Part shown: positions 1-64,000 of the stretch, piece after piece | Position numbering within the stretch: position 1 is the stretch's first letter | Layout of the letters: every line of letters begins with the position of its first letter | NCBI GenBank assembly: GCA_017853175.1 | Contig: JAFMKA010000003.1 | Span: 1 to 64,000 of the forward strand | Source of the DNA: Steroidobacteraceae bacterium | GTDB taxonomy: Bacteria; Pseudomonadota; Gammaproteobacteria; Steroidobacterales; Steroidobacteraceae | DNA length: 64,000 nt | Reading direction: 5' to 3' | Made by a program: the position numbers and the translations under genes | The notes under the pieces: generated by a model | Databases searched by the model: none | The model's input: the letters and a program-made list of their open reading frames with translations, nothing else | Told to the model about the DNA's origin: nothing

Positions 1-1286
1 TCTCGATCGACACGAACTTCTATCCGCTCGGTTCGTGCACGATGAAGTACAACCCTAAGGCCTGTAATCAGTACGCGATGCTGCCGGAGTTTCTCTCGCG
101 GCATCCGCTCGCGCCTGATTCACAGGGGCAGGGGTTCCTCTCATGCATGTTCGAGCTGCAGGAGATGCTCAAAGAGGTGACCGGCATGAAAGCCGTGTCG
201 CTCAATCCTATGGCCGGTGCTCACGGTGAATTCGCCGGTGTGGCGATGATTCGTGCCTATCACCGTGCACGCGGTGATTTGGCGCGTAACGAGATCATCG
301 TTCCTGAGGCCGCTCACGGCACGAATCCTGCGACGGCGACCATGTGCGGTTGCATCGTGCGCGAGATTCCGGTCGATGCCGAGGGTGACGTCGATATCGA
401 AGCCCTCAAGAAGGCAGTGGGTCCGAACACGGCAGGCATCATGCTGACCAATCCTTCGACGCTCGGTGTCTTCGAGCGCAAGATCGAAGAAGTCGCGCGC
501 ATCGTTCACGGTGCCGGTGGATTGCTCTATTACGACGGTGCGAATCTCAACGCGATTCTCGGCAAGGTTCGCCCGGGCGATATGGGCTTCGATGTCATCC
601 ACATGAACTTGCACAAGACCTTCTCGACGCCGCACGGCGGCGGTGGTCCGGGTGCCGGTGCGGTGGGCGTGAGTGCCCGACTCGAACCCTTCCTTCCGGT
701 ACCTGTGGTCGGTCGCGAAGGAGAGGTGTATCGCTGGCTCACCGAAAACGATCGACCTCAGTCGATCGGCCGACTCTCCGCGTTCATGGGCAATGCGGGC
801 GTGCTGCTGCGTGCGTATATCTACATGCGCATGCTGGGCCGCGAGGGGATGAGCCGCGTCGGTGAGTTCGCGACGCTCAATGCCAACTACGTCATGGCAC
901 GACTTCGCGCAGCGGGATTCGATCTCGCCTACCCGAATCGTCGAGCGAGCCACGAGTTCATCATCACGATGAAGCGTCAGGCCAAGGAGCTCAACGTGAC
1001 GGCCATGGATATCGCCAAGCGACTGCTCGATTACGGCTTCCATGCGCCGACAACCTACTTTCCGTTGCTCGTTCCCGAGTGTCTGCTCATCGAGCCGACG
1101 GAGACCGAGAGCCGCGAGACGCTCGATGGATTCATCGACGCCATGGTGGCGATCCTCGGTGAAGCCTCGAGTGACGCGACGAAGCTCAAGGCGGCGCCGT
1201 ACACCATGCCGGTACGGCGTCTCGATGACGTTCGGGCGGCCAAGCAACTGGAGCTCACCTGGAAGCCGGTAGACTCGGCGGCTTGA
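1..1286 (+). CDS. gcvPB: Glycine dehydrogenase (decarboxylating) subunit 2, 5'-truncated by window edge
   Basis: This is the C-terminal PLP subunit of the P-protein of the glycine cleavage system, which decarboxylates glycine and passes the aminomethyl group to the lipoyl arm of GcvH. The reading frame is open from base 3 and begins inside the conserved [15 protein letters not shown] region, so the true start lies left of the window. The PLP lysine segment [18 protein letters not shown] is intact and the C-terminus is complete. The subunit is about 415 residues here, matching the split GcvPA/GcvPB form rather than the single-chain P-protein. gcvPA is expected just upstream but cannot be seen. 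Its TGA overlaps the ATG of dgkA by one base, which implies translational coupling. Confidence 0.95.
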
Positions 1287-1657
1287 TGAAAACCGATAGA
1301 CCCAAGCCGACCGGATTCGTCCGTCTCGTCAACGCATTTGGTAACACCTGGAAGGGTTACGTCGGTGCGTTTCGCGAGGAGGCGGCGTTCCGGCAGGAAC
1401 TCGCGCTCTGCGCGGTGCTGTTCCCTCTCGGCTTGTGGCTGGGTGAAAACGGGGTCGAGCGCGCCATACTCGTCGGCCCCATTTTCATCGTCCTGATCGT
1501 CGAGCTGCTCAACAGCGGCATCGAGGCGACGGTCGACCGGATCGGTCTCGAGCGTCACCAGCTCTCGGGGCTCGCCAAAGACCTGGGGTCGGCGGCGGTG
1601 TTCACGTCCTTCGCGATGCTCGTCGTCGTCTGGGCGCTGGTGTTGCTCGATCGCTAA
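1286..1657 (+). CDS. dgkA: Diacylglycerol kinase (DgkA, integral membrane)
   Basis: This is a small inner-membrane kinase that phosphorylates diacylglycerol, a by-product of membrane-derived oligosaccharide or envelope phosphoglycerol transfer, back to phosphatidate. At 123 residues it has the family length. The amphipathic N-terminus is followed by EEAAFRQE and by the signature ELLNSGIEATVDRIG...LAKDLGSAAV, which holds the catalytic Glu and the ATP-site residues, then a last transmembrane helix. The ATG at 1286 shares a base with the gcvPB stop (TGATG). An in-frame TTG three bases earlier is less likely as the start. Confidence 0.93.
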   Translation: MKTDRPKPTGFVRLVNAFGNTWKGYVGAFREEAAFRQELALCAVLFPLGLWLGENGVERAILVGPIFIVLIVELLNSGIEATVDRIGLERHQLSGLAKDLGSAAVFTSFAMLVVVWALVLLDR

Positions 1658-1678
1658 CGACTCATTGCGGAGACAGAC

Positions 1679-2617
1679 ATGACGGCACTCATCTGCGGTT
1701 CGGTGGCCTACGATACGGTGATGGTCTTCGAAGGGCACTTCAAAGATCACATCCTCGCTGATCGCATCCATATGCTGAACGTGGCATTCCTCGTTCCGGG
1801 GCTGCGCCGCAATTTCGGGGGTTGCGCGGGCAACATCGCGTATAACCTGAAGCTCCTCGGTGGTGAGGGTAAGGTGATGGCGACGGTCGGTTCCGATTTC
1901 GGACCGTATCGCGCATGGATGATCGACAACGGTTTGCCGCTCGACCTGATCCGCCAACTCGATGACGAGTACACGGCGCAGGCGTACATCACGACCGACG
2001 CCGATAACAACCAGATCACGGCCTTCCACCCTGGTGCGATGAATCATGCGCACGTCAACAAGGTGCCGAAAGACGGTGGAATACGTCTCGGCATCGTCGC
2101 GCCCGAGAGTCATCTCGGTATGCTCGACCACGCTGCGCAATTTGCAGCGCTGGGTATCCCGTTTATTTTCGACCCGGGTCAGGCGATGACGCTGCTCGGA
2201 CCTGACGATCTGCGCACCATGATCGGCCAAGCGAGTTGGGTGGCGGTCAATGATTACGAGGCGAGCTTGCTCGTCGAACGTACCGGTTGGTCGCTCGAGA
2301 CCATCGCGAGCAAAGTAAAGGCACTGATCGTGACGCGTGGCGCCGAGGGATCGCACATCCATGCCGACGGCGTCGTACACCACATCCCCTCGGTGAAGCC
2401 TGAAAAAATCGCTGACCCGACGGGCTGTGGTGATGCCTATCGCGGCGGTTTGTTGTTCGGCCTGCAGCGAGGGCTCGACTGGCCCACCACGGGCCGGATC
2501 GCCTCGCTGATGGGTTCGCTCAAGATTGCCCATCACGGCACTCAAAACCATCGTTTCGGTCGCGAAGAATTTTCGAGGCTCTACAAACAGGCCTTCGGCG
2601 TTTCGCTCGGGGCTTGA
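1679..2617 (+). CDS. PfkB-family carbohydrate kinase, adenosine-kinase-like
   Basis: This is a ribokinase/PfkB fold kinase of 312 residues. The N-terminal GSVAYDT and the GGCAGNIAYNL segment form the sugar/nucleoside pocket. Near residue 255, DPTGCGDAYRGG is the PfkB signature 2, containing the anion-hole glycines and the catalytic Asp. Proteobacterial homologues of this subtype are usually annotated as adenosine kinase, but the substrate cannot be fixed from sequence alone. A GGAG Shine-Dalgarno lies 7 bases before ATG 1679. The 3' end overlaps the next gene's TTG start by four bases. Confidence 0.85.
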   Translation: MTALICGSVAYDTVMVFEGHFKDHILADRIHMLNVAFLVPGLRRNFGGCAGNIAYNLKLLGGEGKVMATVGSDFGPYRAWMIDNGLPLDLIRQLDDEYTAQAYITTDADNNQITAFHPGAMNHAHVNKVPKDGGIRLGIVAPESHLGMLDHAAQFAALGIPFIFDPGQAMTLLGPDDLRTMIGQASWVAVNDYEASLLVERTGWSLETIASKVKALIVTRGAEGSHIHADGVVHHIPSVKPEKIADPTGCGDAYRGGLLFGLQRGLDWPTTGRIASLMGSLKIAHHGTQNHRFGREEFSRLYKQAFGVSLGA

Positions 2618-3579
2618 GCGGACAAGTCGATTTCTTTGATGATCGACCGGCGCGCGGCAAAGTCGCCGCAGCGCCTGTCGACGATGAGCTGCGCGCTTTG
2701 GCCGACCGCCTCCCTGCCGGGGTGCGTTTCGGAACGTCGACGTGGTCTTTCTCGGGATGGCAGGGGATCGTCTACGGCGGTGAGTACGACGAGACCCAAC
2801 TCTCTCGTGAGGGTCTCGCGGCTTACGCGAGACACCCCTTATTGCGTAGCGTCGGGGTCGATCGAAGCTACTACCGACCTCTCGACGACAAGACCTTGCA
2901 GCGCATGTCCGAGGCCGTTGGCGACGATTTCCGGTTTTTGATCAAAGCCCATGCGGCGCTAATGCTGCCGAAGAGCGCGCGTCGACCCGAGTATCTACTC
3001 GGCGTACCCGATGTCTTTCTCGATGCGACGTATGCAACGCGTAACGTGATCGAGCCCGCGCGGCGTGTTCTCGGTGACAAGCTCGGCGTCATCCTGTTTC
3101 AGTTTTCGCCGCTCGGTGATCGGGTGCTGCGTTATCGACGCGAACTGCTCGATCGACTTGAGGCGTTTCTGTCAGGGCTTCCCAAGGAGGCGCGATACGC
3201 CGTCGAGTGGCGTGATACGGCGATGCTGGGGTCAGACCTTGCCGAGCTTTTCGCGCGTCATAAGGTGGCTTATGGTTTCGCAGCCCACCCGCGAATGCCG
3301 AGTGTCGATGAGCAGGCGATGTTTGACTCCGGCGAGGGGCCGATGGTGATTCGGTGGTTGCTACGACGTGATCGAAGTTACGAAGAAGCGCGAGGCACTT
3401 ACGCGCCCTTTGACCGATTGGTCGAGCCCGATGCCGAGGTGAGGCGTCGCATCCTGACGCTTGTTCGAGGTGCCGTCAGGCAGGGCCGCGAAGCCCTGGT
3501 CATCGTCAACAACAAGGCCGAGGGCTCCGCGCCGCTCAGCGTGCAGCAATTAGCGCGCGAGTGGTCGGCGGTCGGCTAA
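2614..3579 (+). CDS. DUF72 (YecE-like) family protein
   Basis: This 321-residue member of the DUF72/YecE family has a TIM-barrel-like fold whose biochemical role is not established. Family marks are GTSTWSFSGWQGIVY near residue 41, the VDRSYYRPL segment, and AVEWRD near residue 200. The likely start is the TTG at 2614, which overlaps the TGA of the PfkB kinase, so translation is probably coupled. I see no in-frame ATG before the conserved domain that would suit better. The stop TAA at 3577-3579 forms part of the -10-like TAAACT box in front of the next gene. Confidence 0.85.
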   Translation: MSGQVDFFDDRPARGKVAAAPVDDELRALADRLPAGVRFGTSTWSFSGWQGIVYGGEYDETQLSREGLAAYARHPLLRSVGVDRSYYRPLDDKTLQRMSEAVGDDFRFLIKAHAALMLPKSARRPEYLLGVPDVFLDATYATRNVIEPARRVLGDKLGVILFQFSPLGDRVLRYRRELLDRLEAFLSGLPKEARYAVEWRDTAMLGSDLAELFARHKVAYGFAAHPRMPSVDEQAMFDSGEGPMVIRWLLRRDRSYEEARGTYAPFDRLVEPDAEVRRRILTLVRGAVRQGREALVIVNNKAEGSAPLSVQQLAREWSAVG

Positions 3580-3589
3580 ACTTTCGGCT
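3577..3589 (+). promoter_or_regulatory. -10-like TAAACT box 7 nt before the Sua5 start (possible leaderless promoter)
   Basis: TAAACT at 3577-3582 is followed by exactly 7 bases and then ATG 3590. No Shine-Dalgarno is visible. With the usual distance from -10 to the start site, transcription would begin at the A of the ATG. No convincing -35 is present. Confidence 0.45.
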
Positions 3590-4531
3590 ATGTCCGCTTC
3601 AACCGGTGCTGTAGCACCCGACATCGCGGCCGCTGTTGCCGCCTTGCGCGCGGGCGAGCTCGTGGCCTTTCCGACCGAGACCGTTTATGGGCTCGGTGCC
3701 GATGCGCGCAACCCCGAGGCGTTGCGCAAGGTGTATGCGCTCAAGGGCCGACCGTCGACGCACCCGCTCATCCTGCATGTGCTCTCGGCCGACGATCTCA
3801 AAGATTGGGTGTCCGACATCCCCGCGCCCGCTCGAGCACTGACGAGTCGATTTTGGCCAGGGCCACTCACGATCGTATTGCCACGCTCGACTCGGGTCTC
3901 CGACGAGCTCACCGGTGGGCAAGACACAGTCGCGATTCGGGTGCCGGCGCATCCGGTGGCGCGTGCCTTGCTCGCAGCATTCGGTGGCGGCATCGCCGCA
4001 CCTTCGGCGAATCGTTACGGTCGTGTTTCGCCGACGCGGGCGTCTCATGTTCGCGAGGAGTTTCCCGAAGGTCTGCTCGTGCTCGAAGGCGGCGACTGCG
4101 AGGTCGGTCTCGAATCGACGATCGTTTCGCTCGTCGATGCGGTTCCGAGATTATTGAGACCGGGCTCGATTTCCCGCGCCGACCTCGAAACGGTGCTCGG
4201 CGAGTCCGTGAAGGTGGGCTCGAGTGCAGATACCCCACGTGTCCCCGGCAGCACCGTGCAGCACTACGCGCCGCAGACGCCACTCGAGCTTGTTCCTTCT
4301 GGAGCACTCTCGACTGCCGAGGCCGCGGCCGCCGCGCGCGGCGAGCGTGTGGTGACTCTGGCATGTCCGCCGAGCAGCGACCCCGCGACGTATGGCCGCC
4401 GGCTTTATGCGGAGTTGCGGCGACTCGACAAGCTCGGGGCCTCACGTATCCTCGTCGAGTCCGTTCCTCAATCTCCGCAGTGGGATGCCGTCCGCGATCG
4501 TCTCTCCCGAGCGGCCGCGACGTTTCTTTGA
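3590..4531 (+). CDS. tsaC: L-threonylcarbamoyladenylate synthase, long Sua5/YwlC form
   Basis: This enzyme makes threonylcarbamoyl-AMP from Thr, bicarbonate and ATP for the t6A37 modification of ANN-decoding tRNAs. The N-terminal YrdC domain (about residues 8-200) carries AFPTETVYGLGADA and KGRPSTHPL, the basic ATP/RNA groove. A C-terminal Sua5 domain follows a linker with the PGSTVQHYAP motif near residue 225. At 313 residues it is the long Sua5 type rather than the roughly 190-residue TsaC found in E. coli. It appears to start its own transcription unit. Confidence 0.93.
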   Translation: MSASTGAVAPDIAAAVAALRAGELVAFPTETVYGLGADARNPEALRKVYALKGRPSTHPLILHVLSADDLKDWVSDIPAPARALTSRFWPGPLTIVLPRSTRVSDELTGGQDTVAIRVPAHPVARALLAAFGGGIAAPSANRYGRVSPTRASHVREEFPEGLLVLEGGDCEVGLESTIVSLVDAVPRLLRPGSISRADLETVLGESVKVGSSADTPRVPGSTVQHYAPQTPLELVPSGALSTAEAAAAARGERVVTLACPPSSDPATYGRRLYAELRRLDKLGASRILVESVPQSPQWDAVRDRLSRAAATFL

Positions 4532-4570
4532 CCACAGCGTTATCCTTTCATCCAGAGCGAGTCATTGCCG

Positions 4571-5755
4571 ATGAGTCCGAGCCGTAAATCATCGTTTATC
4601 GATCCGTTTCAGCCGCGCGAGATTCGTCGTCTCGTGGGTGAGTTCGGTTCGCCACTCCTCATAGTCGACTGCGAGCGCGTGCGTCGCCAGTATCGCGAGC
4701 TGCGTCGCGCGCTGCCGGGTGTCGATCTGCATTACGCGCTCAAGCCGCTCCCTCATCCGGCCGTGGTTCGCGCGGTGCTCGAAGAGGGCGGTTTCCTAGA
4801 TCTCGCAACCACGGGAGAGGTCGAGCTCGTCGCGCGTATGGGTGTCGACCCCGACTTGTGTATCCACACGCATCCCATCAAGCGCGACTCAGATATTCGC
4901 GATGCCCTCAAGCGTGGGGTGAAGGTGTTCGTGGCCGACAACCCGGACGAACTACGCAAGTTCGTACCGTATGCCCAGACCGCCGAAGTGTTGCTGCGCG
5001 TGTCATTCCGCAGTCCGGGGGCTGTCTCCGATCTCTCGCGCAAATTCGGCTGTGACCCAGAATCTTTGCTGGCTTTGGCAAGACGAGCACGAGATCTCGG
5101 TGTGAAAGTCCGGGGCTTGTCGTTCCACGTCGGCTCGCAAGCGCCCGACCCCGGCAAACATGTCGAGGCGATCGAGGCTTGCGCGCGTCTGCTCTCGGCG
5201 GCGCGCCGCGAACGACTCGGCCCTTGCGATACGCTCGATATCGGCGGTGGTTTTCCCATCGATTACGCTTCGAGCGCGCCGAGCATCGGTTACTTCTGCA
5301 AGCCCATCCGTGCCGCACTCGCCAAGCTGCCGAAGCGCGTGCGCATCATCGCCGAGCCCGGACGTTATATCGCGGGGCCGAGCGCCATCGGTGTCGCGAG
5401 CGTCATGGGTCGTGCGCGGCGTGAGGGGCGATGGTGGTATTACCTCGACGACGGACTCTACGGCTCGTATAGCGGACAGCTGTTCGATCACGCGCGCTAT
5501 CCGCTCGAATCATTGAAGACGGGCAAGCATCGCGAACCCGCTGTGCTCGCAGGTCCGACTTGCGACAGCATCGACGTCATCACCGAGAACATTCTGCTGC
5601 CCGAGCTCGACTCCGGAGATCTCATCGTGGGTCGCGCGATGGGCGCGTACACCTGGGCGAGCGCGTCGGAGTTCAACTTCTTCCCGCGAGCCACCGTCGT
5701 GTCGGTCAATCTCACGCCCGGTGATCGCGGCAGTGTGATGCGGCTCGACCACTGA
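4571..5755 (+). CDS. Type III PLP-dependent decarboxylase (ornithine/lysine-type)
   Basis: This is an alanine-racemase-fold (fold III) PLP decarboxylase of the ornithine/lysine/arginine group, probably making putrescine or cadaverine. The Schiff-base lysine lies in LHYALKPLPHP near residue 58, the LSFHVGSQ phosphate-binding segment is in mid-protein, EPGRYI follows, and GPTCDSID supplies the active-site Cys-Asp at the dimer interface. The length of 394 residues fits ODC-type enzymes. ATG 4571 is preferred over TTG 4565, two codons upstream in frame. The stop overlaps the next gene (TGATG), so it heads a run of coupled small metabolic genes. The choice between ornithine and lysine is not resolvable here. 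Confidence 0.88.
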   Translation: MSPSRKSSFIDPFQPREIRRLVGEFGSPLLIVDCERVRRQYRELRRALPGVDLHYALKPLPHPAVVRAVLEEGGFLDLATTGEVELVARMGVDPDLCIHTHPIKRDSDIRDALKRGVKVFVADNPDELRKFVPYAQTAEVLLRVSFRSPGAVSDLSRKFGCDPESLLALARRARDLGVKVRGLSFHVGSQAPDPGKHVEAIEACARLLSAARRERLGPCDTLDIGGGFPIDYASSAPSIGYFCKPIRAALAKLPKRVRIIAEPGRYIAGPSAIGVASVMGRARREGRWWYYLDDGLYGSYSGQLFDHARYPLESLKTGKHREPAVLAGPTCDSIDVITENILLPELDSGDLIVGRAMGAYTWASASEFNFFPRATVVSVNLTPGDRGSVMRLDH

Positions 5756-6474
5756 TGCGTATCCACGCTGCTGATTTCGTGACGGGCGCGGCCTCGGCAC
5801 GAGGCGTGGCGATCGTCATCGACGTATTCCGGGCTTGCTCGTTGCAAGCGCACGCTCTGGCAGCCGGCGCCGAGGCGATCATTCCGGTCGAAGGTGTCGA
5901 AGAGGCGCAGGCGCTGAAGGCGCGTAATCCGCAGTGGTTATTGATCGGCGAGCGACATGCGCGGCGATTACCGGGATTCGATTGCGGCAACTCGCCATCG
6001 GAAGTGCTCGCTGCCGGGCCTGCCGGACGCACGATCGTCCACACGACCCATGCGGGCACTCAAGGATTGATGGCCGCCTCGCGCGTGGTCAGCCATGTGT
6101 TCACCGGAGCTTTCGTCAATTTCTCCGCTACGATCGCAGCGGTGCGAGCCCTCGCGCCCGAGGAGGTCACGATTGTCGCCATGGGGCACGAAGCCCGTGA
6201 ACGCTGCGACGAAGACGATCTCTGTCGCGAGGCCATGATCGCTGTCCTGCAGGGCCACGCGTTTCCGGTGAAGAATGTGGCGGATCGATTACGCCATGCG
6301 CCTGCCGCCGCTAAATTTTTCGATCCTCAGGCGGATTGGGCACCCGAGGGCGATTTCGATTTTTGCACCCGTGTCGATGCCGTGCCCTTTGCCGTCTCCC
6401 TGATTCCGGGGTCGATGGGACGGCCCGTTCTCGTACGTCACGATTTACGATACGCCGTGCCGATCCATGTCTGA
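5755..6474 (+). CDS. ComB-like 2-phosphosulfolactate phosphatase family protein
   Basis: This 239-residue protein shows the ComB signatures: VIDVFRACS near residue 22, DCGNSPSE near 76, HTTHAGTQG near 97 and an acidic HEARERCDEDD stretch near 145. In methanogens ComB removes phosphate from 2-phosphosulfolactate on the way to coenzyme M. Bacterial members mostly lack that pathway, and no other coenzyme M or sulfolactate gene is visible here, so the real substrate is unknown. It is coupled to the decarboxylase upstream by a one-base stop/start overlap and overlaps the HAD gene by 8 bases. Confidence 0.8.
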   Translation: MRIHAADFVTGAASARGVAIVIDVFRACSLQAHALAAGAEAIIPVEGVEEAQALKARNPQWLLIGERHARRLPGFDCGNSPSEVLAAGPAGRTIVHTTHAGTQGLMAASRVVSHVFTGAFVNFSATIAAVRALAPEEVTIVAMGHEARERCDEDDLCREAMIAVLQGHAFPVKNVADRLRHAPAAAKFFDPQADWAPEGDFDFCTRVDAVPFAVSLIPGSMGRPVLVRHDLRYAVPIHV

Positions 6475-7078
6475 GAGGACAATTCGAAACGTCGTGTTCG
6501 ATATCGGTTGGGTGTTGGTGCACTTGGCGCCGACGCCGCTCTTGCAGTTACTGCGTGATCATGGCGCGAAGGTGGACCAGCTCGAGCAGGTGACGAGTCG
6601 GATCGATTTACATGAACACGAAAGCGGCAGACTCGATGGAGCGGGATTGGTCTCGAACATTGCAGGCCTCGCACCCCGTAGACCCCCCTCCGAGCTCGTT
6701 GCGGCGGCTTGGGTCGATATGTTCGATCCCGAACCGAGGATGTTCAGCCTGGCCGAACGCCTGCGCAGCCGATATCGGGTTTATCTGCTCTCAAATGTCG
6801 GCGATCTGCACTGGGCGGAGTTGCAACGACGGTTTCGGTTGCACGAGCTCGGGCAAGGCGTCGTGACGTCTTTTGAGGTGGGCGTCATGAAGCCCCATGC
6901 TGAGATCTACGCTCAGACCGAAAAGCGCTTTTCCTTGATTCCGACCGAAACCGTGTTCATCGATGATCGACTCGAAAATATTGAAGCGGTCCGCGTGCGG
7001 GGCTGGCATGGCATCGTCCATGCCGGCCACAATGACACCGTCAGTGCCTTGCGAGCGCTCGGTGTCGAGACGGAGTGA
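6467..7078 (+). CDS. HAD-superfamily hydrolase (YihX-like)
   Basis: This is a predicted phosphatase of HAD subfamily IA, 203 residues long. Motif I is VVFDIGWVL near residue 9. The first Asp (the nucleophile) is present and the usual second Asp is replaced, as in YihX-type glucose-1-phosphatases. Motif II is YLLSNVGD near 106, the motif III lysine is in VGVMKP, and motif IV is VFIDDRLENIEA near 163. It overlaps the ComB-like gene and sits 4 bases before the DUF486 gene, within a likely operon. The substrate is unknown. Confidence 0.85.
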   Translation: MSERTIRNVVFDIGWVLVHLAPTPLLQLLRDHGAKVDQLEQVTSRIDLHEHESGRLDGAGLVSNIAGLAPRRPPSELVAAAWVDMFDPEPRMFSLAERLRSRYRVYLLSNVGDLHWAELQRRFRLHELGQGVVTSFEVGVMKPHAEIYAQTEKRFSLIPTETVFIDDRLENIEAVRVRGWHGIVHAGHNDTVSALRALGVETE

Positions 7079-7082
7079 GTCT

Positions 7083-7430
7083 ATGCCTGTGATCGCGACG
7101 ACGGTGGGGTTGCTCGTGCTTTCCAACGTCTTCATGACGTTTGCGTGGTATGCCCATCTCAAAAATCTGAACGACAAGCCGTGGTGGATCGCGGCCCTGG
7201 CCAGTTGGGGTATCGCGCTGTTCGAGTATCTCTTGCAAGTTCCTGCCAACCGTATCGGCTATACCGAGTTATCTTTGGCTCAGCTGAAGATCGTTCAAGA
7301 GGTCGTGACGCTCACGGTCTTTGTACCGTTCGCCGTGCTCTACATGCGACAGCCGATCAAGCTCGACTATCTTTGGGCAGCCCTCTGTATGCTCGGCGCG
7401 GTGTATTTCATCTTCCGGAGCCCGACGTGA
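7083..7430 (+). CDS. DUF486 / DMT-like small membrane protein
   Basis: This 115-residue protein has four predicted transmembrane helices: an N-terminal one before WYAHLKNLNDKPWW, then segments around residues 35-55, 70-90 and 95-113. It matches the DUF486 family, distantly related to drug/metabolite transporters. PANRIGYTELSLAQLKI is the typical central motif. I chose ATG 7083 because an in-frame extension upstream runs into the HAD gene and has no family similarity. The stop overlaps the GTG of the HIT-like gene. The transported compound, if any, is unknown. Confidence 0.85.
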   Translation: MPVIATTVGLLVLSNVFMTFAWYAHLKNLNDKPWWIAALASWGIALFEYLLQVPANRIGYTELSLAQLKIVQEVVTLTVFVPFAVLYMRQPIKLDYLWAALCMLGAVYFIFRSPT

Positions 7431-7882
7431 ACGATCGTGCCGGTTCGACTGCGATTCATCGGCGAGTCGAGGCCTTGCGCGAAGGGCGTGATCCGACCTT
7501 GATTGCGAAGATGCCCTCGGGCTGGGCCGTGTTCGGCGAGCGCCAGTTCTTGCGCGGCTATGCCTTGCTGTTGCCTGACCCGGTCGTGCCCACGCTCAAT
7601 GATTTACCCGCTCCAGCTCGCGATCTATTTTTATCGGACATGAGTCGTCTCGGCGACGCCTTGCTCGCTGCGACGGGCGCTTTGCGCATCAACTACGCGA
7701 TGTTCGGCAATCTTGAGCCCGCGTTGCACGCGCACGTCGTCCCGCGCTATCGGGACGAACCATCACCGCTCGATGTCGCGCATCCTTGGGCGTATGACTG
7801 GAACGCAGCACCGGTCTTTGACCCGGCGCGAGAAGCCGCGCTTATCGCAACCGTGCGTGCCTCACTCGAGTCGAGCGTATGA
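7427..7882 (+). CDS. HIT-like (histidine-triad-related) protein
   Basis: This 151-residue protein of HIT-like fold has HAHVVPRY near residue 104, a histidine-triad-like segment, and LRGYALLLPDPVV in the N-terminal strand region. HIT proteins are nucleotide hydrolases or transferases; the exact substrate cannot be told. The start is GTG 7427, which overlaps the DUF486 stop (GTGA). No in-frame ATG precedes the domain without entering DUF486. The last 21 bases overlap the 3' end of the convergent Lrp-type gene. Confidence 0.75.
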   Translation: MNDRAGSTAIHRRVEALREGRDPTLIAKMPSGWAVFGERQFLRGYALLLPDPVVPTLNDLPAPARDLFLSDMSRLGDALLAATGALRINYAMFGNLEPALHAHVVPRYRDEPSPLDVAHPWAYDWNAAPVFDPAREAALIATVRASLESSV

Positions 7883-8329
7883 AAGCGGCAGAGCGGTTGT
7901 CGACTTGATGGTCTCGAGAGAGAAGCTCGCACTCACATCGAGCATTTCGAGAGCACCAATCAGACGTTTATAGACGACGTCGTAGGCCTCGATGTCGGGG
8001 ACCACGACGCGAAGCAGGTAGTCGACATCGCCACTCATGCGATGCAACTCGGTGACCTCCGGCAGGTCGCGTACAACTTTCGCGAAACGCTCGTACCAAG
8101 CCGCGCTGTGGCTCGGTGCTTTGATGGTGACGAAGACCGTCGTCCCGACGTTGAGCGCTCGGGCATCAAGCAGGGCGACGGTTCGTCGGATGACGCCTGT
8201 GTCGCGCAGGCGCTGGATGCGCCGCCAACAGGGTGCCTTCGAGAGTCCGACGCGCTCGGCGATCTCGGCGGCGGTCAGGCTCGCATCTTTCTGCAGGACG
8301 TCCAGGATTTTACGGTCGAGCTTATCCAT
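7862..8329 (-). CDS. Lrp/AsnC-family transcriptional regulator
   Basis: This is a feast/famine regulator of 155 residues. The N-terminal winged HTH starts at MDKLDRKILDVLQKD and contains TAAEIAERVGLSKAPCWRRI. The C-terminal RAM domain (about residues 65-150) has the GDVDYLLRVVVPD ligand/oligomer motif. ATG 8329 gives the family N-terminus; the 50-residue upstream extension is AT-rich leader and not protein-like. Lrp-type proteins sense amino acids and often control themselves and neighbours. The gene is divergent from DUF6356 and convergent with the HIT/decarboxylase run, both possible targets. Confidence 0.92.
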   Translation of the reverse strand: MDKLDRKILDVLQKDASLTAAEIAERVGLSKAPCWRRIQRLRDTGVIRRTVALLDARALNVGTTVFVTIKAPSHSAAWYERFAKVVRDLPEVTELHRMSGDVDYLLRVVVPDIEAYDVVYKRLIGALEMLDVSASFSLETIKSTTALPLSYARLE

Positions 8330-8441
8330 GGAATAAAATTTCTCGATAGTTATATATAGCGCAACATTGTTTCGCATAAAGTCGATTTTGTCGACGTCTT
8401 CGAAACCCGGTTGCCGCCCTTGAGAGATATTGTTGAAGCCC
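8330..8441. promoter_or_regulatory. AT-rich divergent intergenic region between the Lrp-type gene and DUF6356
   Basis: This 112-base region contains TATATATA-like sequence at 8351-8359, a possible -10 for the regulator on the minus strand. It also holds an inverted repeat GTCGA-N5-TCGAC at 8381-8395, which could be an operator. A TATTGT box (8428-8433) lies 8 bases before the DUF6356 ATG. None of these has a good -35 match, so the assignments are tentative. Confidence 0.35.
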
Positions 8442-8681
8442 ATGAAGTTACTGCGCGCGTTCACCGAGCACCCGGCCACCGTAGGCGAGACCTACTTCGG
8501 GCATCTGTGTCAGGCGGGTAGCTTCGGGCTCCGCATGGTGTTTTCCGGAATCGCCTGCCTGCTGCACGGCATTTTTCCGTTTCTCTTCGTGACCACCGGC
8601 TCCGATGCCGTGAAGGGTCTACACACCGAAATGAGCGCGCGCCGCGAGCGTGCACTCCGAGGCGAAGTGCCGATCCGCTAA
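8442..8681 (+). CDS. DUF6356 family small membrane protein
   Basis: This 79-residue protein carries the DUF6356 pattern: FTEHPATVGETYFGH at the N-terminus, a hydrophobic segment (about residues 27-48, including CLLHGIFPFLF) and a short charged tail after TGSDAVKGLH. One membrane helix is likely. Function is unknown. I chose ATG 8442 over TTG 8430 because the family begins at this point. No Shine-Dalgarno is visible. The TAA stop at 8679-8681 lies inside a TAAACT box that may be the -10 of rlmI. Confidence 0.75.
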   Translation: MKLLRAFTEHPATVGETYFGHLCQAGSFGLRMVFSGIACLLHGIFPFLFVTTGSDAVKGLHTEMSARRERALRGEVPIR

Positions 8682-8706
8682 ACTCCGCGGCGGTTCACTC
8701 GCCCGG

Positions 8707-9942
8707 ATGTTTCCCTTGGGTTCCCACTCCAGTTCGACTCTGCCCGAGCTGCGCCTGCGTCGCGGCGAAGACCGCCGTTTGCGGGCGGGTCATCTTTGGG
8801 TATTCAGTAACGAGGTCGACACGACCGCGACGCCTCTCGCATCGTTCGAGCCGGGCACTCAGGTGCGCATCGTCAGCGATCGCGATCATGTTCTCGGGGT
8901 GGGCTATCTCAATCCCGCCACGTTGATTGCCGCGCGTATCCTCGCCCGAGAGAGCGAGGCACGCGTCGATCGCCACTGGATTGCTTCGCGATTACGTCAA
9001 GCACTGACGCTGCGTGACAGCCTCTACCCGAGCCCGTATTACCGCTGGGTGTTCGGGGAGTCCGATTCTTTGCCCGGGCTCGTGCTCGATCGCTATGGCG
9101 ATCTCGTCGTGGGTCAAATCGCGACGCTCGGCATGGAGCGTCTACGCGCAGAAGTGGAGGCAGCGATCCGGGAAGTCCTCTCGCCTACTGCGCTGATTTG
9201 GAAGAACGATTCGGGTGCACGCAAGCTGGAAGGATTACCGGAAATCGTGGAAACCGCTTGGGGTGCGATACCCGACGAGACCGTGGTACTCGAGCATCTC
9301 TCCGATGGACGTGCCTTGACCTTCAAAGTGGCGCTGGCCGGCGGGCAGAAAACGGGTTGGTTCTTCGATCAAACTTTTAATCGCAGCGTACTGCCGCGTT
9401 TTCTAAAACCGGGTGCCCGCGTGCTCGACGTGTGTAGCTATGCGGGCGGCTGGGCGACGACCGCTGCGGCTTCTGGAGCGCGTGAGGTCGCGTGCATCGA
9501 CTCTTCCCTGGCCGCCTTGCAGTTTGCCGAGCGGAATGTGGCTGCCAATTCTTCGCTCAAGGCCGTTCTACATCGCGGAGATGCGTTCGACGTGCTGTCG
9601 GCACTCGCCGAAGCGGGTGAGCGCTATGACGCGGTGGTCATCGATCCCCCGGCATTCATCAAGCGGCGCAAGGATATTCCGCAAGGCCAGGCGGCGTATC
9701 GCAAGCTCAACCAGCTCGCGCTGAGGGTGCTCGAGCCGGGCGGCCTACTCGTGAGTTGCTCGTGCTCGCATCATCTGGCTGCGGACGACCTCCTCGTGGC
9801 GATCCAGGGTGCGGCCCGGCATGTCGATCGATTCGTGCAGGTGCTGCACGAGGGCGGACAGTCGCCTGATCATCCCCGGCATCCGGCGATCCCCGAGACC
9901 CGGTACCTCAAGGCGTTTTTCTGCCGCGTGACCCGCGGCTAG
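8707..9942 (+). CDS. rlmI: 23S rRNA (cytosine-1962-C5)-methyltransferase RlmI-type
   Basis: This is a class I SAM-dependent m5C methyltransferase of 411 residues. The N-terminal PUA domain has LRRGEDRRLRAGHLWVFSNEV. A middle EEHR-type domain follows. The Rossmann domain has LDVCSYAGGWA (SAM motif I), VIDPPAFIKRRKD (motif IV) and LVSCSCSHHL (motif VI, with catalytic Cys). ATG 8707 starts right before the PUA domain; the in-frame ORF extends to 8650 but that part overlaps DUF6356. A TAAACT box at 8679-8684 may be its -10. Confidence 0.9.
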   Translation: MFPLGSHSSSTLPELRLRRGEDRRLRAGHLWVFSNEVDTTATPLASFEPGTQVRIVSDRDHVLGVGYLNPATLIAARILARESEARVDRHWIASRLRQALTLRDSLYPSPYYRWVFGESDSLPGLVLDRYGDLVVGQIATLGMERLRAEVEAAIREVLSPTALIWKNDSGARKLEGLPEIVETAWGAIPDETVVLEHLSDGRALTFKVALAGGQKTGWFFDQTFNRSVLPRFLKPGARVLDVCSYAGGWATTAAASGAREVACIDSSLAALQFAERNVAANSSLKAVLHRGDAFDVLSALAEAGERYDAVVIDPPAFIKRRKDIPQGQAAYRKLNQLALRVLEPGGLLVSCSCSHHLAADDLLVAIQGAARHVDRFVQVLHEGGQSPDHPRHPAIPETRYLKAFFCRVTRG

Positions 9943-9945
9943 CCG
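9936..9945. other. 10-bp perfect palindrome over the rlmI stop
   Basis: CGGCTAGCCG at 9936-9945 is a perfect palindrome that includes the TAG stop of rlmI and ends one base before the TAAAAT box of lgt. It has no T-run that would make it a standard terminator. Confidence 0.4.
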
Positions 9946-9946
9946 T

Positions 9947-9959
9947 TAAAATCTCACCA
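9947..9959 (+). promoter_or_regulatory. -10-like TAAAAT box 7 nt before the lgt start (possible leaderless promoter)
   Basis: TAAAAT at 9947-9952 is followed by 7 bases and ATG 9960. There is no Shine-Dalgarno and no clear -35. This is the same arrangement as at 3577, 22770, 47064 and 48917. Confidence 0.45.
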
Positions 9960-10769
9960 ATGATCGATTACCCCGGCTTCGATCCCGTCGCGCTCGAACT
10001 TGGCCCGCTCAAGGTGCGCTGGTACGGCATTACTTACCTCGTCGCTTTTGCGGCGGCATGGTGGCTCGGTCGTCGACGTGCCTCGCAGCCAGGCTCGACC
10101 TGGACGGCGGTCGACGTCGATGACTTCCTCTTCTACGCCATGCTCGGCGTCATTCTGGGTGGCCGCATCGGCTACGTTTTTTTCTACGGTCTGGGTTATT
10201 GGGCGCACGATCCTTGGTATCCGCTGCGTATCACCGAGGGCGGCATGTCGTTCCACGGGGGTCTCATCGGCGTGCTCGTCGCTCTCGCGGTGTTCGCGAT
10301 TCGACGTAAACGTCATATCGCGGACGTCTTCGATTTTGCTGCGGCTCTGCCGGGTCTCGGCATCCTGTCGGTGCGTATCGGCAACTTCATCAACGGCGAG
10401 TTGTGGGGCAGGCCGGGTGAGGTGCCATGGGCCATGATGGTCGATGGTGTCGCACGACATCCGACCCAACTGTACGAAGCGCTGCTCGAAGGCTTGCTCG
10501 TCGCCATCGTGCTGTGGTGGTTTACCGCCAAAGATCGACCGCGGCTCGCGCCGTCGGGTTTGTTTCTCATCATGTATGCGTTCGGGCGGCTTACCGTGGA
10601 GTTCTGGCGACTCCCTGACGCGCACATCGGGTATCTCGCCGGCGGTTGGTTCACGATGGGCCATCTGCTCACGTTACCGATGCTCGTCGTGGGTATCGCG
10701 CTGATGGTGATTGCCTATCGCAGGGGCGACGCGTCGGGTAATCGTGTAATCGAACGAGCCGCGTCATGA
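9960..10769 (+). CDS. lgt: Prolipoprotein diacylglyceryl transferase
   Basis: Lgt moves a diacylglyceryl group from phosphatidylglycerol to the lipobox Cys of preprolipoproteins in the inner membrane. The protein has 269 residues with about seven transmembrane segments. It carries [13 protein letters not shown] near residue 96 and the Lgt signature [14 protein letters not shown] near 140, with its essential Arg, Asn and Glu. Probable clients in this window are the lipoproteins RlpA and MltB. The stop overlaps the thyA start (ATGA), which is the conserved lgt-thyA pair. Confidence 0.96.
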
Positions 10770-11560
10770 AGCAATACCTCGATTTCATGCGTCACGTGCG
10801 TCAGCACGGGACGCGCAAGACCGATCGCACGGGTACGGGCACGCTGTCGGTGTTCGGTCATCAAATGCGCTTCGATTTGCGCGAGGGCTTTCCGCTCGTC
10901 ACGACCAAAAAAATCCATTTGAAGTCGGTAGTGCACGAGTTGCTGTGGTTTCTGCGCGGTGAAACCAACACCGCTTATCTTCGCGAAAACGGCGTGACCA
11001 TTTGGGACGAATGGGCAGATGCCAAAGGCGAGCTCGGGCCGGTGTACGGCAAGCAGTGGCGATCTTGGCCCACGCCCGATGGCGGGTCGATCGACCAGAT
11101 TTCCGAGGTGCTCAAACAGCTACGTACTCAGCCCGATTCGCGCCGCATCATCGTGAGCGCTTGGAATGTGGGCGAGCTCTCCCAGATGGCGCTGATGCCT
11201 TGCCATGCGTTCTTTCAGTTCTACGTCGCCGATGGGCGTCTGTCATGCCAGCTTTATCAGCGTAGTGCCGATATTTTTCTCGGTGTGCCGTTCAACATCG
11301 CCTCATACGCCTTGCTCACTCACATGATCGCCGAGCAATGTGATCTCGGCGTCGGAGATTTCGTCTGGACGGGCGGCGACTGCCATCTCTATCTCAATCA
11401 TCTCGAGCAGGCTGATCTGCAGCTCTCGCGAGAGCCTTACCCGTTGCCCAAGCTCGTGATCAAGCGTCGGCCCGCCTCGCTCTTCGACTACGTGTTTGAC
11501 GATTTCGAATTCGCGAATTACCAACATCATCCGGCGATCAAGGCGCCGGTGGCTGTTTGA
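10766..11560 (+). CDS. thyA: Thymidylate synthase
   Basis: ThyA methylates dUMP to dTMP using 5,10-methylene-tetrahydrofolate and releases dihydrofolate, which FolA (encoded nearby at 12249) reduces. At 264 residues it has the same length as E. coli ThyA. The N-terminal [11 protein letters not shown] loop, the catalytic Cys in [13 protein letters not shown], the [17 protein letters not shown] dUMP site and the conserved C-terminal APVAV are all present. It is translationally coupled to lgt by a 4-base overlap. Confidence 0.97.
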
Positions 11561-11586
11561 CCTTTTAATCACCCGGGAGACTCTTC

Positions 11587-12249
11587 GTGCCGATACCCGT
11601 CATGCGCACCAGCGCTTGGATCAAAGTTCGCAACTCCAAAATTCACGGTAAGGGCGTGTTTGCCGCCAAGCGTATCCCGAAGGGCACGCGAGTCATCGAG
11701 TATCTCGGTGACCGCATCACCCATGCCGAAGCCGATGCGCGCTACGACGATCACGATCCGAACGACAATCACACCTTCCTGTTCATCGTCGATAAAAAGA
11801 CGGTGATCGACGCCGGAGTCGGCGGTAACGGCGCGAGGTTCATCAACCACTCCTGCGACGGTAATTGCGAATCGGTGATCGAGGACCGGCGCGTATTCAT
11901 CGAAACGACCCGAGTCGTCGAGAAGGGCGAAGAGCTCGGTTACGACTACGAGATCGGTCGCGAAAAAGACGATCCGCCGAACGTCGACGAAATCTTCGCG
12001 TGCCGTTGCGGCTCGCCGAAGTGCCGCGGCACGATGCTCTGGCCGCCGAAAGATCCGCGCAAGAAGAAAAAAGCCCAGAAAAAAGCCCAGAAAAAAGCGA
12101 ACCCTCGCGCGAAGACTTCAGCGAAAAACAAGACGCCGTCGCGTGTGACTTCGCGCGCGAAGGCGGGCGTCAAGCCTAGCGCCAAGCCGAGAGCAAAGAC
12201 CCAGCGCCGCTCGAGCGCGACCCGCCGACGAAAAGCGTCGCGACGCTGA
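11587..12249 (+). CDS. SET-domain protein-lysine methyltransferase with histone-H1-like basic tail
   Basis: This 220-residue protein has two parts. Residues 9-150 form a complete SET domain: GKGVFA (SAM site, near 21), FINHSC (85-90), GEELGYDY (114-121) and a post-SET zinc knuckle CRCGSPKC (139-146). Residues about 155-220 are a low-complexity tail of Lys, Arg, Ala, Pro and Ser resembling bacterial H1-like proteins, probably DNA- or RNA-binding. The family transfers methyl from SAM to lysine; the target is unknown. GTG 11587 has GGAG seven bases upstream and is preferred to ATG 11602. The gene sits between thyA and folA, and its stop overlaps folA (TGATG). It may derive from transfer of a eukaryote-like domain, though similar genes occur in other proteobacteria. 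Confidence 0.88.
   Translation: MPIPVMRTSAWIKVRNSKIHGKGVFAAKRIPKGTRVIEYLGDRITHAEADARYDDHDPNDNHTFLFIVDKKTVIDAGVGGNGARFINHSCDGNCESVIEDRRVFIETTRVVEKGEELGYDYEIGREKDDPPNVDEIFACRCGSPKCRGTMLWPPKDPRKKKKAQKKAQKKANPRAKTSAKNKTPSRVTSRAKAGVKPSAKPRAKTQRRSSATRRRKASRR
12067..12096 (+). repeat. A6-rich 12-bp tandem repeat inside the SET gene tail
   Basis: The unit AAAAAAGCCCAG is repeated about 2.5 times in frame and encodes alternating KK and AQ. Three A6 runs in a GC-rich gene are slippage-prone; a one-base indel would remove the remaining tail and shift into another frame. Confidence 0.8.
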
Positions 12250-12764
12250 TGCCGGGCAGGGCGCCGCGCCTCACTCTGATCGTCGCCGTAGCCGAGAACG
12301 GCGTGATCGGGCGTGAGGGCGGATTACCCTGGAGACTTTCCGAAGATTTGCGTCGCTTCAAGCAGCGTACGCTCGGGCGACCCGTCGTGATGGGCCGTAA
12401 GACCTGGGAGTCTCTCGGCAGGCCGTTGCCAGGACGTACCAATATCGTCGTGACGCGACGCGGTGATTACACCGTCGACTCGCCCGGTGTCGTTGTCGTG
12501 CCGAACCTCGATGCCGCCATCGAGGCGGCGGGCGATGTCGAAGAAATCATGATCATCGGCGGAGCGGAGATCTATGCCCTCGCTCTTCCGCATGCCGAGC
12601 TCGTCGAACTGACACGGGTTCACGCGACGGTCGAGGGAGACACCCTGTTTCCTGCGATGCCCCCCGAGGAATGGCAAGAGATTTCTCGTGCCGAGCACCC
12701 GGTCGACGAGCGCAATCAGTATCCGACGAGTTTCATCACGCTGCAGCGACGCGGAATTTCTTAG
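12249..12764 (+). CDS. folA: Dihydrofolate reductase
   Basis: FolA reduces dihydrofolate to tetrahydrofolate with NADPH. The protein has 171 residues and all hallmark parts: AENGVIGREGGLPW (Met20-loop region), LRRFKQRTLG, MGRKTWESLGRPLPGR (NADPH site) and IIGGAEIYALAL. It is coupled to the SET gene by a one-base overlap and lies close to thyA, its metabolic partner. It converges with the fumarase gene across a 46-base gap. Confidence 0.96.
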   Translation: MPGRAPRLTLIVAVAENGVIGREGGLPWRLSEDLRRFKQRTLGRPVVMGRKTWESLGRPLPGRTNIVVTRRGDYTVDSPGVVVVPNLDAAIEAAGDVEEIMIIGGAEIYALALPHAELVELTRVHATVEGDTLFPAMPPEEWQEISRAEHPVDERNQYPTSFITLQRRGIS

Positions 12765-12778
12765 GTTTTAATCAAACC
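12764..12778. terminator. Weak inverted repeat between convergent folA and fumarase genes
   Basis: GGTTT-taatc-AAACC starts at the last base of the folA stop. The stem is only 5 bp with no strong T-run, so a terminator role is uncertain. Confidence 0.25.
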
Positions 12779-12810
12779 GAGATAATCCGGTCACTTTTCG
12801 ATCGAGGACT

Positions 12811-14340
12811 TCAGCGCGCTCGCGTCTTGATCGACCCTGCAGCGATTTTCTGGCTCCACTCGGCCGGGCCGCTTTGGTGCACCGAGGTGCCGTTCGAATC
12901 GACGGCGACCGTCACTGGCATATCTTTGACGTCAAATTCATAGATCGCCTCCATGCCGAGATCGGCAAAGGCGACGACGCGCGAGGATTTGATCGCCTTC
13001 GACACGAGGTACGCAGCGCCTCCCACGGCCATGAGATAGGCCGCCTTGTGCTTGCGAATCGCTTCGATACCGACTGGGCCGCGTTCGGCTTTACCGATCA
13101 TCGCGATGAGCCCGGTGTTGGCGAGCATCATCTCGGTGAACTTATCCATACGCGTCGCAGTGGTGGGACCAGCAGGCCCCACGACTTCGTCGCGCACCGG
13201 ATCGACCGGGCCGACGTAGTAGATCACTCGGTTTCGAAAATCGACTCCTTCGGGGAGGCCTTTGCCGCTCGCATAGAGATCGGCGATCCGTTTGTGAGCC
13301 GCATCGCGGCCCGTGAGCATCTTGCCATTGAGGAGCAGCCGATCGCCGGGCTTCCAGGACGCGACCTCTTGAGGCGTGAGCGTGTCGAGATTGACGCGAA
13401 GCGCTTCGGGCGAGGGCTTCCAGTCGACTTTGGGCCAGCGTGACAGATCGGGCGGCGCGAGCTTCGAGGGACCCGAGCCGTCGAGCGTGAAGTGAACGTG
13501 CCGGGTGGCAGCGCAGTTTGGAATCATCGCCACCGGCTTCGAGGCCGCGTGAGTCGGATAATCGAGAATCTTCACGTCGAGTACGGTGGAGAGGCCGCCG
13601 AGACCCTGCGCGCCGATCCCGAGCGCGTTCACTTTGTCGTGCAGCTCGATACGCAGTTCTTCGATGGGGTTACGCGGACCACGAGCCTTGAGCTCGGCCA
13701 TGTCGATGGGGTCCATCAAAGATTCTTTGGCGAGCACCATCGCTTTTTCGGCGGAGCCGCCGATGCCGATGCCGAGCATGCCCGGCGGGCACCACCCTGC
13801 GCCCATGGTCGGGACGGTCTTGAGCACCCAATCGACGATCGAATCGCTGGGGTTCAGCATGACGAACTTGGCTTTATTCTCAGAGCCACCGCCCTTGGCG
13901 GACACGGTGATCTCGACCGTATCGCCGGGCACCATTTCGACGTGTACGACGGCCGGGGTGTTATCGCGGGTGTTTTTACGGGTGAACGCGGGGTCGGCCA
14001 CGATCGAGGCGCGCAGCGTGTTATCGGGGTCGAGATACGCGCGGCGAACGCCTTCGTTGATCATCTCGGTGAGCGTGAGCGTGGCCTCCCAACGGACATT
14101 CATGCCGACCTTTACGAAAGCGACCACGATGCCGGTGTCTTGGCAGATCGGACGATGGCCCTCGGCACACATGCGCGAGTTGGTGAGAATCTGTGCGATG
14201 GCATCGCGAGCGGCGGGCGACTCTTCGAGTTCGTAGGCTCGACCGAGCGACTCGATGTAGTCCATCGGATGGTAGTAAGAAATATATTGCAGGGCATCTG
14301 CGACGCTCGCGATGACATCCTGCTGTTTGATGATCGTCAT
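12811..14340 (-). CDS. Fumarate hydratase, class I (iron-sulfur, single chain)
   Basis: This interconverts fumarate and malate in the TCA cycle using a [4Fe-4S] cluster. The single chain of 509 residues matches FumA/FumB-type enzymes. The N-terminal alpha-like domain has SRMCAEGHRPICQDTG near residue 56 (cluster Cys), then GGGSENKA, CPPGMLGIGIGGSAEKA and PNCAATRHVHF (a second cluster Cys). The beta-like C-terminal domain has GKMLTGRDAAHKR, YYVGPVDP and GPTTATRMD. ATG 14340 lies 4 bases beyond the apaH stop, so it may be co-transcribed with the lptD-apaH block, or driven by its own promoter just upstream. Confidence 0.95.
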   Translation of the reverse strand: MTIIKQQDVIASVADALQYISYYHPMDYIESLGRAYELEESPAARDAIAQILTNSRMCAEGHRPICQDTGIVVAFVKVGMNVRWEATLTLTEMINEGVRRAYLDPDNTLRASIVADPAFTRKNTRDNTPAVVHVEMVPGDTVEITVSAKGGGSENKAKFVMLNPSDSIVDWVLKTVPTMGAGWCPPGMLGIGIGGSAEKAMVLAKESLMDPIDMAELKARGPRNPIEELRIELHDKVNALGIGAQGLGGLSTVLDVKILDYPTHAASKPVAMIPNCAATRHVHFTLDGSGPSKLAPPDLSRWPKVDWKPSPEALRVNLDTLTPQEVASWKPGDRLLLNGKMLTGRDAAHKRIADLYASGKGLPEGVDFRNRVIYYVGPVDPVRDEVVGPAGPTTATRMDKFTEMMLANTGLIAMIGKAERGPVGIEAIRKHKAAYLMAVGGAAYLVSKAIKSSRVVAFADLGMEAIYEFDVKDMPVTVAVDSNGTSVHQSGPAEWSQKIAAGSIKTRAR

Positions 14341-14344
14341 GGTT

Positions 14345-15184
14345 TCACCCGTCGGATTGAGCCGACATTTTAACTCGCTGATACCCGTCGCAGGGCAGCG
14401 ACCAGCGAGCGTCCGAATCGAGCGCTGCGGCCGTCAGCGCGCCACCCCATACGCACCCGGTATCGAGCGTAAGCAGATCGGGGCGGTCGACCAACCCGAG
14501 TGTGGACCAATGCCCCGTAATCACTCGGGCGTTCGACGTTCGACGGTCGGGCGTCTCGAACCACGGCATCCAGCCGCTCTCCTGAGACCCGGGAGCGCCT
14601 TTCATTTTGAGGTCGATACGACCGTTGGCACGGCAATATCGCAATCGTGTCAGCACGTTGATGACGAAGCGCAGCCGATCGGCACCCTCGAGTGCCGGTG
14701 ACCATCGATCGGGACGGTTACCGTACATCGACTCGAAAAGTTTGACCGGATCGGCGCGTAACGCCTGTTCGACTTCTGCGGCGAGCATCATGACGTCGTC
14801 GACGGTCCATTGAGGCACGATTCCGGCATGTACCATGAGATCAGAGCCTTCTCGCACCGCGAGCGGCCGCGAGACGAGCCATTCCAAGAGACTATCCCGA
14901 TCCGCAGCGTTCAGGATGTCATTGAGCGTATCGTCGTCGCGTAGGGTGCGACTTCCACCGAACGCGACGGCGAGCAGATGAAGGTCGTGATTGCCAAGGA
15001 CGACGCGAGCGTTATCACCGAGCGAGCGGACGAAACGCAGGGTACCGAGTGAGTCAGGCCCGCGATTGACGAGATCGCCGACGAACCAGAGTTCATCGCG
15101 GTCGCTTCGAAAATCAGCCTGCTTGAGTAACTGGTGCAGTTCGGGCAGGCAACCCTGCACGTCACCGATGGCGATTCTCGCCAT
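14345..15184 (-). CDS. apaH: Symmetrical bis(5'-nucleosyl)-tetraphosphatase
   Basis: ApaH cleaves Ap4A to two ADP and also removes Np4 caps from RNA. The protein has 279 residues with the metallophosphatase motifs GDVQGCLPEL (residue 7), VGDLVNRGPDS, LGNHDLHLL and later MVHAGIVPQW and RVITGHWS. It follows apaG by 2 bases at the end of the conserved lptD-surA-pdxA-ksgA-apaG-apaH array. Confidence 0.96.
   Translation of the reverse strand: MARIAIGDVQGCLPELHQLLKQADFRSDRDELWFVGDLVNRGPDSLGTLRFVRSLGDNARVVLGNHDLHLLAVAFGGSRTLRDDDTLNDILNAADRDSLLEWLVSRPLAVREGSDLMVHAGIVPQWTVDDVMMLAAEVEQALRADPVKLFESMYGNRPDRWSPALEGADRLRFVINVLTRLRYCRANGRIDLKMKGAPGSQESGWMPWFETPDRRTSNARVITGHWSTLGLVDRPDLLTLDTGCVWGGALTAAALDSDARWSLPCDGYQRVKMSAQSDG
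14351..14372 (-). promoter_or_regulatory. Candidate fumarase promoter (-10 TAAAAT) with a 5' UTR hairpin
   Basis: On the minus strand, TAAAAT (14372-14367) is followed directly by GTCGG-ctcaat-CCGAC (14366-14351), a 5-bp stem, then the fumarase ATG at 14340. The site overlaps the 3' end of apaH. The -35 is poor. Confidence 0.3.
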
Positions 15185-15186
15185 CG

Positions 15187-15576
15187 TCAGTGCACCACTC
15201 CGGGCATTGCGAGGCGAAAAGCCGGAATCGGTGCGTCGAACTCGAGGCCGTCGTCGCCGCGCATCTGATAGCTACCGTGCATGGTGCCGACGGGTGTTTC
15301 GATCACGGCACCGCTCGAGTAGCGAAATCCTTGACCGGGTTTGAGATGCGGCTGTTCGCCGACCACGCCTTCGCCACGGACTTCTTGGACTTTACCGTTG
15401 CTATCGGTGATGACCCAATGACGCGTCATCAATTTCAAGGGTATACGACCCTCGTTTCGCATCGTCACCGTATAGGCGAACACATAGCGCTCGCTGTTCG
15501 GATCCGATTGTCCTTCGAGGTAAGCCGTTTCGATTTTGATATCGAGATGATGATCGGCACGCATGATGTAGCTCAC
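15187..15576 (-). CDS. apaG: ApaG (Co2+/Mg2+ efflux-associated protein)
   Basis: This 129-residue ApaG/DUF525 protein has an immunoglobulin-like beta fold. Family motifs are RYVFAYTVTMRNEG, LMTRHWVITDSNG and VRGEGVVGEQPHLKPGQGFRYSSGA. Its precise role is unsettled; mutants in other bacteria show cobalt resistance and magnesium efflux phenotypes. It overlaps the end of ksgA by 4 bases and precedes apaH by 2 bases. Confidence 0.95.
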   Translation of the reverse strand: MSYIMRADHHLDIKIETAYLEGQSDPNSERYVFAYTVTMRNEGRIPLKLMTRHWVITDSNGKVQEVRGEGVVGEQPHLKPGQGFRYSSGAVIETPVGTMHGSYQMRGDDGLEFDAPIPAFRLAMPGVVH

Positions 15577-16352
15577 GCTAGCGGCTCGGACACCGCTCTG
15601 GCAAGTCGCCCGAACTCTTCCGGCGACAAAGTCTCGGGTCTTGCGCCCGGATCGATCTCACAGGCGGCGATGGCATCGGCTTCGAGCAAGGCGCGCAAGG
15701 CATTGCGCAGGGTCTTGCGACGCTGCGAGAACGCCGCCGACACCACGCGATCGTAGCGGGCGTCGACGGGGAAGGCGGGCGTTTCGCGTACGGTCAGGCG
15801 TGCGACGGCAGACCAGACCTGCGGCGCCGGACGGAAAGCCCCCGGACCCACGTCGAAGAGATGCTCGGCTGTCACCCAAGGGGCAAGCATCACGGTGAGT
15901 CGGCCGTAGTCGCCGTTACCGGGTGCCGCGCAGATTCGTTCGATGACTTCGCGCTGGAGCATCACGTGCAGATCGAAGATGGACGCGCGGTGATCGAGCA
16001 AGTGAAAGAGCAGGGGCGTCGAGACGTTGTACGGCAAGTTGCCGATGACCCGTAATTTTCGACCGCGCGCGTGCGCGAGCATCGCAAAATCGAATTTGAG
16101 CGCATCGCACACATGGAGGGTCAGACCGCGGGCGCCAAATCTTTGCTGCAACTCCGCGGCGAGATCGCGATCGATTTCGATAGCATCCAGCCCGTCGCAG
16201 AGCTCAAGCAGCGGTTCGGTGAGCGCGCCACGACCCGGTCCGATCTCGACGAGTGACTCTCCGGGCTGCGGATCGATCGCCTCGATGATCTGCGCGATCA
16301 CGCCCGGATCGTGCAGGAAGTTTTGTCCGAAGCGTTTTCGAGCGAAGACCAC
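15573..16352 (-). CDS. rsmA: 16S rRNA (adenine1518-N6/adenine1519-N6)-dimethyltransferase
   Basis: RsmA (KsgA) dimethylates two adjacent adenines in helix 45 of 16S rRNA late in 30S assembly. It shows ARKRFGQNFLHD at the N-terminus, VEIGPGRGALTEPLL (SAM motif I) and the catalytic NLPYNVSTPLLFH. I chose GTG 16352, 7 bases after the pdxA stop, because it gives the usual family N-terminus (259 residues). An in-frame ATG at 16430 would add about 26 residues that overlap pdxA and look unlike the family. Confidence 0.93.
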   Translation of the reverse strand: MVFARKRFGQNFLHDPGVIAQIIEAIDPQPGESLVEIGPGRGALTEPLLELCDGLDAIEIDRDLAAELQQRFGARGLTLHVCDALKFDFAMLAHARGRKLRVIGNLPYNVSTPLLFHLLDHRASIFDLHVMLQREVIERICAAPGNGDYGRLTVMLAPWVTAEHLFDVGPGAFRPAPQVWSAVARLTVRETPAFPVDARYDRVVSAAFSQRRKTLRNALRALLEADAIAACEIDPGARPETLSPEEFGRLARAVSEPLA

Positions 16353-16359
16353 CGAAAAC

Positions 16360-17322
16360 TCAGCGAGTCGCGCGCCGGCGGTGAACGAGATCGATGGCGA
16401 GCTCGACGGCGGCGCGCAAGCTGCCGACATCGGCGCGTCCAGTGCCGGCGAGTGTGAGTGCAGTGCCGTGATCCACGGACGTTCTAATTATCGGTAGGCC
16501 GAGCGTCACGTTGACCGCATGGCCGAAGCCGGCGTGTTTGAGCACGGGCAGCCCCTGGTCGTGAAACATGGCGAGGAAGGCGTCGGCCTTCGCCATTTCG
16601 CGCGGTACGAAGGCCGTATCCGCCGGCAAGGGGCCGAAAGCCTCAATGCCTTCGCGACGCGCGGCGTCGATAGCAGGGCGGATATGTCGGAGTTCTTCGT
16701 CACCGAGCAACCCGGCCTCACCCGCATGAGGGTTGAGCCCGCACACCGCGATACGCGGATTTTTGATGCCGAAAGAGTTCTTTAGATCGGCGTGCATGAT
16801 GCGTAAGAGTTCGAGCACGAGCGGCTGCGTGATCGCGTCCGGCACCCGCCGCAGAGGTAAATGCGTGGTCGCCAACGCAACCCGCAGGCCACCGGCCACG
16901 AGCATCATCACGGGCTTGGGTGTGTCGCAGCGTTCGGCGAGATACTCAGTGTGACCTGAGAAGGGCACGCCCGAGGCGGCGATCACGCTTTTCTGCACGG
17001 GAGCCGTGACCATGGCGTCGTATTGGCCGCGCTTCACGCCCTCGAGCGCGTCATCGAGAAGGCCGACGACGTAGGCAGCGTTACGAACATCGAGTGTGCC
17101 GGCGATCGAGGGCGCCGAGAGTGGGCGATGCACAACGGTCAGTCGATCGAGCGTCGTGCCGGCAGGTGCGCGCGCCTCGAGCAGTGACTGATCGACGAGG
17201 CAATGAAGCTCGCAAGGCGGCAGGTCTACGCTCGTCAGTTGCGCGCAGAGCTCGGGGCCGATGCCTGCGGGCTCACCCGACGTGATGATGATCCGCGGGT
17301 GTTCAGCTCTTGATGTCGACAT
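16360..17322 (-). CDS. pdxA: 4-hydroxythreonine-4-phosphate dehydrogenase
   Basis: PdxA oxidises 4-phosphohydroxy-L-threonine in the deoxyxylulose-5-phosphate-dependent pathway to vitamin B6. The protein has 320 residues with IITSGEPAGIGPEL at the N-terminus, FSGHTEYLAERC, NPHAGEAGLLG, and KADAFLAMFHDQGLPVLK, which includes metal-binding His residues. ATG 17322 gives the right N-terminus and overlaps the 3' end of surA by 20 bases. PLP is the cofactor of several enzymes encoded nearby (GcvP, Dat, the decarboxylase and the desulfurase). Confidence 0.95.
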   Translation of the reverse strand: MSTSRAEHPRIIITSGEPAGIGPELCAQLTSVDLPPCELHCLVDQSLLEARAPAGTTLDRLTVVHRPLSAPSIAGTLDVRNAAYVVGLLDDALEGVKRGQYDAMVTAPVQKSVIAASGVPFSGHTEYLAERCDTPKPVMMLVAGGLRVALATTHLPLRRVPDAITQPLVLELLRIMHADLKNSFGIKNPRIAVCGLNPHAGEAGLLGDEELRHIRPAIDAARREGIEAFGPLPADTAFVPREMAKADAFLAMFHDQGLPVLKHAGFGHAVNVTLGLPIIRTSVDHGTALTLAGTGRADVGSLRAAVELAIDLVHRRRATR

Positions 17323-18625
17323 ACGCCTCGTCGCGCAGCCGACGCAGCCAGAGCTCGGTTTCTTCGTCTGCCTTACTCTCTCGGAGCTGCATGAACGCCC
17401 GCTGGCGACGCAGCTCTTCGGTGTTATCGAATTGTCGGCGGCCGAGCAACTGAACGATGTGCCAGCCGAACTGCGTGCGGAACGGTTCGCTGATTTCGTT
17501 GGGCGAAAGCCTTCCGAGCGCCGCATCGAATTCTGGAACGAACGTGCCCGGTGCCGTCCAGCCGAGGTCGCCTCCGTCAGCCGCAGAGCCCGGATCTTCG
17601 GAGAGCGTCTTGGCGAGCACCGAGAACTCTTCACCCTTGAGAATGCGGTCACGGACGTCGCGCAAGCGCTGTTGTACGGTGGCGTCGTCCTGAATCTCGG
17701 TGGGCTTCAGCAGGATGTGACGCGCATGGGTCTGTTCGATGACGACCTGTTGATCGGCACCTCGAATTTCATTGAGACGGACGATGTGATAACCCGAGGG
17801 CGTACGCAGCGGTTCGCTAATTTCGCCGGGTTTGAGACCCACCACGAGATCGGCGAGTACGGTCGGGATTTCCGGACCGCGACGCCAGCCGAGCGCACCG
17901 CCCTCGAGAGCCGTCTGGCTGTTGGAGTAGGCGACGGCGAGCTTCGCGAAATCTTCGCCACCCTTTGCGCGATCGAAGACCTCTTGCGCGCGACGCGATG
18001 CCTGGTCGAGTTGCGCGGGCGTGGCTTCCTGCGGCACGGCGATCAGGATGTGCGACAGGTTGTATTCATTGAGCTCTGAAGGACGCGATTTTTGCTTATC
18101 GAGAAATTGCTCGAGCTCGCGAGGTGAAACGTTGATACGCTGGATGACGTCACGCTGTTGCAGCACTTGGAGCGTCATTTCGCGACGCACGCTCTCTCGG
18201 TAGGACGCGTAGTCGATGCCTTGTTGGGTGAGCGCAGTCGGAAGTTGCGCAAGGGGAATGCCGTTGCGCTGTGCGACGTCGGCGAGCGCCTGGTTGAGCG
18301 ACTCGTCACCGATACGAATGCCTGCGCGCTGAGCGCGCTGCATCTGAATCTCTTGGAGAATGAGTCGATCGAGCACCTGCTGGCGCAGCACCGAGGCTGG
18401 CGGCATTTCGAGGCCTTGAGCCTGCAATCGACCGGCGATGACTTGAATCTGTTCTTCGAGTTCGCTCGTGAGGACGACTCCGTCGTTCACGACTGCGGCG
18501 ACACGGTCGAGCATCACGCCCTTATCGGAGAGCGAGCGCTGCGCGAGAGCAGGCGTTGTCGAGAGCAGGAGGGCTAGGCCGAGAGCCGAGAAACGAGACA
18601 GGGCAGGTCGCAGTGCAAGCGTCAT
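17303..18625 (-). CDS. surA: Periplasmic chaperone / peptidyl-prolyl isomerase SurA
   Basis: SurA escorts unfolded outer-membrane proteins across the periplasm to BAM; LptD is a classic client. The protein has 440 residues. A signal peptide (about residues 1-28, ending TPALAQ) is followed by a SurA_N domain (VAAVVNDGVVLTSELEEQI) and two parvulin domains near 180-275 and 290-390, each with the LGW and FGWHIVQL/SGYHIVRL type motifs. It starts 25 bases after the lptD stop. Confidence 0.95.
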   Translation of the reverse strand: MTLALRPALSRFSALGLALLLSTTPALAQRSLSDKGVMLDRVAAVVNDGVVLTSELEEQIQVIAGRLQAQGLEMPPASVLRQQVLDRLILQEIQMQRAQRAGIRIGDESLNQALADVAQRNGIPLAQLPTALTQQGIDYASYRESVRREMTLQVLQQRDVIQRINVSPRELEQFLDKQKSRPSELNEYNLSHILIAVPQEATPAQLDQASRRAQEVFDRAKGGEDFAKLAVAYSNSQTALEGGALGWRRGPEIPTVLADLVVGLKPGEISEPLRTPSGYHIVRLNEIRGADQQVVIEQTHARHILLKPTEIQDDATVQQRLRDVRDRILKGEEFSVLAKTLSEDPGSAADGGDLGWTAPGTFVPEFDAALGRLSPNEISEPFRTQFGWHIVQLLGRRQFDNTEELRRQRAFMQLRESKADEETELWLRRLRDEAYVDIKS

Positions 18626-18650
18626 GGTGGGTTCCGAAATTCCTGAAAAC

Positions 18651-20954
18651 TCAGCGGCTTAGGCCGACGGGCGAGTATCCCCGAATTGCCTCCTCGAGGA
18701 AAGCATCCGCCGAACTTCCGACACTTGCGAGGCCGTTGAGTTCCAGCTGCAGGTAAATCCCTGTATCGCGTTCGCCGGTGCGACTCGAAACGAAACGGCG
18801 ACCCACGACCCGCAAACGCCAGCAGCACGACTTGTATTCGAGCCCGGCGAAACGATCGAGCGTGCTGCGGTCCTTGAGGTGGTAGATGAATCGCCCATAG
18901 GCATTCCATCGTGGACCGAGCGGCCAGGCTCCCGAGACCTCACCTTGCTCGAGTCGATCGCGCTGAAAGCGATAGGCGACGTTGACGGCACGATCGGTAT
19001 CGGGTCGATATTGAAGGCGGACGTGGCTGCGCTGTTGCCGGCTTTCCTCGCTGTCCCATTGCAGACCGAGATTCACGTTCCAGTTTTGCCAAGCGGAAAT
19101 ACCGAGTTGCGCCACGAGGTCGGAGCGTGAGTCGCGGGTCTCTGGTTCTCCGGGGAGTCGTACCCGCGGGCGATCGAAGCGATAGGTTTGGCCGATCGTA
19201 GCCGACAGCAATTGGCGACCCGAGGAGCTGTCGAAAATGCGCGAAGTCACACCGATGCTCGCATGATTGGCATCGGCGATGCGATCGGGGCCGACATAGC
19301 TCGAGGTGCGGAAGAGCTGCACGAAATCGAGATCGGGCAGAGCCGTATCGAAAATCGGTAAATCGTCTTGGTTTCGATAAGGTGTCCAAAGATAAAGCAG
19401 TCGTGGCTCGAGCGTCATCCGAGTTCGAGCCCCGTCAATCGTATTTCGCTCGAGTCGAAGTCCGGTATCGAGCGCCGCGTAAGGCAGGGAGCGCGAGAGC
19501 TGATCCTCGGCGTCCGCGGCACGTTCGAGGTCGTATCGTGTGTAGCGCCAGCCCACGCTAGGCCTCAAGTAATACGCAGGCGATCCGACATCGAGACCGA
19601 CTCGAGGAGCGAAGTGAGTACGCCATCCTTCCACGCCGACTTCGCGATCGAAGTTGACGACTTCACTGTCGAATCCGTAGCGCGCCGTGATCGGACCCGC
19701 GCTCTCCCACTCGCCGCTCACTTGCACGTGCGGCAGACGGGCATAGGGTCGGTCGATGGCTTCCAAGGCGCGATCGATCGTTTGGAATTGCTCAGCCTCG
19801 GCCCGCAGATACCAATGCGAGTCTCGATAACTTAGTCGAGCGCTACGCTGGAGAAATGCGGTGCTCGTGCCTTCGGTGCCCGAGGCGAAGTCTTCGAAAT
19901 ATTCGGCATCGCTGACGCTTTGCGCATCGACGTCGAAGCGCCAGCCTGCAGGTAGTTCGCTTCGGTGACGGACTCGCAGCCAGTTTCGGTTGATGTCGCG
20001 TATACCGTCAGATTGCAGGGCATTGAGACGCAGATCACCCCGATGCGCTCGGGTGAGATAACGAAAACTCGTGCCGAGGTCGACGCCGCGCCGTCCGTAA
20101 AGCGTGGGTTCTAGGGTGAGATCGTAGTTCGGAGCAAGGTTCAGATAATAGGGAAGTTTGATCTCGGCACCGCCGCGAGAGCTATAGCCGACATTCGGAA
20201 ATAGGAAGCCGCTTTTTCTTTGATCGCCTAAAGGAAAAGACAAGTAAGGCAAGTAGAGAATCGGCACGCCCTTGAATTCAATGGCTGCGCTCCGACCTGT
20301 TCCGTTGCGAGCCCGCGTGTCGAGTTCGATACGACTCGCCCGAATTCTCCAGTCCGGCGAGCTCTCCGGGCAGGTGGTGAACCACACGCGTGACAGCGTG
20401 ACCTTGCCGTCTATCCCCAACTCCAGTCCGTCGGCGGCGCCGCGTGCGGGCTCCTCGGGCATTTCGAAACGCGTATCGGCGAAGGCGGCGCCCCCCGCAG
20501 GGTCGTACCGGCCGGAGCGACCTTCGACTTGTAGAACGGGATCGCGATAACGCAGCAAACCCCTCATCGAGAACTCACGCGCCTTGGCGTCATACGTGAC
20601 ATCTTCGGCGCTCAACGTTCGATTGCCCTGCCGGATCGCCACGCGCCCGCTCAGGGCTGCATCGCCGGTCACTCCGAGCGTTGCTGCATCACTCGATACT
20701 TCAACCTCTTCGTCGGGGGGTTCGAGTGCTGTGGGTGTGGCAGGAGCGACACCTGGTTCGGGCAACTTGGCATCTCGCACGAGCGCATCGGGTACGGCCG
20801 AGGGGGCGGGGCATCGCATCGGAGGGTTGGACCCCTCGGGAGCGGACGGCTCGAAACCCGGCGTCGCTGCCTCAAGATCGAAGACCCCGATGAGGCTACC
20901 TGCGAACGAAGCCGCGCAGGCGATGAAACGGACGATGCGACGCGGCGGGGTCAT
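18651..20954 (-). CDS. lptD: LPS-assembly protein LptD (outer-membrane beta-barrel)
   Basis: LptD with LptE inserts lipopolysaccharide into the outer leaflet. The protein is 767 residues from ATG 20954, with a signal sequence (about residues 1-29), a periplasmic OstA/LptA-like jellyroll (about 90-220) and a C-terminal barrel. The disulfide pattern is retained: one Cys near residue 48, one in WFTTCPES, and the adjacent pair in YKSCCWRL near the C-terminus. ATGs also exist at 20966 and 21002, but 20966 overlaps the -10 box and 20954 gives a clean signal peptide. Divergent from amgK. Confidence 0.94.
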   Translation of the reverse strand: MTPPRRIVRFIACAASFAGSLIGVFDLEAATPGFEPSAPEGSNPPMRCPAPSAVPDALVRDAKLPEPGVAPATPTALEPPDEEVEVSSDAATLGVTGDAALSGRVAIRQGNRTLSAEDVTYDAKAREFSMRGLLRYRDPVLQVEGRSGRYDPAGGAAFADTRFEMPEEPARGAADGLELGIDGKVTLSRVWFTTCPESSPDWRIRASRIELDTRARNGTGRSAAIEFKGVPILYLPYLSFPLGDQRKSGFLFPNVGYSSRGGAEIKLPYYLNLAPNYDLTLEPTLYGRRGVDLGTSFRYLTRAHRGDLRLNALQSDGIRDINRNWLRVRHRSELPAGWRFDVDAQSVSDAEYFEDFASGTEGTSTAFLQRSARLSYRDSHWYLRAEAEQFQTIDRALEAIDRPYARLPHVQVSGEWESAGPITARYGFDSEVVNFDREVGVEGWRTHFAPRVGLDVGSPAYYLRPSVGWRYTRYDLERAADAEDQLSRSLPYAALDTGLRLERNTIDGARTRMTLEPRLLYLWTPYRNQDDLPIFDTALPDLDFVQLFRTSSYVGPDRIADANHASIGVTSRIFDSSSGRQLLSATIGQTYRFDRPRVRLPGEPETRDSRSDLVAQLGISAWQNWNVNLGLQWDSEESRQQRSHVRLQYRPDTDRAVNVAYRFQRDRLEQGEVSGAWPLGPRWNAYGRFIYHLKDRSTLDRFAGLEYKSCCWRLRVVGRRFVSSRTGERDTGIYLQLELNGLASVGSSADAFLEEAIRGYSPVGLSR

Positions 20955-20964
20955 GGCTGCGGAC

Positions 20965-20972
20965 ATTATAAT
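20965..20972. promoter_or_regulatory. Self-complementary ATTATAAT: possible bidirectional -10 for lptD and amgK
   Basis: The 8-bp palindrome reads TATAAT on both strands (20967-20972 on plus, 20970-20965 on minus). On minus it lies 10 bases before the lptD ATG; on plus it lies 35 bases before the amgK TTG. No strong -35 is visible in either direction. Confidence 0.45.
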
Positions 20973-21007
20973 GGCGGCCCTTCCCGAGACCGTGGGTTTC
21001 AAAGCTC

Positions 21008-22045
21008 TTGTCGGACACCCGTTTCGAACTTCTGTCGCGCTGGGTCACGCACGATCTTGGCCTAGGGGCGACCCGCGTCGAGGTGGCCTCTGCGGATGCC
21101 AGTTTTCGCCGTTACTTTCGGGCCTTTCTGCCAGACGGCAGCAGTCGCGTAGTGATGGATGCGCCGCCGGCGCAGGAAGACATCGGGCCTTATTTGAAGG
21201 TGGCGAGCTTGTTGCACCGTGCGGGCGTGCACGTTCCTGTGATCCATGCAGTCGATCGCGAGCGTGGCTTTGTTTTGCTGGAAGATCTCGGTTCGACGCC
21301 GTTTTTGCCAGAGCTGCGCAAGCCCGGCCGAGCGCCAATTTTGTATTCGGCTGCACTCGATACTCTGGCGCGTATCCAGATCGATGCGCTCGACTCGGCG
21401 CGAGAGCTCGCGCCCTACGATGCAGCGGCCTTGCGTCGAGAGCTCGAACTCATGCCCGAGTGGTTCTGCGGCCGACATCTGCAGATTTCTCTCAGTGAAG
21501 CAGAGAAGGAGTTGATCGAGCGGACATTTCTTTGGCTGATTGATCAGGCGCTTGCTCAGCCGGTGGTCTTCGTTCACCGTGACTATCACTCGCGAAACTT
21601 GATGGTGTTGCCCCACGACGATGTGGGCGTCATCGATTTTCAGGATGCGTTGGCGGGCCCGGTGGGGTACGACCTCGTCTCTCTCCTCAAAGATTGTTAT
21701 ATCTCCTGGCCGCGTGCCGAGGTCGAGCGTCTCGTGCTCGCCCATCGGAAGAGGTTGCTCGAGCGCGGGGCTTCGTCGCTGGCAGGTTCGAGCGATCGCG
21801 AGTTCCTGCGCTGGTTCGATCTGATCGGCGTACAGCGCCATATCAAGGTTCTGGGCATCTTCGCGCGCCTCTGGTGGCGCGACGGCAAGGCGGGTTATCT
21901 CGACGATCTGCCGCTGACCCTCGACTACGTACGCGATGCGGCCGCGAGGCATGTCGAGTTACGCGAGTTCGTTTTGTGGCTCGAGCAGCGCATTGTTCCG
22001 CTGTTGGCTACGGCCAATCTTCGCGCGCGCGAGGGCAAAGCCTGA
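21008..22045 (+). CDS. amgK: N-acetylmuramate/N-acetylglucosamine anomeric kinase AmgK
   Basis: AmgK phosphorylates recovered MurNAc (and GlcNAc) at C1 so that MurU can rebuild UDP-MurNAc without de novo synthesis; this bypass gives intrinsic fosfomycin tolerance in pseudomonads. The protein is 345 residues with an aminoglycoside-phosphotransferase fold: ASADASFRRYFR (ATP loop), FVHRDYHSRNLMV (catalytic Asp) and VGVIDFQDALAGPVGYD (metal Asp). The start appears to be TTG 21008. The position beside lptD and followed by murU matches Pseudomonas. The stop overlaps the murU start by one base. Confidence 0.92.
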   Translation: MSDTRFELLSRWVTHDLGLGATRVEVASADASFRRYFRAFLPDGSSRVVMDAPPAQEDIGPYLKVASLLHRAGVHVPVIHAVDRERGFVLLEDLGSTPFLPELRKPGRAPILYSAALDTLARIQIDALDSARELAPYDAAALRRELELMPEWFCGRHLQISLSEAEKELIERTFLWLIDQALAQPVVFVHRDYHSRNLMVLPHDDVGVIDFQDALAGPVGYDLVSLLKDCYISWPRAEVERLVLAHRKRLLERGASSLAGSSDREFLRWFDLIGVQRHIKVLGIFARLWWRDGKAGYLDDLPLTLDYVRDAAARHVELREFVLWLEQRIVPLLATANLRAREGKA

Positions 22046-22761
22046 TGAGGGCGATGATTCTTGCGGCCGGTCGCGGCGAGCGCATGCGGCCGCTGACCGA
22101 CGAGCGTCCGAAACCTTTGCTCGAGGTCGGTGGTCGTTCTCTGCTCGAGTGGCACTTGGCGGCGCTCGCGCGCGCGGGCATCTGTGACCTCGTCATCAAC
22201 CATGCATGGCTCGGCGAGCACATCGTCGAGGCTTTGGGTGACGGTCATCGTCATGGTGTTCGAATTCGCTACAGCGCCGAGGGTGAGGGCGCTCTCGAGA
22301 CGGCGGGCGGCATCATTCAGGCGCTACCGATGCTCGGAGCTGACCCGTTTCTCGTGATCAACGGTGACGTGTGGACGGACTTCGACTTCTCCCGCATTCC
22401 CGCGCTCGATGAGGAGGCACTCGGCGCGCTGATACTGGTGCCGAACCCGCCTCAGCATCCGCGGGGAGACTTCGCCTTGATCGCCCGAAAGCAGGGGGGC
22501 TTCGATATCTTGGCGGACCCGCAGCGTCTCGAAGCGACGGATGCGCCGCCGCGATATACCTTCTCTGGCATCGCGGTCTATCGCCCCGAATTCTTTGCTG
22601 GGTTTGCCCCTGGCCGAAGACCGCTCCTGCCCCTTTTGCGCGGCGCCGCGGCAGCAGGCCGTCTTCGCGGTCGGTTATATCAGGGGCTGTGGTTCGATAT
22701 CGGCACGCCCGACCGTCTGCGCGAGCTGGATGAACGGTTGGCCGGCGGCGCGACCGGTTGA
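22045..22761 (+). CDS. murU: N-acetylmuramate-1-phosphate uridylyltransferase MurU
   Basis: MurU makes UDP-MurNAc from MurNAc-1-P and UTP, completing the AmgK/MurU recycling route. This 238-residue nucleotidyltransferase has ILAAGRGERMRPLTD...KPLLEV (nucleotide loop), DPFLVINGDVWTD (metal Asp) and WFDIGTPDRLRELDE at the C-terminus. ATG 22045 is coupled to amgK (TGATG). An in-frame ORF extends upstream to 21694 inside amgK but has no family similarity. Confidence 0.93.
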   Translation: MRAMILAAGRGERMRPLTDERPKPLLEVGGRSLLEWHLAALARAGICDLVINHAWLGEHIVEALGDGHRHGVRIRYSAEGEGALETAGGIIQALPMLGADPFLVINGDVWTDFDFSRIPALDEEALGALILVPNPPQHPRGDFALIARKQGGFDILADPQRLEATDAPPRYTFSGIAVYRPEFFAGFAPGRRPLLPLLRGAAAAGRLRGRLYQGLWFDIGTPDRLRELDERLAGGATG

Positions 22762-22769
22762 GGGTCGCG

Positions 22770-22782
22770 TACACTTATACGC
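22770..22782 (+). promoter_or_regulatory. -10-like TACACT box 7 nt before the lipA start (possible leaderless promoter)
   Basis: TACACT at 22770-22775, then 7 bases, then ATG 22783. There is no Shine-Dalgarno close to the start. A competing TTATAC is at 22775-22780. Confidence 0.4.
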
Positions 22783-23835
22783 ATGAGCAAGGAACGCCCT
22801 AAAGACACCGTCGAGATCGCCGTGCCCGTACCCGTCGTGCGCAGCGGTGAAAAATATCGCACGCCTCAGGGGTTCTCCGCCATTCGAGATGGCATCAAGA
22901 GCACGGCGGCCGCGCCTTCACGGGTGCCTGGCGGCAAACCGCGTTGGCTGAAGGCGCCGCTCGCGAGCGGTGAAAATTACGACTTCGTTCGACGGACCGT
23001 TCGCGAGCATCGTTTGGCCACGGTGTGCGAGGAGGCGAAGTGCCCCAACATCGGAGAATGCTGGAACGCCGGAACGGCCACCATCATGCTGATGGGCGAA
23101 GTGTGTACGCGTGCGTGTCGCTTCTGCGCGGTCGATACCGGCAATCCGCGCGGTTGGCTCGATCCCGAGGAGCCGCGCAATACCGCGCGCACCGTGGCGC
23201 TCATGAAGCTGCGCTATGTGGTGCTCACCTCCGTCAATCGTGATGACCTACCGGATGGCGGCGCAGCGCATTTCGCCGCAGCCGTCCGCGCAATCAAAGA
23301 AATCTCGCCGCAGACGGCCGTCGAAGCGCTGACTCCCGACTTTCAGGGGGTGATGGCCGATGTCGAAACAGTGGTCGACTCCGGGCTTGAAGTCTTTGCG
23401 CAAAATGTCGAGACCGTGAAACGTCTCACTCATCCCGTTCGTGACCCGCGTGCCGGATACGAGCAGACACTGCGCGTGCTGGCGCACGCCAAGCGCCACA
23501 GACCCGATGTGCTCACCAAAACGAGTCTGATGCTGGGGCTTGGTGAGACCGATGAGGAGATCGTCGAGACTTTCGACGATCTTCGCGCCCACGATGTCGA
23601 TCTGCTGACGCTCGGACAGTATCTGCAGCCGACGGCCAACCATTTACCCGTCGCGCGATTCATCACGCCGGAGCAGTTCGATCGATATCGCGAGTGGGCT
23701 CTCGCGCGCGGGTTCCGCGAATGCGTGTCGGGCCCGCTCGTGCGCTCGAGCTATCGTGCCGAGCAGGCACTCGCCGGCAACAACGCCGGACTCGACAATG
23801 CCGCGCTCGCCGTCAACACCGCCGCTCGTCCGTAA
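22783..23835 (+). CDS. lipA: Lipoyl synthase
   Basis: LipA inserts two sulfurs into protein-bound octanoyl chains, consuming an auxiliary [4Fe-4S] cluster. The protein has 350 residues. The auxiliary cluster Cys set is in [12 protein letters not shown], the radical-SAM set in CTRACRFC, and the C-terminal RSSYRAEQA serine ligand is present. Targets include GcvH, the lipoyl partner of the gcvPB product at the left of the window. Its 3' end overlaps lipB by 38 bases. Confidence 0.97.
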
Positions 23836-24433
23836 TCTCGGGCGCGCCGCATACCTGCCAACTTGGCAGGCGATGCAACGATTCACCGACGAGCGCGGTC
23901 CCGACACAGCCGACGAAATTTGGGTGGTCGAACACGATCCGGTGTTTACGCTCGGCATGAACGGCGATCCTGCGCATGTGCTTGCCGCCGGCGACATTCC
24001 GGTCGTCAAAGTCGATCGAGGCGGGCAGGTGACGTATCACGGTCCGGGACAGGTGGTCGTTTATCCCCTCATCGATTTGCGTCGAGCGGGTCTTGGGGTG
24101 CGCGATCTCGTGACCGCACTCGAGCAGTCGGTGATCGAATGTGTGGCGAAGTACGGTGTTTCGGCCACTACGCGGCCAAAGGCACCGGGTGTTTACGTGG
24201 ACGGCGCCAAATTGGCGAGTGTCGGCATTCGGGTGCGACGCGGTGCGAGTTATCATGGGATCGCGCTGAACGTCGACATGAACTTGGAGCCGTTTCAGCG
24301 CATCAACCCCTGCGGCTATGAGGGGCTCTCGATGACACAGCTCGCGGCGCTCGGTGCGCCGTCTGATCTGAATCGTGTGGCCGCAGACTTGATCGACGTG
24401 CTGCAACGCCTATTGTCGAGGACTGCCCCATGA
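23798..24433 (+). CDS. lipB: Lipoyl(octanoyl) transferase
   Basis: LipB transfers octanoate from acyl carrier protein to lipoyl domains, the step before LipA. The protein has 211 residues with [27 protein letters not shown] (the conserved RGG...HGPGQ core), the lysine-containing [10 protein letters not shown], and [12 protein letters not shown] followed by INPCGY with the catalytic Cys. ATG 23798 is preferred; an ATG at 23756 would give a longer overlap with lipA. The order lipA-lipB is the reverse of the E. coli cluster, and the stop overlaps folE (ATGA). Confidence 0.94.
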
Positions 24434-25008
24434 CGCCTCCAAAACCGGTTCCTTCAAAGAAAGAGATCGAAATCGTTCGGAGTCTTCTTGCCTATATCGG
24501 CGAAGACCCTGACCGTGAGGGTCTGCTCGAAACGCCGGCACGTTTTCTGAAAGCATGGGAGGAATACACCCGCGGCTATCGCGAGCGACCTGAAGATATT
24601 CTCAAGTCGTTCGAAGACGGTGCGCAGAGCGTCGACGAGATGGTCATCGTCCGCGATATCCCGGTGTACTCGCTTTGCGAGCACCACCTCGCGCCATTTT
24701 TCGGTAAAGCCTACGTCGGTTACGTGCCCGACAAACGCATTCTCGGGCTTTCAAAGATTTCTCGCCTCGTCGAGATTTTTGGGCGCCGACTGCAGGTGCA
24801 GGAACGTCTGACTAATCAGATTGCTGATGCCCTCGACACCCATCTGCAGCCGCTCGGTGTGGCGGTGGTCATCGAGTGTCGCCACATGTGCATGGAATCT
24901 CGTGGCGTACGCCACACGGGCACGGCGACGGTCACCTCGGCGCTCCGAGGGTCGATAAAGACCAACGCTGATACCCGTCGCGAGTTCTTGTCCTTGATCG
25001 GGCGCTGA
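24430..25008 (+). CDS. folE: GTP cyclohydrolase I
   Basis: FolE converts GTP to 7,8-dihydroneopterin triphosphate, the first step toward folate (and queuosine via a related route). The protein has 192 residues. Zinc ligands are in [11 protein letters not shown] and [12 protein letters not shown], and GLSKISRLV and the [10 protein letters not shown] helix are conserved. It is coupled to lipB by a 4-base overlap and converges with the DUF493 gene across 6 bases. Products FolE and FolA act at opposite ends of the same pathway. Confidence 0.97.
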
Positions 25009-25018
25009 GAGCTCTCAG
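25005..25018. terminator. 14-bp perfect palindrome carrying both convergent stop codons
   Basis: CTGAGAGCTCTCAG contains the TGA of folE (25006-25008) and, on the other strand, the TGA of the DUF493 gene (25017-25015). It has no loop and no T-tract on either side, so it could be a bidirectional terminator of unusual type or coincidental. Confidence 0.4.
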
Positions 25019-25293
25019 ATCACCATCAACACGCCTTCGGTGGAGACTAAGGCTCCAACGAGGGCAGTCACCTGTTCGCGGCTCTGGGCGACGATCACGT
25101 AAGTGATCGAGATGAAGTTTCCGGCGCCGCTCGCTCGTTCGCTGATGCGCTCAGGAGCGAGATCAGGCGCGTGTTGCAGCACGATGGCATCGATGCGCAT
25201 GCGCAGGCCGCGCTCGCTTCGCCCCACGACCTTGATCGGATAGTCCGTCGGGAAGACGAGGGGGCTGGAAGCGTTCTCGTTGTGATCGGACAT
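25015..25293 (-). CDS. DUF493 family protein (YbeD-like)
   Basis: This 92-residue ACT-like small protein of the YbeD/DUF493 family has DYPIKVVGRSE, a middle SERASGAGNFISITYVI and the C-terminal EGVLMVI strand. Its function is not established; in E. coli ybeD lies between dacA and lipB, and both neighbours are present here. ATG 25293 gives the family start; an in-frame ORF runs 13 codons further upstream into the dat gene. The last gene of the minus-strand cell-wall block. Confidence 0.9.
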   Translation of the reverse strand: MSDHNENASSPLVFPTDYPIKVVGRSERGLRMRIDAIVLQHAPDLAPERISERASGAGNFISITYVIVAQSREQVTALVGALVSTEGVLMVI

Positions 25294-25306
25294 CTCGATC
25301 GCCCGC

Positions 25307-26179
25307 TTACCAGGGCTGTCCGGCAAGCTCACGCTGCAGCGTATTGAACCCTTCCCACATGCGGGCCCAGAGCGGCCCCGGCTTTCCCGAGCCGACGGGC
25401 TGACCGTCGATGTGGGTTACGGCCGAGACGTTGCGGGTCGCCGAGGCGATCCAGACTTCGTCGGCGCGACGCATTTCGGATTCTTTGATCGCTCGAGTTT
25501 CGCAGGGAATACCGAGGCGATCGGCGAGCTCTTCGACGACGCTGCGCGTCGTGCCCGGGAGGATGGCAGTCGAGTTCGGAGGCGTGGCGATGACGCCGTT
25601 CGAAATCACGTGAACCGTCGAGGCGGTAGCCTCCATCATCCAGCCATCACGCAGCAGGATGGTCTCGTCGGCACCGGCATCACAACCGAGCTGACGTTGA
25701 AGCACGTTGCCGAGCAGAGCGACCGACTTGATGTCGCAGCGACCCCAGCGGATATCGGGCGCCGTCACGCACGAGAGGCCGCGAGCGAGCTGTTCAGCCG
25801 AGGGCTTGGGCAGTGGCGCGGCGAAACCGAATACGGTCGGCGCGACGTCTGGGAGCGGAGCGTGCGAACGACCCGTATCGGCGCCGCGCGATACCTGAAC
25901 ATAGACATAGACGTCGCCACCACCGTTTCGATCCATCAGTCCGCGGACGATGGCTCGCCATCCGTCACGGTCGTGCGGGTCTTTGATGCGCAGCGCCTCG
26001 CAGCTGCGTGTGAGTCGATCGAAGTGTTCGACGAATCTGAAGGGGCGCCCGGCGAAAACCGGCACGACTTCATAGACGCCATCGCCAAATAGGAAGCTGC
26101 GGTCGAGCGGCGAGATGCGCGCTTCGTTGATCGGTAGCCACGCACCGTCGAGGTAGCAGATCGGGAGGGTGGCAGCCAT
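25307..26179 (-). CDS. dat: D-amino-acid aminotransferase (class IV)
   Basis: This is a fold-type IV PLP aminotransferase of 290 residues. DRSFLFGDGVYEVVP near residue 26, the PLP lysine in RCDIKSVALLGN near 150, the Glu in GWMMEATASTVHV and PGTTRSVVEEL near 205 are all typical. It resembles D-alanine transaminases (D-Ala + 2-oxoglutarate to pyruvate + D-Glu) more than branched-chain enzymes, but substrate range cannot be proven from sequence. It sits 3 bases after the D,D-carboxypeptidase gene, whose reaction releases D-alanine. Confidence 0.88.
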   Translation of the reverse strand: MAATLPICYLDGAWLPINEARISPLDRSFLFGDGVYEVVPVFAGRPFRFVEHFDRLTRSCEALRIKDPHDRDGWRAIVRGLMDRNGGGDVYVYVQVSRGADTGRSHAPLPDVAPTVFGFAAPLPKPSAEQLARGLSCVTAPDIRWGRCDIKSVALLGNVLQRQLGCDAGADETILLRDGWMMEATASTVHVISNGVIATPPNSTAILPGTTRSVVEELADRLGIPCETRAIKESEMRRADEVWIASATRNVSAVTHIDGQPVGSGKPGPLWARMWEGFNTLQRELAGQPW

Positions 26180-26182
26180 GAC

Positions 26183-27331
26183 TCACCTAAACCAGAGCGA
26201 GACGGTGTCTCGCGCTTGCGCCCAGAGCCCGCCTGCGGGAACTTCACGGCTGACGACGAGCGGCACGCGACGGACGACGGTATTGCCGTCCGAGACGGTC
26301 AGCTCGCCGACGCGCTGACCTGCCTTGAGCGGCGCGACGAGCGGTTCGTTGAGCGAAGTTGCCACGCGCAGCTTACTGGTGTTGCCGCGCGCCACCGTGA
26401 CACCGACGTTCGTCTGCGGGGATACGGCGATATATTGCTCGACACCCTTGTACACGCGGGGTTGAAGCACCATCTCACCGGCTTTGCGTAAGGTGACGGT
26501 TTCGTAGAACGCGAAGCCGTAGTTGAGCAGCGCCGCGCTCGCCTGCTCACGAACTTTCGGTGATTCGGTGCCGAAGACTGCCGAGATCATGCGCGTGCCA
26601 TTGCGCTGTGCGGAGCTAACGAGGCAATAGCCAGCGCTATCAGTGTGTCCGGTTTTGATGCCGTCGGCACTCGGGTCACGATAGAGCAAGCCGTTACGAT
26701 TTCCTTGACGGATGTTGTTCCAGACGAATTCTTTTTGAGAGTACCAGCGGTAGTACTGCGGGAAATCACGAATCATCGCGCGGGCGAGGATCGCGATGTC
26801 GCGAGCGGTGGTGTAGAGCGCAGGGTCGGGTAGACCCGTCGCGTTCGCGAAGCTCGAGTTGGTCATGCCGAGCGCCTTGGCCTGTTCGGTCATGACGCGT
26901 GCAAATGTTTCTTCGGTACCGGCGAGGCGCTCGGCGATAGCAATGGCGGCATCGTTGCCCGACTGGACGATCATGCCTTGAAGCAAGATCTCGACCGGAA
27001 CTTTGTCACCCACCTGCAAGAAGGTTCGCGAGCCTTCAGCGCGCCAAGCGCGCTCGCTGATGGTGACGGGTTCTTGCAGCTTGAGTCGGCCCTCGGCGAG
27101 GGCGCGGAATGCGACGTAAGCGGTCATCACCTTGGTGATGCTGGCGGGTTCGACGCGGAGGTCTTCGTTACCACCGGCGAGTCGGCGACCGGAGACATGA
27201 TCGACGAGGATCCACGATTTCGCCTCGACCCCCGGCGGAGGCGGGACGGCCAGCACGTTCGCATCGGCGCGGACGATGAAGCACGACAAGAGGGCGAGGG
27301 CGGCGGCGGAGAGGCGAGACGTGAACGACAA
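26183..27331 (-). CDS. dacA: D-alanyl-D-alanine carboxypeptidase (PBP5/6 family)
   Basis: DacA removes the terminal D-Ala from peptidoglycan pentapeptides in the periplasm. TTG 27331 is the likely start: AGGAG lies 7 bases upstream and it yields a proper signal peptide (MSFTSRLSAAALALLSCFIV...ADA). The ATG at 27409 would overlap rlpA. Catalytic motifs are PASITKVM (SxxK), SGND (SxN) and IKTGHTDSAGY (KTG), then a PBP5 C-terminal domain and an amphipathic end resembling membrane anchors. The length is 382 residues. Confidence 0.94.
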   Translation of the reverse strand: MSFTSRLSAAALALLSCFIVRADANVLAVPPPPGVEAKSWILVDHVSGRRLAGGNEDLRVEPASITKVMTAYVAFRALAEGRLKLQEPVTISERAWRAEGSRTFLQVGDKVPVEILLQGMIVQSGNDAAIAIAERLAGTEETFARVMTEQAKALGMTNSSFANATGLPDPALYTTARDIAILARAMIRDFPQYYRWYSQKEFVWNNIRQGNRNGLLYRDPSADGIKTGHTDSAGYCLVSSAQRNGTRMISAVFGTESPKVREQASAALLNYGFAFYETVTLRKAGEMVLQPRVYKGVEQYIAVSPQTNVGVTVARGNTSKLRVATSLNEPLVAPLKAGQRVGELTVSDGNTVVRRVPLVVSREVPAGGLWAQARDTVSLWFR

Positions 27332-27360
27332 GGTCGGACTCCTGCAAAGTCTGGCGAATG

Positions 27361-27380
27361 AATCTGAAGTGCAGATTGTA
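27361..27380 (-). promoter_or_regulatory. Candidate dacA leader: TACAAT box and a 6-bp-stem hairpin
   Basis: In the 55-base rlpA-dacA gap, minus strand TACAAT (27380-27375) overlaps AATCTG-N5-CAGATT (27377-27361), a perfect 6-bp stem. This could be an internal promoter or a processing or attenuation hairpin. The -35 is poor. Confidence 0.25.
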
Positions 27381-27386
27381 AACGCG

Positions 27387-28250
27387 TTATTCGTGCGCGG
27401 GACGAGCATCGGGGACGCCGGCGATTCGCAAGCGCTCGATCATGTCATCAGCCTCGAGGGCGCCGTCGAGCGGGCCGACCTGCACGCGGAAGACCGTCCG
27501 ATCGCCGACGAGCGCTTCGCGCACGAGTGTGTTGCGAATCCCCGAATCGGCGAGTCGCTGTCGCATCGCCTCGGCATTTGCTCGGGCGGAGAACGACCCG
27601 GTCTGTAAGAAACGTGAACTGACACCGATCGCCGTCGACGATCCGGTAATCGTTGAGGTCGCCGCAGTCGCCGTTGCGATGGGGAGGGGTATCGAGGGAG
27701 GCGGCGAGTCGTCGCCGGGCTCAAGCACCCGTATTTCGACGAGCGCCGTGCCTTTTCGAGTCATATCGAGCTTGTGGGCCGCGGTGTAGGACAAATCGAT
27801 GATGCGGTCGCCGACGAAAGGGCCCCGGTCATTGACGCGTACGACGACCGATCGACCATTCTCGAGATTCGTGACCCGGACATACGCCGGTATGGGCAGG
27901 GTTTTATGCGCCGCCGTCATCGCATACATGTCGTACGGCTCGCCGCTCGAGGTGCGCTCGGCATGGAAGCCCGGGCCATACCACGAGGCGATTCCGCGCT
28001 CGATATGACCCTTCGCGCTGCGTTTGACCCGATAGGTGCGACCGAAGACCTCGTACGTTTCGGGGTTGCCGTAACGACTGCGCGGTTCCTTGCGCGGCAC
28101 GGCATCGGGGATGGAATCGAGATTTCGGGGGGCGCCTCTCGGAAGGCTGGCGGAGGGCTTCGCACCCGGCTCCGGGGTGCGCCGAAGAAGGCTACAGCCT
28201 TGGAGCAGTAGCGCGCTCAGGGTCAGGAGCAGAACGAGCCGACGCATCAC
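27387..28250 (-). CDS. rlpA: Septal ring lytic transglycosylase-type lipoprotein RlpA
   Basis: RlpA is an outer-membrane lipoprotein that in pseudomonads cleaves peptide-free (naked) glycan strands. A lipobox LLLQGC at residues 14-19 follows a hydrophobic signal. The double-psi beta-barrel (about 85-175) has GIASWYGPGFHAERTSSGE and VRVNDRGPFVGDRIIDLS with the catalytic Glu and Asp. A linker and a C-terminal SPOR domain (about 210-285) bind denuded peptidoglycan. The length is 287 residues, with ATGs at 28250 and 28247 both possible. It overlaps the end of mltB. Confidence 0.93.
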   Translation of the reverse strand: MMRRLVLLLTLSALLLQGCSLLRRTPEPGAKPSASLPRGAPRNLDSIPDAVPRKEPRSRYGNPETYEVFGRTYRVKRSAKGHIERGIASWYGPGFHAERTSSGEPYDMYAMTAAHKTLPIPAYVRVTNLENGRSVVVRVNDRGPFVGDRIIDLSYTAAHKLDMTRKGTALVEIRVLEPGDDSPPPSIPLPIATATAATSTITGSSTAIGVSSRFLQTGSFSARANAEAMRQRLADSGIRNTLVREALVGDRTVFRVQVGPLDGALEADDMIERLRIAGVPDARPAHE

Positions 28251-29479
28251 GGTGGTGAGCCGCCGGCTGTGGCGACGCCCTCCGGCGCCGGCAGTCGCGC
28301 AAGCTCGGTTTCGATGGCCTTGGCGAGATCATGAATGGCCATGGCATAAAGAATGCTGCGGTTGTAGCGGGTGATGACGTGGAAATTGCGCAGGCCGACT
28401 CGAACGTTGGGTCGATCGGCGAGCTCTGCCGGCACGAGGATCACCGGCGTGGCATCGGCGATCGATTCGGGCAGCGTGAACCCGAGTGTGCGTGCACCGC
28501 CCGCAGTTTGATTGAGATCGAGGTTGCGTCGCTCGAGCGTTGGCATGACGGTGGCCAGCGTCTCTGTGCTCGCCGTACCTTCGAGTAATACGGGCGCATC
28601 GCGCTCCCACCCGTGAACCGAAAAATAGTTGGCCACGCTGCTGATGACGTCATCCCACTGCACGAAGAGATCGCGACGCGAGTCGGTTGCTCCGTCGAGC
28701 GGGCCGTTCACGGCAAAGCGTCGGTAGCTCGAGGGCATGAATTGCGGCGCGCCCATGGCTCCGGCATATGAGCCGAGTGTCGTGAGCGGATCGAGTGATT
28801 CCTCGCGAACGAGCAACAAAAACTGCTCGAGCTCCGAGCGGAAAAAGCGACCCCTCGGTGGGTAATCGAAACCGAGGGTCATGAGCGCATCGAGTACTCG
28901 CCAAGAACCCTTGTTGCGACCGTAATTGGTTTCGATACCGATGATGGCCACGATGTATGCGGGCGATACACCGGTCTTGTCGTGCGCGGCGTCGAGTCGC
29001 GCGCGGTGTTCTTTGGAAAATTCGACCCCGCGAGCCACGCGTTCGGGCGTCACGAGGCGATTGCTGTACTCCCACCAACGCAACACGGTCTCGGCGGGTC
29101 GCGTGATCGCCGCGATGATGCGAGGCTGGAACATCCCTTGAGACAGGAGCGCTCGAATTTCGCTCTCGGCGATACCGTGCTTCTTGGACGTTTCGGCGAT
29201 GAATGAGCGGATATCTTCGCGCTCGAGATCGAAGGGCGTGGGCGCGGCTGGAACAGCGGGGTTGGTCGTGTCGCCGGACGTGGTGCCGGCGCTCGAACCC
29301 GCGGCCGAGTTGGCCTGAGCGCCCGCAGACGCGCCGCCGTGAGTCGTTGCGGCTGTCGCTGATGATTGAGACGTCGATGTATTTTTTTTGGGCGGCGCGA
29401 CGCAGGCGGTCAGCGCAGCGAGCGTGAAGAGGACAGTCCAGAGCGAACGGGTGCGAATAGCGCCTTGAGCGTGTTTCAT
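28247..29479 (-). CDS. mltB: Lytic murein transglycosylase B (lipoprotein)
   Basis: MltB cleaves the MurNAc-GlcNAc bond with 1,6-anhydro formation. Its anhydro-sugars feed recycling, the pathway served by AmgK/MurU upstream. The protein has 410 residues: a lipobox near residue 25 (ALTACV), an Ala/Ser/Thr-rich linker (about 30-75), then the catalytic domain with AIIGIETNYGRNKGSWRVLDAL (catalytic Glu), and GAMGAPQFMPSSYRRFAVN. The start overlaps the rodA stop (ATGA). Confidence 0.93.
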   Translation of the reverse strand: MKHAQGAIRTRSLWTVLFTLAALTACVAPPKKNTSTSQSSATAATTHGGASAGAQANSAAGSSAGTTSGDTTNPAVPAAPTPFDLEREDIRSFIAETSKKHGIAESEIRALLSQGMFQPRIIAAITRPAETVLRWWEYSNRLVTPERVARGVEFSKEHRARLDAAHDKTGVSPAYIVAIIGIETNYGRNKGSWRVLDALMTLGFDYPPRGRFFRSELEQFLLLVREESLDPLTTLGSYAGAMGAPQFMPSSYRRFAVNGPLDGATDSRRDLFVQWDDVISSVANYFSVHGWERDAPVLLEGTASTETLATVMPTLERRNLDLNQTAGGARTLGFTLPESIADATPVILVPAELADRPNVRVGLRNFHVITRYNRSILYAMAIHDLAKAIETELARLPAPEGVATAGGSPP

Positions 29480-30612
29480 CAGGCTGCGAGTTTTCGGTTG
29501 GCGTACAACGACATGAGCATACCGAAGCCCGCCAACAGGGTCACCATCGATGTACCGCCATAACTCACGAGAGGCAGTGGCACGCCGACGACGGGTAGCA
29601 GTCCGCTGACCATGCCGGCGTTGATGAACACGTAAACAAAGAACGTCGCGGCGAGACTGCCCGACAGAAGACGCGCGAACGTGTCTCGCATTTGCGAGGC
29701 GAGGAAGATCGCTCTCAGCACGACGAACACGTACAACCCGATGAGGACGAGTGCGCCGACGAGACCGAGCTCTTCGCCGACCACTGCGAAGACGAAGTCG
29801 GTGGTGCGCTCCGGCAGAAATTCGAGCTGGCCTTGCGATCCCTGCAAATATCCTTTGCCGAAGATTCCGCCCGAGCCGATCGCGATGATGGACTGGATGA
29901 TGTGATACCCCGAGCCGAGAGGGTCGGTTTGCGGATCGAGAAAAGTCAGTACGCGCTGGCGTTGGTAATCGTGAAGGAAAGACCAGCCGATCACCGCCGC
30001 CGCAACGCCGCCGAGCGCGAGCGTCACGATGTACCGAATCTGCAGGCCCGCGAGCAGTACGACGATGAGCCCGCCCATCAAAATCAGCAGCCCCGTGCCG
30101 AGGTCGGGTTGAACGATCGTCAGTGCGGTCGGTACGAGAATCACGCCGGCGAGCAGCCCGAGTGTCCGAGGGTCCGGTGGCAGTGGCCGCTCTCTCAAGA
30201 TCCAGGCGCAGGTCATGGGCACCGCGAGCTTCATGAGTTCGGACGGTTGGAAACGGATGAACCCGAGATCAAGCCAGCGTTGTGCGCCCTTGCCGATATA
30301 GCCGATGGCATCGACGACGATGAGTAACACGAGACCCGTCACATAGAGCCAAGGTGTCAGGCGGCGCAAGAAACCGGGACGCACCTGGCCCAGCGCGAGC
30401 ATCAGCGCGGCACCGAGCGCGAGTCTGACGCTACCGCGCAGTACCGATTCCCAGTCGCCACCCGAAGTGCTGTACAAAACGAACTGACCATAGACGGCGA
30501 TCGCAGCGAGTCCAGCGAGCAAGGGGCCATCGAGACGCAGACTGCCAAGCAGCTGCGCTGTTCGTGTCAACGTTCTTTGAGTGGTGCTGTCGACGTCTTC
30601 GCGTAGCATCAT
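29479..30612 (-). CDS. rodA: Rod-shape-determining SEDS glycosyltransferase RodA
   Basis: RodA polymerises lipid II into glycan strands during lateral wall growth, working with PBP2 (mrdA, just upstream). This SEDS-family membrane protein has 377 residues and about ten helices. FQPSELMKLAVPM, QPDLGTGLLI with the essential Asp, and the C-terminal VPLPLVSYGGTSM are family hallmarks. Two tandem ATG codons (30612 and 30609) follow GGAGG; the second has better spacing. The mrdA stop is embedded in ATGATG. Confidence 0.96.
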   Translation of the reverse strand: MMLREDVDSTTQRTLTRTAQLLGSLRLDGPLLAGLAAIAVYGQFVLYSTSGGDWESVLRGSVRLALGAALMLALGQVRPGFLRRLTPWLYVTGLVLLIVVDAIGYIGKGAQRWLDLGFIRFQPSELMKLAVPMTCAWILRERPLPPDPRTLGLLAGVILVPTALTIVQPDLGTGLLILMGGLIVVLLAGLQIRYIVTLALGGVAAAVIGWSFLHDYQRQRVLTFLDPQTDPLGSGYHIIQSIIAIGSGGIFGKGYLQGSQGQLEFLPERTTDFVFAVVGEELGLVGALVLIGLYVFVVLRAIFLASQMRDTFARLLSGSLAATFFVYVFINAGMVSGLLPVVGVPLPLVSYGGTSMVTLLAGFGMLMSLYANRKLAA

Positions 30613-32543
30613 TCCTCCGAAACATCGCTGTTCGGCGCAGGAGCTGTCGCATTCTCGCGGCGTACGGTCGGAAATTTGCGCAGTAGATAGGCATCCATGA
30701 TGGTACGAGCGATCGGTGCTGCCGTACCGCTGCCGCTACGGCCGTTCTCGACGATGACCGCGATGGCGATTTTCGGCGCTTCCGCAGGTGCGAAGGCGAC
30801 GAACCACGCGTGGTCGCGCAAGCGCTCGGAGATCGCCGCTTCGTTATAGCGCTTATTTTGAGCCACCGTGAATACCTGAGCCGTGCCGGTCTTGCCCGCG
30901 ATCGTATACGGCGCACCGGCTGCCGCGCGCGAGGCCGTACCGCCTTGCATCACGGCGAGCATGCCATCCACGACGCGATCCCAATCTTCCAACTTCCCCG
31001 CGTTCGGGCGCGGCAGAGCCTTCGGGGCGAGCTCGGTCACCTTTTGTGTTTCAGGATCGCGCAGCGCACGGACGAGTCGCGGCTGAAAATTTTGACCGCG
31101 GGTCGCGAGGATCGCCGTCATGTGCGCAAGCTGGATCGGCGTGCTCGTCATGTATCCCTGCCCGATACTGAAGATCACGGTTTCGCCGGGAAACCAGACC
31201 TGGTCGCTACGCTTACGGAAGGCCTGTTGCTTCCACTCGGGCGAGGGAAGGATGCCCGCTTTCTCGCCGCCGATATCGATGCCCGTGGGTTCGCCGAGAC
31301 CGAATTCGGCCAGGAAGTCGTGCAGACGACGCACGCCGAGTCGACTCGACATCTCATAGAAATAGGTATCGCACGATTGAGCAATGGCGCTGCGCAGGTC
31401 GATGGCCCCGTGCCCCTTCGGCTTCCAATCGCGGAAGCGGTGACTGCTGCCGGGCAACGAGTAAAAGCCCACGCAGTAATGGGGCGCGAGAGGTTCGGTG
31501 ACGCCGTAGGTGAGTCCGGCGAGCGCAACGACAGGTTTGATGGTTGAGCCTGGCGGATACGTTCCGCGCAGCGCACGATTGAATAGCGGACGATCGGGGT
31601 TTTCATTGAGCGCCCGAAACTCGGTACGCGTCAGTCCGCGCGCGAACATATTCGGATCGAACCCCGGCCGGCTGACGAGCGCCAACACATCGCCATTATT
31701 CGGATCGAGCGCCACGATCGCCGCCCGCTGATTGCTCACCAAGTCTTCCGCGACCCGCTGCACTTCCAAATCGAGCGTGAGCATCAAATCGCTACCCGGT
31801 TCGCCCGGGATGGTGTCGCGAATGGCTTCGAGTCCGCCCGCCTTGTCGACCGAGCGACCTCGGGCGTTGACCATGATTTCTCGTCGACCGTTTCGCCCAC
31901 GCAGCACGTCTTCGAATGCCGCTTCGACACCGACCTTGCCGATCGTGGAACTGCCTGCGTACTGCTCGCGATCGATACGCGCAAGATCACTCGCGGAAAT
32001 TGAGCCCACGTAACCGAGTGCGTGCACGGCCGTTTCGCCATGGGGGTAACTACGCGCGAGTCGAGTGCGAATATCGACGCCCGGAAAGTCGTGACGATTC
32101 ACGGCAAATCGCGCCATGTCATCGTCGTTCAGGAAGAGCCGGATTGGTACGCTGTCGAAAGGTCGGCGTGAGCGTATGGTGCGACGAACATCGTCGCGAT
32201 CTTCTTCGTCGATCAGTCCGATATCGACGAGCCCTTTTAGCGTTGCATCAAGATTCGGAACCTCTTCGGGCACGAGTTCGAGCTGATAGGCCGGTTTGTT
32301 CTCCGCCAAAATTTCGCCGTTGCGGTCGTAGATGATGCCTCGCGGCGCAGGCTGCGGCTCGATTCGTACACGATTGCCTTGCGCAAGATCGGTGTACTCG
32401 TCGTATTTCACTACCTGCAGCCAAATCAATCGCCCGAAGAGCACGACGGCTAAAGCGCTCACGATGATCGAGGCCGCAAGAGCGCGCTGCTCGAAGATGC
32501 GCTGCTCGCGCCAGAAATCTTTGATTCTTCCGCGTGTGCTCAT
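30609..32543 (-). CDS. mrdA: Penicillin-binding protein 2 (class B transpeptidase)
   Basis: PBP2 cross-links peptidoglycan for elongation and activates RodA. The protein has 644 residues: a short cytoplasmic tail, one transmembrane helix (about 22-42), a pedestal domain, and a transpeptidase with YPPGSTIKPV (SxxK nucleophile), SCD (SxN-type) and AGKTGTAQV (KTG). ATG 32543 is the family start; an in-frame ORF runs to 33104 but that part is antiparallel to real sequence of mreD and has no similarity. It follows mreD by 26 bases. Confidence 0.96.
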   Translation of the reverse strand: MSTRGRIKDFWREQRIFEQRALAASIIVSALAVVLFGRLIWLQVVKYDEYTDLAQGNRVRIEPQPAPRGIIYDRNGEILAENKPAYQLELVPEEVPNLDATLKGLVDIGLIDEEDRDDVRRTIRSRRPFDSVPIRLFLNDDDMARFAVNRHDFPGVDIRTRLARSYPHGETAVHALGYVGSISASDLARIDREQYAGSSTIGKVGVEAAFEDVLRGRNGRREIMVNARGRSVDKAGGLEAIRDTIPGEPGSDLMLTLDLEVQRVAEDLVSNQRAAIVALDPNNGDVLALVSRPGFDPNMFARGLTRTEFRALNENPDRPLFNRALRGTYPPGSTIKPVVALAGLTYGVTEPLAPHYCVGFYSLPGSSHRFRDWKPKGHGAIDLRSAIAQSCDTYFYEMSSRLGVRRLHDFLAEFGLGEPTGIDIGGEKAGILPSPEWKQQAFRKRSDQVWFPGETVIFSIGQGYMTSTPIQLAHMTAILATRGQNFQPRLVRALRDPETQKVTELAPKALPRPNAGKLEDWDRVVDGMLAVMQGGTASRAAAGAPYTIAGKTGTAQVFTVAQNKRYNEAAISERLRDHAWFVAFAPAEAPKIAIAVIVENGRSGSGTAAPIARTIMDAYLLRKFPTVRRENATAPAPNSDVSEE

Positions 32544-32569
32544 GGCCGACTGCGTCTCGTGCAGATTCG

Positions 32570-33042
32570 TCAGCGGCGGGCGCGGTTTTCGCTCGCCTGC
32601 CAACCCGCGGTCAGCGGCCAGATCAGCGCGCCCGTGACGACCGGCAACCAGCGAGTCCAGCCGCCGGTGGCATGGCCGGTCCAGCCGTCGACGGCCCAAG
32701 TGATGGCTTCGAATGCGAACAACAAGCCGCCTGCAAACAAGGCTTGCTCGAACATCGTTTTGTTTCGAACGATGAGATGCTGTCGAATCGCGACATACGC
32801 TACGAAAGAGAGTGCCAACGCGTGTTGACCGAAAATCACGCCTCGATACACGTCGAGTGCGAGGCCCACGAGAAAGCCGAGACCAATACCACCGATGCGT
32901 GGGGCAATCAGCGACCAGAAGATCACGGTGATCACGGCCAGAGGAGGACGCACGACGGCGAGCCACCATGGGAGCGGCACGACTTGCAGCGCGAACGCGG
33001 CGAGCGTCGAGAGAATGAGTCGGCTTCGAACGGTGGCGCCGA

Positions 33043-33046
<4 letters not shown>
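32570..33046 (-). CDS. mreD: Rod-shape-determining protein MreD
   Basis: MreD is a polytopic inner-membrane part of the elongasome that binds MreC. The protein has 158 residues with five or six hydrophobic segments. Conserved features are the WWLAVVRPPLAVI loop and GFLVGLALDVYRGVIFGQHAL near residue 60. It overlaps the mreC stop by 4 bases. Confidence 0.93.
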
Positions 33047-35049
<2,003 letters not shown>

Positions 35050-35057
35050 GGCAACGA

Positions 35058-35066
35058 TGGTATGAT
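35058..35066 (+). promoter_or_regulatory. Candidate gatC promoter (extended -10 TGG-TATGAT)
   Basis: TATGAT at 35061-35066 is preceded by TGG, an extended -10 element, in the divergent mreB-gatC gap (34970-35127). The predicted leader is about 55 bases and GC-rich. No good -35 is seen, as allowed for extended -10 promoters. Confidence 0.4.
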
Positions 35067-35127
35067 TCCCGGCCCGGCCAAGGCCGGATTCCGCCGTTTT
35101 TGCCGAGCCAGCTACAGGCCCCCGAAC

Positions 35128-35418
35128 ATGAGCCTCACCCGCGCAGACATCGAAAACATCGCGCGCCTTGCGCGCCTCGAGTTGACCGAAACAGAGATCC
35201 CGGTCTACGTCGATTCGCTCTCCAAGATCTTCGCCTTCGTCGGTGAGCTCGATCGAGCTCCGACCGCCGGCACCGACCCCATGGCGCACCCCATGCCCGG
35301 GTTGGCGCAGCGATTGCGGGTCGACGAGGTCACCGAGGCCAACCGCCGCGAGACCTACCAGCACAATGCACCGAAAGTTGAGGCGGGCCTCTACCTCGTC
35401 CCCAAGGTGATCGAATGA
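35128..35418 (+). CDS. gatC: Asp/Glu-tRNA(Asn/Gln) amidotransferase subunit C
   Basis: GatC holds the GatA-GatB heterotrimer together. The protein has 96 residues with the family helix [18 protein letters not shown], the [14 protein letters not shown] helix and LRVDEVTE...[17 protein letters not shown] at the C-terminus. ATG 35128 is chosen; an in-frame ATG at 35017 would add 37 residues encoded by leader sequence. It overlaps gatA by 4 bases. Confidence 0.95.
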
Positions 35419-36875
35419 GCGCCCCAGCCCCGACCGTCGCATCGCTTGCGCGAGGCCTTGCCGAAGGTCAGTTCTCGAGCGTCGAACTCACGCGCGCCTA
35501 TCTCGAGCGTATCGCCGCCGCGCAACCTTCCCTCAACGCATTCATCACGGTGACCGGCGAGGCGGCGCTCAAGGCAGCGGCCGAGGCCGATGCGGCCCGC
35601 GCGGCCGGTCGAGCCGGTCGGTTGACGGGTGTGCCCATCGCCCACAAAGACATTTTCTGTACCGAAGGCGTGCTCACGACCTGCGGCTCCAAGATGCTCG
35701 GTAACTTCGTCTCGCCTTACGACGCGACCATCGTGTCGGGTCTGCGCGCGGCCGGCACCGTCATGCTCGGCAAACTCAATATGGACGAGTTCGCCATGGG
35801 TTCGTCCAACGAGACGAGCTACTTCGGACCGGTTCGTAATCCCTGGGACACCCAAATGGTTCCGGGCGGTTCGTCGGGTGGGTCTGCGGCATCGGTTGCG
35901 GCACGAATCGTGCCTGCGGCGACGGCCACCGACACGGGCGGCTCCATTCGTCAGCCTGCGGCGCTCTGCGGTGTCACGGGTATCAAGCCCACCTACGGTC
36001 GTTGCAGTCGCTACGGCATGATCGCGTTTGCCTCGAGCCTCGATCAGGCGGGGCTCATCACGGTCAGCGCCGAAGACGCCGCGCTGCTGCTCGGGCCGAT
36101 GTCGGGTTTCGATCCGCGTGATTCGACCAGCGTCGACTCGCCGGTTCCCGATTACACCGCCACGCTCGGCGACTCTCTGCAGGGCCTCACCATCGGCCTC
36201 GTGCGCGAGTTCTTCGATAAGGGGCTCGATGCCGCGTGCGAACAGCGCATTCGCGATGCCATCGCCGTCTACGAAAAACTCGGCGCCAAGGTTCGCGAAG
36301 TGAGCTGCCCCAATCTGCCGCTCTCCGTGCCCACCTATTACGTGGTCGCTCCGGCCGAGTGTTCATCCAATCTCGCTCGCTTCGACGGCGTGCGGTTCGG
36401 TCATCGCTGCGATTCGCCAAAGAATTTGCTCGATCTCTATTGCCGCTCGCGCGGCGAGGGGTTCGGCGCCGAGGTGAAGCGTCGCATCATGACCGGCACC
36501 TACGTGCTCTCGGCAGGCTACTACGACGCTTATTACCTCAAGGCACAGCGCGTTCGGCAGCTCATTAGCGCCGATTTCGCGCGTGCGTTCAAAGAATGTG
36601 ATCTGCTCGTCGGGCCCACCACGCCGACGCCGGCGTTCCGCATCGGCGCCAAGTGCGACGATCCCATCACCATGTATCTCAACGACATCTACACCATCGG
36701 CGCTAACCTCGCGGGGCTGCCCGGTATGTCGATTCCTTGCGGATTCGTCGACGGTTTGCCGATCGGCTTGCAGATCGTCGGCCCGCATTTCTCCGAGGCG
36801 CGCATGCTCAATGTCGCGCACCGCTACCAGCAGGAAACCGATTGGCATCTCAAGACGCCATCGGCGTTCGCCTGA
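35415..36875 (+). CDS. gatA: Asp/Glu-tRNA(Asn/Gln) amidotransferase subunit A
   Basis: GatA is the amidase that releases ammonia from glutamine for transamidation of Glu-tRNA(Gln) and/or Asp-tRNA(Asn). The protein has 486 residues. The Ser-cisSer-Lys triad is visible: the Lys in [11 protein letters not shown] near residue 78, the Ser in [13 protein letters not shown] near 153, and the nucleophile Ser in [12 protein letters not shown] near 177. It is coupled to gatC and spaced 9 bases from gatB. Confidence 0.97.
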
Positions 36876-36884
36876 GGATCCACC

Positions 36885-38321
36885 ATGGAATGGGAAACCG
36901 TCATCGGTCTCGAAATTCACGCGCAGCTCGCCACGCGCTCGAAGATTTTTTCGGGTTCGGCCACGGCCTATGGCGCCGAGCCCAATACGCAGGCGAACCT
37001 CGTCGATCTCGGCTATCCGGGCGTCTTGCCGGTACTTAACGGCGAAGCGGTACGGATGGCCGTGCGTTTCGGGCTCGCCATCGGTGCGCGCATCGCGCCG
37101 CACTCGGTGTTCGCCCGCAAAAATTATTTTTATCCCGATCTGCCGAAGGGTTATCAGATCAGTCAGTACGAACTGCCGGTCGTGGCAGAGGGTTCGCTCG
37201 ACGTCGTGCTCGATGACGGCACGCGCAAGCGCGTCGGCATCACGCGCGCACACCTCGAGGAAGATGCGGGCAAATCGCTGCACGAGGGCATGCCTGGCAT
37301 GAGCGGAATCGACCTCAATCGTGCGGGCACTCCGCTCATCGAGATCGTGAGCGAGCCTGATATGCGCTCGGCGAAAGAGGCTGTCGCGTACATGAAAAAA
37401 GTGCACACGCTCGTGCGCTATCTCGAGATCTGCGACGGCAATATGCAGGAAGGGTCGTTCCGTTGCGATGCGAACGTCTCGGTCCGACCCAAGGGCAGCG
37501 ACAAGTTCGGCACGCGTGCCGAGATCAAAAATCTCAACTCTTTCCGTTTCGTCGAGAAAGCCATCAACTACGAAGTCGAGCGTCAGATCGAGCTCATCGA
37601 GTCGGGCGGCAAGGTGGTGCAAGAGACGCGTCTCTACGATCCTGACAAGGGCGAGACGCGTTCCATGCGCTCCAAGGAAGAAGCCAACGATTACCGCTAC
37701 TTCCCCGATCCCGATCTGCTGCCGCTCGTCATCGACGACGCATTCGTGGCGACGGTCAAAGCGTCGCTTCCCGAACTGCCCGACGAAAAAGCGGCGCGGT
37801 TCGTACGCGACTATGGGCTCTCCGAGTACGACGCCGGCGTGCTCACGGCGAGCCGAGAGCTCGGCGCGTTCTACGAAGAGGTCGTGCGCCGCGTAGGACG
37901 TGATCCCAAGTTGTGCGCGAATTGGGTCATGGGTGACCTCGCGGCCTTCCTCAACAAAGACAACCTCGAGATCGAGAAGTCCAAGGTCGATGCCGAGGCG
38001 CTCGCGGGTCTCGTCACCCGCATCGTCGATGCGACGATCTCGGGCAAGATCGCCAAAGACGTCTTCGAAGCGATGTGGGCAACTGGCGAGAGCGCCGACG
38101 CCATCATCGAGCAAAAGGGTCTGCGACAGATCACCGACACGGGCGCCATCGAAACGGCGATCGATGAGGTCATGGCCAAGAATCCGGGTCAGCTCGCCGA
38201 CTATCGATCGGGCAAAGACAAGTTGTTCGGCTTCTTCGTAGGTCAGGTGATGAAAGCGACCGGTGGCAAGGCCAATCCGGCGCAGCTCAACGACCTGTTG
38301 CGTAAGAAGCTGTCTGGCTGA
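36885..38321 (+). CDS. gatB: Asp/Glu-tRNA(Asn/Gln) amidotransferase subunit B
   Basis: GatB binds the mischarged tRNA, phosphorylates the carboxylate and accepts ammonia. The protein has 478 residues with [19 protein letters not shown] at the start, [52 protein letters not shown], and a C-terminal YqeY-like tRNA-binding domain ending in LNDLLRKKL. Its last base is the first base of hslO. Confidence 0.97.
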
Positions 38322-39274
38322 TGCAGCACGCGCGCGACCGCGACGGATCATCTGGCGAGCACCGGGTCATCGACCTCGTGCAGCGCTTCGTGGTCGAGCA
38401 GCAGTCGGTTCGCGGTCAGTTCGTGCGTCTAGGTCCCGCCTGGCTTGCACTGCGCGAGCACGCGGATTACCCCGAGCCCGTAAGACGTCTGTTGGGCGAG
38501 TCGGTATCAGCGGCGGTGCTGCTCGCCTCCACGCTCAAATTCGAAGGTGAGCTCACCTTGCAGTTGCAGGGCGATGGCGGCGTTCGATTGCTCGTTGCGC
38601 AGTGCACCCACGATTTTCGGGTACGAGGCGTTGCGCGCTTCGATCGCGAACGGATTACGGACGACGCCGACTTCGCAAGTCTCGCCGGCCAGGGCACCGT
38701 CGTGGTGACCATCGAGACCGGTAAACAGGCGGCGCGTTATCAGGGCATCGTACCGATCGGCGGTGGATCGCTTGCCGCATCGCTCGAACATTACTTCGAG
38801 ACCTCTGAGCAGTTGCCGACGCGTGTGGTACTCGGTGCCGACGACTTCGGCACGGCAGGTCTGCTCGTGCAGCGCATGCCGGGGCAGGGTGGGCTCGCGG
38901 GTGAGGGTATCGCGCTCGAAGCTGAGGCAGACCGAACGTTCGCTGCCGCCTGCGAGGCGATCAACGACGTCGAGCGTGACGAGCTCCTCGCACGCCCGGC
39001 CGCCGAACTCATGCGTCGAACCTTCGCAGGGCTCGATCTTCGTATCCATGAATCGCACGCGGTTGCCTTTCGGTGTCGATGCAGCGCTGAGCGCGTCGAG
39101 GGCATGCTGCGCTCACTGGGTGTCGACGAAGTGGAATCGATCGTGGCCGAACGAGGTCAGGTCACGGTGACCTGCGAGTTCTGTCACAAGCCATGGGGGT
39201 TCGATGCGGTCGACGTGTCGCGCCTCTTCGGGGCAGCGGCCGATCAGCCCCCGGGCTCCAGCGCCGTCAACTGA
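38321..39274 (+). CDS. hslO: Redox-regulated chaperone Hsp33
   Basis: Hsp33 becomes an ATP-independent holdase when oxidants form disulfides in its zinc site. The protein has 317 residues, with an N-terminal domain holding GGGSLAASLEHYFETSEQLPTR split across the core, and the redox switch CRC near residue 253 plus CEFC near 286. Co-transcription with gatCAB is likely through the TGATG overlap. It converges with zapE. Confidence 0.95.
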   Translation: MQHARDRDGSSGEHRVIDLVQRFVVEQQSVRGQFVRLGPAWLALREHADYPEPVRRLLGESVSAAVLLASTLKFEGELTLQLQGDGGVRLLVAQCTHDFRVRGVARFDRERITDDADFASLAGQGTVVVTIETGKQAARYQGIVPIGGGSLAASLEHYFETSEQLPTRVVLGADDFGTAGLLVQRMPGQGGLAGEGIALEAEADRTFAAACEAINDVERDELLARPAAELMRRTFAGLDLRIHESHAVAFRCRCSAERVEGMLRSLGVDEVESIVAERGQVTVTCEFCHKPWGFDAVDVSRLFGAAADQPPGSSAVN

Positions 39275-39277
39275 TCG

Positions 39278-39289
39278 TCGTTCGAACGA
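39278..39289. terminator. 12-bp palindrome in the hslO/zapE convergent gap
   Basis: TCGTTCGAACGA is a perfect palindrome that fills most of the 17-base gap between the two convergent stops. There is no T-tract, so its role as a terminator is unproven. Confidence 0.35.
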
Positions 39290-39291
39290 TC

Positions 39292-40401
39292 TCAGCCGAG
39301 GTGTTCGCTCGCGAGATAGGCCTCGCTCTGCATTTCAATCAAACGACTCGACGTTCGCTCGAATTCGAATCGTAGGCGCTCGCCCTGATAGAGATCGAGC
39401 GGTGCTGCCGCCGCCGACATCACAAGTTTGACGCGTCGATCATAGAACTCGTCGATGAGCGCGATGAAACGGCGAGCGGCGTCTTCAAGATCTCGCGTGA
39501 ACACCGGCACGTCTGACAGGATCACCGACTGATACTCGCGAGCGATGCCGACATAGTCATCCTGACTGCGCGGCCCGTCGCACAGTGCCTTGAAGTCGAA
39601 CCAGACGACGTTTTTGCTGAGTCGACGGACGGGAATCGGTCGTCCCTCGATCTCGAGACTACCGCTTGAGCATCCTGAGCCATCCGCCAGATTCGCGAAG
39701 ATTTCGCTCAGCGACTCATCGACGTTAGGGGAGTGGCTCTGCAGATAAATCGGCGCGCGCGTGAGTTGCCGTAAACGATAGTCCGTTCCCCCATCGACGC
39801 AGACCACGTCGCAATGCTGCTCGATGAGCGCGATCGCTGGCAGAAAACGTTGGCGCTGTAAGCCATTCTTGTAGAGGCCCGAGGGTGGGACGTTCGACGT
39901 GAAGACCAGCGTGACGCCGCGATCCACGAGGTGCGTGAACAGTCCGGCGAGCAGCATGGCATCGGCGATATCGCTGACGAAGAGCTCATCGAGACAGATG
40001 AGTCGTGCGCGGGCGGCGATGTCCGTGGCAACTGCGGCCAAGGGGTCAACTTCATCGCGATGTGCTCGAAGCCCCTCGTGAACGCCCTGCATGAAACGAT
40101 GGAAGTGGCTGCGACGCTTGGAATTGGGGGGCGCGCTCTCGAAGAAAAGGTCCATGATCCAGGTCTTGCCACGACCCACGCTGCCCCAGAGGTAGACGCC
40201 TCGAGGTGCGGCGATCGACTCGACGCTCACCCAGCGACGAACCATTTGTTTGAGCGTGGGTTCACTCTGCTGCGACTCGAGTTCGAGACGTAGTCGTTCG
40301 AGATGCGCGATCGCGGCATCTTGCGCAGGATCTACGGAAAATCCGTTGGCCGTGAGCGCTGATCGATAGCGCTCATGGAGCGACGGCGAACCCGAGCTCA
40401 C
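39292..40401 (-). CDS. zapE: Cell-division ATPase ZapE (AFG1-like)
   Basis: ZapE is an AFG1-type AAA-like ATPase associated with the FtsZ ring. The protein has 369 residues with GVYLWGSVGRGKTWIMDLFF (Walker A near residue 68), ARLICLDELFVSDIADAM (Walker B near 136), and LVFTSNVPPSGLYKNGLQRQRFLPAI. The start is GTG 40401, which overlaps the stop of the upstream synthetase gene (GTGA). The gene thus appears to be the last member of the acetoacetate operon. Confidence 0.93.
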   Translation of the reverse strand: MSSGSPSLHERYRSALTANGFSVDPAQDAAIAHLERLRLELESQQSEPTLKQMVRRWVSVESIAAPRGVYLWGSVGRGKTWIMDLFFESAPPNSKRRSHFHRFMQGVHEGLRAHRDEVDPLAAVATDIAARARLICLDELFVSDIADAMLLAGLFTHLVDRGVTLVFTSNVPPSGLYKNGLQRQRFLPAIALIEQHCDVVCVDGGTDYRLRQLTRAPIYLQSHSPNVDESLSEIFANLADGSGCSSGSLEIEGRPIPVRRLSKNVVWFDFKALCDGPRSQDDYVGIAREYQSVILSDVPVFTRDLEDAARRFIALIDEFYDRRVKLVMSAAAAPLDLYQGERLRFEFERTSSRLIEMQSEAYLASEHLG

Positions 40402-42356
40402 GTTTGAAGCTCCGGTAGATTCTTGAAGTGCTCGAGGGCGCCAGGATTGGCGAGCGCGTCGGTGTTGGTGACCGGCAGACCGTGGACGATATTGCGCACG
40501 GCGAGTTCGACGATCTTTCCGCTGAGGGTACGCGGGATTTCGGGTACCGCGATGATGCGCGAGGGCACGTGCCTCGGTGACGTGTTCGAGCGAATCACGT
40601 CGCGAATGCGCTGGCGCAGCAACTCATCGAGCGTTACGCCTTCACGCAAACGCACGAATAGCACGACTCGTACATCGCCCTGCCAGTCTTGTCCGATACA
40701 CAACGACTCGATGATCTCGGGCAGCGTATCGACTTGCCGATAAATCTCGGCCGTGCCGATACGAACACCGCCGGGGTTCAGCACGGCATCCGATCGGCCG
40801 AGAATCACGAAGCCGTCGCTGGCGGTGCGCATCGCGTAGTCGCCGTGATGCCAGATACCCGGAAAACGCTCGAAGTAAGCCTTGCGATAGCGACTGCCAT
40901 CCTCGTCGCCCCAGAATCCGATCGGCATCGAGGGAAAGCTGCGACGACAGACGAGCTCACCTTTTTCACCCACGGGCAGTGAAGCCCCGCGATCGTCGAC
41001 GATATCGACCGCCATGCCGAGCCCCGCGCATTGCAGCTCACCACGATGGACCGGCGCCGTCGGGTTGCCGATGCAAAAACTCGAGATGATGTCGGTGCCA
41101 CCGGAGATCGAGGCGAGATGAAGATCTGATTTGATCTCTCGATAGACGAAGTCGAATTGTTCGGGCGCGAGCGGAGCGCCCGTCGAGATCAGCGTACGCA
41201 GCGCCGGCAAGGCGACACGTTCGCGAGGGTGATAACCGGCTTTGTCGAGAGCAGCGAGAAATTTCGGGCTGGTACCGAAGATGCTGACATGCTCTTCTTC
41301 AGCCATCCGCCACAGCACGCCTTCGTCGGGATGTAGCGGCGAACCGTCGTAGAGCACGAGCGTCGCACCGACTGCGAGCCCGCTCACGAGCCAGTTCCAC
41401 ATCATCCATCCGCAAGTCGTGAAAAAGAACAATCGATCCTGACGACGCAGATCGACGTGCAGCTCATGCTCTTTCAAGTGTTGCAACAACGTTCCGCCGG
41501 CGCCGTGCACGATGCACTTGGGTTTACCCGTCGTACCCGAGGAGTACATCACGAAGAGCGGATGCTCGAAGGGTAGGCGCGTGAATACGGCTTTCGCACC
41601 GGGCGTGCCGAAGCGAGACCACAGATGAACGCCAGACGAGGGCAGCTGCGCGAGATCGGGTGTGCTCGATACATAAGGCACCACGATCACCGTAGTCACC
41701 GAGGGCAGATCGGCGAGCACGTTGCGGATCGGGCTCAAAGAATCGATGGTCTTGCCGGCGTAAAAATAGCCGTCTGCGGTGATCAATACCTTCGGAGCGA
41801 TTTGTCCGAAGCGATCGAGCACGCCGGCGATGCCAAAGTCCGGCGAGCACGAGGACCACGTCGCACCGAGACTCGTCGCCGCCAGCATGGCGATGACGGC
41901 CTCCGGCAGGTTGGGCATGAAACCAGCGACGCGATCGCCCGGCTTCACACCTGCGTCGCGCAAGCCTGCCGCGATGCGCCCGACTTCAGAATGAAGTTGC
42001 TTGTACGAGAGTGCTCGTCGCTGGCCACGTTCGTTCGTGGCGAGTAGCGCCGGGTGATCGTCATGGAAGCGCAGTAGGTTCTCGGCGAAATTGAGACGAG
42101 CGCTCGGAAACCAGTGCGCGCCCGGCATCTTGTCTCCTTCGACGACGACCGGACCTTCCGACCACTCCGCCCGCATGTCGACGAAGTGGGCGAGTTCGAA
42201 CCAGAAGGCTTCCGGCTGCTCGATCGACCAGCGATGCAATGACGAATAACTGTCGAACTGCAAACCACGACGCGCGGCGAGACACTCGACGAACCGCGAG
42301 AGATTCGCTTCGTCGCGTCGCGCCGTATCAGGACTCCACATAACGTGTTCGGTCAT
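40398..42356 (-). CDS. Acetoacetate-CoA ligase (acetoacetyl-CoA synthetase)
   Basis: This ligase activates acetoacetate to acetoacetyl-CoA with ATP. The protein has 652 residues and belongs to the ANL family. The N-terminal region has SFWF-like EAFWFELAHFVDM and the FAENLL segment; the core has MYSSGTTGKPKCIVHGAGG (P-loop), the GGTDIISSFC motif typical of this subfamily, and WHHGDYAMRTASDGFVILGRSD. The C-terminal SGKIVELAVRNIV carries the catalytic Lys. ATG 42356 gives the usual N-terminus. Downstream of the thiolase and ETF-QO genes, it fits ketone-body or branched-chain acid use. Confidence 0.92.
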   Translation of the reverse strand: MTEHVMWSPDTARRDEANLSRFVECLAARRGLQFDSYSSLHRWSIEQPEAFWFELAHFVDMRAEWSEGPVVVEGDKMPGAHWFPSARLNFAENLLRFHDDHPALLATNERGQRRALSYKQLHSEVGRIAAGLRDAGVKPGDRVAGFMPNLPEAVIAMLAATSLGATWSSCSPDFGIAGVLDRFGQIAPKVLITADGYFYAGKTIDSLSPIRNVLADLPSVTTVIVVPYVSSTPDLAQLPSSGVHLWSRFGTPGAKAVFTRLPFEHPLFVMYSSGTTGKPKCIVHGAGGTLLQHLKEHELHVDLRRQDRLFFFTTCGWMMWNWLVSGLAVGATLVLYDGSPLHPDEGVLWRMAEEEHVSIFGTSPKFLAALDKAGYHPRERVALPALRTLISTGAPLAPEQFDFVYREIKSDLHLASISGGTDIISSFCIGNPTAPVHRGELQCAGLGMAVDIVDDRGASLPVGEKGELVCRRSFPSMPIGFWGDEDGSRYRKAYFERFPGIWHHGDYAMRTASDGFVILGRSDAVLNPGGVRIGTAEIYRQVDTLPEIIESLCIGQDWQGDVRVVLFVRLREGVTLDELLRQRIRDVIRSNTSPRHVPSRIIAVPEIPRTLSGKIVELAVRNIVHGLPVTNTDALANPGALEHFKNLPELQT

Positions 42357-42394
42357 GGTCGATGCGAACTCGCGGCAGCGCGATGGCTTGAGCG

Positions 42395-44008
42395 TCAGAG
42401 CGACTGGTAGATCGGTCCCGAGCCGCCCTCGGGCGTCGTCCAGTCGATGATCTGGTACGGATCTTTGATGTCGCAGGCTTTGCAATGCACGCAGTTGGCT
42501 GAGTTGATCTGCAAGCGTTTCCCGCCGGCGCCATCGTCCACCATTTCATAGACGTTAGCGGGGCAGAAGTTTTGACACGGGTTGCCGAATTCTTGCGCGC
42601 AGCGTGTGACGCAGAGGTTCGGATCACGCACCTTGAGATGAATCGGCTGATTTTCTTCGTGCGAGTTATTGGCAAAGAACACCGATGCGAGCCGATCACG
42701 CGGAGCGAGCGTCCGCTCGACCCAGCCGCGATCGGGCGAGTCGAATTCGTCGAGTCGCTGCGTCTCGGCGTACGCAGCCATATTGCGCAGCGTCCATGGC
42801 GTGCGACCGCCGGTGAGGGTTTCGAGGGCACCATTGGCCATGGCGAACCACAGTCCGCGCTTGAATCCCGGCTTGATATTGCGAACCGACTTGAGCTCGA
42901 GACCGCCTTCCGAGGCGCGAAAGCGAGCATCGAACCCGGCTGTCGCGCAATCGTGTTCGGCGAGGTGCTCTGCAGCGAGCATGCCGCAACGCATGGCCTG
43001 ATGAATGCCTTTGATCTTCGCAACGTTGAGCGTACCTGCGGCGTCGCCGATCAGTAGGGCGCCCGGCATGTCGAGCTTCGGCAGCGACTGCCAGCCTCCG
43101 GCAGCGATGGTGCGCGCGCCGGCCGCGACGATCTCGCCGCCCTCGAGCAAGGCTTTGACGCTCGGGTGATGCTTGAACTGTTGGAACGCTTCGAACGGCT
43201 TGAGACGCGGATCGCGATAATCGAGACCCACGACATAACCGACGTAAACCCGGTTGTTGTCGAGGTGATAAATGAAGCTGCCACCATAGGTCTTGGAGTC
43301 GAGCGGCCAGCCCACTGAGTGTTGGATCAGCCCCGGCTCCACGCGCCCTTCAGGCAGCTGCCACAATTCTTTGAAACCGAGACCGTAAGTCTGCGGATCG
43401 CAATGGGCGTCGAGCTGATAACGCTGGATCAGCTGCTTGCTGACACTGCCACGACAGCCTTCGGCGAGCACCGTGACGCGGGCCCGAACCTCGGGGCCCG
43501 GTGCGTAGTTGGGACCGATCTCGCCCGACTTCTCGATACCCATGTCACCGATCTGCACGCCCGCAACGCTACCGTCGTCATTGAACAGCGGCTTGGCGGC
43601 TGCAAACCCCGGGAAGACATCGACGCCGAGCTGCTCGGCCTGCGCTGCGATCCGCGGCATGAGCAAACCGAGGGAAACGATGAAGTTACCTTCGTTATGC
43701 TGCTGCGGGGGTGTCGGTAGTCGAATACGACCCGTGCGAGTGAGCAAAGAAAACTCATCGCGCTTCGCCGGCACGCACACCCCCGGCGGTTGCTTACGCC
43801 AATCGGGCAGTAGGGCATCGAGGGGGCCTGGCTCGAGCACTGCGCCCGAAAGCGAATGCGCGCCGATCGTCGAGGCTTTCTCGAGCACGCACACCGTGAG
43901 CTCCGGTCGAACCTGTTTGAGACGCACTGCGCAGGCGAGGCCCGCCGGGCCGCCCCCCACGATCAGGACGTCGTACTCCATCACATCGCGTTCGACAGCC
44001 TCGCTCAT
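42395..44008 (-). CDS. Electron-transfer flavoprotein:ubiquinone oxidoreductase
   Basis: ETF-QO moves electrons from reduced ETF (fed by acyl-CoA dehydrogenases) into the quinone pool at the inner membrane. The protein has 537 residues: FAD site VLIVGGGPAGLACAVRL near residue 14, ETF-QO insert with GGSFIYHL, and a C-terminal [4Fe-4S] domain with CVHCKACDIKDP and an earlier Cys in NFCPANVYE. ATG 44008 has AAGGA 8 bases upstream and begins 2 bases after the thiolase stop. Confidence 0.95.
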   Translation of the reverse strand: MSEAVERDVMEYDVLIVGGGPAGLACAVRLKQVRPELTVCVLEKASTIGAHSLSGAVLEPGPLDALLPDWRKQPPGVCVPAKRDEFSLLTRTGRIRLPTPPQQHNEGNFIVSLGLLMPRIAAQAEQLGVDVFPGFAAAKPLFNDDGSVAGVQIGDMGIEKSGEIGPNYAPGPEVRARVTVLAEGCRGSVSKQLIQRYQLDAHCDPQTYGLGFKELWQLPEGRVEPGLIQHSVGWPLDSKTYGGSFIYHLDNNRVYVGYVVGLDYRDPRLKPFEAFQQFKHHPSVKALLEGGEIVAAGARTIAAGGWQSLPKLDMPGALLIGDAAGTLNVAKIKGIHQAMRCGMLAAEHLAEHDCATAGFDARFRASEGGLELKSVRNIKPGFKRGLWFAMANGALETLTGGRTPWTLRNMAAYAETQRLDEFDSPDRGWVERTLAPRDRLASVFFANNSHEENQPIHLKVRDPNLCVTRCAQEFGNPCQNFCPANVYEMVDDGAGGKRLQINSANCVHCKACDIKDPYQIIDWTTPEGGSGPIYQSL

Positions 44009-44010
44009 AC

Positions 44011-45189
44011 TCAGATCCTTTCGATGGCGATTGCCGTCGCTTCGCCGCCACCGATGCAGAGCGCCGCGACGCCGCGCCGACCGTTGTAGCGAACGAGCGC
44101 GTGAGCGAGCGTCGCGATGATGCGGGCGCCGGTCGCGCCGACCGGATGACCGAGCGCACAGGCACCGCCGTGTACGTTGAGTTTCTCGGAGGGAATGCCG
44201 ATGTCTTTCGCTGCGGCCATCGCCACCGCCGCAAACGCCTCGTTCACTTCGAAGAGGTCGACATCGGAGGCTTTCCAACCCGAGCGTTCGAGTACCTTTT
44301 GAATGGCGCCGACCGGTGCCGTGGTGAACCACTCGGGTTCCTGCGCATGGCTCGCCTGCGCCACGATACGCGCGAGCGGCTTGAGTCCTCGCGACTTGGC
44401 GAACGATTCGGTGGCGAGCACGACTGCGGCGGCGCCATCCGAAATCGACGAAGAGCTGGCGGCCGTGACGGTGCCGTCCTTGCGGAAGGCGGGCTTCAGT
44501 TGCGGAATCTTTGAGAGATCGCAGGTGAACGGCGTTTCATCACGCTCGACCACGGTGTCACCCTTGCGTCCTTTGACGGTGACCGGCGTGATCTCGGCGA
44601 GGAACGCGCCGTTCTCGACCGCCGCCAAGGCTCGCGTGACCGACATCGATGCGAAGGCGTCTTGGTCGGCGCGCGTGAATCCGTAGCGGCCCGCGGTGTT
44701 CTCGGCGAAAGCGCCCATCATCTGACCGTCCCACGGGCTTTGTAGACCGTCGGTGAACATGTGATCGAGCAGTTCGCCGTGGCCCATGCGATAGCCTGAG
44801 CGCGCCTTCGGCAACAAATAGGGCGCATTGGTCATCGACTCGAGTCCGCCTGCGGCAACGACCTGAGCTTCGCCTGCGCGCAGCTGATCGATGGCCATCA
44901 TGATGGCCTTCATTCCCGAGCCGCACATTTTATTGATGGTCGTGGTCGGGACGGACTTCGGAATTCCAGCGCCGATCGAGGCTTGGCGGGCGGGTGCCTG
45001 GCCGAGTCCCGCCGGCAGCACGCAACCCATGATCACTTCCTGAATGTCGGCCGGAGCGAGCCCTGAAGCGTGCACGGCACCTGCGAGTGCGGCGGCGCCG
45101 AGCGAGGGCGCGGTGGTTTGCGCGAAGACCCCTTGGAAGGCACCGATCGGGGTACGGCGAGCAGACAGCAGGACGATGGACTCGGACAT
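44011..45189 (-). CDS. Acetyl-CoA C-acetyltransferase (thiolase II)
   Basis: This enzyme reversibly splits acetoacetyl-CoA into two acetyl-CoA. The protein has 392 residues with the acyl-Cys in NKMCGSGMKA near residue 88, NEAFAAVAMA near 315, GGACALGHPVGATGAR (His near 348), and the second Cys in CIGGGEATA near 378. It is the first gene of an operon with ETF-QO, acetoacetyl-CoA synthetase and zapE, a complete route from acetoacetate to acetyl-CoA. Confidence 0.95.
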   Translation of the reverse strand: MSESIVLLSARRTPIGAFQGVFAQTTAPSLGAAALAGAVHASGLAPADIQEVIMGCVLPAGLGQAPARQASIGAGIPKSVPTTTINKMCGSGMKAIMMAIDQLRAGEAQVVAAGGLESMTNAPYLLPKARSGYRMGHGELLDHMFTDGLQSPWDGQMMGAFAENTAGRYGFTRADQDAFASMSVTRALAAVENGAFLAEITPVTVKGRKGDTVVERDETPFTCDLSKIPQLKPAFRKDGTVTAASSSSISDGAAAVVLATESFAKSRGLKPLARIVAQASHAQEPEWFTTAPVGAIQKVLERSGWKASDVDLFEVNEAFAAVAMAAAKDIGIPSEKLNVHGGACALGHPVGATGARIIATLAHALVRYNGRRGVAALCIGGGEATAIAIERI

Positions 45190-45203
45190 GGCAGACCCTT
45201 TTT

Positions 45204-45231
45204 AAAACTTGGACGAGGAAGGCCGCCAAGT
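45204..45231 (-). terminator. Stem-loop with short T-run between plsC and thiolase
   Basis: On the minus strand, ACTTGG-N13-CCAAGT (45231-45207) is followed by a short T-run reading TTTTAAA. It could end the plsC transcript or act as a leader hairpin of the thiolase operon. Confidence 0.35.
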
Positions 45232-45281
45232 GTAGGGGAAAACGCCCCCGATTCGCCGATCCGCCGACGAATCCCTCTCGC

Positions 45282-46052
45282 TCAGCCTCGGTCGGGCTCG
45301 CCTACTCGTTCGAGGATTAAGGCTCGGGTCCGCTCGCGCAGCAGGCGAGCGGCGTCCTCGGGCTCCATTCCGGTCGGTGCCACGACTGGCGGCAGCAGCT
45401 CGACCTCGACGGCGCCTGGTCTCGGAAAAAACTTGGGGCTCGGCAGGATCTCTCGGGTGCCGCGGATCACGCAGGGGACCACCGGACATCCGGCATACGC
45501 CGCGCTCTTAAAGGCGCCGCTGTGAAATTTGAGGAGTCCTGGTTCGCCGACAAAAGTGCCCTCCGGGAAAAAGAGCAGCGACTGGCCGCTCGTCGCGGTG
45601 CGCAGCACGCGCCTCGCATCGAGCGAGCCTTTATGCCGGTTGAAGCGCTCGACGAATTCGGTGCCGAGGCGAGTCAGCAGCAGCCCCGCCAGTGGCACCG
45701 TCGCCATCTCGCGTTTGACGACATAGGCGTAATGTTCGGGCAATACCGCCTTGATGACGATGGCGTCGATGTAGCTCGCGTGATTCGCCGCGACGACGCA
45801 CTGGCCGGCGGGTAGGTGCTCGACGCCTTTCAAAATAAGCGGAACCCGACAGAGCCTCAGGATGAGACGCGAGGCAACCCCTGCCATGTGTCGACGTCGA
45901 TGTACGCCGGGCACGACGATCAGCAGTAACAGCAGCGTAAGCGCGATCAGCACGAACACCAGCCAGGTGTATGAGCCATACAGCACGCGGCCGAGTAGGG
46001 CGAGTGGGCGTTCTCGGGTCGAGGCGGATGTACTCGGAGCGTCGGTGATCAT
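45282..46052 (-). CDS. 1-acyl-sn-glycerol-3-phosphate acyltransferase (PlsC-like)
   Basis: This membrane enzyme acylates lysophosphatidate to phosphatidate. The protein has 256 residues: a transmembrane helix (about 28-50), the acyltransferase HX4D motif in ANHASYIDA near residue 92, the substrate Arg/Glu segment and FFPEGTFVGE near 162. It is separated from the thiolase gene by 92 bases and is divergent from xerD across a short gap. The subfamily could also act on other lysophospholipids. Confidence 0.9.
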   Translation of the reverse strand: MITDAPSTSASTRERPLALLGRVLYGSYTWLVFVLIALTLLLLLIVVPGVHRRRHMAGVASRLILRLCRVPLILKGVEHLPAGQCVVAANHASYIDAIVIKAVLPEHYAYVVKREMATVPLAGLLLTRLGTEFVERFNRHKGSLDARRVLRTATSGQSLLFFPEGTFVGEPGLLKFHSGAFKSAAYAGCPVVPCVIRGTREILPSPKFFPRPGAVEVELLPPVVAPTGMEPEDAARLLRERTRALILERVGEPDRG

Positions 46053-46093
46053 GGGGATATGAGTTCGTAAGGCGCGGTATCCTTGTGTTCGTC

Positions 46094-47020
46094 GTGAAGG
46101 AAAGTCAACGAAACGAGACGGAATCAGTCGTCGTTCCCGATCCGGCGATCCTGCGCTTTCTCGATGTGATCTGGATGGAGCGGGGTCTCGCGGCCAATAC
46201 GTTGGCCGCCTATCGAGCCGACTTGCTCGCCCTGCAGCATTGGCTTGAGGGTCGCGGCTCGTCGCTCAAATCCGTAACCCGGGCCGATGTGCTCGACTTC
46301 GTCGCCGCGCGAGTGACGGCCGGAGCGCGACCGCGCTCGACGGCGAGGCAGTTATCCGCATTTCGTCGTTTCTTCAGGCAGCAAGTGAGAGACGGTGCGC
46401 GGCGCGACGATCCCACGGCGGAGGTCGCGATGCCTCGCACCGGTCGGCCCTTACCGAAATCCTTGAGCGAACGAGATGTCGAAGCGCTGCTCGGTGCTCC
46501 GCGCATCGAAGATCCCCTCGGGTTCCGTGATCGCACGATGCTCGAGTTGCTGTACGCCACGGGCCTGCGCGTTTCCGAACTCGTCGGTTTGCGCCATGCG
46601 CAAGTGAACCTCAATCAGGGCGTCGTGCGTGTCGTGGGCAAAGGCAACCGCGAGCGCCTCGTGCCGCTCGGTGCCGAAGCCATCGATTGGCTAAGGCGTT
46701 TCGAGCAGGGCGCTCGGCGAGAGATCCTCGGAGAGCGACGCACCGATCATCTCTTTCCGACTCGACGAGGCGAAGCGATGACGCGTCAGGCGTTCTGGAA
46801 TCTCATCAAGCGGCATGCGCAAACGGCCGGTATCGACAAGCCGCTCTCGCCGCACACGCTGCGCCATGCGTTTGCGACCCATCTGCTCAATCATGGGGCT
46901 GACCTGAGAGTGGTGCAGATGCTGCTCGGTCACGCGGATCTCTCCACCACCCAGATCTACACCCATGTTGCTCGCGAGCGCATGAAAAGCCTGCATGCCG
47001 CGCACCATCCCCGAGGGTGA
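46094..47020 (+). CDS. xerD: Site-specific tyrosine recombinase XerD
   Basis: XerD with XerC resolves chromosome dimers at dif. The protein has 308 residues from GTG 46094. The N-terminal core-binding domain (about 18-100) contains LAANTLAAYRADL, and the catalytic domain has the Arg in ATGLRVSEL, a Lys in RVVGKGNRERLVPL, HTLRHAFATHLL (His and Arg), GHADLSTTQIY with the nucleophilic Tyr. GTG 46085 is an alternative start; a weak TATCCT box at 46078-46083 would place transcription after it. Other XerD-dif parts are not in the window. Confidence 0.92.
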   Translation: MKESQRNETESVVVPDPAILRFLDVIWMERGLAANTLAAYRADLLALQHWLEGRGSSLKSVTRADVLDFVAARVTAGARPRSTARQLSAFRRFFRQQVRDGARRDDPTAEVAMPRTGRPLPKSLSERDVEALLGAPRIEDPLGFRDRTMLELLYATGLRVSELVGLRHAQVNLNQGVVRVVGKGNRERLVPLGAEAIDWLRRFEQGARREILGERRTDHLFPTRRGEAMTRQAFWNLIKRHAQTAGIDKPLSPHTLRHAFATHLLNHGADLRVVQMLLGHADLSTTQIYTHVARERMKSLHAAHHPRG

Positions 47021-47060
47021 CTCGCAGCGAGTGCTTGGGTACGGAGCGAAGCCAGGGCTC

Positions 47061-47076
47061 TGTTAGACTTCAGCCC
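47061..47076 (+). promoter_or_regulatory. Extended -10 (TGT-TAGACT) 7 nt before the dsbC start
   Basis: TAGACT at 47064-47069 is preceded by TGT and followed by 7 bases and ATG 47077. There is no Shine-Dalgarno. This is a possible leaderless promoter in the 56-base xerD-dsbC gap. Confidence 0.45.
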
Positions 47077-47802
47077 ATGAAACAAGGATTTTTAGCTCTG
47101 CTCGCGATCGTCGTGTCGCTGCCGCTCGTGGGTGCTGCTCAGCCGAAAGCAGCGGCTGCTGATCCGCGTGTCGAGATTTCGAAACGCTTTCCGGGCAGTC
47201 GCCCCGAAGATTTTCGCGCCTCGCCCTTGCCGGGCATCTTCGAATACGCCAACGGCGCAGACCTGCTTTACGTGAGTGCAGACGGCAAGTTCGCGATCGC
47301 CGGCGATCTTTTCGATGTGGCGAACGAAGACAACCTTAGCGAGAAGCGCCGGCGCGAACTGCGGCTCGCGCTCGTCAACAAGGTTCCCGAAACCCAGATG
47401 GTGATCTTTGGTCCGCGTAACGCGCGGCACACGGTCACGGTGTTCACCGACATCGACTGTGCGTACTGCCGCAAGTTGCATTCTGAGATCGCGCGGTACA
47501 ACCAGCTTGGCATCCGCGTGCGCTATTTGTTCTATCCGCGAGAAGGTCCGGACTCCGAGTCCTGGACCAAGGCCATCGCGGTGTGGTGCTCGCCCAATCG
47601 CAACGAGGCCATGACGCGCGCCAAGAAGGGTGAAAACATCGGCTCGCCGAAGTGTGCGTCGAACCCGGTCGCCAAAGATTACGAACTTGGACGAGATGTC
47701 GGATTGCGAGGAACGCCCGCCATCGTGACGGCGGACGGCGACCTGCTGCCGGGCTATGTGCCGCCCGACATGCTGCTCAAGAGGCTCGAGACGAAAGGCT
47801 GA
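47077..47802 (+). CDS. dsbC: Thiol:disulfide interchange protein DsbC
   Basis: DsbC is a periplasmic disulfide isomerase, kept reduced by DsbD. The protein has 241 residues: a signal peptide (about 1-21, cleavage after VGAA), the dimerisation domain (about 28-90) and a thioredoxin domain with active site CAYC at 128-131, where most family members have CGYC. A second pair (Cys171, Cys193) and the cis-Pro in RGTPAIV are present. LptD, with its essential disulfides, is a likely client. ATG 47077 is chosen; an in-frame upstream start at 47017 lacks signal-like sequence. Confidence 0.92.
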   Translation: MKQGFLALLAIVVSLPLVGAAQPKAAAADPRVEISKRFPGSRPEDFRASPLPGIFEYANGADLLYVSADGKFAIAGDLFDVANEDNLSEKRRRELRLALVNKVPETQMVIFGPRNARHTVTVFTDIDCAYCRKLHSEIARYNQLGIRVRYLFYPREGPDSESWTKAIAVWCSPNRNEAMTRAKKGENIGSPKCASNPVAKDYELGRDVGLRGTPAIVTADGDLLPGYVPPDMLLKRLETKG

Positions 47803-47817
47803 GCGCGATCAGCGCTC
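47801..47817. terminator. Hairpin spanning the dsbC/fdxA convergent stops
   Basis: GAGCGC-gatca-GCGCTC is a 6-bp stem with a 5-base loop; the dsbC TGA and the fdxA TGA (on minus) lie at its edges and in its loop. No T-tract follows on either strand. Confidence 0.4.
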
Positions 47818-48132
47818 GAGTAATTTGAGTTTGTCCGGCTTGCCTTGCCACTCTTTGGCATCGGCAGGGGGCTCGCCTTTTTCAGTGATGACCGGCCACT
47901 TGCGCGCGAGTTCGGCGTTGAGGGCCGTGAACTGCTGCTGGTCCGCAGGCACTTCGTCTTCTGAAAAAATGGCTTCGGCCGGGCACTCGGGTTCGCAAAG
48001 CGTGCAGTCGATGCACTCATCCGGATCGATGACGAGGAAGTTCGGTCCTTCATGGAAGCAGTCGACGGGGCACACCTCGACACAGTCCATGTATTTGCAC
48101 TTGATGCAGTTTTCGGTGACGACGAAGGTCAT
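47809..48132 (-). CDS. fdxA: Seven-iron ferredoxin FdxA
   Basis: This [3Fe-4S][4Fe-4S] ferredoxin has 107 residues. Cluster ligands are in [18 protein letters not shown] near the start and [16 protein letters not shown] near residue 40. The C-terminal extension (about residues 60-107) is typical of FdxA from proteobacteria. Physiological partners are not known with certainty. It is not the [2Fe-2S] ferredoxin of isc operons. It converges with dsbC. Confidence 0.95.
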
Positions 48133-48204
48133 GAGTTACCCCGGAAACACGATGGCCCGAACTTTATCTCGCTGCGACGGGCTCTGCCAGAGTCTGGTGT
48201 GACG

Positions 48205-48771
48205 TTAACCCGGCGTTGACAGGCCGAGCTCCGCCGTGCGGCGATCGAACTCGGTGAAATAATGATTTTCGACGCCCTTGGTGCGGTCGTCGAAATAACG
48301 GCGCAACGCATATTCGGTGCTCGGAAAAGCGATGTCCGCCCAAGGAATGTCGCGCTCCTCGACGAGGTGCGCTTCGAGGCTTTCGGTGCCCGCGCCAAAT
48401 TGCGGCGAGCGCATGCGAGCCCTGAAGAAAACGTGGACCTGATGTGCGTGCAGGATGTGGACGATCGCGAGCAGCGAGCCGATCTCGACGTCGGCGAGCG
48501 CTTCTTCATACGACTCGCGCGCGGCAGCCTGCTGCAAGGTTTCGTTGTTTTCCATGAAGCCAGCCGGGAAGGTCCAGTATCCGAGCCGAGGCTCGATGGC
48601 TCGCCGGCAAAGCAGAATCTTGCCCGAAGGGTCTTCGGGGACGCAGCCAACGACGATCTTCGGATTTTGGTAATGAACGACGTGGCAGGCCGGACACACG
48701 TGCCGCGGCAGGTGCTCGCCCTCGGGGACTCGCACCACGACGGCGGTGCCACAGTTGCTGCAGTATTTCAT
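48205..48771 (-). CDS. Nudix hydrolase with N-terminal zinc ribbon
   Basis: This 188-residue protein has a zinc ribbon (CSNCG near residue 4 and CPAC near 26) followed by a Nudix domain. The Nudix box is GFMENNETLQQAAARESYEE near residue 70, with an Ala where the second Gly is usual. Zinc-ribbon Nudix proteins include NADH pyrophosphatases, but this one is shorter than NudC, so the substrate is undetermined. It lies 11 bases downstream of tRNA-Leu on the same strand and may be read through from the tRNA promoter. Confidence 0.88.
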   Translation of the reverse strand: MKYCSNCGTAVVVRVPEGEHLPRHVCPACHVVHYQNPKIVVGCVPEDPSGKILLCRRAIEPRLGYWTFPAGFMENNETLQQAAARESYEEALADVEIGSLLAIVHILHAHQVHVFFRARMRSPQFGAGTESLEAHLVEERDIPWADIAFPSTEYALRRYFDDRTKGVENHYFTEFDRRTAELGLSTPG

Positions 48772-48782
48772 TCGTTAAGCGG

Positions 48783-48869
48783 TGGTGCCGGGAGAGGGAA
48801 TCGAACCCACACTCTGTCGCCAGAACCGGATTTTGAGTCCGGCGCGTCTACCAGTTCCGCCATCCCGGC
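48783..48869 (-). tRNA. tRNA-Leu (anticodon CAA)
   Basis: On the minus strand an 87-base class II tRNA folds with acceptor stem GCCGGGA/TCCCGGC, a D-arm with GGTAGAC, an anticodon stem CCGGA/TCCGG around loop CTCAAAA (anticodon CAA, reads UUG), a long variable arm and TTCGATT in the T-loop. The discriminator base is A and CCA is encoded. It is divergent from queA. Confidence 0.95.
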
Positions 48870-48916
48870 GTATCGACCAAGACGCAAGTATACGTGAAAC
48901 CCCGCGCGGCCTTCCC

Positions 48917-48929
48917 TAACATGCGCGGC
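48917..48929 (+). promoter_or_regulatory. -10-like TAACAT box 7 nt before the queA GTG (possible leaderless promoter)
   Basis: TAACAT at 48917-48922, then 7 bases, then GTG 48930. The ATG at 48921 overlaps this box, so if the box is real the start must be GTG 48930. That agrees with homology to the QueA N-terminus. Confidence 0.4.
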
Positions 48930-51125
<2,196 letters not shown>

Positions 51126-51170
51126 CCGCGGCCTTTTTCAGCCCGACCCACTACCCGAGGACCCGATCCC

Positions 51171-51497
51171 ATGAACGGACTGATCCCCGAGGCCTATGCC
51201 CAGGCCGGCGGCGCCGCCCCCGGCGGACAACTCGCACCGTTGCTCATGATGGTGCTGTTCATCGTCATCTTCTATTTCCTGCTCATTCGTCCTCAGCAAA
51301 AGAAGGCGAAAGAGCATGCGGCCATGCTCGGCAAGCTCTCCTCGGGCGACGAGGTGGTGACGGCGGGCGGCATCGTCGGCAAAGTCACTGAAGTTCAGGA
51401 AGGCTTCGTGACCCTCGAAATCGCCGAAGGCGTGCGCATCAAGGTTCAAAAGTTTCAGGTTAGCTCGCTCGTGCCGAAGGGCACGCTCAAGGGCTGA
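51171..51497 (+). CDS. yajC: Sec translocon accessory protein YajC
   Basis: YajC is a single-pass membrane protein bound to SecDF. The protein has 108 residues with one helix (about 18-40, LLMMVLFIVIFYFLLIRPQQ) and the KKAKEHAAMLGKLSSGDEVV...GGIVGKV cytosolic part. The N-terminal stretch is Gly/Ala-rich. It lies 3 bases before secD. Confidence 0.95.
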   Translation: MNGLIPEAYAQAGGAAPGGQLAPLLMMVLFIVIFYFLLIRPQQKKAKEHAAMLGKLSSGDEVVTAGGIVGKVTEVQEGFVTLEIAEGVRIKVQKFQVSSLVPKGTLKG

Positions 51498-51500
51498 TCC

Positions 51501-53369
51501 ATGCTCGAGTTCGCTCGCTGGAAATACGCGCTCGTCGCTCTGGTTCTCGTACTGGCGGCGGTATTTGCACTCCCGAACGTATTCGGTGAAGACGCCGCAC
51601 TGCAGGTTGCTCGCAAAGATCGCGGCGCCGTAGAGGCGAGCGGACAGCGGGAAGTCGAAGAGTTGCTGCGCAGCAAGGGCGTGACGGTCTCGCGCAGCTA
51701 CGTCGACGACGGTCGACTGATGCTGCACTTCGACGCCGTGCCTGAGCAATTGAAAGCGCGCGATCTCGTCAACGAAAACTTCTCGCGCGATTACGTCACG
51801 GCGTTGTCGTTCGCGTCGCGAGCGCCCGATTGGTTGCGTGGTATCGGCTTGCGACCCATGCCGCTCGGTCTCGATCTTCGCGGCGGTCTCTACTTGCTGT
51901 ATCAGGTCGACGTCGACGGCGCGGTCGCGCAGCTGCTCGAGGTCTACGAGCAGGATTTGCGTCGCGCGCTCGGGCAGGACAACGTCGCCTTCATCGATGT
52001 CGTCCAGGTCGCCGAAGGGACGGCGAAGCCGAACGGCATTCGCGTGTTGTTGCCCGAAGGTGCCAACGACGATGCGGCCCGTGCTGCGGTTCGTCGCGTA
52101 CTGCCTGATCTTTCGGTGTCGTCGATCGCGGGTGCCGCGGGCCCCGTGCTGCAAGTGTTGCTGACCGACGCTCAGATCAAGGAGCGTCAGGACTACGCGA
52201 TTTCGCAGAACCTGACCACCATCCGCAATCGTGTGAACGAGCTCGGCGTATCCGAACCTGTGGTGCAGCGCCAGGGCATCGATCGCATCGCCGTGCAGTT
52301 GCCCGGTGTTCAGAACTCGGCGGAAGTCAAAGATATCCTCGGCAAGGTGGCGACCCTCGAGTTCCGTCTCGTCGATATTCAGAACAGCGTGTCCGAGGCC
52401 GTCCAACGCGGCCGCGCCCCCTTCGGCTCCAAGCTTTACGAGTCGCGCGAGGGTCAGCCGGTTCTGCTGAAGCGCGACATCATCGTCACGGGCGATCAAC
52501 TCGTCGACGCCACGACGGCGGCGACCGACCAAGGACCCGGCGTGTCGGTGAAGCTCGATGCCTCGGGCGGCGAGGAGATGCTGCGCACGACGCGAACCAA
52601 TCTCGGCAAGCCGATGGCCGTGGTGTTCATCGAGCAGCGTCGTGAGGAAGTCGATGTCGACGGCCAGAAAGTGCAGCGCGATATCAAGGAAGAGAAGGTC
52701 ATCAATCAGGCGACCATCCAGGGCGTGTTCTCGAACAGCTTCCAGATCACCGGCCTCGGTGTGAACGAAGCTCGCGAACTCGCGCTGCTCCTGCGCGCAG
52801 GCGCGCTCGCGGCACCGATCTTCGTCATTGAGGAGCGGGTGGTCGGCCCGGGTCTCGGTAAAGAAAACATCGAGAAGGGCGTCACCGCACTCGTCCTCGG
52901 CATGGCGCTCCTCTTCGTGTTCATGCTCGCGTACTACAAAGTATTCGGTCTCGTCGCCAACATCGTGTTGCTGACGAACGTCGTGCTGCTTGCCGCATTG
53001 CTCACCATGTTTAAAGCCGCGCTATCGCTGCCCGGTATTGCCGGTATCGTGCTGACGGTCGGTATGGCGGTCGATGCCAATGTGCTCATCTATGAGCGTA
53101 TTCGTGAGGAGTTACGCAACGGCGTCACGCCGCAGACGGCAATTGCCAAGGGCTTCGAGAAGGCGTTCTCGGCGATCGCCGACTCCAACATCACCACCCT
53201 GATCGCGGGTGTCGTGCTGTGGGCTTTCGGAACGGGCCCGATCCGCGGGTTTGCTGTAGTGCTTTCGCTCGGCATTCTCACCTCGATGTTCACGTCGCTG
53301 CTCGGCAGTCGCGCATTGCTCACCCTGATGTACGGTGGTGCGCGACGTCCTGAAAAGCTGTCGATCTGA
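51501..53369 (+). CDS. secD: Protein translocase subunit SecD
   Basis: SecD uses the proton gradient with SecF to complete export of proteins through SecYEG. The protein has 622 residues: first helix near residue 10, LGLDLRGGLYLLYQVD (D1 motif near 115), a large periplasmic domain, then five C-terminal helices with GAPIFVIEERVVGPGLG-like and AVDANVLIYERIREEL (D5-type motif near 520). The start follows yajC by 3 bases. Confidence 0.97.
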   Translation: MLEFARWKYALVALVLVLAAVFALPNVFGEDAALQVARKDRGAVEASGQREVEELLRSKGVTVSRSYVDDGRLMLHFDAVPEQLKARDLVNENFSRDYVTALSFASRAPDWLRGIGLRPMPLGLDLRGGLYLLYQVDVDGAVAQLLEVYEQDLRRALGQDNVAFIDVVQVAEGTAKPNGIRVLLPEGANDDAARAAVRRVLPDLSVSSIAGAAGPVLQVLLTDAQIKERQDYAISQNLTTIRNRVNELGVSEPVVQRQGIDRIAVQLPGVQNSAEVKDILGKVATLEFRLVDIQNSVSEAVQRGRAPFGSKLYESREGQPVLLKRDIIVTGDQLVDATTAATDQGPGVSVKLDASGGEEMLRTTRTNLGKPMAVVFIEQRREEVDVDGQKVQRDIKEEKVINQATIQGVFSNSFQITGLGVNEARELALLLRAGALAAPIFVIEERVVGPGLGKENIEKGVTALVLGMALLFVFMLAYYKVFGLVANIVLLTNVVLLAALLTMFKAALSLPGIAGIVLTVGMAVDANVLIYERIREELRNGVTPQTAIAKGFEKAFSAIADSNITTLIAGVVLWAFGTGPIRGFAVVLSLGILTSMFTSLLGSRALLTLMYGGARRPEKLSI

Positions 53370-53394
53370 CGCAGCGCCCAAGGAGTATCCGGTC

Positions 53395-54330
53395 ATGGAA
53401 TTCTTCAAGAGCAACAGCCGCATCGCCTTCATGAGCCCGCGGAAGTTGTGGTACGCCGTTTCCGCAGTGCTGTTCGTTTTGTCGATCGTGGCCTTGTTGA
53501 CCAAGGGGCTCAATCTCGGCGTCGACTTCACGGGTGGCATCACGGTCGAAGCGAAGTTCACCACTGAGGCGAAGCCTGACGCGTTGCGGGCGGGGCTCGA
53601 GGGAGCCGGCTTCAAAGATGTGCAGGTGCAAAACTTTGGCTCCTCGCGCGACGTCGCGATTCGTCTGCCGCCCCCCGAGGGTCAGTCGGCCGATCAGATT
53701 CGTGGAGAAATTGAAGGTGTGCTGAAAGCCGCAGATCCCAATGTCTCGGTCAGTCGTCTCGACGTGGTCGGCCCTCAGGTGGGTGCCGAGCTGCGAAATT
53801 CGGCAGTCGTGGCGCTCATCTCGACCTTGGTGCTGATCTTTATTTACGTGTTCATCCGCTTCCACGCTTGGCAGTTGTCCGCCGGCGCGATTTTTGCGGC
53901 GATCCACGACCCTGTCATCGTGCTCGGTTTCTTTGCGGTCACGGGCATCGTGTTCGACCTGTCGGTCATCGCTGCGCTGCTCGCGGTCATCGGTTACTCG
54001 CTCAACGATACCGTGGTGGTGTTCGATCGTATTCGCGAGCGCTTCGAGGCCAACAAACGCCTCGCGCCGGACGAAGTACTCAATCAGTCGGTCAACCAGA
54101 CCCTCTCGCGCACCATCATGACGTCGTTGACCACCTTGATCGTGGTCGTCGTGCTCTTGTTGCTCGGTGGGCCGGTATTGCAGCCGTTCTCGGCGGCCCT
54201 GATCGTGGGAATCTTGGTCGGTACCTATTCGTCGATCTACATCGCCTCGGCCGTCGCGCTCGATTGCGGTCTGACCGCCGAAAGCCTATTCCCGACCCGC
54301 AAGAAGCTCGCCATCGACGATCTGCCCTGA
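53395..54330 (+). CDS. secF: Protein translocase subunit SecF
   Basis: SecF is the partner of SecD. The protein has 311 residues with NLGVDFTGGITVEAKF (D1-like motif near 38), VGPQVGAELRNSAVVAL near 125, and VIGYSLNDTVVVFDRIRE near 200. ATG 53395 has AAGGAG 9 bases upstream; an in-frame ORF extending to 53335 overlaps secD and is not family-like. Confidence 0.97.
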   Translation: MEFFKSNSRIAFMSPRKLWYAVSAVLFVLSIVALLTKGLNLGVDFTGGITVEAKFTTEAKPDALRAGLEGAGFKDVQVQNFGSSRDVAIRLPPPEGQSADQIRGEIEGVLKAADPNVSVSRLDVVGPQVGAELRNSAVVALISTLVLIFIYVFIRFHAWQLSAGAIFAAIHDPVIVLGFFAVTGIVFDLSVIAALLAVIGYSLNDTVVVFDRIRERFEANKRLAPDEVLNQSVNQTLSRTIMTSLTTLIVVVVLLLLGGPVLQPFSAALIVGILVGTYSSIYIASAVALDCGLTAESLFPTRKKLAIDDLP

Positions 54331-54338
54331 CGGGGCAG
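54322..54338 (+). terminator. Weak hairpin at the secF 3' end
   Basis: CTGCCC-N5-GGGCAG spans the secF stop codon. It lacks a T-run. A TACAAT at 54363-54368 just after it may be a -10 for the permease gene, without a good -35. Confidence 0.3.
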
Positions 54339-54411
54339 TAGCGGCCGGGCGGCCCACCCCCCTACAATCGGCCGAATCAAAATCGGGCGATACAGCCTGA
54401 GGGGGAAAGTC

Positions 54412-55902
54412 ATGAACTGGCGAATCAAACCGCTCGACGACATTTTGGCCAACGCCGAACGTCGGAGTCTCAAGCGCTCTCTCGGTGCTTTTCAGCTCAC
54501 CATGATGGGCGTCGGCGCCATCATCGGCACGGGCATTTTCGTGCTCACGGCAGAGGCCGCCCAAAAGGCCGGTCCCGGCATGATGCTCTCCTTCGTCATC
54601 GCGGGCTTCGTCTGCGCAGTGGCGGCGTTGTGCTACGCGGAGCTCGCCTCGATGGTGCCGGTCTCCGGATCTGCCTATACCTACTCGTACGCAGTCATGG
54701 GCGAAATGATCGCCTGGATCGTGGGTTGGGCCTTGGTGCTCGAATATGCGGTCGCGGCAAGTGCCGTGTCGGTCGGGTGGTCCAATTATTTCGTCGGGCT
54801 CATGGAGCGTAGCATCGGTCTCGATATACCCGATGCAATTACCAAAGGGCCTTACGCCGGCGGAATTATGAACGTGCCGGCCGCAGCCATCGCGCTGCTC
54901 GTGACGTCGCTGCTCGTAATCGGTACGCGCGAGAGCGCGACCGTCAATGCGTTCTTGGTGGTCATCAAGGTGACCGCGCTCAGCATTTTCGTCGTGCTCG
55001 CGCTGCCCGTCGTCTCGGGTGCCAACTTTGAACCCTTCGCGCCGAACGGATTCTGGGATGCGACGGGTCTCGGTATCGCCGGTGCCGCAGCGTCCATCTT
55101 CTTTGCGTACGTCGGTTTCGATGCGGTCTCGACGGCCGCAGAAGAAACCACCAATCCGCAGCGCAATATTCCGATCGGCCTCATCGGTAGCCTCGCGCTC
55201 TGCACGATTTTCTATCTGCTCGTATCGGCGGGCGTCGTCGGATCAATCGGCGCTCAGCCGGTCGTCGATGCGATGGGACGAGCGGTGCCGCCGGGAAGCC
55301 CCGAGTTCGCGACCATCTGCGCGCTGCCCGAGAACGCACAGGCGCTCGCCTGCAGCGGTGAGCCGCTCGCATTCGTGCTCGATCTGCTCGGCTGGGACAA
55401 GGTCTCGCAGTTGATTGGTCTCGCGGCGTTCCTTGCGCTGCCCTCGGTCATTCTCATGATGCTCTTCGGTCAGACGCGCATCTTCTTCGTGATGGCGCGA
55501 GACGGTCTGCTGCCGGGCGCCGATACGCTCACCAAGGTTCACCCGAAGTTCAACACGCCGTACGTCGTGACGCTCATCACGGGCATCGCCGTGACGATCT
55601 TCGCCTCGTTCTTCCCGGTGGGCGTGCTCGCGGATATCGCCAACAGCGGTACCTTGTTCGCATTCCTCGCAGTGTCGATCGGCGTGCTCGTCCTGCGCGT
55701 ACGCGAACCCAACCGTCCGCGTCCGTTCAAAACGCCTGCGGTATGGGTCGTGGGTCCGCTGTCGCTGGCGGGCTGCGGCTTCCTGTTCTTCTCGTTGCCG
55801 CCGGCGACGCAGCTCACGTTCCTCTACTGGTCGATCGCGGGTCTCGTGGTCTACTTCGCATACGGGTTCTGGAAGAGCCCGCTCGCGAAGTCGCGCGGCT
55901 GA
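54412..55902 (+). CDS. APC-family amino acid permease (cationic amino acid transporter type)
   Basis: This is a secondary amino acid transporter of 496 residues with 12 or more predicted helices. GVGAIIGTGIFVLTAEAA near residue 34 is the APC TM1 unwound-helix motif; SMVPVSGSAYTYSYAVMGE near 80 and FFAYVGFDAVSTAAEETTNPQRNIP near 225 follow. It resembles CAT/YhdG-type permeases. A periplasmic loop (about 285-325) has two Cys (ICALPE and ACSGEP). A GAGGGG Shine-Dalgarno precedes ATG 54412. The substrate is not determined. Confidence 0.88.
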   Translation: MNWRIKPLDDILANAERRSLKRSLGAFQLTMMGVGAIIGTGIFVLTAEAAQKAGPGMMLSFVIAGFVCAVAALCYAELASMVPVSGSAYTYSYAVMGEMIAWIVGWALVLEYAVAASAVSVGWSNYFVGLMERSIGLDIPDAITKGPYAGGIMNVPAAAIALLVTSLLVIGTRESATVNAFLVVIKVTALSIFVVLALPVVSGANFEPFAPNGFWDATGLGIAGAAASIFFAYVGFDAVSTAAEETTNPQRNIPIGLIGSLALCTIFYLLVSAGVVGSIGAQPVVDAMGRAVPPGSPEFATICALPENAQALACSGEPLAFVLDLLGWDKVSQLIGLAAFLALPSVILMMLFGQTRIFFVMARDGLLPGADTLTKVHPKFNTPYVVTLITGIAVTIFASFFPVGVLADIANSGTLFAFLAVSIGVLVLRVREPNRPRPFKTPAVWVVGPLSLAGCGFLFFSLPPATQLTFLYWSIAGLVVYFAYGFWKSPLAKSRG

Positions 55903-55914
55903 TCTGCGCTCTTC

Positions 55915-57231
55915 ATGGCGGAGTCTGATACCAAGCTCGCCAACCGCATCCTGCTCGGCCTCGTCATCGGGGCCGCGGCAGGGGCGCTGACGCTCGTGTT
56001 GGGCGGCCCCTTTCCGGCGCTGCTCGAAGGGGCTCGCAGCGTCTCGTCGCAGGTGTTCGATCCGATCGGGCAAATATTTCTGCGCATGCTGTTCTTCGTG
56101 GTGATGCCGCTGGTGTTTGCCTCGCTCGCGGCGGGCGTCGCGCAGTTGGGTGAGCTCACGCGTCTCGGTCCGTTAGCAGTTCGCACCTTCACGCTGTTCT
56201 TCATGAACATGTCGATCGCTTGCGTGCTAGGCCTCGTCATGATGAACGTGGTCCAGCCGGGCGGCGCGGTCGACACCGAAACCAAGGCGCGTCTGCTCGA
56301 GGAATATGGCTCGGCCTCCGGCAAGCTCATCGAGAAGCAGGCGGCGCAGCCCGACATGACCTTCCAGACCGTCGTCGACATGTTCATGCCGCGTAACTTG
56401 CTCGGCGCGATCACCGGGCACGACCGGTCGATGCTTGGCGAAGTATTGCCACTCATTCTTTTCGCGATCCTGCTCGGTGCAGCGGCGCTGCAGATGCAGT
56501 CGAGGCGTCGCGAGCAGTTGCAGTCGGGGCTCGAGCTCATCACCGAGCTCATGACGGGCATCGTTCGCTTCGCGCTGAAGCTCGCGCCCATCGCAGTGCC
56601 GGTGATGATCTACAGCGTCGTCGTCAAAATTGGTTGGGATATTCTCATCGCACTCAGCGTATTCGTGATCGGCTGCCTCGTCGTCATGATGGTGCATCTG
56701 TTCGGCACCATGTCGCTGTGGCTCAAACTATTCTCTCGTTTCGGTCCTCTCGAGTTTTGGCGCACCATTCGTCCTGTGCTCGTCACTGCTTTCTCGACGA
56801 GCTCGAGTAGCGCGACTTTGCCGGCCGCGCTGGCGTCGTCTCGAGATGATCTCGGCATCAAGCCGACGACCGCCGGCTTCGTCTTGCCGCTCGGCACCAC
56901 CATGAACATGGCCGGCACAGCGCTTTACGAAGGCTGTGTCGTGCTCTTCGTGGCTCAAGTGTTCGGTATTTCTCTTGGTATGGGCGAACAGATCACGCTG
57001 TTGTTGCTCGCCGTTCTCGGTGCCGTCGCGGCGGCTGGCATCCCCGGAGGTTCCTTGCCCATCATTGCCGGGTTGCTGATCACTTTTGGTATCCCGCCGG
57101 AGGGGATCGGTATCGTTCTCGGCGCCGATCGCCTGCTCGATATGACCCGCACGATGGTGAATGTCGGCGCCGACATGGTGACCACCGCGGTGGTCGATGC
57201 GCTGGAGCGCAAAGGCTCTGGAGAGGGATGA
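55915..57231 (+). CDS. Dicarboxylate/amino acid:cation symporter (DAACS family)
   Basis: This Glt/DctA-type symporter for glutamate, aspartate or C4-dicarboxylates has 438 residues. FLRMLFFVVMPLVFASLAAG near residue 57, the serine-rich hairpin TSSSSATLPAAL near 298, LGTTMNMAGTALYEG near 323, and AGIPGGSL with a C-terminal ADRLLDMTRTMVNVGAD are typical. Start ATG 55915 lies 12 bases after the permease stop, with no clear Shine-Dalgarno. Likely co-transcribed. Confidence 0.92.
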   Translation: MAESDTKLANRILLGLVIGAAAGALTLVLGGPFPALLEGARSVSSQVFDPIGQIFLRMLFFVVMPLVFASLAAGVAQLGELTRLGPLAVRTFTLFFMNMSIACVLGLVMMNVVQPGGAVDTETKARLLEEYGSASGKLIEKQAAQPDMTFQTVVDMFMPRNLLGAITGHDRSMLGEVLPLILFAILLGAAALQMQSRRREQLQSGLELITELMTGIVRFALKLAPIAVPVMIYSVVVKIGWDILIALSVFVIGCLVVMMVHLFGTMSLWLKLFSRFGPLEFWRTIRPVLVTAFSTSSSSATLPAALASSRDDLGIKPTTAGFVLPLGTTMNMAGTALYEGCVVLFVAQVFGISLGMGEQITLLLLAVLGAVAAAGIPGGSLPIIAGLLITFGIPPEGIGIVLGADRLLDMTRTMVNVGADMVTTAVVDALERKGSGEG

Positions 57232-57262
57232 CCGCGGTCGGCGTGCTGGAGGTGCTGGCTCC

Positions 57263-58369
57263 GTGACACTCGACATTCTGAGTCGATGGCAAACTTGGGT
57301 GCCGATCATCGCGCTGATGCTCGGAATCTTTGGAGGCTTGCTGCCCGAGACGCTCGACCTCGCGCTCGTCATCCCTGCTTTGGTCATGACAGTGCTCGCC
57401 GCGGTCTATCACGCCGAGGTCATCGCCGAGCGCGTCGGTGAGCCCTACGGAACCTTGGTTCTCGCCGTCGCGGTCACCATCATCGAAGTGGCGCTCATCA
57501 TTTCGCTGATGCTCAGCACCGAGACGCCGGTCGCCACCATCGTCCGCGATACCGTATTCGCTGCCGTGATGATCATCATCACCGGCATGGTGGGTTTGTG
57601 CATGCTCGCGGGGGCGTTGCAGCACGGTGAGCAGACCTTCACCCGTCGCGGCGTGAGTGCAGCGCTCGCCACCTTGAGTGCGCTCGCCGTGTTGACGCTC
57701 GTGCTTCCGAACTTCACCGTGTCAGCGGCGGGCGGAGCGTACTCACCCTCGCAACTGGCGTTCGTAGGTTTCGTTTCGCTCGTTCTCTACGGTGCATTCG
57801 TGTTCGTACAGACCGTTCGCCACCGCGATTACTTTCTCGATGAAATTCACGAAAAGATTTTGGCGGAGAACGAAGCGGTCGCGACGAGCGGTCAGCCCGT
57901 CGAGCACGTCGAGCGTGCGCCGCTCGGCGTCACCTTCGTGTTGCTGGTGGTGGCGCTCGTCGTCGTAGTCTTGCTTGCCAAGACCCTTGCGCCGAGCCTT
58001 GCGCAACTCGCCGTGATGATCAACGCACCGGTGGCTGCAGCGGGCGTGTTCATTGCCGCGATCGTATTGTTACCCGAAAGTCTGGCGGCGTTTCGCGCAG
58101 CGCGAGCCAACCGCTTGCAGACGAGCATGAATCTCGCGCTCGGCTCGGCGTTGGCTTCCATCGGCCTCACCATTCCGACCTTGGCCGTGATCTCTATCGC
58201 CATGGGTTGGACGCTCGATCTCGGCCTCGGTAATCGAGAAATCGTTTTGCTCGGGTTGTCGCTACTGGTGTGCACGCAGTCGTTCAGTACCGGCAGGACG
58301 ACCATCCTGCAGGGCACCGTGCACCTCGTGATTTTCGCCGTCTATTTGTTTACGACGATCGTGCCTTAG
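57263..58369 (+). CDS. chaA: Ca2+/H+ antiporter (ChaA-like, CaCA family)
   Basis: This cation:proton antiporter has 368 residues and about 11 helices. The two inverted CaCA repeats are visible: AVAVTIIEVALIISLM near residue 78 and the second VLLPESLAAFRAARANRLQTSMNLALGSALASIGLTIP near 268, each with the conserved acidic residue. GTG 57263 is preferred, with GGAGG 9 bases upstream; the in-frame ATG 57197 lies inside the symporter gene. It converges with suhB with a 4-base overlap of stops. Confidence 0.9.
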   Translation: MTLDILSRWQTWVPIIALMLGIFGGLLPETLDLALVIPALVMTVLAAVYHAEVIAERVGEPYGTLVLAVAVTIIEVALIISLMLSTETPVATIVRDTVFAAVMIIITGMVGLCMLAGALQHGEQTFTRRGVSAALATLSALAVLTLVLPNFTVSAAGGAYSPSQLAFVGFVSLVLYGAFVFVQTVRHRDYFLDEIHEKILAENEAVATSGQPVEHVERAPLGVTFVLLVVALVVVVLLAKTLAPSLAQLAVMINAPVAAAGVFIAAIVLLPESLAAFRAARANRLQTSMNLALGSALASIGLTIPTLAVISIAMGWTLDLGLGNREIVLLGLSLLVCTQSFSTGRTTILQGTVHLVIFAVYLFTTIVP

Positions 58370-59166
58370 TCTTCACGCAGCTTGGGCGTGAGATGCGGCG
58401 CGAGCAAGGCGAGCATCGCATCATAGACTTTAGGTGATGCCGCGACGATGTTGCCGCCCTGCTTGAACTCTCCGCCCGACAGCGTGCCGATGCGACCGCC
58501 CGCTTCCTCGACGAGTAGCGAACCGGCCGCGGTGTCCCACGGACCGAGACCGATCTCAAAGAAACCGTCCGTACGACCCGCCGCCACGTACGCGAGGTCG
58601 AGCGCAGCCGAACCAGGGCGTCGCACGCCCGCGGTGTTCAGCATCACGTCTTTGAGCATGGCGAGATAGGTATCGAGATATTCGGTGTTTGCTCGGTAGG
58701 GGAACCCGGTGCCGATCAGGGCGCCTTCGAGTCCCCGTTGCGAGCTCACGCGAATGCGTCGATTTTCGAGATGGGCCCCATCACCCCGCGAGGCGGTGAA
58801 GATTTCCTGGCGCATCGGGTCGTAGACGACGCCGTGATCGATGCGTCCACGAACTCGGGCACCGATCGAGACGCAGAAATGAGGCATGCCATGGATGAAA
58901 TTGGTGGTGCCATCGAGCGGGTCGATGATCCACTCCACGGGACCCGAGCCGATCTGACCGCTCTCTTCGCCTAGGAAGGCGTGATCGGGATAGGCGCGAC
59001 GAATGGTGGCGATGATCTCGGCCTCGGCAGCCCGGTCGACCTCGGTGACGTAGTCGTTGCGGCCTTTGCTCGAGACCTCGAGGGAATCGAGTCGATTGAG
59101 GCTGCGGACGATGAGATCGGCCGCACGACGCGCGGCACGCACGGCAATGTTGAGAAGTGGCTGCAT
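58366..59166 (-). CDS. suhB: Inositol-1-monophosphatase SuhB
   Basis: SuhB is an inositol monophosphatase and a component of rRNA antitermination complexes in E. coli. The protein has 266 residues, with AFLGEESGQIG near residue 65 (metal Glu), WIIDPLDGTTNFIHGMPHF near 84 and LGPWDTAAGSLLVEEAGG near 208. It is divergent from trmJ across 43 bases, the same arrangement as in E. coli. Confidence 0.95.
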   Translation of the reverse strand: MQPLLNIAVRAARRAADLIVRSLNRLDSLEVSSKGRNDYVTEVDRAAEAEIIATIRRAYPDHAFLGEESGQIGSGPVEWIIDPLDGTTNFIHGMPHFCVSIGARVRGRIDHGVVYDPMRQEIFTASRGDGAHLENRRIRVSSQRGLEGALIGTGFPYRANTEYLDTYLAMLKDVMLNTAGVRRPGSAALDLAYVAAGRTDGFFEIGLGPWDTAAGSLLVEEAGGRIGTLSGGEFKQGGNIVAASPKVYDAMLALLAPHLTPKLRED

Positions 59167-59194
59167 GTTGGCAAAGAGCGTCGGAAAAGGCCGC

Positions 59195-59200
59195 TAGAAT
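59195..59200 (+). promoter_or_regulatory. -10-like TAGAAT box before trmJ
   Basis: TAGAAT at 59195-59200 lies 9 bases before ATG 59210 in the suhB-trmJ gap, again giving an almost leaderless layout. The best -35-like TTGGCA at 59168-59173 is too far away (21-base spacer). Confidence 0.35.
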
Positions 59201-59209
59201 ACCACGCGC

Positions 59210-59980
59210 ATGGTTGCTGCCGCCGACATACGCGTGGTTCTGGTCGAGACCTCCCATCCGGGCAACATCGGCGCGGTCGCTCGCGCCATGAAAAACATGG
59301 GCCTCGAGAAGCTCGTGCTGGTGCGTCCCAAGGAGTTCCCGCATTCCGAGGCGAGTGCTCGAGCCTCGGGTGCCACCGACGTGCTCGAGCGCGCCGTGGT
59401 TGTCGATCGACTCGAAGAGGGCATCGCCGAGTGCGGGTTCATTGTGGCCACCACGGCCCGTGACCGAGATCAAAATATCCGTGTGCTCGACGTACGCGAT
59501 GGTGCGCAGCGCATCGTGTCTGAAAGCCTTCGAGGGCCCGTCGCGCTGCTGTTCGGTAACGAACGCACGGGTCTCACGAACGAGGAGCTCTCACTCGCGC
59601 ATCTTCTGCTGCGCATTCCGGCGAACCCGGCTTACTCCTCGCTCAATTTGGCCATGGCGGTACAACTCGTCACCTATGAAATCTATCGTGCGCGCGGTGC
59701 GCAGCACGTCTCGGCGCCGGGACCGATACCGCTCGCGACGGGCGAGGAGATGGAGCGTCTCTACGCTCATTTCGAAGAAGTGCTCGAGGAAGTGGGCTTT
59801 CGTGATCGGACCACGAGCGGCACACGGTTGATGGAGCGTATCCGCCGCTTCATCAACCGCGCCGAGCTCGATCAGAACGAAGCGAACATTTTGCGCGGTA
59901 TTTTTACGGCGATTCAGGGTCGACGACGCCCGGCCGGCGCGCGGTCAAATAATTCGACCGCCGGAAAGTCCGACTCGTGA
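59210..59980 (+). CDS. trmJ: tRNA (cytidine/uridine-2'-O-)-methyltransferase TrmJ
   Basis: TrmJ 2'-O-methylates nucleotide 32 in several tRNAs. It is a SPOUT (knotted) enzyme of 256 residues. VLVETSHPGNIGAVARAMKNMG near the start, LLFGNERTGLTNEEL near 119 and IPANPAYSSLNLAMAVQLV near 140 form the SAM knot. A C-terminal helical extension (about 180-256) is normal for the family. It overlaps the desulfurase gene by 4 bases (GTGA). Confidence 0.94.
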   Translation: MVAAADIRVVLVETSHPGNIGAVARAMKNMGLEKLVLVRPKEFPHSEASARASGATDVLERAVVVDRLEEGIAECGFIVATTARDRDQNIRVLDVRDGAQRIVSESLRGPVALLFGNERTGLTNEELSLAHLLLRIPANPAYSSLNLAMAVQLVTYEIYRARGAQHVSAPGPIPLATGEEMERLYAHFEEVLEEVGFRDRTTSGTRLMERIRRFINRAELDQNEANILRGIFTAIQGRRRPAGARSNNSTAGKSDS

Positions 59981-61449
59981 AACCGATCTTTCTCGATCAT
60001 GCCTCGACGACGCCGATCGACCCTGCGGTGGCGGAGGTCATGTCCGAGGTGCTCAGGGGTGAGCTTGGTCTCGGCAATCCATCCTCGAGCACGCATGCTT
60101 ACGGGCGCGATGCGGCCGCGGCTATTGAAGCGGCACGCGCCGACGTGGCGGCGCTCATCGGCGCTCGCGTAGACGAGATCGTTTTCACCTCTGGTGCAAC
60201 CGAGTCCGACAATCTCGCCCTCTTGGGTGTCGCGCGCGGTCGCGCTGATCGCGGTCGTCATCTCGTCACCGCTCGTACCGAACACAAGGCGGTGCTCGAC
60301 CCCGTCAAACAACTCGAGAAGCGCGGCTGGCAGGTCAGTTGGCTGACGCCCGATCGTGACGGTCGTATCGATCCTGCGGCGGTGGATGCGGCGCTGCGCC
60401 CCGACACTCAACTGGTGTCGATCATGCACGCGAACAACGAGACGGGCGTCGTGCAAGACATCGCCGCGATCGCGGCGACCTGCCGAGCGCGCGATATTTT
60501 CCTGCACTGCGATGCGGCGCAATCGGCGGGCCGACTCTCCATCAACGTCGATTCGATCGGTGTCGACCTATTGTCGATCTCCGCGCACAAGCTTTACGGA
60601 CCCAAAGGCATCGGCGCCCTCTGGGTCTCGCCGCGCGTTCGACCCTGGATCGAGCCGCTCATGTGGGGCGGTGGTCATGAGAGGGGGCTTCGGCCCGGCA
60701 CGCTCGCCACCCATCAGATCATCGGCTTCGGTCGCGCGGCCTCTCGAGTGCGCGAGCAACGCGAGTCCGATGCGCGTCACGTCGAGGCGCTCGCGTCGCG
60801 ATTTCGATCCGGTCTCGCCGATCTCGAGGGTCTGCGCTGGAACGATCATCCCGTTCATCGTTTGCCGGGACTCGTCTCGCTCAGCATCGAAGGCGTCGAG
60901 GGTGAAAGTCTGATGGCCGCGCTGCCGGCGATCGCCGTGTCGAGCGGGGCGGCCTGTGATTCGGCGACCGGCGAACCGTCGTACGTCTTGCGGGCGCAAG
61001 GTGTGCCGACCGAGCTCGCACAGTCGACGCTGCGCGTCGCGTTCGGCCGCTTCAATACCGATGACGACGCTACACGCGCGGCCGCGCTGCTTCGTGAGTC
61101 TGTTGTGATGTTGCGCGCTCGAGATGCGCCGGGGTCACCGACGGGCGAGGGCTGGGGGATGGGCGAGGCGGGGAGTCTTCGCGAGGGCGCGCGGATTCGC
61201 TGTTTCGTTCGTCTTGATGCGGCGCAGCGCATCTCGGCGGTCGAGTTCAGGGCCGCAACTTGCCCTGGGGTGTGGGCGGTGCTCGACGGCTTACGTCGGG
61301 AACTCGTGGGTCGACCCGCTGTGGCCCCGACCGTCGACGGTCCGCGGGACTGGGCGCACCGATTCAATCTGCCGACCGAGAAACTTGGCCGGCTGTTTCG
61401 AGTCGAAGAGGCCTTGGGGGCGGCAATCAAGGCCGCTGGCGAACCGTGA
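59977..61449 (+). CDS. Cysteine desulfurase fused to a degenerate IscU-like domain
   Basis: Residues 1-385 are an IscS-type (group I) desulfurase: LDHASTTP at the start, ATESDN, HANNETG near 151, PLP lysine 205 in SAHKLYGPKG, RPGTL, and Cys327 in SSGAACDSA followed by EPSYVLRAQG. It moves sulfur from cysteine to acceptors. Residues about 395-487 look like the IscU scaffold fold: IRCFVRLD, ISAVEFRAATCPG, a helix after it, then LPTEKLGRLFRVEEALGAAIKAA. Of three IscU ligand Cys, only the middle one (Cys429) is clearly kept; the first is replaced in GSLREG and the third by RLFRVEE. The domain is therefore probably structural or regulatory, not a scaffold. The start is GTG 59977, coupled to trmJ. 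Confidence 0.88.
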   Translation: MKPIFLDHASTTPIDPAVAEVMSEVLRGELGLGNPSSSTHAYGRDAAAAIEAARADVAALIGARVDEIVFTSGATESDNLALLGVARGRADRGRHLVTARTEHKAVLDPVKQLEKRGWQVSWLTPDRDGRIDPAAVDAALRPDTQLVSIMHANNETGVVQDIAAIAATCRARDIFLHCDAAQSAGRLSINVDSIGVDLLSISAHKLYGPKGIGALWVSPRVRPWIEPLMWGGGHERGLRPGTLATHQIIGFGRAASRVREQRESDARHVEALASRFRSGLADLEGLRWNDHPVHRLPGLVSLSIEGVEGESLMAALPAIAVSSGAACDSATGEPSYVLRAQGVPTELAQSTLRVAFGRFNTDDDATRAAALLRESVVMLRARDAPGSPTGEGWGMGEAGSLREGARIRCFVRLDAAQRISAVEFRAATCPGVWAVLDGLRRELVGRPAVAPTVDGPRDWAHRFNLPTEKLGRLFRVEEALGAAIKAAGEP

Positions 61450-61458
61450 TCGGCGCAT

Positions 61459-61464
61459 TACAAT
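61459..61464 (+). promoter_or_regulatory. Candidate iscA -10 (TACAAT)
   Basis: TACAAT sits 43 bases before the iscA ATG, directly upstream of the tandem repeat. No convincing -35 is present, so read-through from trmJ is an alternative. Confidence 0.3.
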
Positions 61465-61498
61465 GGCAGCGCGCATCGTGATGGCAGCGCGCATCGTG
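61463..61498 (+). repeat. Tandem 18-bp direct repeat upstream of iscA
   Basis: Two exact copies of an 18-bp unit (ATGGCAGCGCGCATCGTG) are adjacent, 61463-61480 and 61481-61498, followed by AGGAG and the iscA ATG. In frame they would begin a 19-codon peptide ([19 protein letters not shown]) ending at 61522, overlapping the iscA start in another frame. Confidence 0.9.
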
Positions 61499-61506
61499 AG
61501 GAGACC

Positions 61507-61830
61507 ATGGCGATTTCATTGACAGCCGCGGCGGCAGATCGAGTCCGCAGTTTTCTCGGGACCCGGGGGCAGGGCATCGGCCTGCGTCTTGGCGTCCGTA
61601 AGACAGGTTGTTCGGGGTTCGCCTATGTCATCAACTACGCCGACGAGACCACTCCGGCCGACGTCGTTTTCGAAGACCAGGGCGTCAAAGTGTTCGTCGA
61701 CCGCGAGAGCCTGCCGTACATCGACGGCACCGAAGTCGACTTCGTGAAGCAGGGCCTCAATGAGGCCTTCAAGTTCCGCAACCCCAACACCAAGGGCGAA
61801 TGTGGTTGCGGAGAAAGCTTCAACGTCTAA
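61507..61830 (+). CDS. iscA: A-type iron-sulfur carrier IscA/ErpA-like
   Basis: This is an A-type Fe-S carrier that hands clusters to apo-enzymes. The protein has 107 residues with [14 protein letters not shown] (Cys near 35) and GECGCGESF (two Cys near 99 and 101), the three ligands of the family. AGGAG lies 3 bases before ATG 61507. It follows the desulfurase-IscU fusion; iscU, hscB, hscA and fdx are missing from their usual positions. Cluster clients here would include LipA, RlmN, fumarase and ETF-QO. Confidence 0.93.
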
Positions 61831-61869
61831 AAAACCCTTCCGGACCAGTCACTTGCGCGCGCTCTCGCG

Positions 61870-61899
61870 TTGCCGAGAGGGGTCCTGCACGGGTAAACT
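61870..61899 (+). promoter_or_regulatory. Candidate ndk promoter (TTGCCG-N18-TAAACT)
   Basis: TTGCCG (61870-61875) and TAAACT (61894-61899) are 18 bases apart in the 114-base iscA-ndk gap. A 6-bp stem CTCTCG/CGAGAG (61862-61879) overlaps the -35. The leader of about 45 bases contains AAGGA 10 bases before the ndk ATG. Confidence 0.4.
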
Positions 61900-61944
61900 A
61901 CGCGATTGCCCGTTTCCCTTTCACATTTACTAAGGAACTGTCCC

Positions 61945-62373
<429 letters not shown>

Positions 62374-62400
62374 TCACCTCACTCTACTGACGCACTCGTC

Positions 62401-63510
62401 ATGACTGAAGCCGCCGCAGTACGGACCAACCTCCTCGGGCTCGAAAAGCCCGAGCTTGAGGCGTTCGTCACTGCGCTCGGTAATAAGCCGTTTCGAGCGC
62501 GTCAGCTGATGAGTTGGCTCTATAAGCGTTGCGAGGGCGACTTCGCGGCGATGACCGATCTCGCGCGAGACTTCCGCGCGCAGCTCAGCGAAGTGGCCGA
62601 GGTGCGTACGCCCGAGATCGTCTCGCGCCACGATTCCGCTGATGGCACCCGCAAGTGGTTGCTGCGCGCTGATAGCACGCAGGCTTTCGAGATGGTGTTC
62701 ATCCCTGAAGTCGATCGCGGCACGCTCTGCATTTCATCGCAGGTGGGTTGCGCGCTCGACTGTTCGTTCTGTTCGACGGCTCAGCAGGGCTTCAATCGCA
62801 ATCTCACCACCGCCGAAATCGTCGGTCAGGTGTGGCTCGCCAATCGCGAACTCGGCTTCGAGCCGGGCGGCGAGCGGCGCATCACGAACGTCGTGTTCAT
62901 GGGTATGGGCGAACCGCTCGCGAATTTCCGCAATGTGGTGCCCGCCATTCGTATCTTGCTCGATGATCTCGGTTTCGATATTTCTCGCCGACGCGTCACG
63001 CTCTCGACCTCCGGTCTCGTGCCGCTCATGTACAAGCTCGCCGAAGAGGTGAACTGCGCGCTCGCGGTGTCGCTGCACGCGCCCGACGATGCGCTGCGCA
63101 ACGAGCTCGTGCCGATCAATCGTAAGCACCCGATCGCCGAGCTGCTCGATGCCTGTTGGCATTACATTGATGAGCAGAACGGCCGCAGCGTGACCTTCGA
63201 ATACGTCATGCTCGATGGTGTGAACGATCAACTCGAGCATGCGCGCGCGCTCGCGCGGCTGCTCAAGGGCAAGCCCGCCAAGCTCAATCTCATTCCTTTC
63301 AATCCTTTTCCGGGCACCGACTATCGTCGTTCGCCCATGCCGGTGATCACGCGCTTCCGTGACGAGCTCATCCAGCGCGGGGTGCTCGCCACCATTCGTC
63401 GCACGCGCGGTGATGACATCGACGCGGCCTGCGGCCAACTCGCTGGCCGAGTCAACGATCGAACCCGCATTCGTCTCGGCGAAAAGCTCGCCGGAGCTCT
63501 GGCGTCATGA
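62401..63510 (+). CDS. rlmN: Dual-specificity 23S rRNA A2503 / tRNA A37 C2-methyltransferase RlmN
   Basis: This radical SAM enzyme has 369 residues. The cluster motif [14 protein letters not shown] is near residue 117, the [12 protein letters not shown] segment near 170, and [21 protein letters not shown] near 220. The methyl-carrying Cys lies in [11 protein letters not shown] near residue 343. An N-terminal helical domain recognises RNA ([24 protein letters not shown]). It starts 27 bases after ndk and overlaps rodZ (ATGA). Confidence 0.96.
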
Positions 63511-64000
63511 CGAGCGAATCCATCGGTCAAAGATTGACGCGCTGTCGCGAGGCTATGGGCCTCACGACGACGACCGCGGCTGCCCGACTGCATTGCGACG
63601 AATCGATCATCGTGTCACTCGAGGCCGATCGTTTCGCTGAGATCGGTGCGCGAGTGTTCGTGCAGGGTCATCTGCGTCGTTACGCCGATCTGATTGGCGC
63701 GCCCACCGCAGAGCTCATGGCCGATTGGGCAGCGCAGGGTGCCGCGCTCGCGGCGCCCGATCTCACCAAGATTCCGCGTGCACCGATGCCGACTGTCGAC
63801 TCGCAAGCGTGGGGACGCCGCCTCGGCATCGTCGCGGCGGCGGTCGTGATCGCCGTAGCAGCCTGGTGGATTCTCCAGGGCGCCGGTGTGTCGGGACAGG
63901 CGACGGTGAGCTCGACGCCCGCCACGATCTCGACTCCCGCGGCACCGGCTGCGGTCGAGCCGACGCCGTCCGTTGCGCCGGAGCCGGCGATGACTCCGGC
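63507..64000 (+). CDS. rodZ: Cytoskeleton protein RodZ, 3'-truncated by window edge
   Basis: RodZ links MreB filaments to the membrane and periplasm. The visible 164 residues have the N-terminal HTH of RodZ ([23 protein letters not shown]...[34 protein letters not shown]), a basic stretch, a membrane helix (about 112-132, [20 protein letters not shown]) and the beginning of a Pro/Thr/Ala-rich periplasmic linker. The reading frame is open to the end of the window, so the C-terminal domain is not seen. ATG 63507 overlaps rlmN. Confidence 0.93.

Follow-up and report, generated by a model that had tools for sequence, protein, structure and literature searches.

The locus

The window analysed here, a stretch of 64,000 nucleotides from a Steroidobacteraceae bacterium, contains a gene in which an IscS-type cysteine desulfurase and an IscU-like domain occur in the same polypeptide chain (Table 1). 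The GTGA of this gene forms a 4-base overlap with the stop of trmJ, and iscA, ndk and rlmN follow downstream; the last two are named from conserved order and sequence. In Escherichia coli, the order is trmJ-iscR-iscS-iscU-iscA-hscB-hscA-fdx. Unlike that ISC operon, the locus has no iscR, no separate iscU, no hscBA and no fdx. The fusion occupies the exact iscU slot in the order trmJ-iscS-iscU-iscA-ndk-rlmN, and relatives in which the genes are separate have an iscU-like gene between iscS and iscA. It is this position that clinches the identity of the C-terminal domain as IscU. Between the fusion gene and iscA, 18 bases are duplicated perfectly in tandem (ATGGCAGCGCGCATCGTG, 2.1 copies; window positions 61463-61499).

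Table 1. Features of the fusion gene and its neighbours, in window coordinates
Feature	Position	Strand	Basis
trmJ, upstream neighbour; also upstream in E. coli, with iscR intervening	59210..59980	+	
Gene fusing IscS to a degenerate IscU, 490 aa, GTG start	59977..61449	+	ORF list
IscS-type cysteine desulfurase domain, residues 1-381	59977..61119	+	Pfam Aminotran_5, E 1.7e-80; IscS models
PLP lysine Lys205 (E. coli Lys206)	60589..60591	+	Invariant in 75 relatives
Catalytic Cys327 (Cys328 in E. coli), in a low-confidence loop of the model	60955..60957	+	
Linker, residues 382-393	61120..61155	+	Aligned with IscS and IscU of E. coli
IscU-fold domain, residues ~394-490	61156..61446	+	Profile, AF2, Foldseek, VIA-align
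Cys429, corresponding to IscU Cys63, where the domain's first helix begins	61261..61263	+	
Lys469, equivalent of IscU Lys103 (IscS docking lysine)	61381..61383	+	
Gly471-Arg472, in place of IscU ligands His105-Cys106	61387..61392	+	
iscA, downstream neighbour	61507..61830	+	NCBIfam IscA TIGR02011, 157.8 bits, over cut-off
ndk, where E. coli has hscB-hscA-fdx-iscX	61945..62373	+	Conserved order and sequence
rlmN	62401..63510	+	Conserved order and sequence

The desulfurase half

The initial annotation described an intact IscS with Lys205 and Cys327, and this is borne out for residues 1-381. All five residues that correspond to His104, Asp180, Gln183, Lys206 and Cys328 of E. coli IscS are invariant among 75 relatives, and the protein thus has the marks of a group I desulfurase (IscS/NifS): the PLP lysine, the loop cysteine and the His104/Asp180/Gln183 equivalents. 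A full-length AlphaFold model (pLDDT 92.9, pTM 0.89) is confident except in the loop that carries Cys327, where residues 326-330 fall below a pLDDT of 50. IscS models are the best NCBIfam matches (E 1e-135 to 1e-137), but their equivalog cut-offs are missed (TIGR02006, 451.8 vs 643.2 bits; NF010611, 459.1 vs 548 bits); by curated cut-offs, the protein falls outside the IscS equivalog.

Residues of IscS helix 8 that touch IscU are retained (Glu309, Gly310, Glu311 and Leu313). In E. coli, IscS needs its C-terminal helix (379-391) to bind free IscU (PMC2854127); in the fusion, that helix and the first ~25 residues of IscU have given way to a linker of ~12 residues. Within the order, 28 of the 39 fused loci and 28 of the 36 separate ones have Arg at the position of IscS Trp45. 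In E. coli IscS, the change of Trp45 to Arg brings mnm5s2U and s4U down to about 5% (PMC2854127).

Identity of the C-terminal domain

The window's own domain is too diverged to be recognized alone. It has no Pfam match, NifU_N included; NCBIfam gives NifU_clost at E 0.24, and phmmer likewise returns nothing useful. The family as a whole is more informative. A profile of 14 members, searched against the PDB, places IscU proteins at the top (E 2e-10 to 1e-9), and 10 of the 14 match Pfam NifU_N singly, the best at 1.3e-13. An AlphaFold2 model of the domain, built from an 81-sequence alignment, has a pLDDT of 92.7 and a pTM of 0.86. Its top Foldseek match is human ISCU2 (E 1.3e-7, TM 0.82), and E. 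coli IscU (3lvl_A) is matched at E 3.7e-6; VIA-align superimposes 107 residues on IscU at 2.5 Å (Z 14.5), and SufU structures score about 10 or less. Lack of an IscU-fold match, or disorder, had been named beforehand as grounds for abandoning the fusion claim; the fold is matched and the region is ordered. The C-terminal ~97 residues are, then, a genuine IscU fold and homologue, degenerate as the initial annotation proposed.

Other assignments were considered and set aside. Membership of the SufE family is rejected, as the domain has no Pfam SufE match. VIA-align rows for xanthine/CO dehydrogenase and lipoate ligase (Z about 8) are taken as generic fold similarity, and profile matches to DsbA (CPH motif, E about 0.1) as chance. 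The domain also carries an extra cysteine in a core strand, Cys409 (window 61201-61203), common to most of the genus and replaced by Phe in most of the family.

Residues lost and retained

At the sequence level, the pattern read in the initial annotation holds. The EEALGAAIKAA helix at the end of the protein has its counterpart in EDAIKAAI of IscU, and ATCPG aligns with YGCG, which makes Cys429 the equivalent of IscU Cys63. The first and third ligand cysteines, Cys37 and Cys106, are gone, as had been noted, and so are Asp39 and His105. Among Cys37, Asp39, Cys63, His105 and Cys106, Cys429 is the sole cluster-site residue left in the window. The HscA recognition motif, LPPVK, has become LPTEK.

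The same pattern extends through the order. We compared 75 loci picked via IscS, and hence unselected for features of the domain; residues are given here in E. coli IscU numbering. Cys37 occurs at none of the 75, Asp39 at one, His105 at two and Cys106 at three. Cys63, by contrast with these ligands, is present at 70, Lys103 at 67 and Gly38 at 66; Cys63 is one of the five columns of the domain that vary least, and is invariant in the 81-sequence alignment (A3). A new consensus (CP, EKLGRL) stands where the old ligands stood: position 64 is Pro at 74 loci, position 105 Gly at 62 and position 106 Arg at 55. The cysteine motif is commonly GCPH, against ATCPG in the window. In E. coli, Lys103 touches IscS, and K103E disrupts the IscS-IscU complex; Gly38 and residues 59-64 are also IscS contacts (PMC2854127). 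With contact residues kept and ligands lost, the IscS-facing side of the domain is preserved and the metal site is not. Cys63 and Cys106 of E. coli IscU lie about 4 Å apart (PMC2854127), and from this structure the new Arg at position 106 would neighbour Cys63.

The cysteine is not indispensable. Five rows keep the domain without it (L038, L059, L074/L075 and L081, representing about four lineages), and the domain can therefore act without sulfur. All five also lack Lys103 (Fisher p 3e-6, unadjusted for kinship and reflecting about four events). Loss of Cys63 is more frequent outside the order than within it, so that retention of this residue inside the order is no given. Some ligand-poor IscUs outside the order keep Lys103 without Cys63, and the linkage of the two residues is therefore not general.

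Distribution and selection

Intact fusions occur in 19 of the 24 genomes of the genus. In three others, part of the fusion is seen on fragmented contigs; in another, a contig end truncates the locus. The remaining genome has the two genes apart and no Cys63. Recurrence in independent MAGs rules out chance, assembly error or a frameshift as the origin of the fusion. The nearest named records are gammaproteobacterial MAGs from freshwater and soil, several of them labelled Steroidobacteraceae by their depositors. Blastn of the domain DNA against E. coli genomes gave no match, as expected, and plasmids, among the best rows, gave only partial matches to the IscS half, at <60% identity. The fused or separate state changes at least 11 times on a 99-locus IscS tree, with 4-6 of the changes forced by well-supported branches, a count that frameshifts in MAGs could inflate and in which gain and loss are indistinguishable. 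The fusion appears to be an old arrangement that has evolved repeatedly in bacteria that now build clusters by another pathway.

The domain is kept across the genus and most of the family, and is under purifying selection. Between close relatives its dN/dS is 0.10-0.28 (0.48 in one pair with few changes), compared with 0.09-0.23 for the IscS half of the same relatives. Constraint is thus weaker than on IscS, yet this is no freely drifting relic.

Ligand-poor IscUs occur in other orders too, in a class-level draw of 274 genomes. Ten of the 11 such genomes outside the order lack HscB; in comparison genomes with a canonical IscU, HscB is found in 10 of 10 and a SufB match in 2 of 10. Three loci from other gammaproteobacterial orders (L178, L181 and L182) display a second style of ligand loss, in which Cys37 and Cys63 are gone and the LPPVK-HC region is near canonical. 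All three keep Lys103, and L178 and L181 also keep His105 and/or Cys106; their genomes have no HscB. One of the genomes with a ligand-poor IscU from these other orders, G346, carries it as a fusion (L170, G346:C2) and has in addition a canonical IscU adjoining HscB (G346:C11), from which it follows that the fused form can coexist with an apparently full ISC system.

Genomic context

The initial annotation suggested looking for stand-alone IscU or SUF genes elsewhere in the genome. A SUF operon is present on another contig (C80, L072; 71-6156), with the order sufB-C-D-S-SufU-SufT, and is followed by a Rieske-type ferredoxin; SufB and SufU were identified by family search and the remaining genes named from sequence. 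This operon is likely the main route of Fe-S assembly. No canonical IscU was found in the genome besides the SufU of this operon, and IscS is therefore likely retained for tRNA thiolation and similar needs. Among 98 relatives, HscB occurs in none, SufB in 97, SufE in 17 and TusA in 15; TusA occurs in none of the 24 genomes of the genus. MnmA, a widespread protein, is present. Judged by eye, the association within the order between the fusion and the absence of TusA is not clean.

Three roles had been suggested for the tethered domain: regulator, shield against outside acceptors, and director of sulfur to tRNA thiolation. All of these we infer, and genomic context favours them over cluster assembly, because SUF and MnmA are present, HscB is absent and TusA was not found.

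Proposed function and alternatives

We propose that the domain is a tethered single-cysteine sulfur acceptor, or gate, acting on its own IscS subunit for non-cluster needs such as tRNA thiolation, and that it is no scaffold; we put the chance that this is correct at about even. The proposal draws on the IscU fold, the iscU gene slot, and the loss of ligands with Cys63 and Lys103 kept. It draws, too, on the retained helix 8 contacts and the replacement of the C-terminal helix by a tether; on dN/dS values mostly of 0.1-0.28; and on the distribution of HscB, SufB, MnmA and the scarce TusA. Finally, it draws on the change of Trp45 to Arg, on a disulfide between IscU Cys63 and IscS Cys328 in E. coli (stated in PMC2854127; Kato 2002 is listed in PMC11559095), and on the precedent of a desulfurase-rhodanese fusion, described below. 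Counting against it are the ATCPG motif of the window, which is not GCPH, and the lineages without Cys63.

The history may have run as follows. SUF would have taken over cluster assembly, and hscBA would have been lost; the iscU beside iscS would have shed its cluster ligands but still have bound IscS and carried one cysteine; and the two genes would then have merged in several lineages. In the reaction that we infer, Cys327 would draw sulfur off L-cysteine as a persulfide, and the tethered domain would sit in the IscU site of its own subunit; IscU is expected to receive sulfur from whichever IscS subunit binds it (PMC2854127). The flexible Cys327 loop would pass the sulfur to Cys429, whose thiolate or persulfide may be steadied by Arg472, at the place of IscU Cys106 about 4 Å off. 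Cys429 would then pass the sulfur on to acceptors outside cluster assembly, with MnmA-type tRNA thiolation the likeliest, a target to which gene content points, and the docked domain would exclude other acceptors. A more specific version, in which a metal-free single-cysteine relay (Cys63 with the new Arg106), repeatedly joined to IscS, replaces TusA for tRNA thiolation under SUF, we consider rather unlikely to hold in full.

The main rival is that the domain is a docking cap: that it sits on its own subunit where IscU would bind, modulates desulfurase activity and bars other partners, without a persulfide ever forming on Cys429. It owes this standing to the lineages, about four, that lost the cysteine yet retained the domain. 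IscU binding is known to alter IscS activity and to compete with TusA (PMC11302665), and NfuA provides a precedent for a degenerate Fe-S carrier domain retained in a fusion (PMC8593673). A pure cap, however, would have no need of Cys63, one of the least variable columns of the domain; we regard it as a real possibility, though a lesser one. It is improbable that the domain is a decaying relic of iscU, joined to iscS accidentally and on its way out. The lost ligands and N-terminal segment, the faster change relative to the IscS half, and the ligand loss in other HscB-less gammaproteobacterial orders would all fit decay, but dN/dS is well under 1 in nearly every pair, a new consensus has supplanted the old ligands, and the domain has been retained through the genus and most of the family and has survived several switches between the fused and separate states. 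Most improbable of all is that other ligands allow the domain to keep building or carrying an Fe-S cluster, or to carry zinc. It has the IscU fold and adjoins iscA, but four of the five metal-site residues of IscU are gone in nearly all members, leaving one site cysteine; HscB is absent from 98 of 98 genomes, and the window's genome has a SUF operon with its own SufU.

Relation to known systems and significance

IscS, IscU and the complex that they form are textbook material. SufU and SufE have IscU-like folds and take persulfide from a desulfurase, as is established for both families. The domain described here differs from them in its partner, which is a group I IscS and not SufS, and from SufE in lacking a Pfam match. 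It differs from SufU in that SufU structures score below IscU by VIA-align, and in that a separate SufU is encoded in the SUF operon of the same genome.

The closest comparison is with the E. coli IscS-IscU complex (PDB 3lvl; PMC2854127), with which the fusion shares both folds, the trmJ, iscS, iscU and iscA neighbourhood, the docking residues of IscS helix 8 and Lys103 of IscU. Unlike that complex it is covalent, and the IscS tail helix, the N-terminal segment of IscU, the four ligands, the LPPVK motif and the neighbouring iscR, hscBA and fdx are missing. In a natural desulfurase-rhodanese fusion from Pseudorhodoferax, too, one polypeptide combines a desulfurase with a tethered acceptor of its sulfur, and the cysteine of that acceptor can increase the activity of the desulfurase (PMC8931425); a rhodanese plays this part there, whereas here it would be a former IscU. 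NfuA, in which Nfu is joined to a degenerate A-type domain (PMC8593673), is similar in that a cluster-carrier fold that lost a ligand cysteine is kept in a fusion. The other domain of NfuA still holds a cluster, whereas the partner domain here donates sulfur. In the open-access literature searched, we found neither a natural IscS-IscU fusion nor an order-wide IscU with Cys63 and Lys103 but no cluster ligands.

Which IscU cysteine accepts sulfur from IscS, and whether acceptance is separable from cluster building, are matters of debate. In many lineages here, evolution has removed the cluster ligands and kept Cys63 and the docking lysine, and so offers a natural route to separating the two. Because the covalent form fixes a 1:1 complex, the hand-over of persulfide could be easier to study in it, by structure and by kinetics. 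The fusion predicts a TusA-free route for sulfur to tRNA. For the fate of ISC parts when SUF takes over, it means that iscU can be recast, and is not simply lost.
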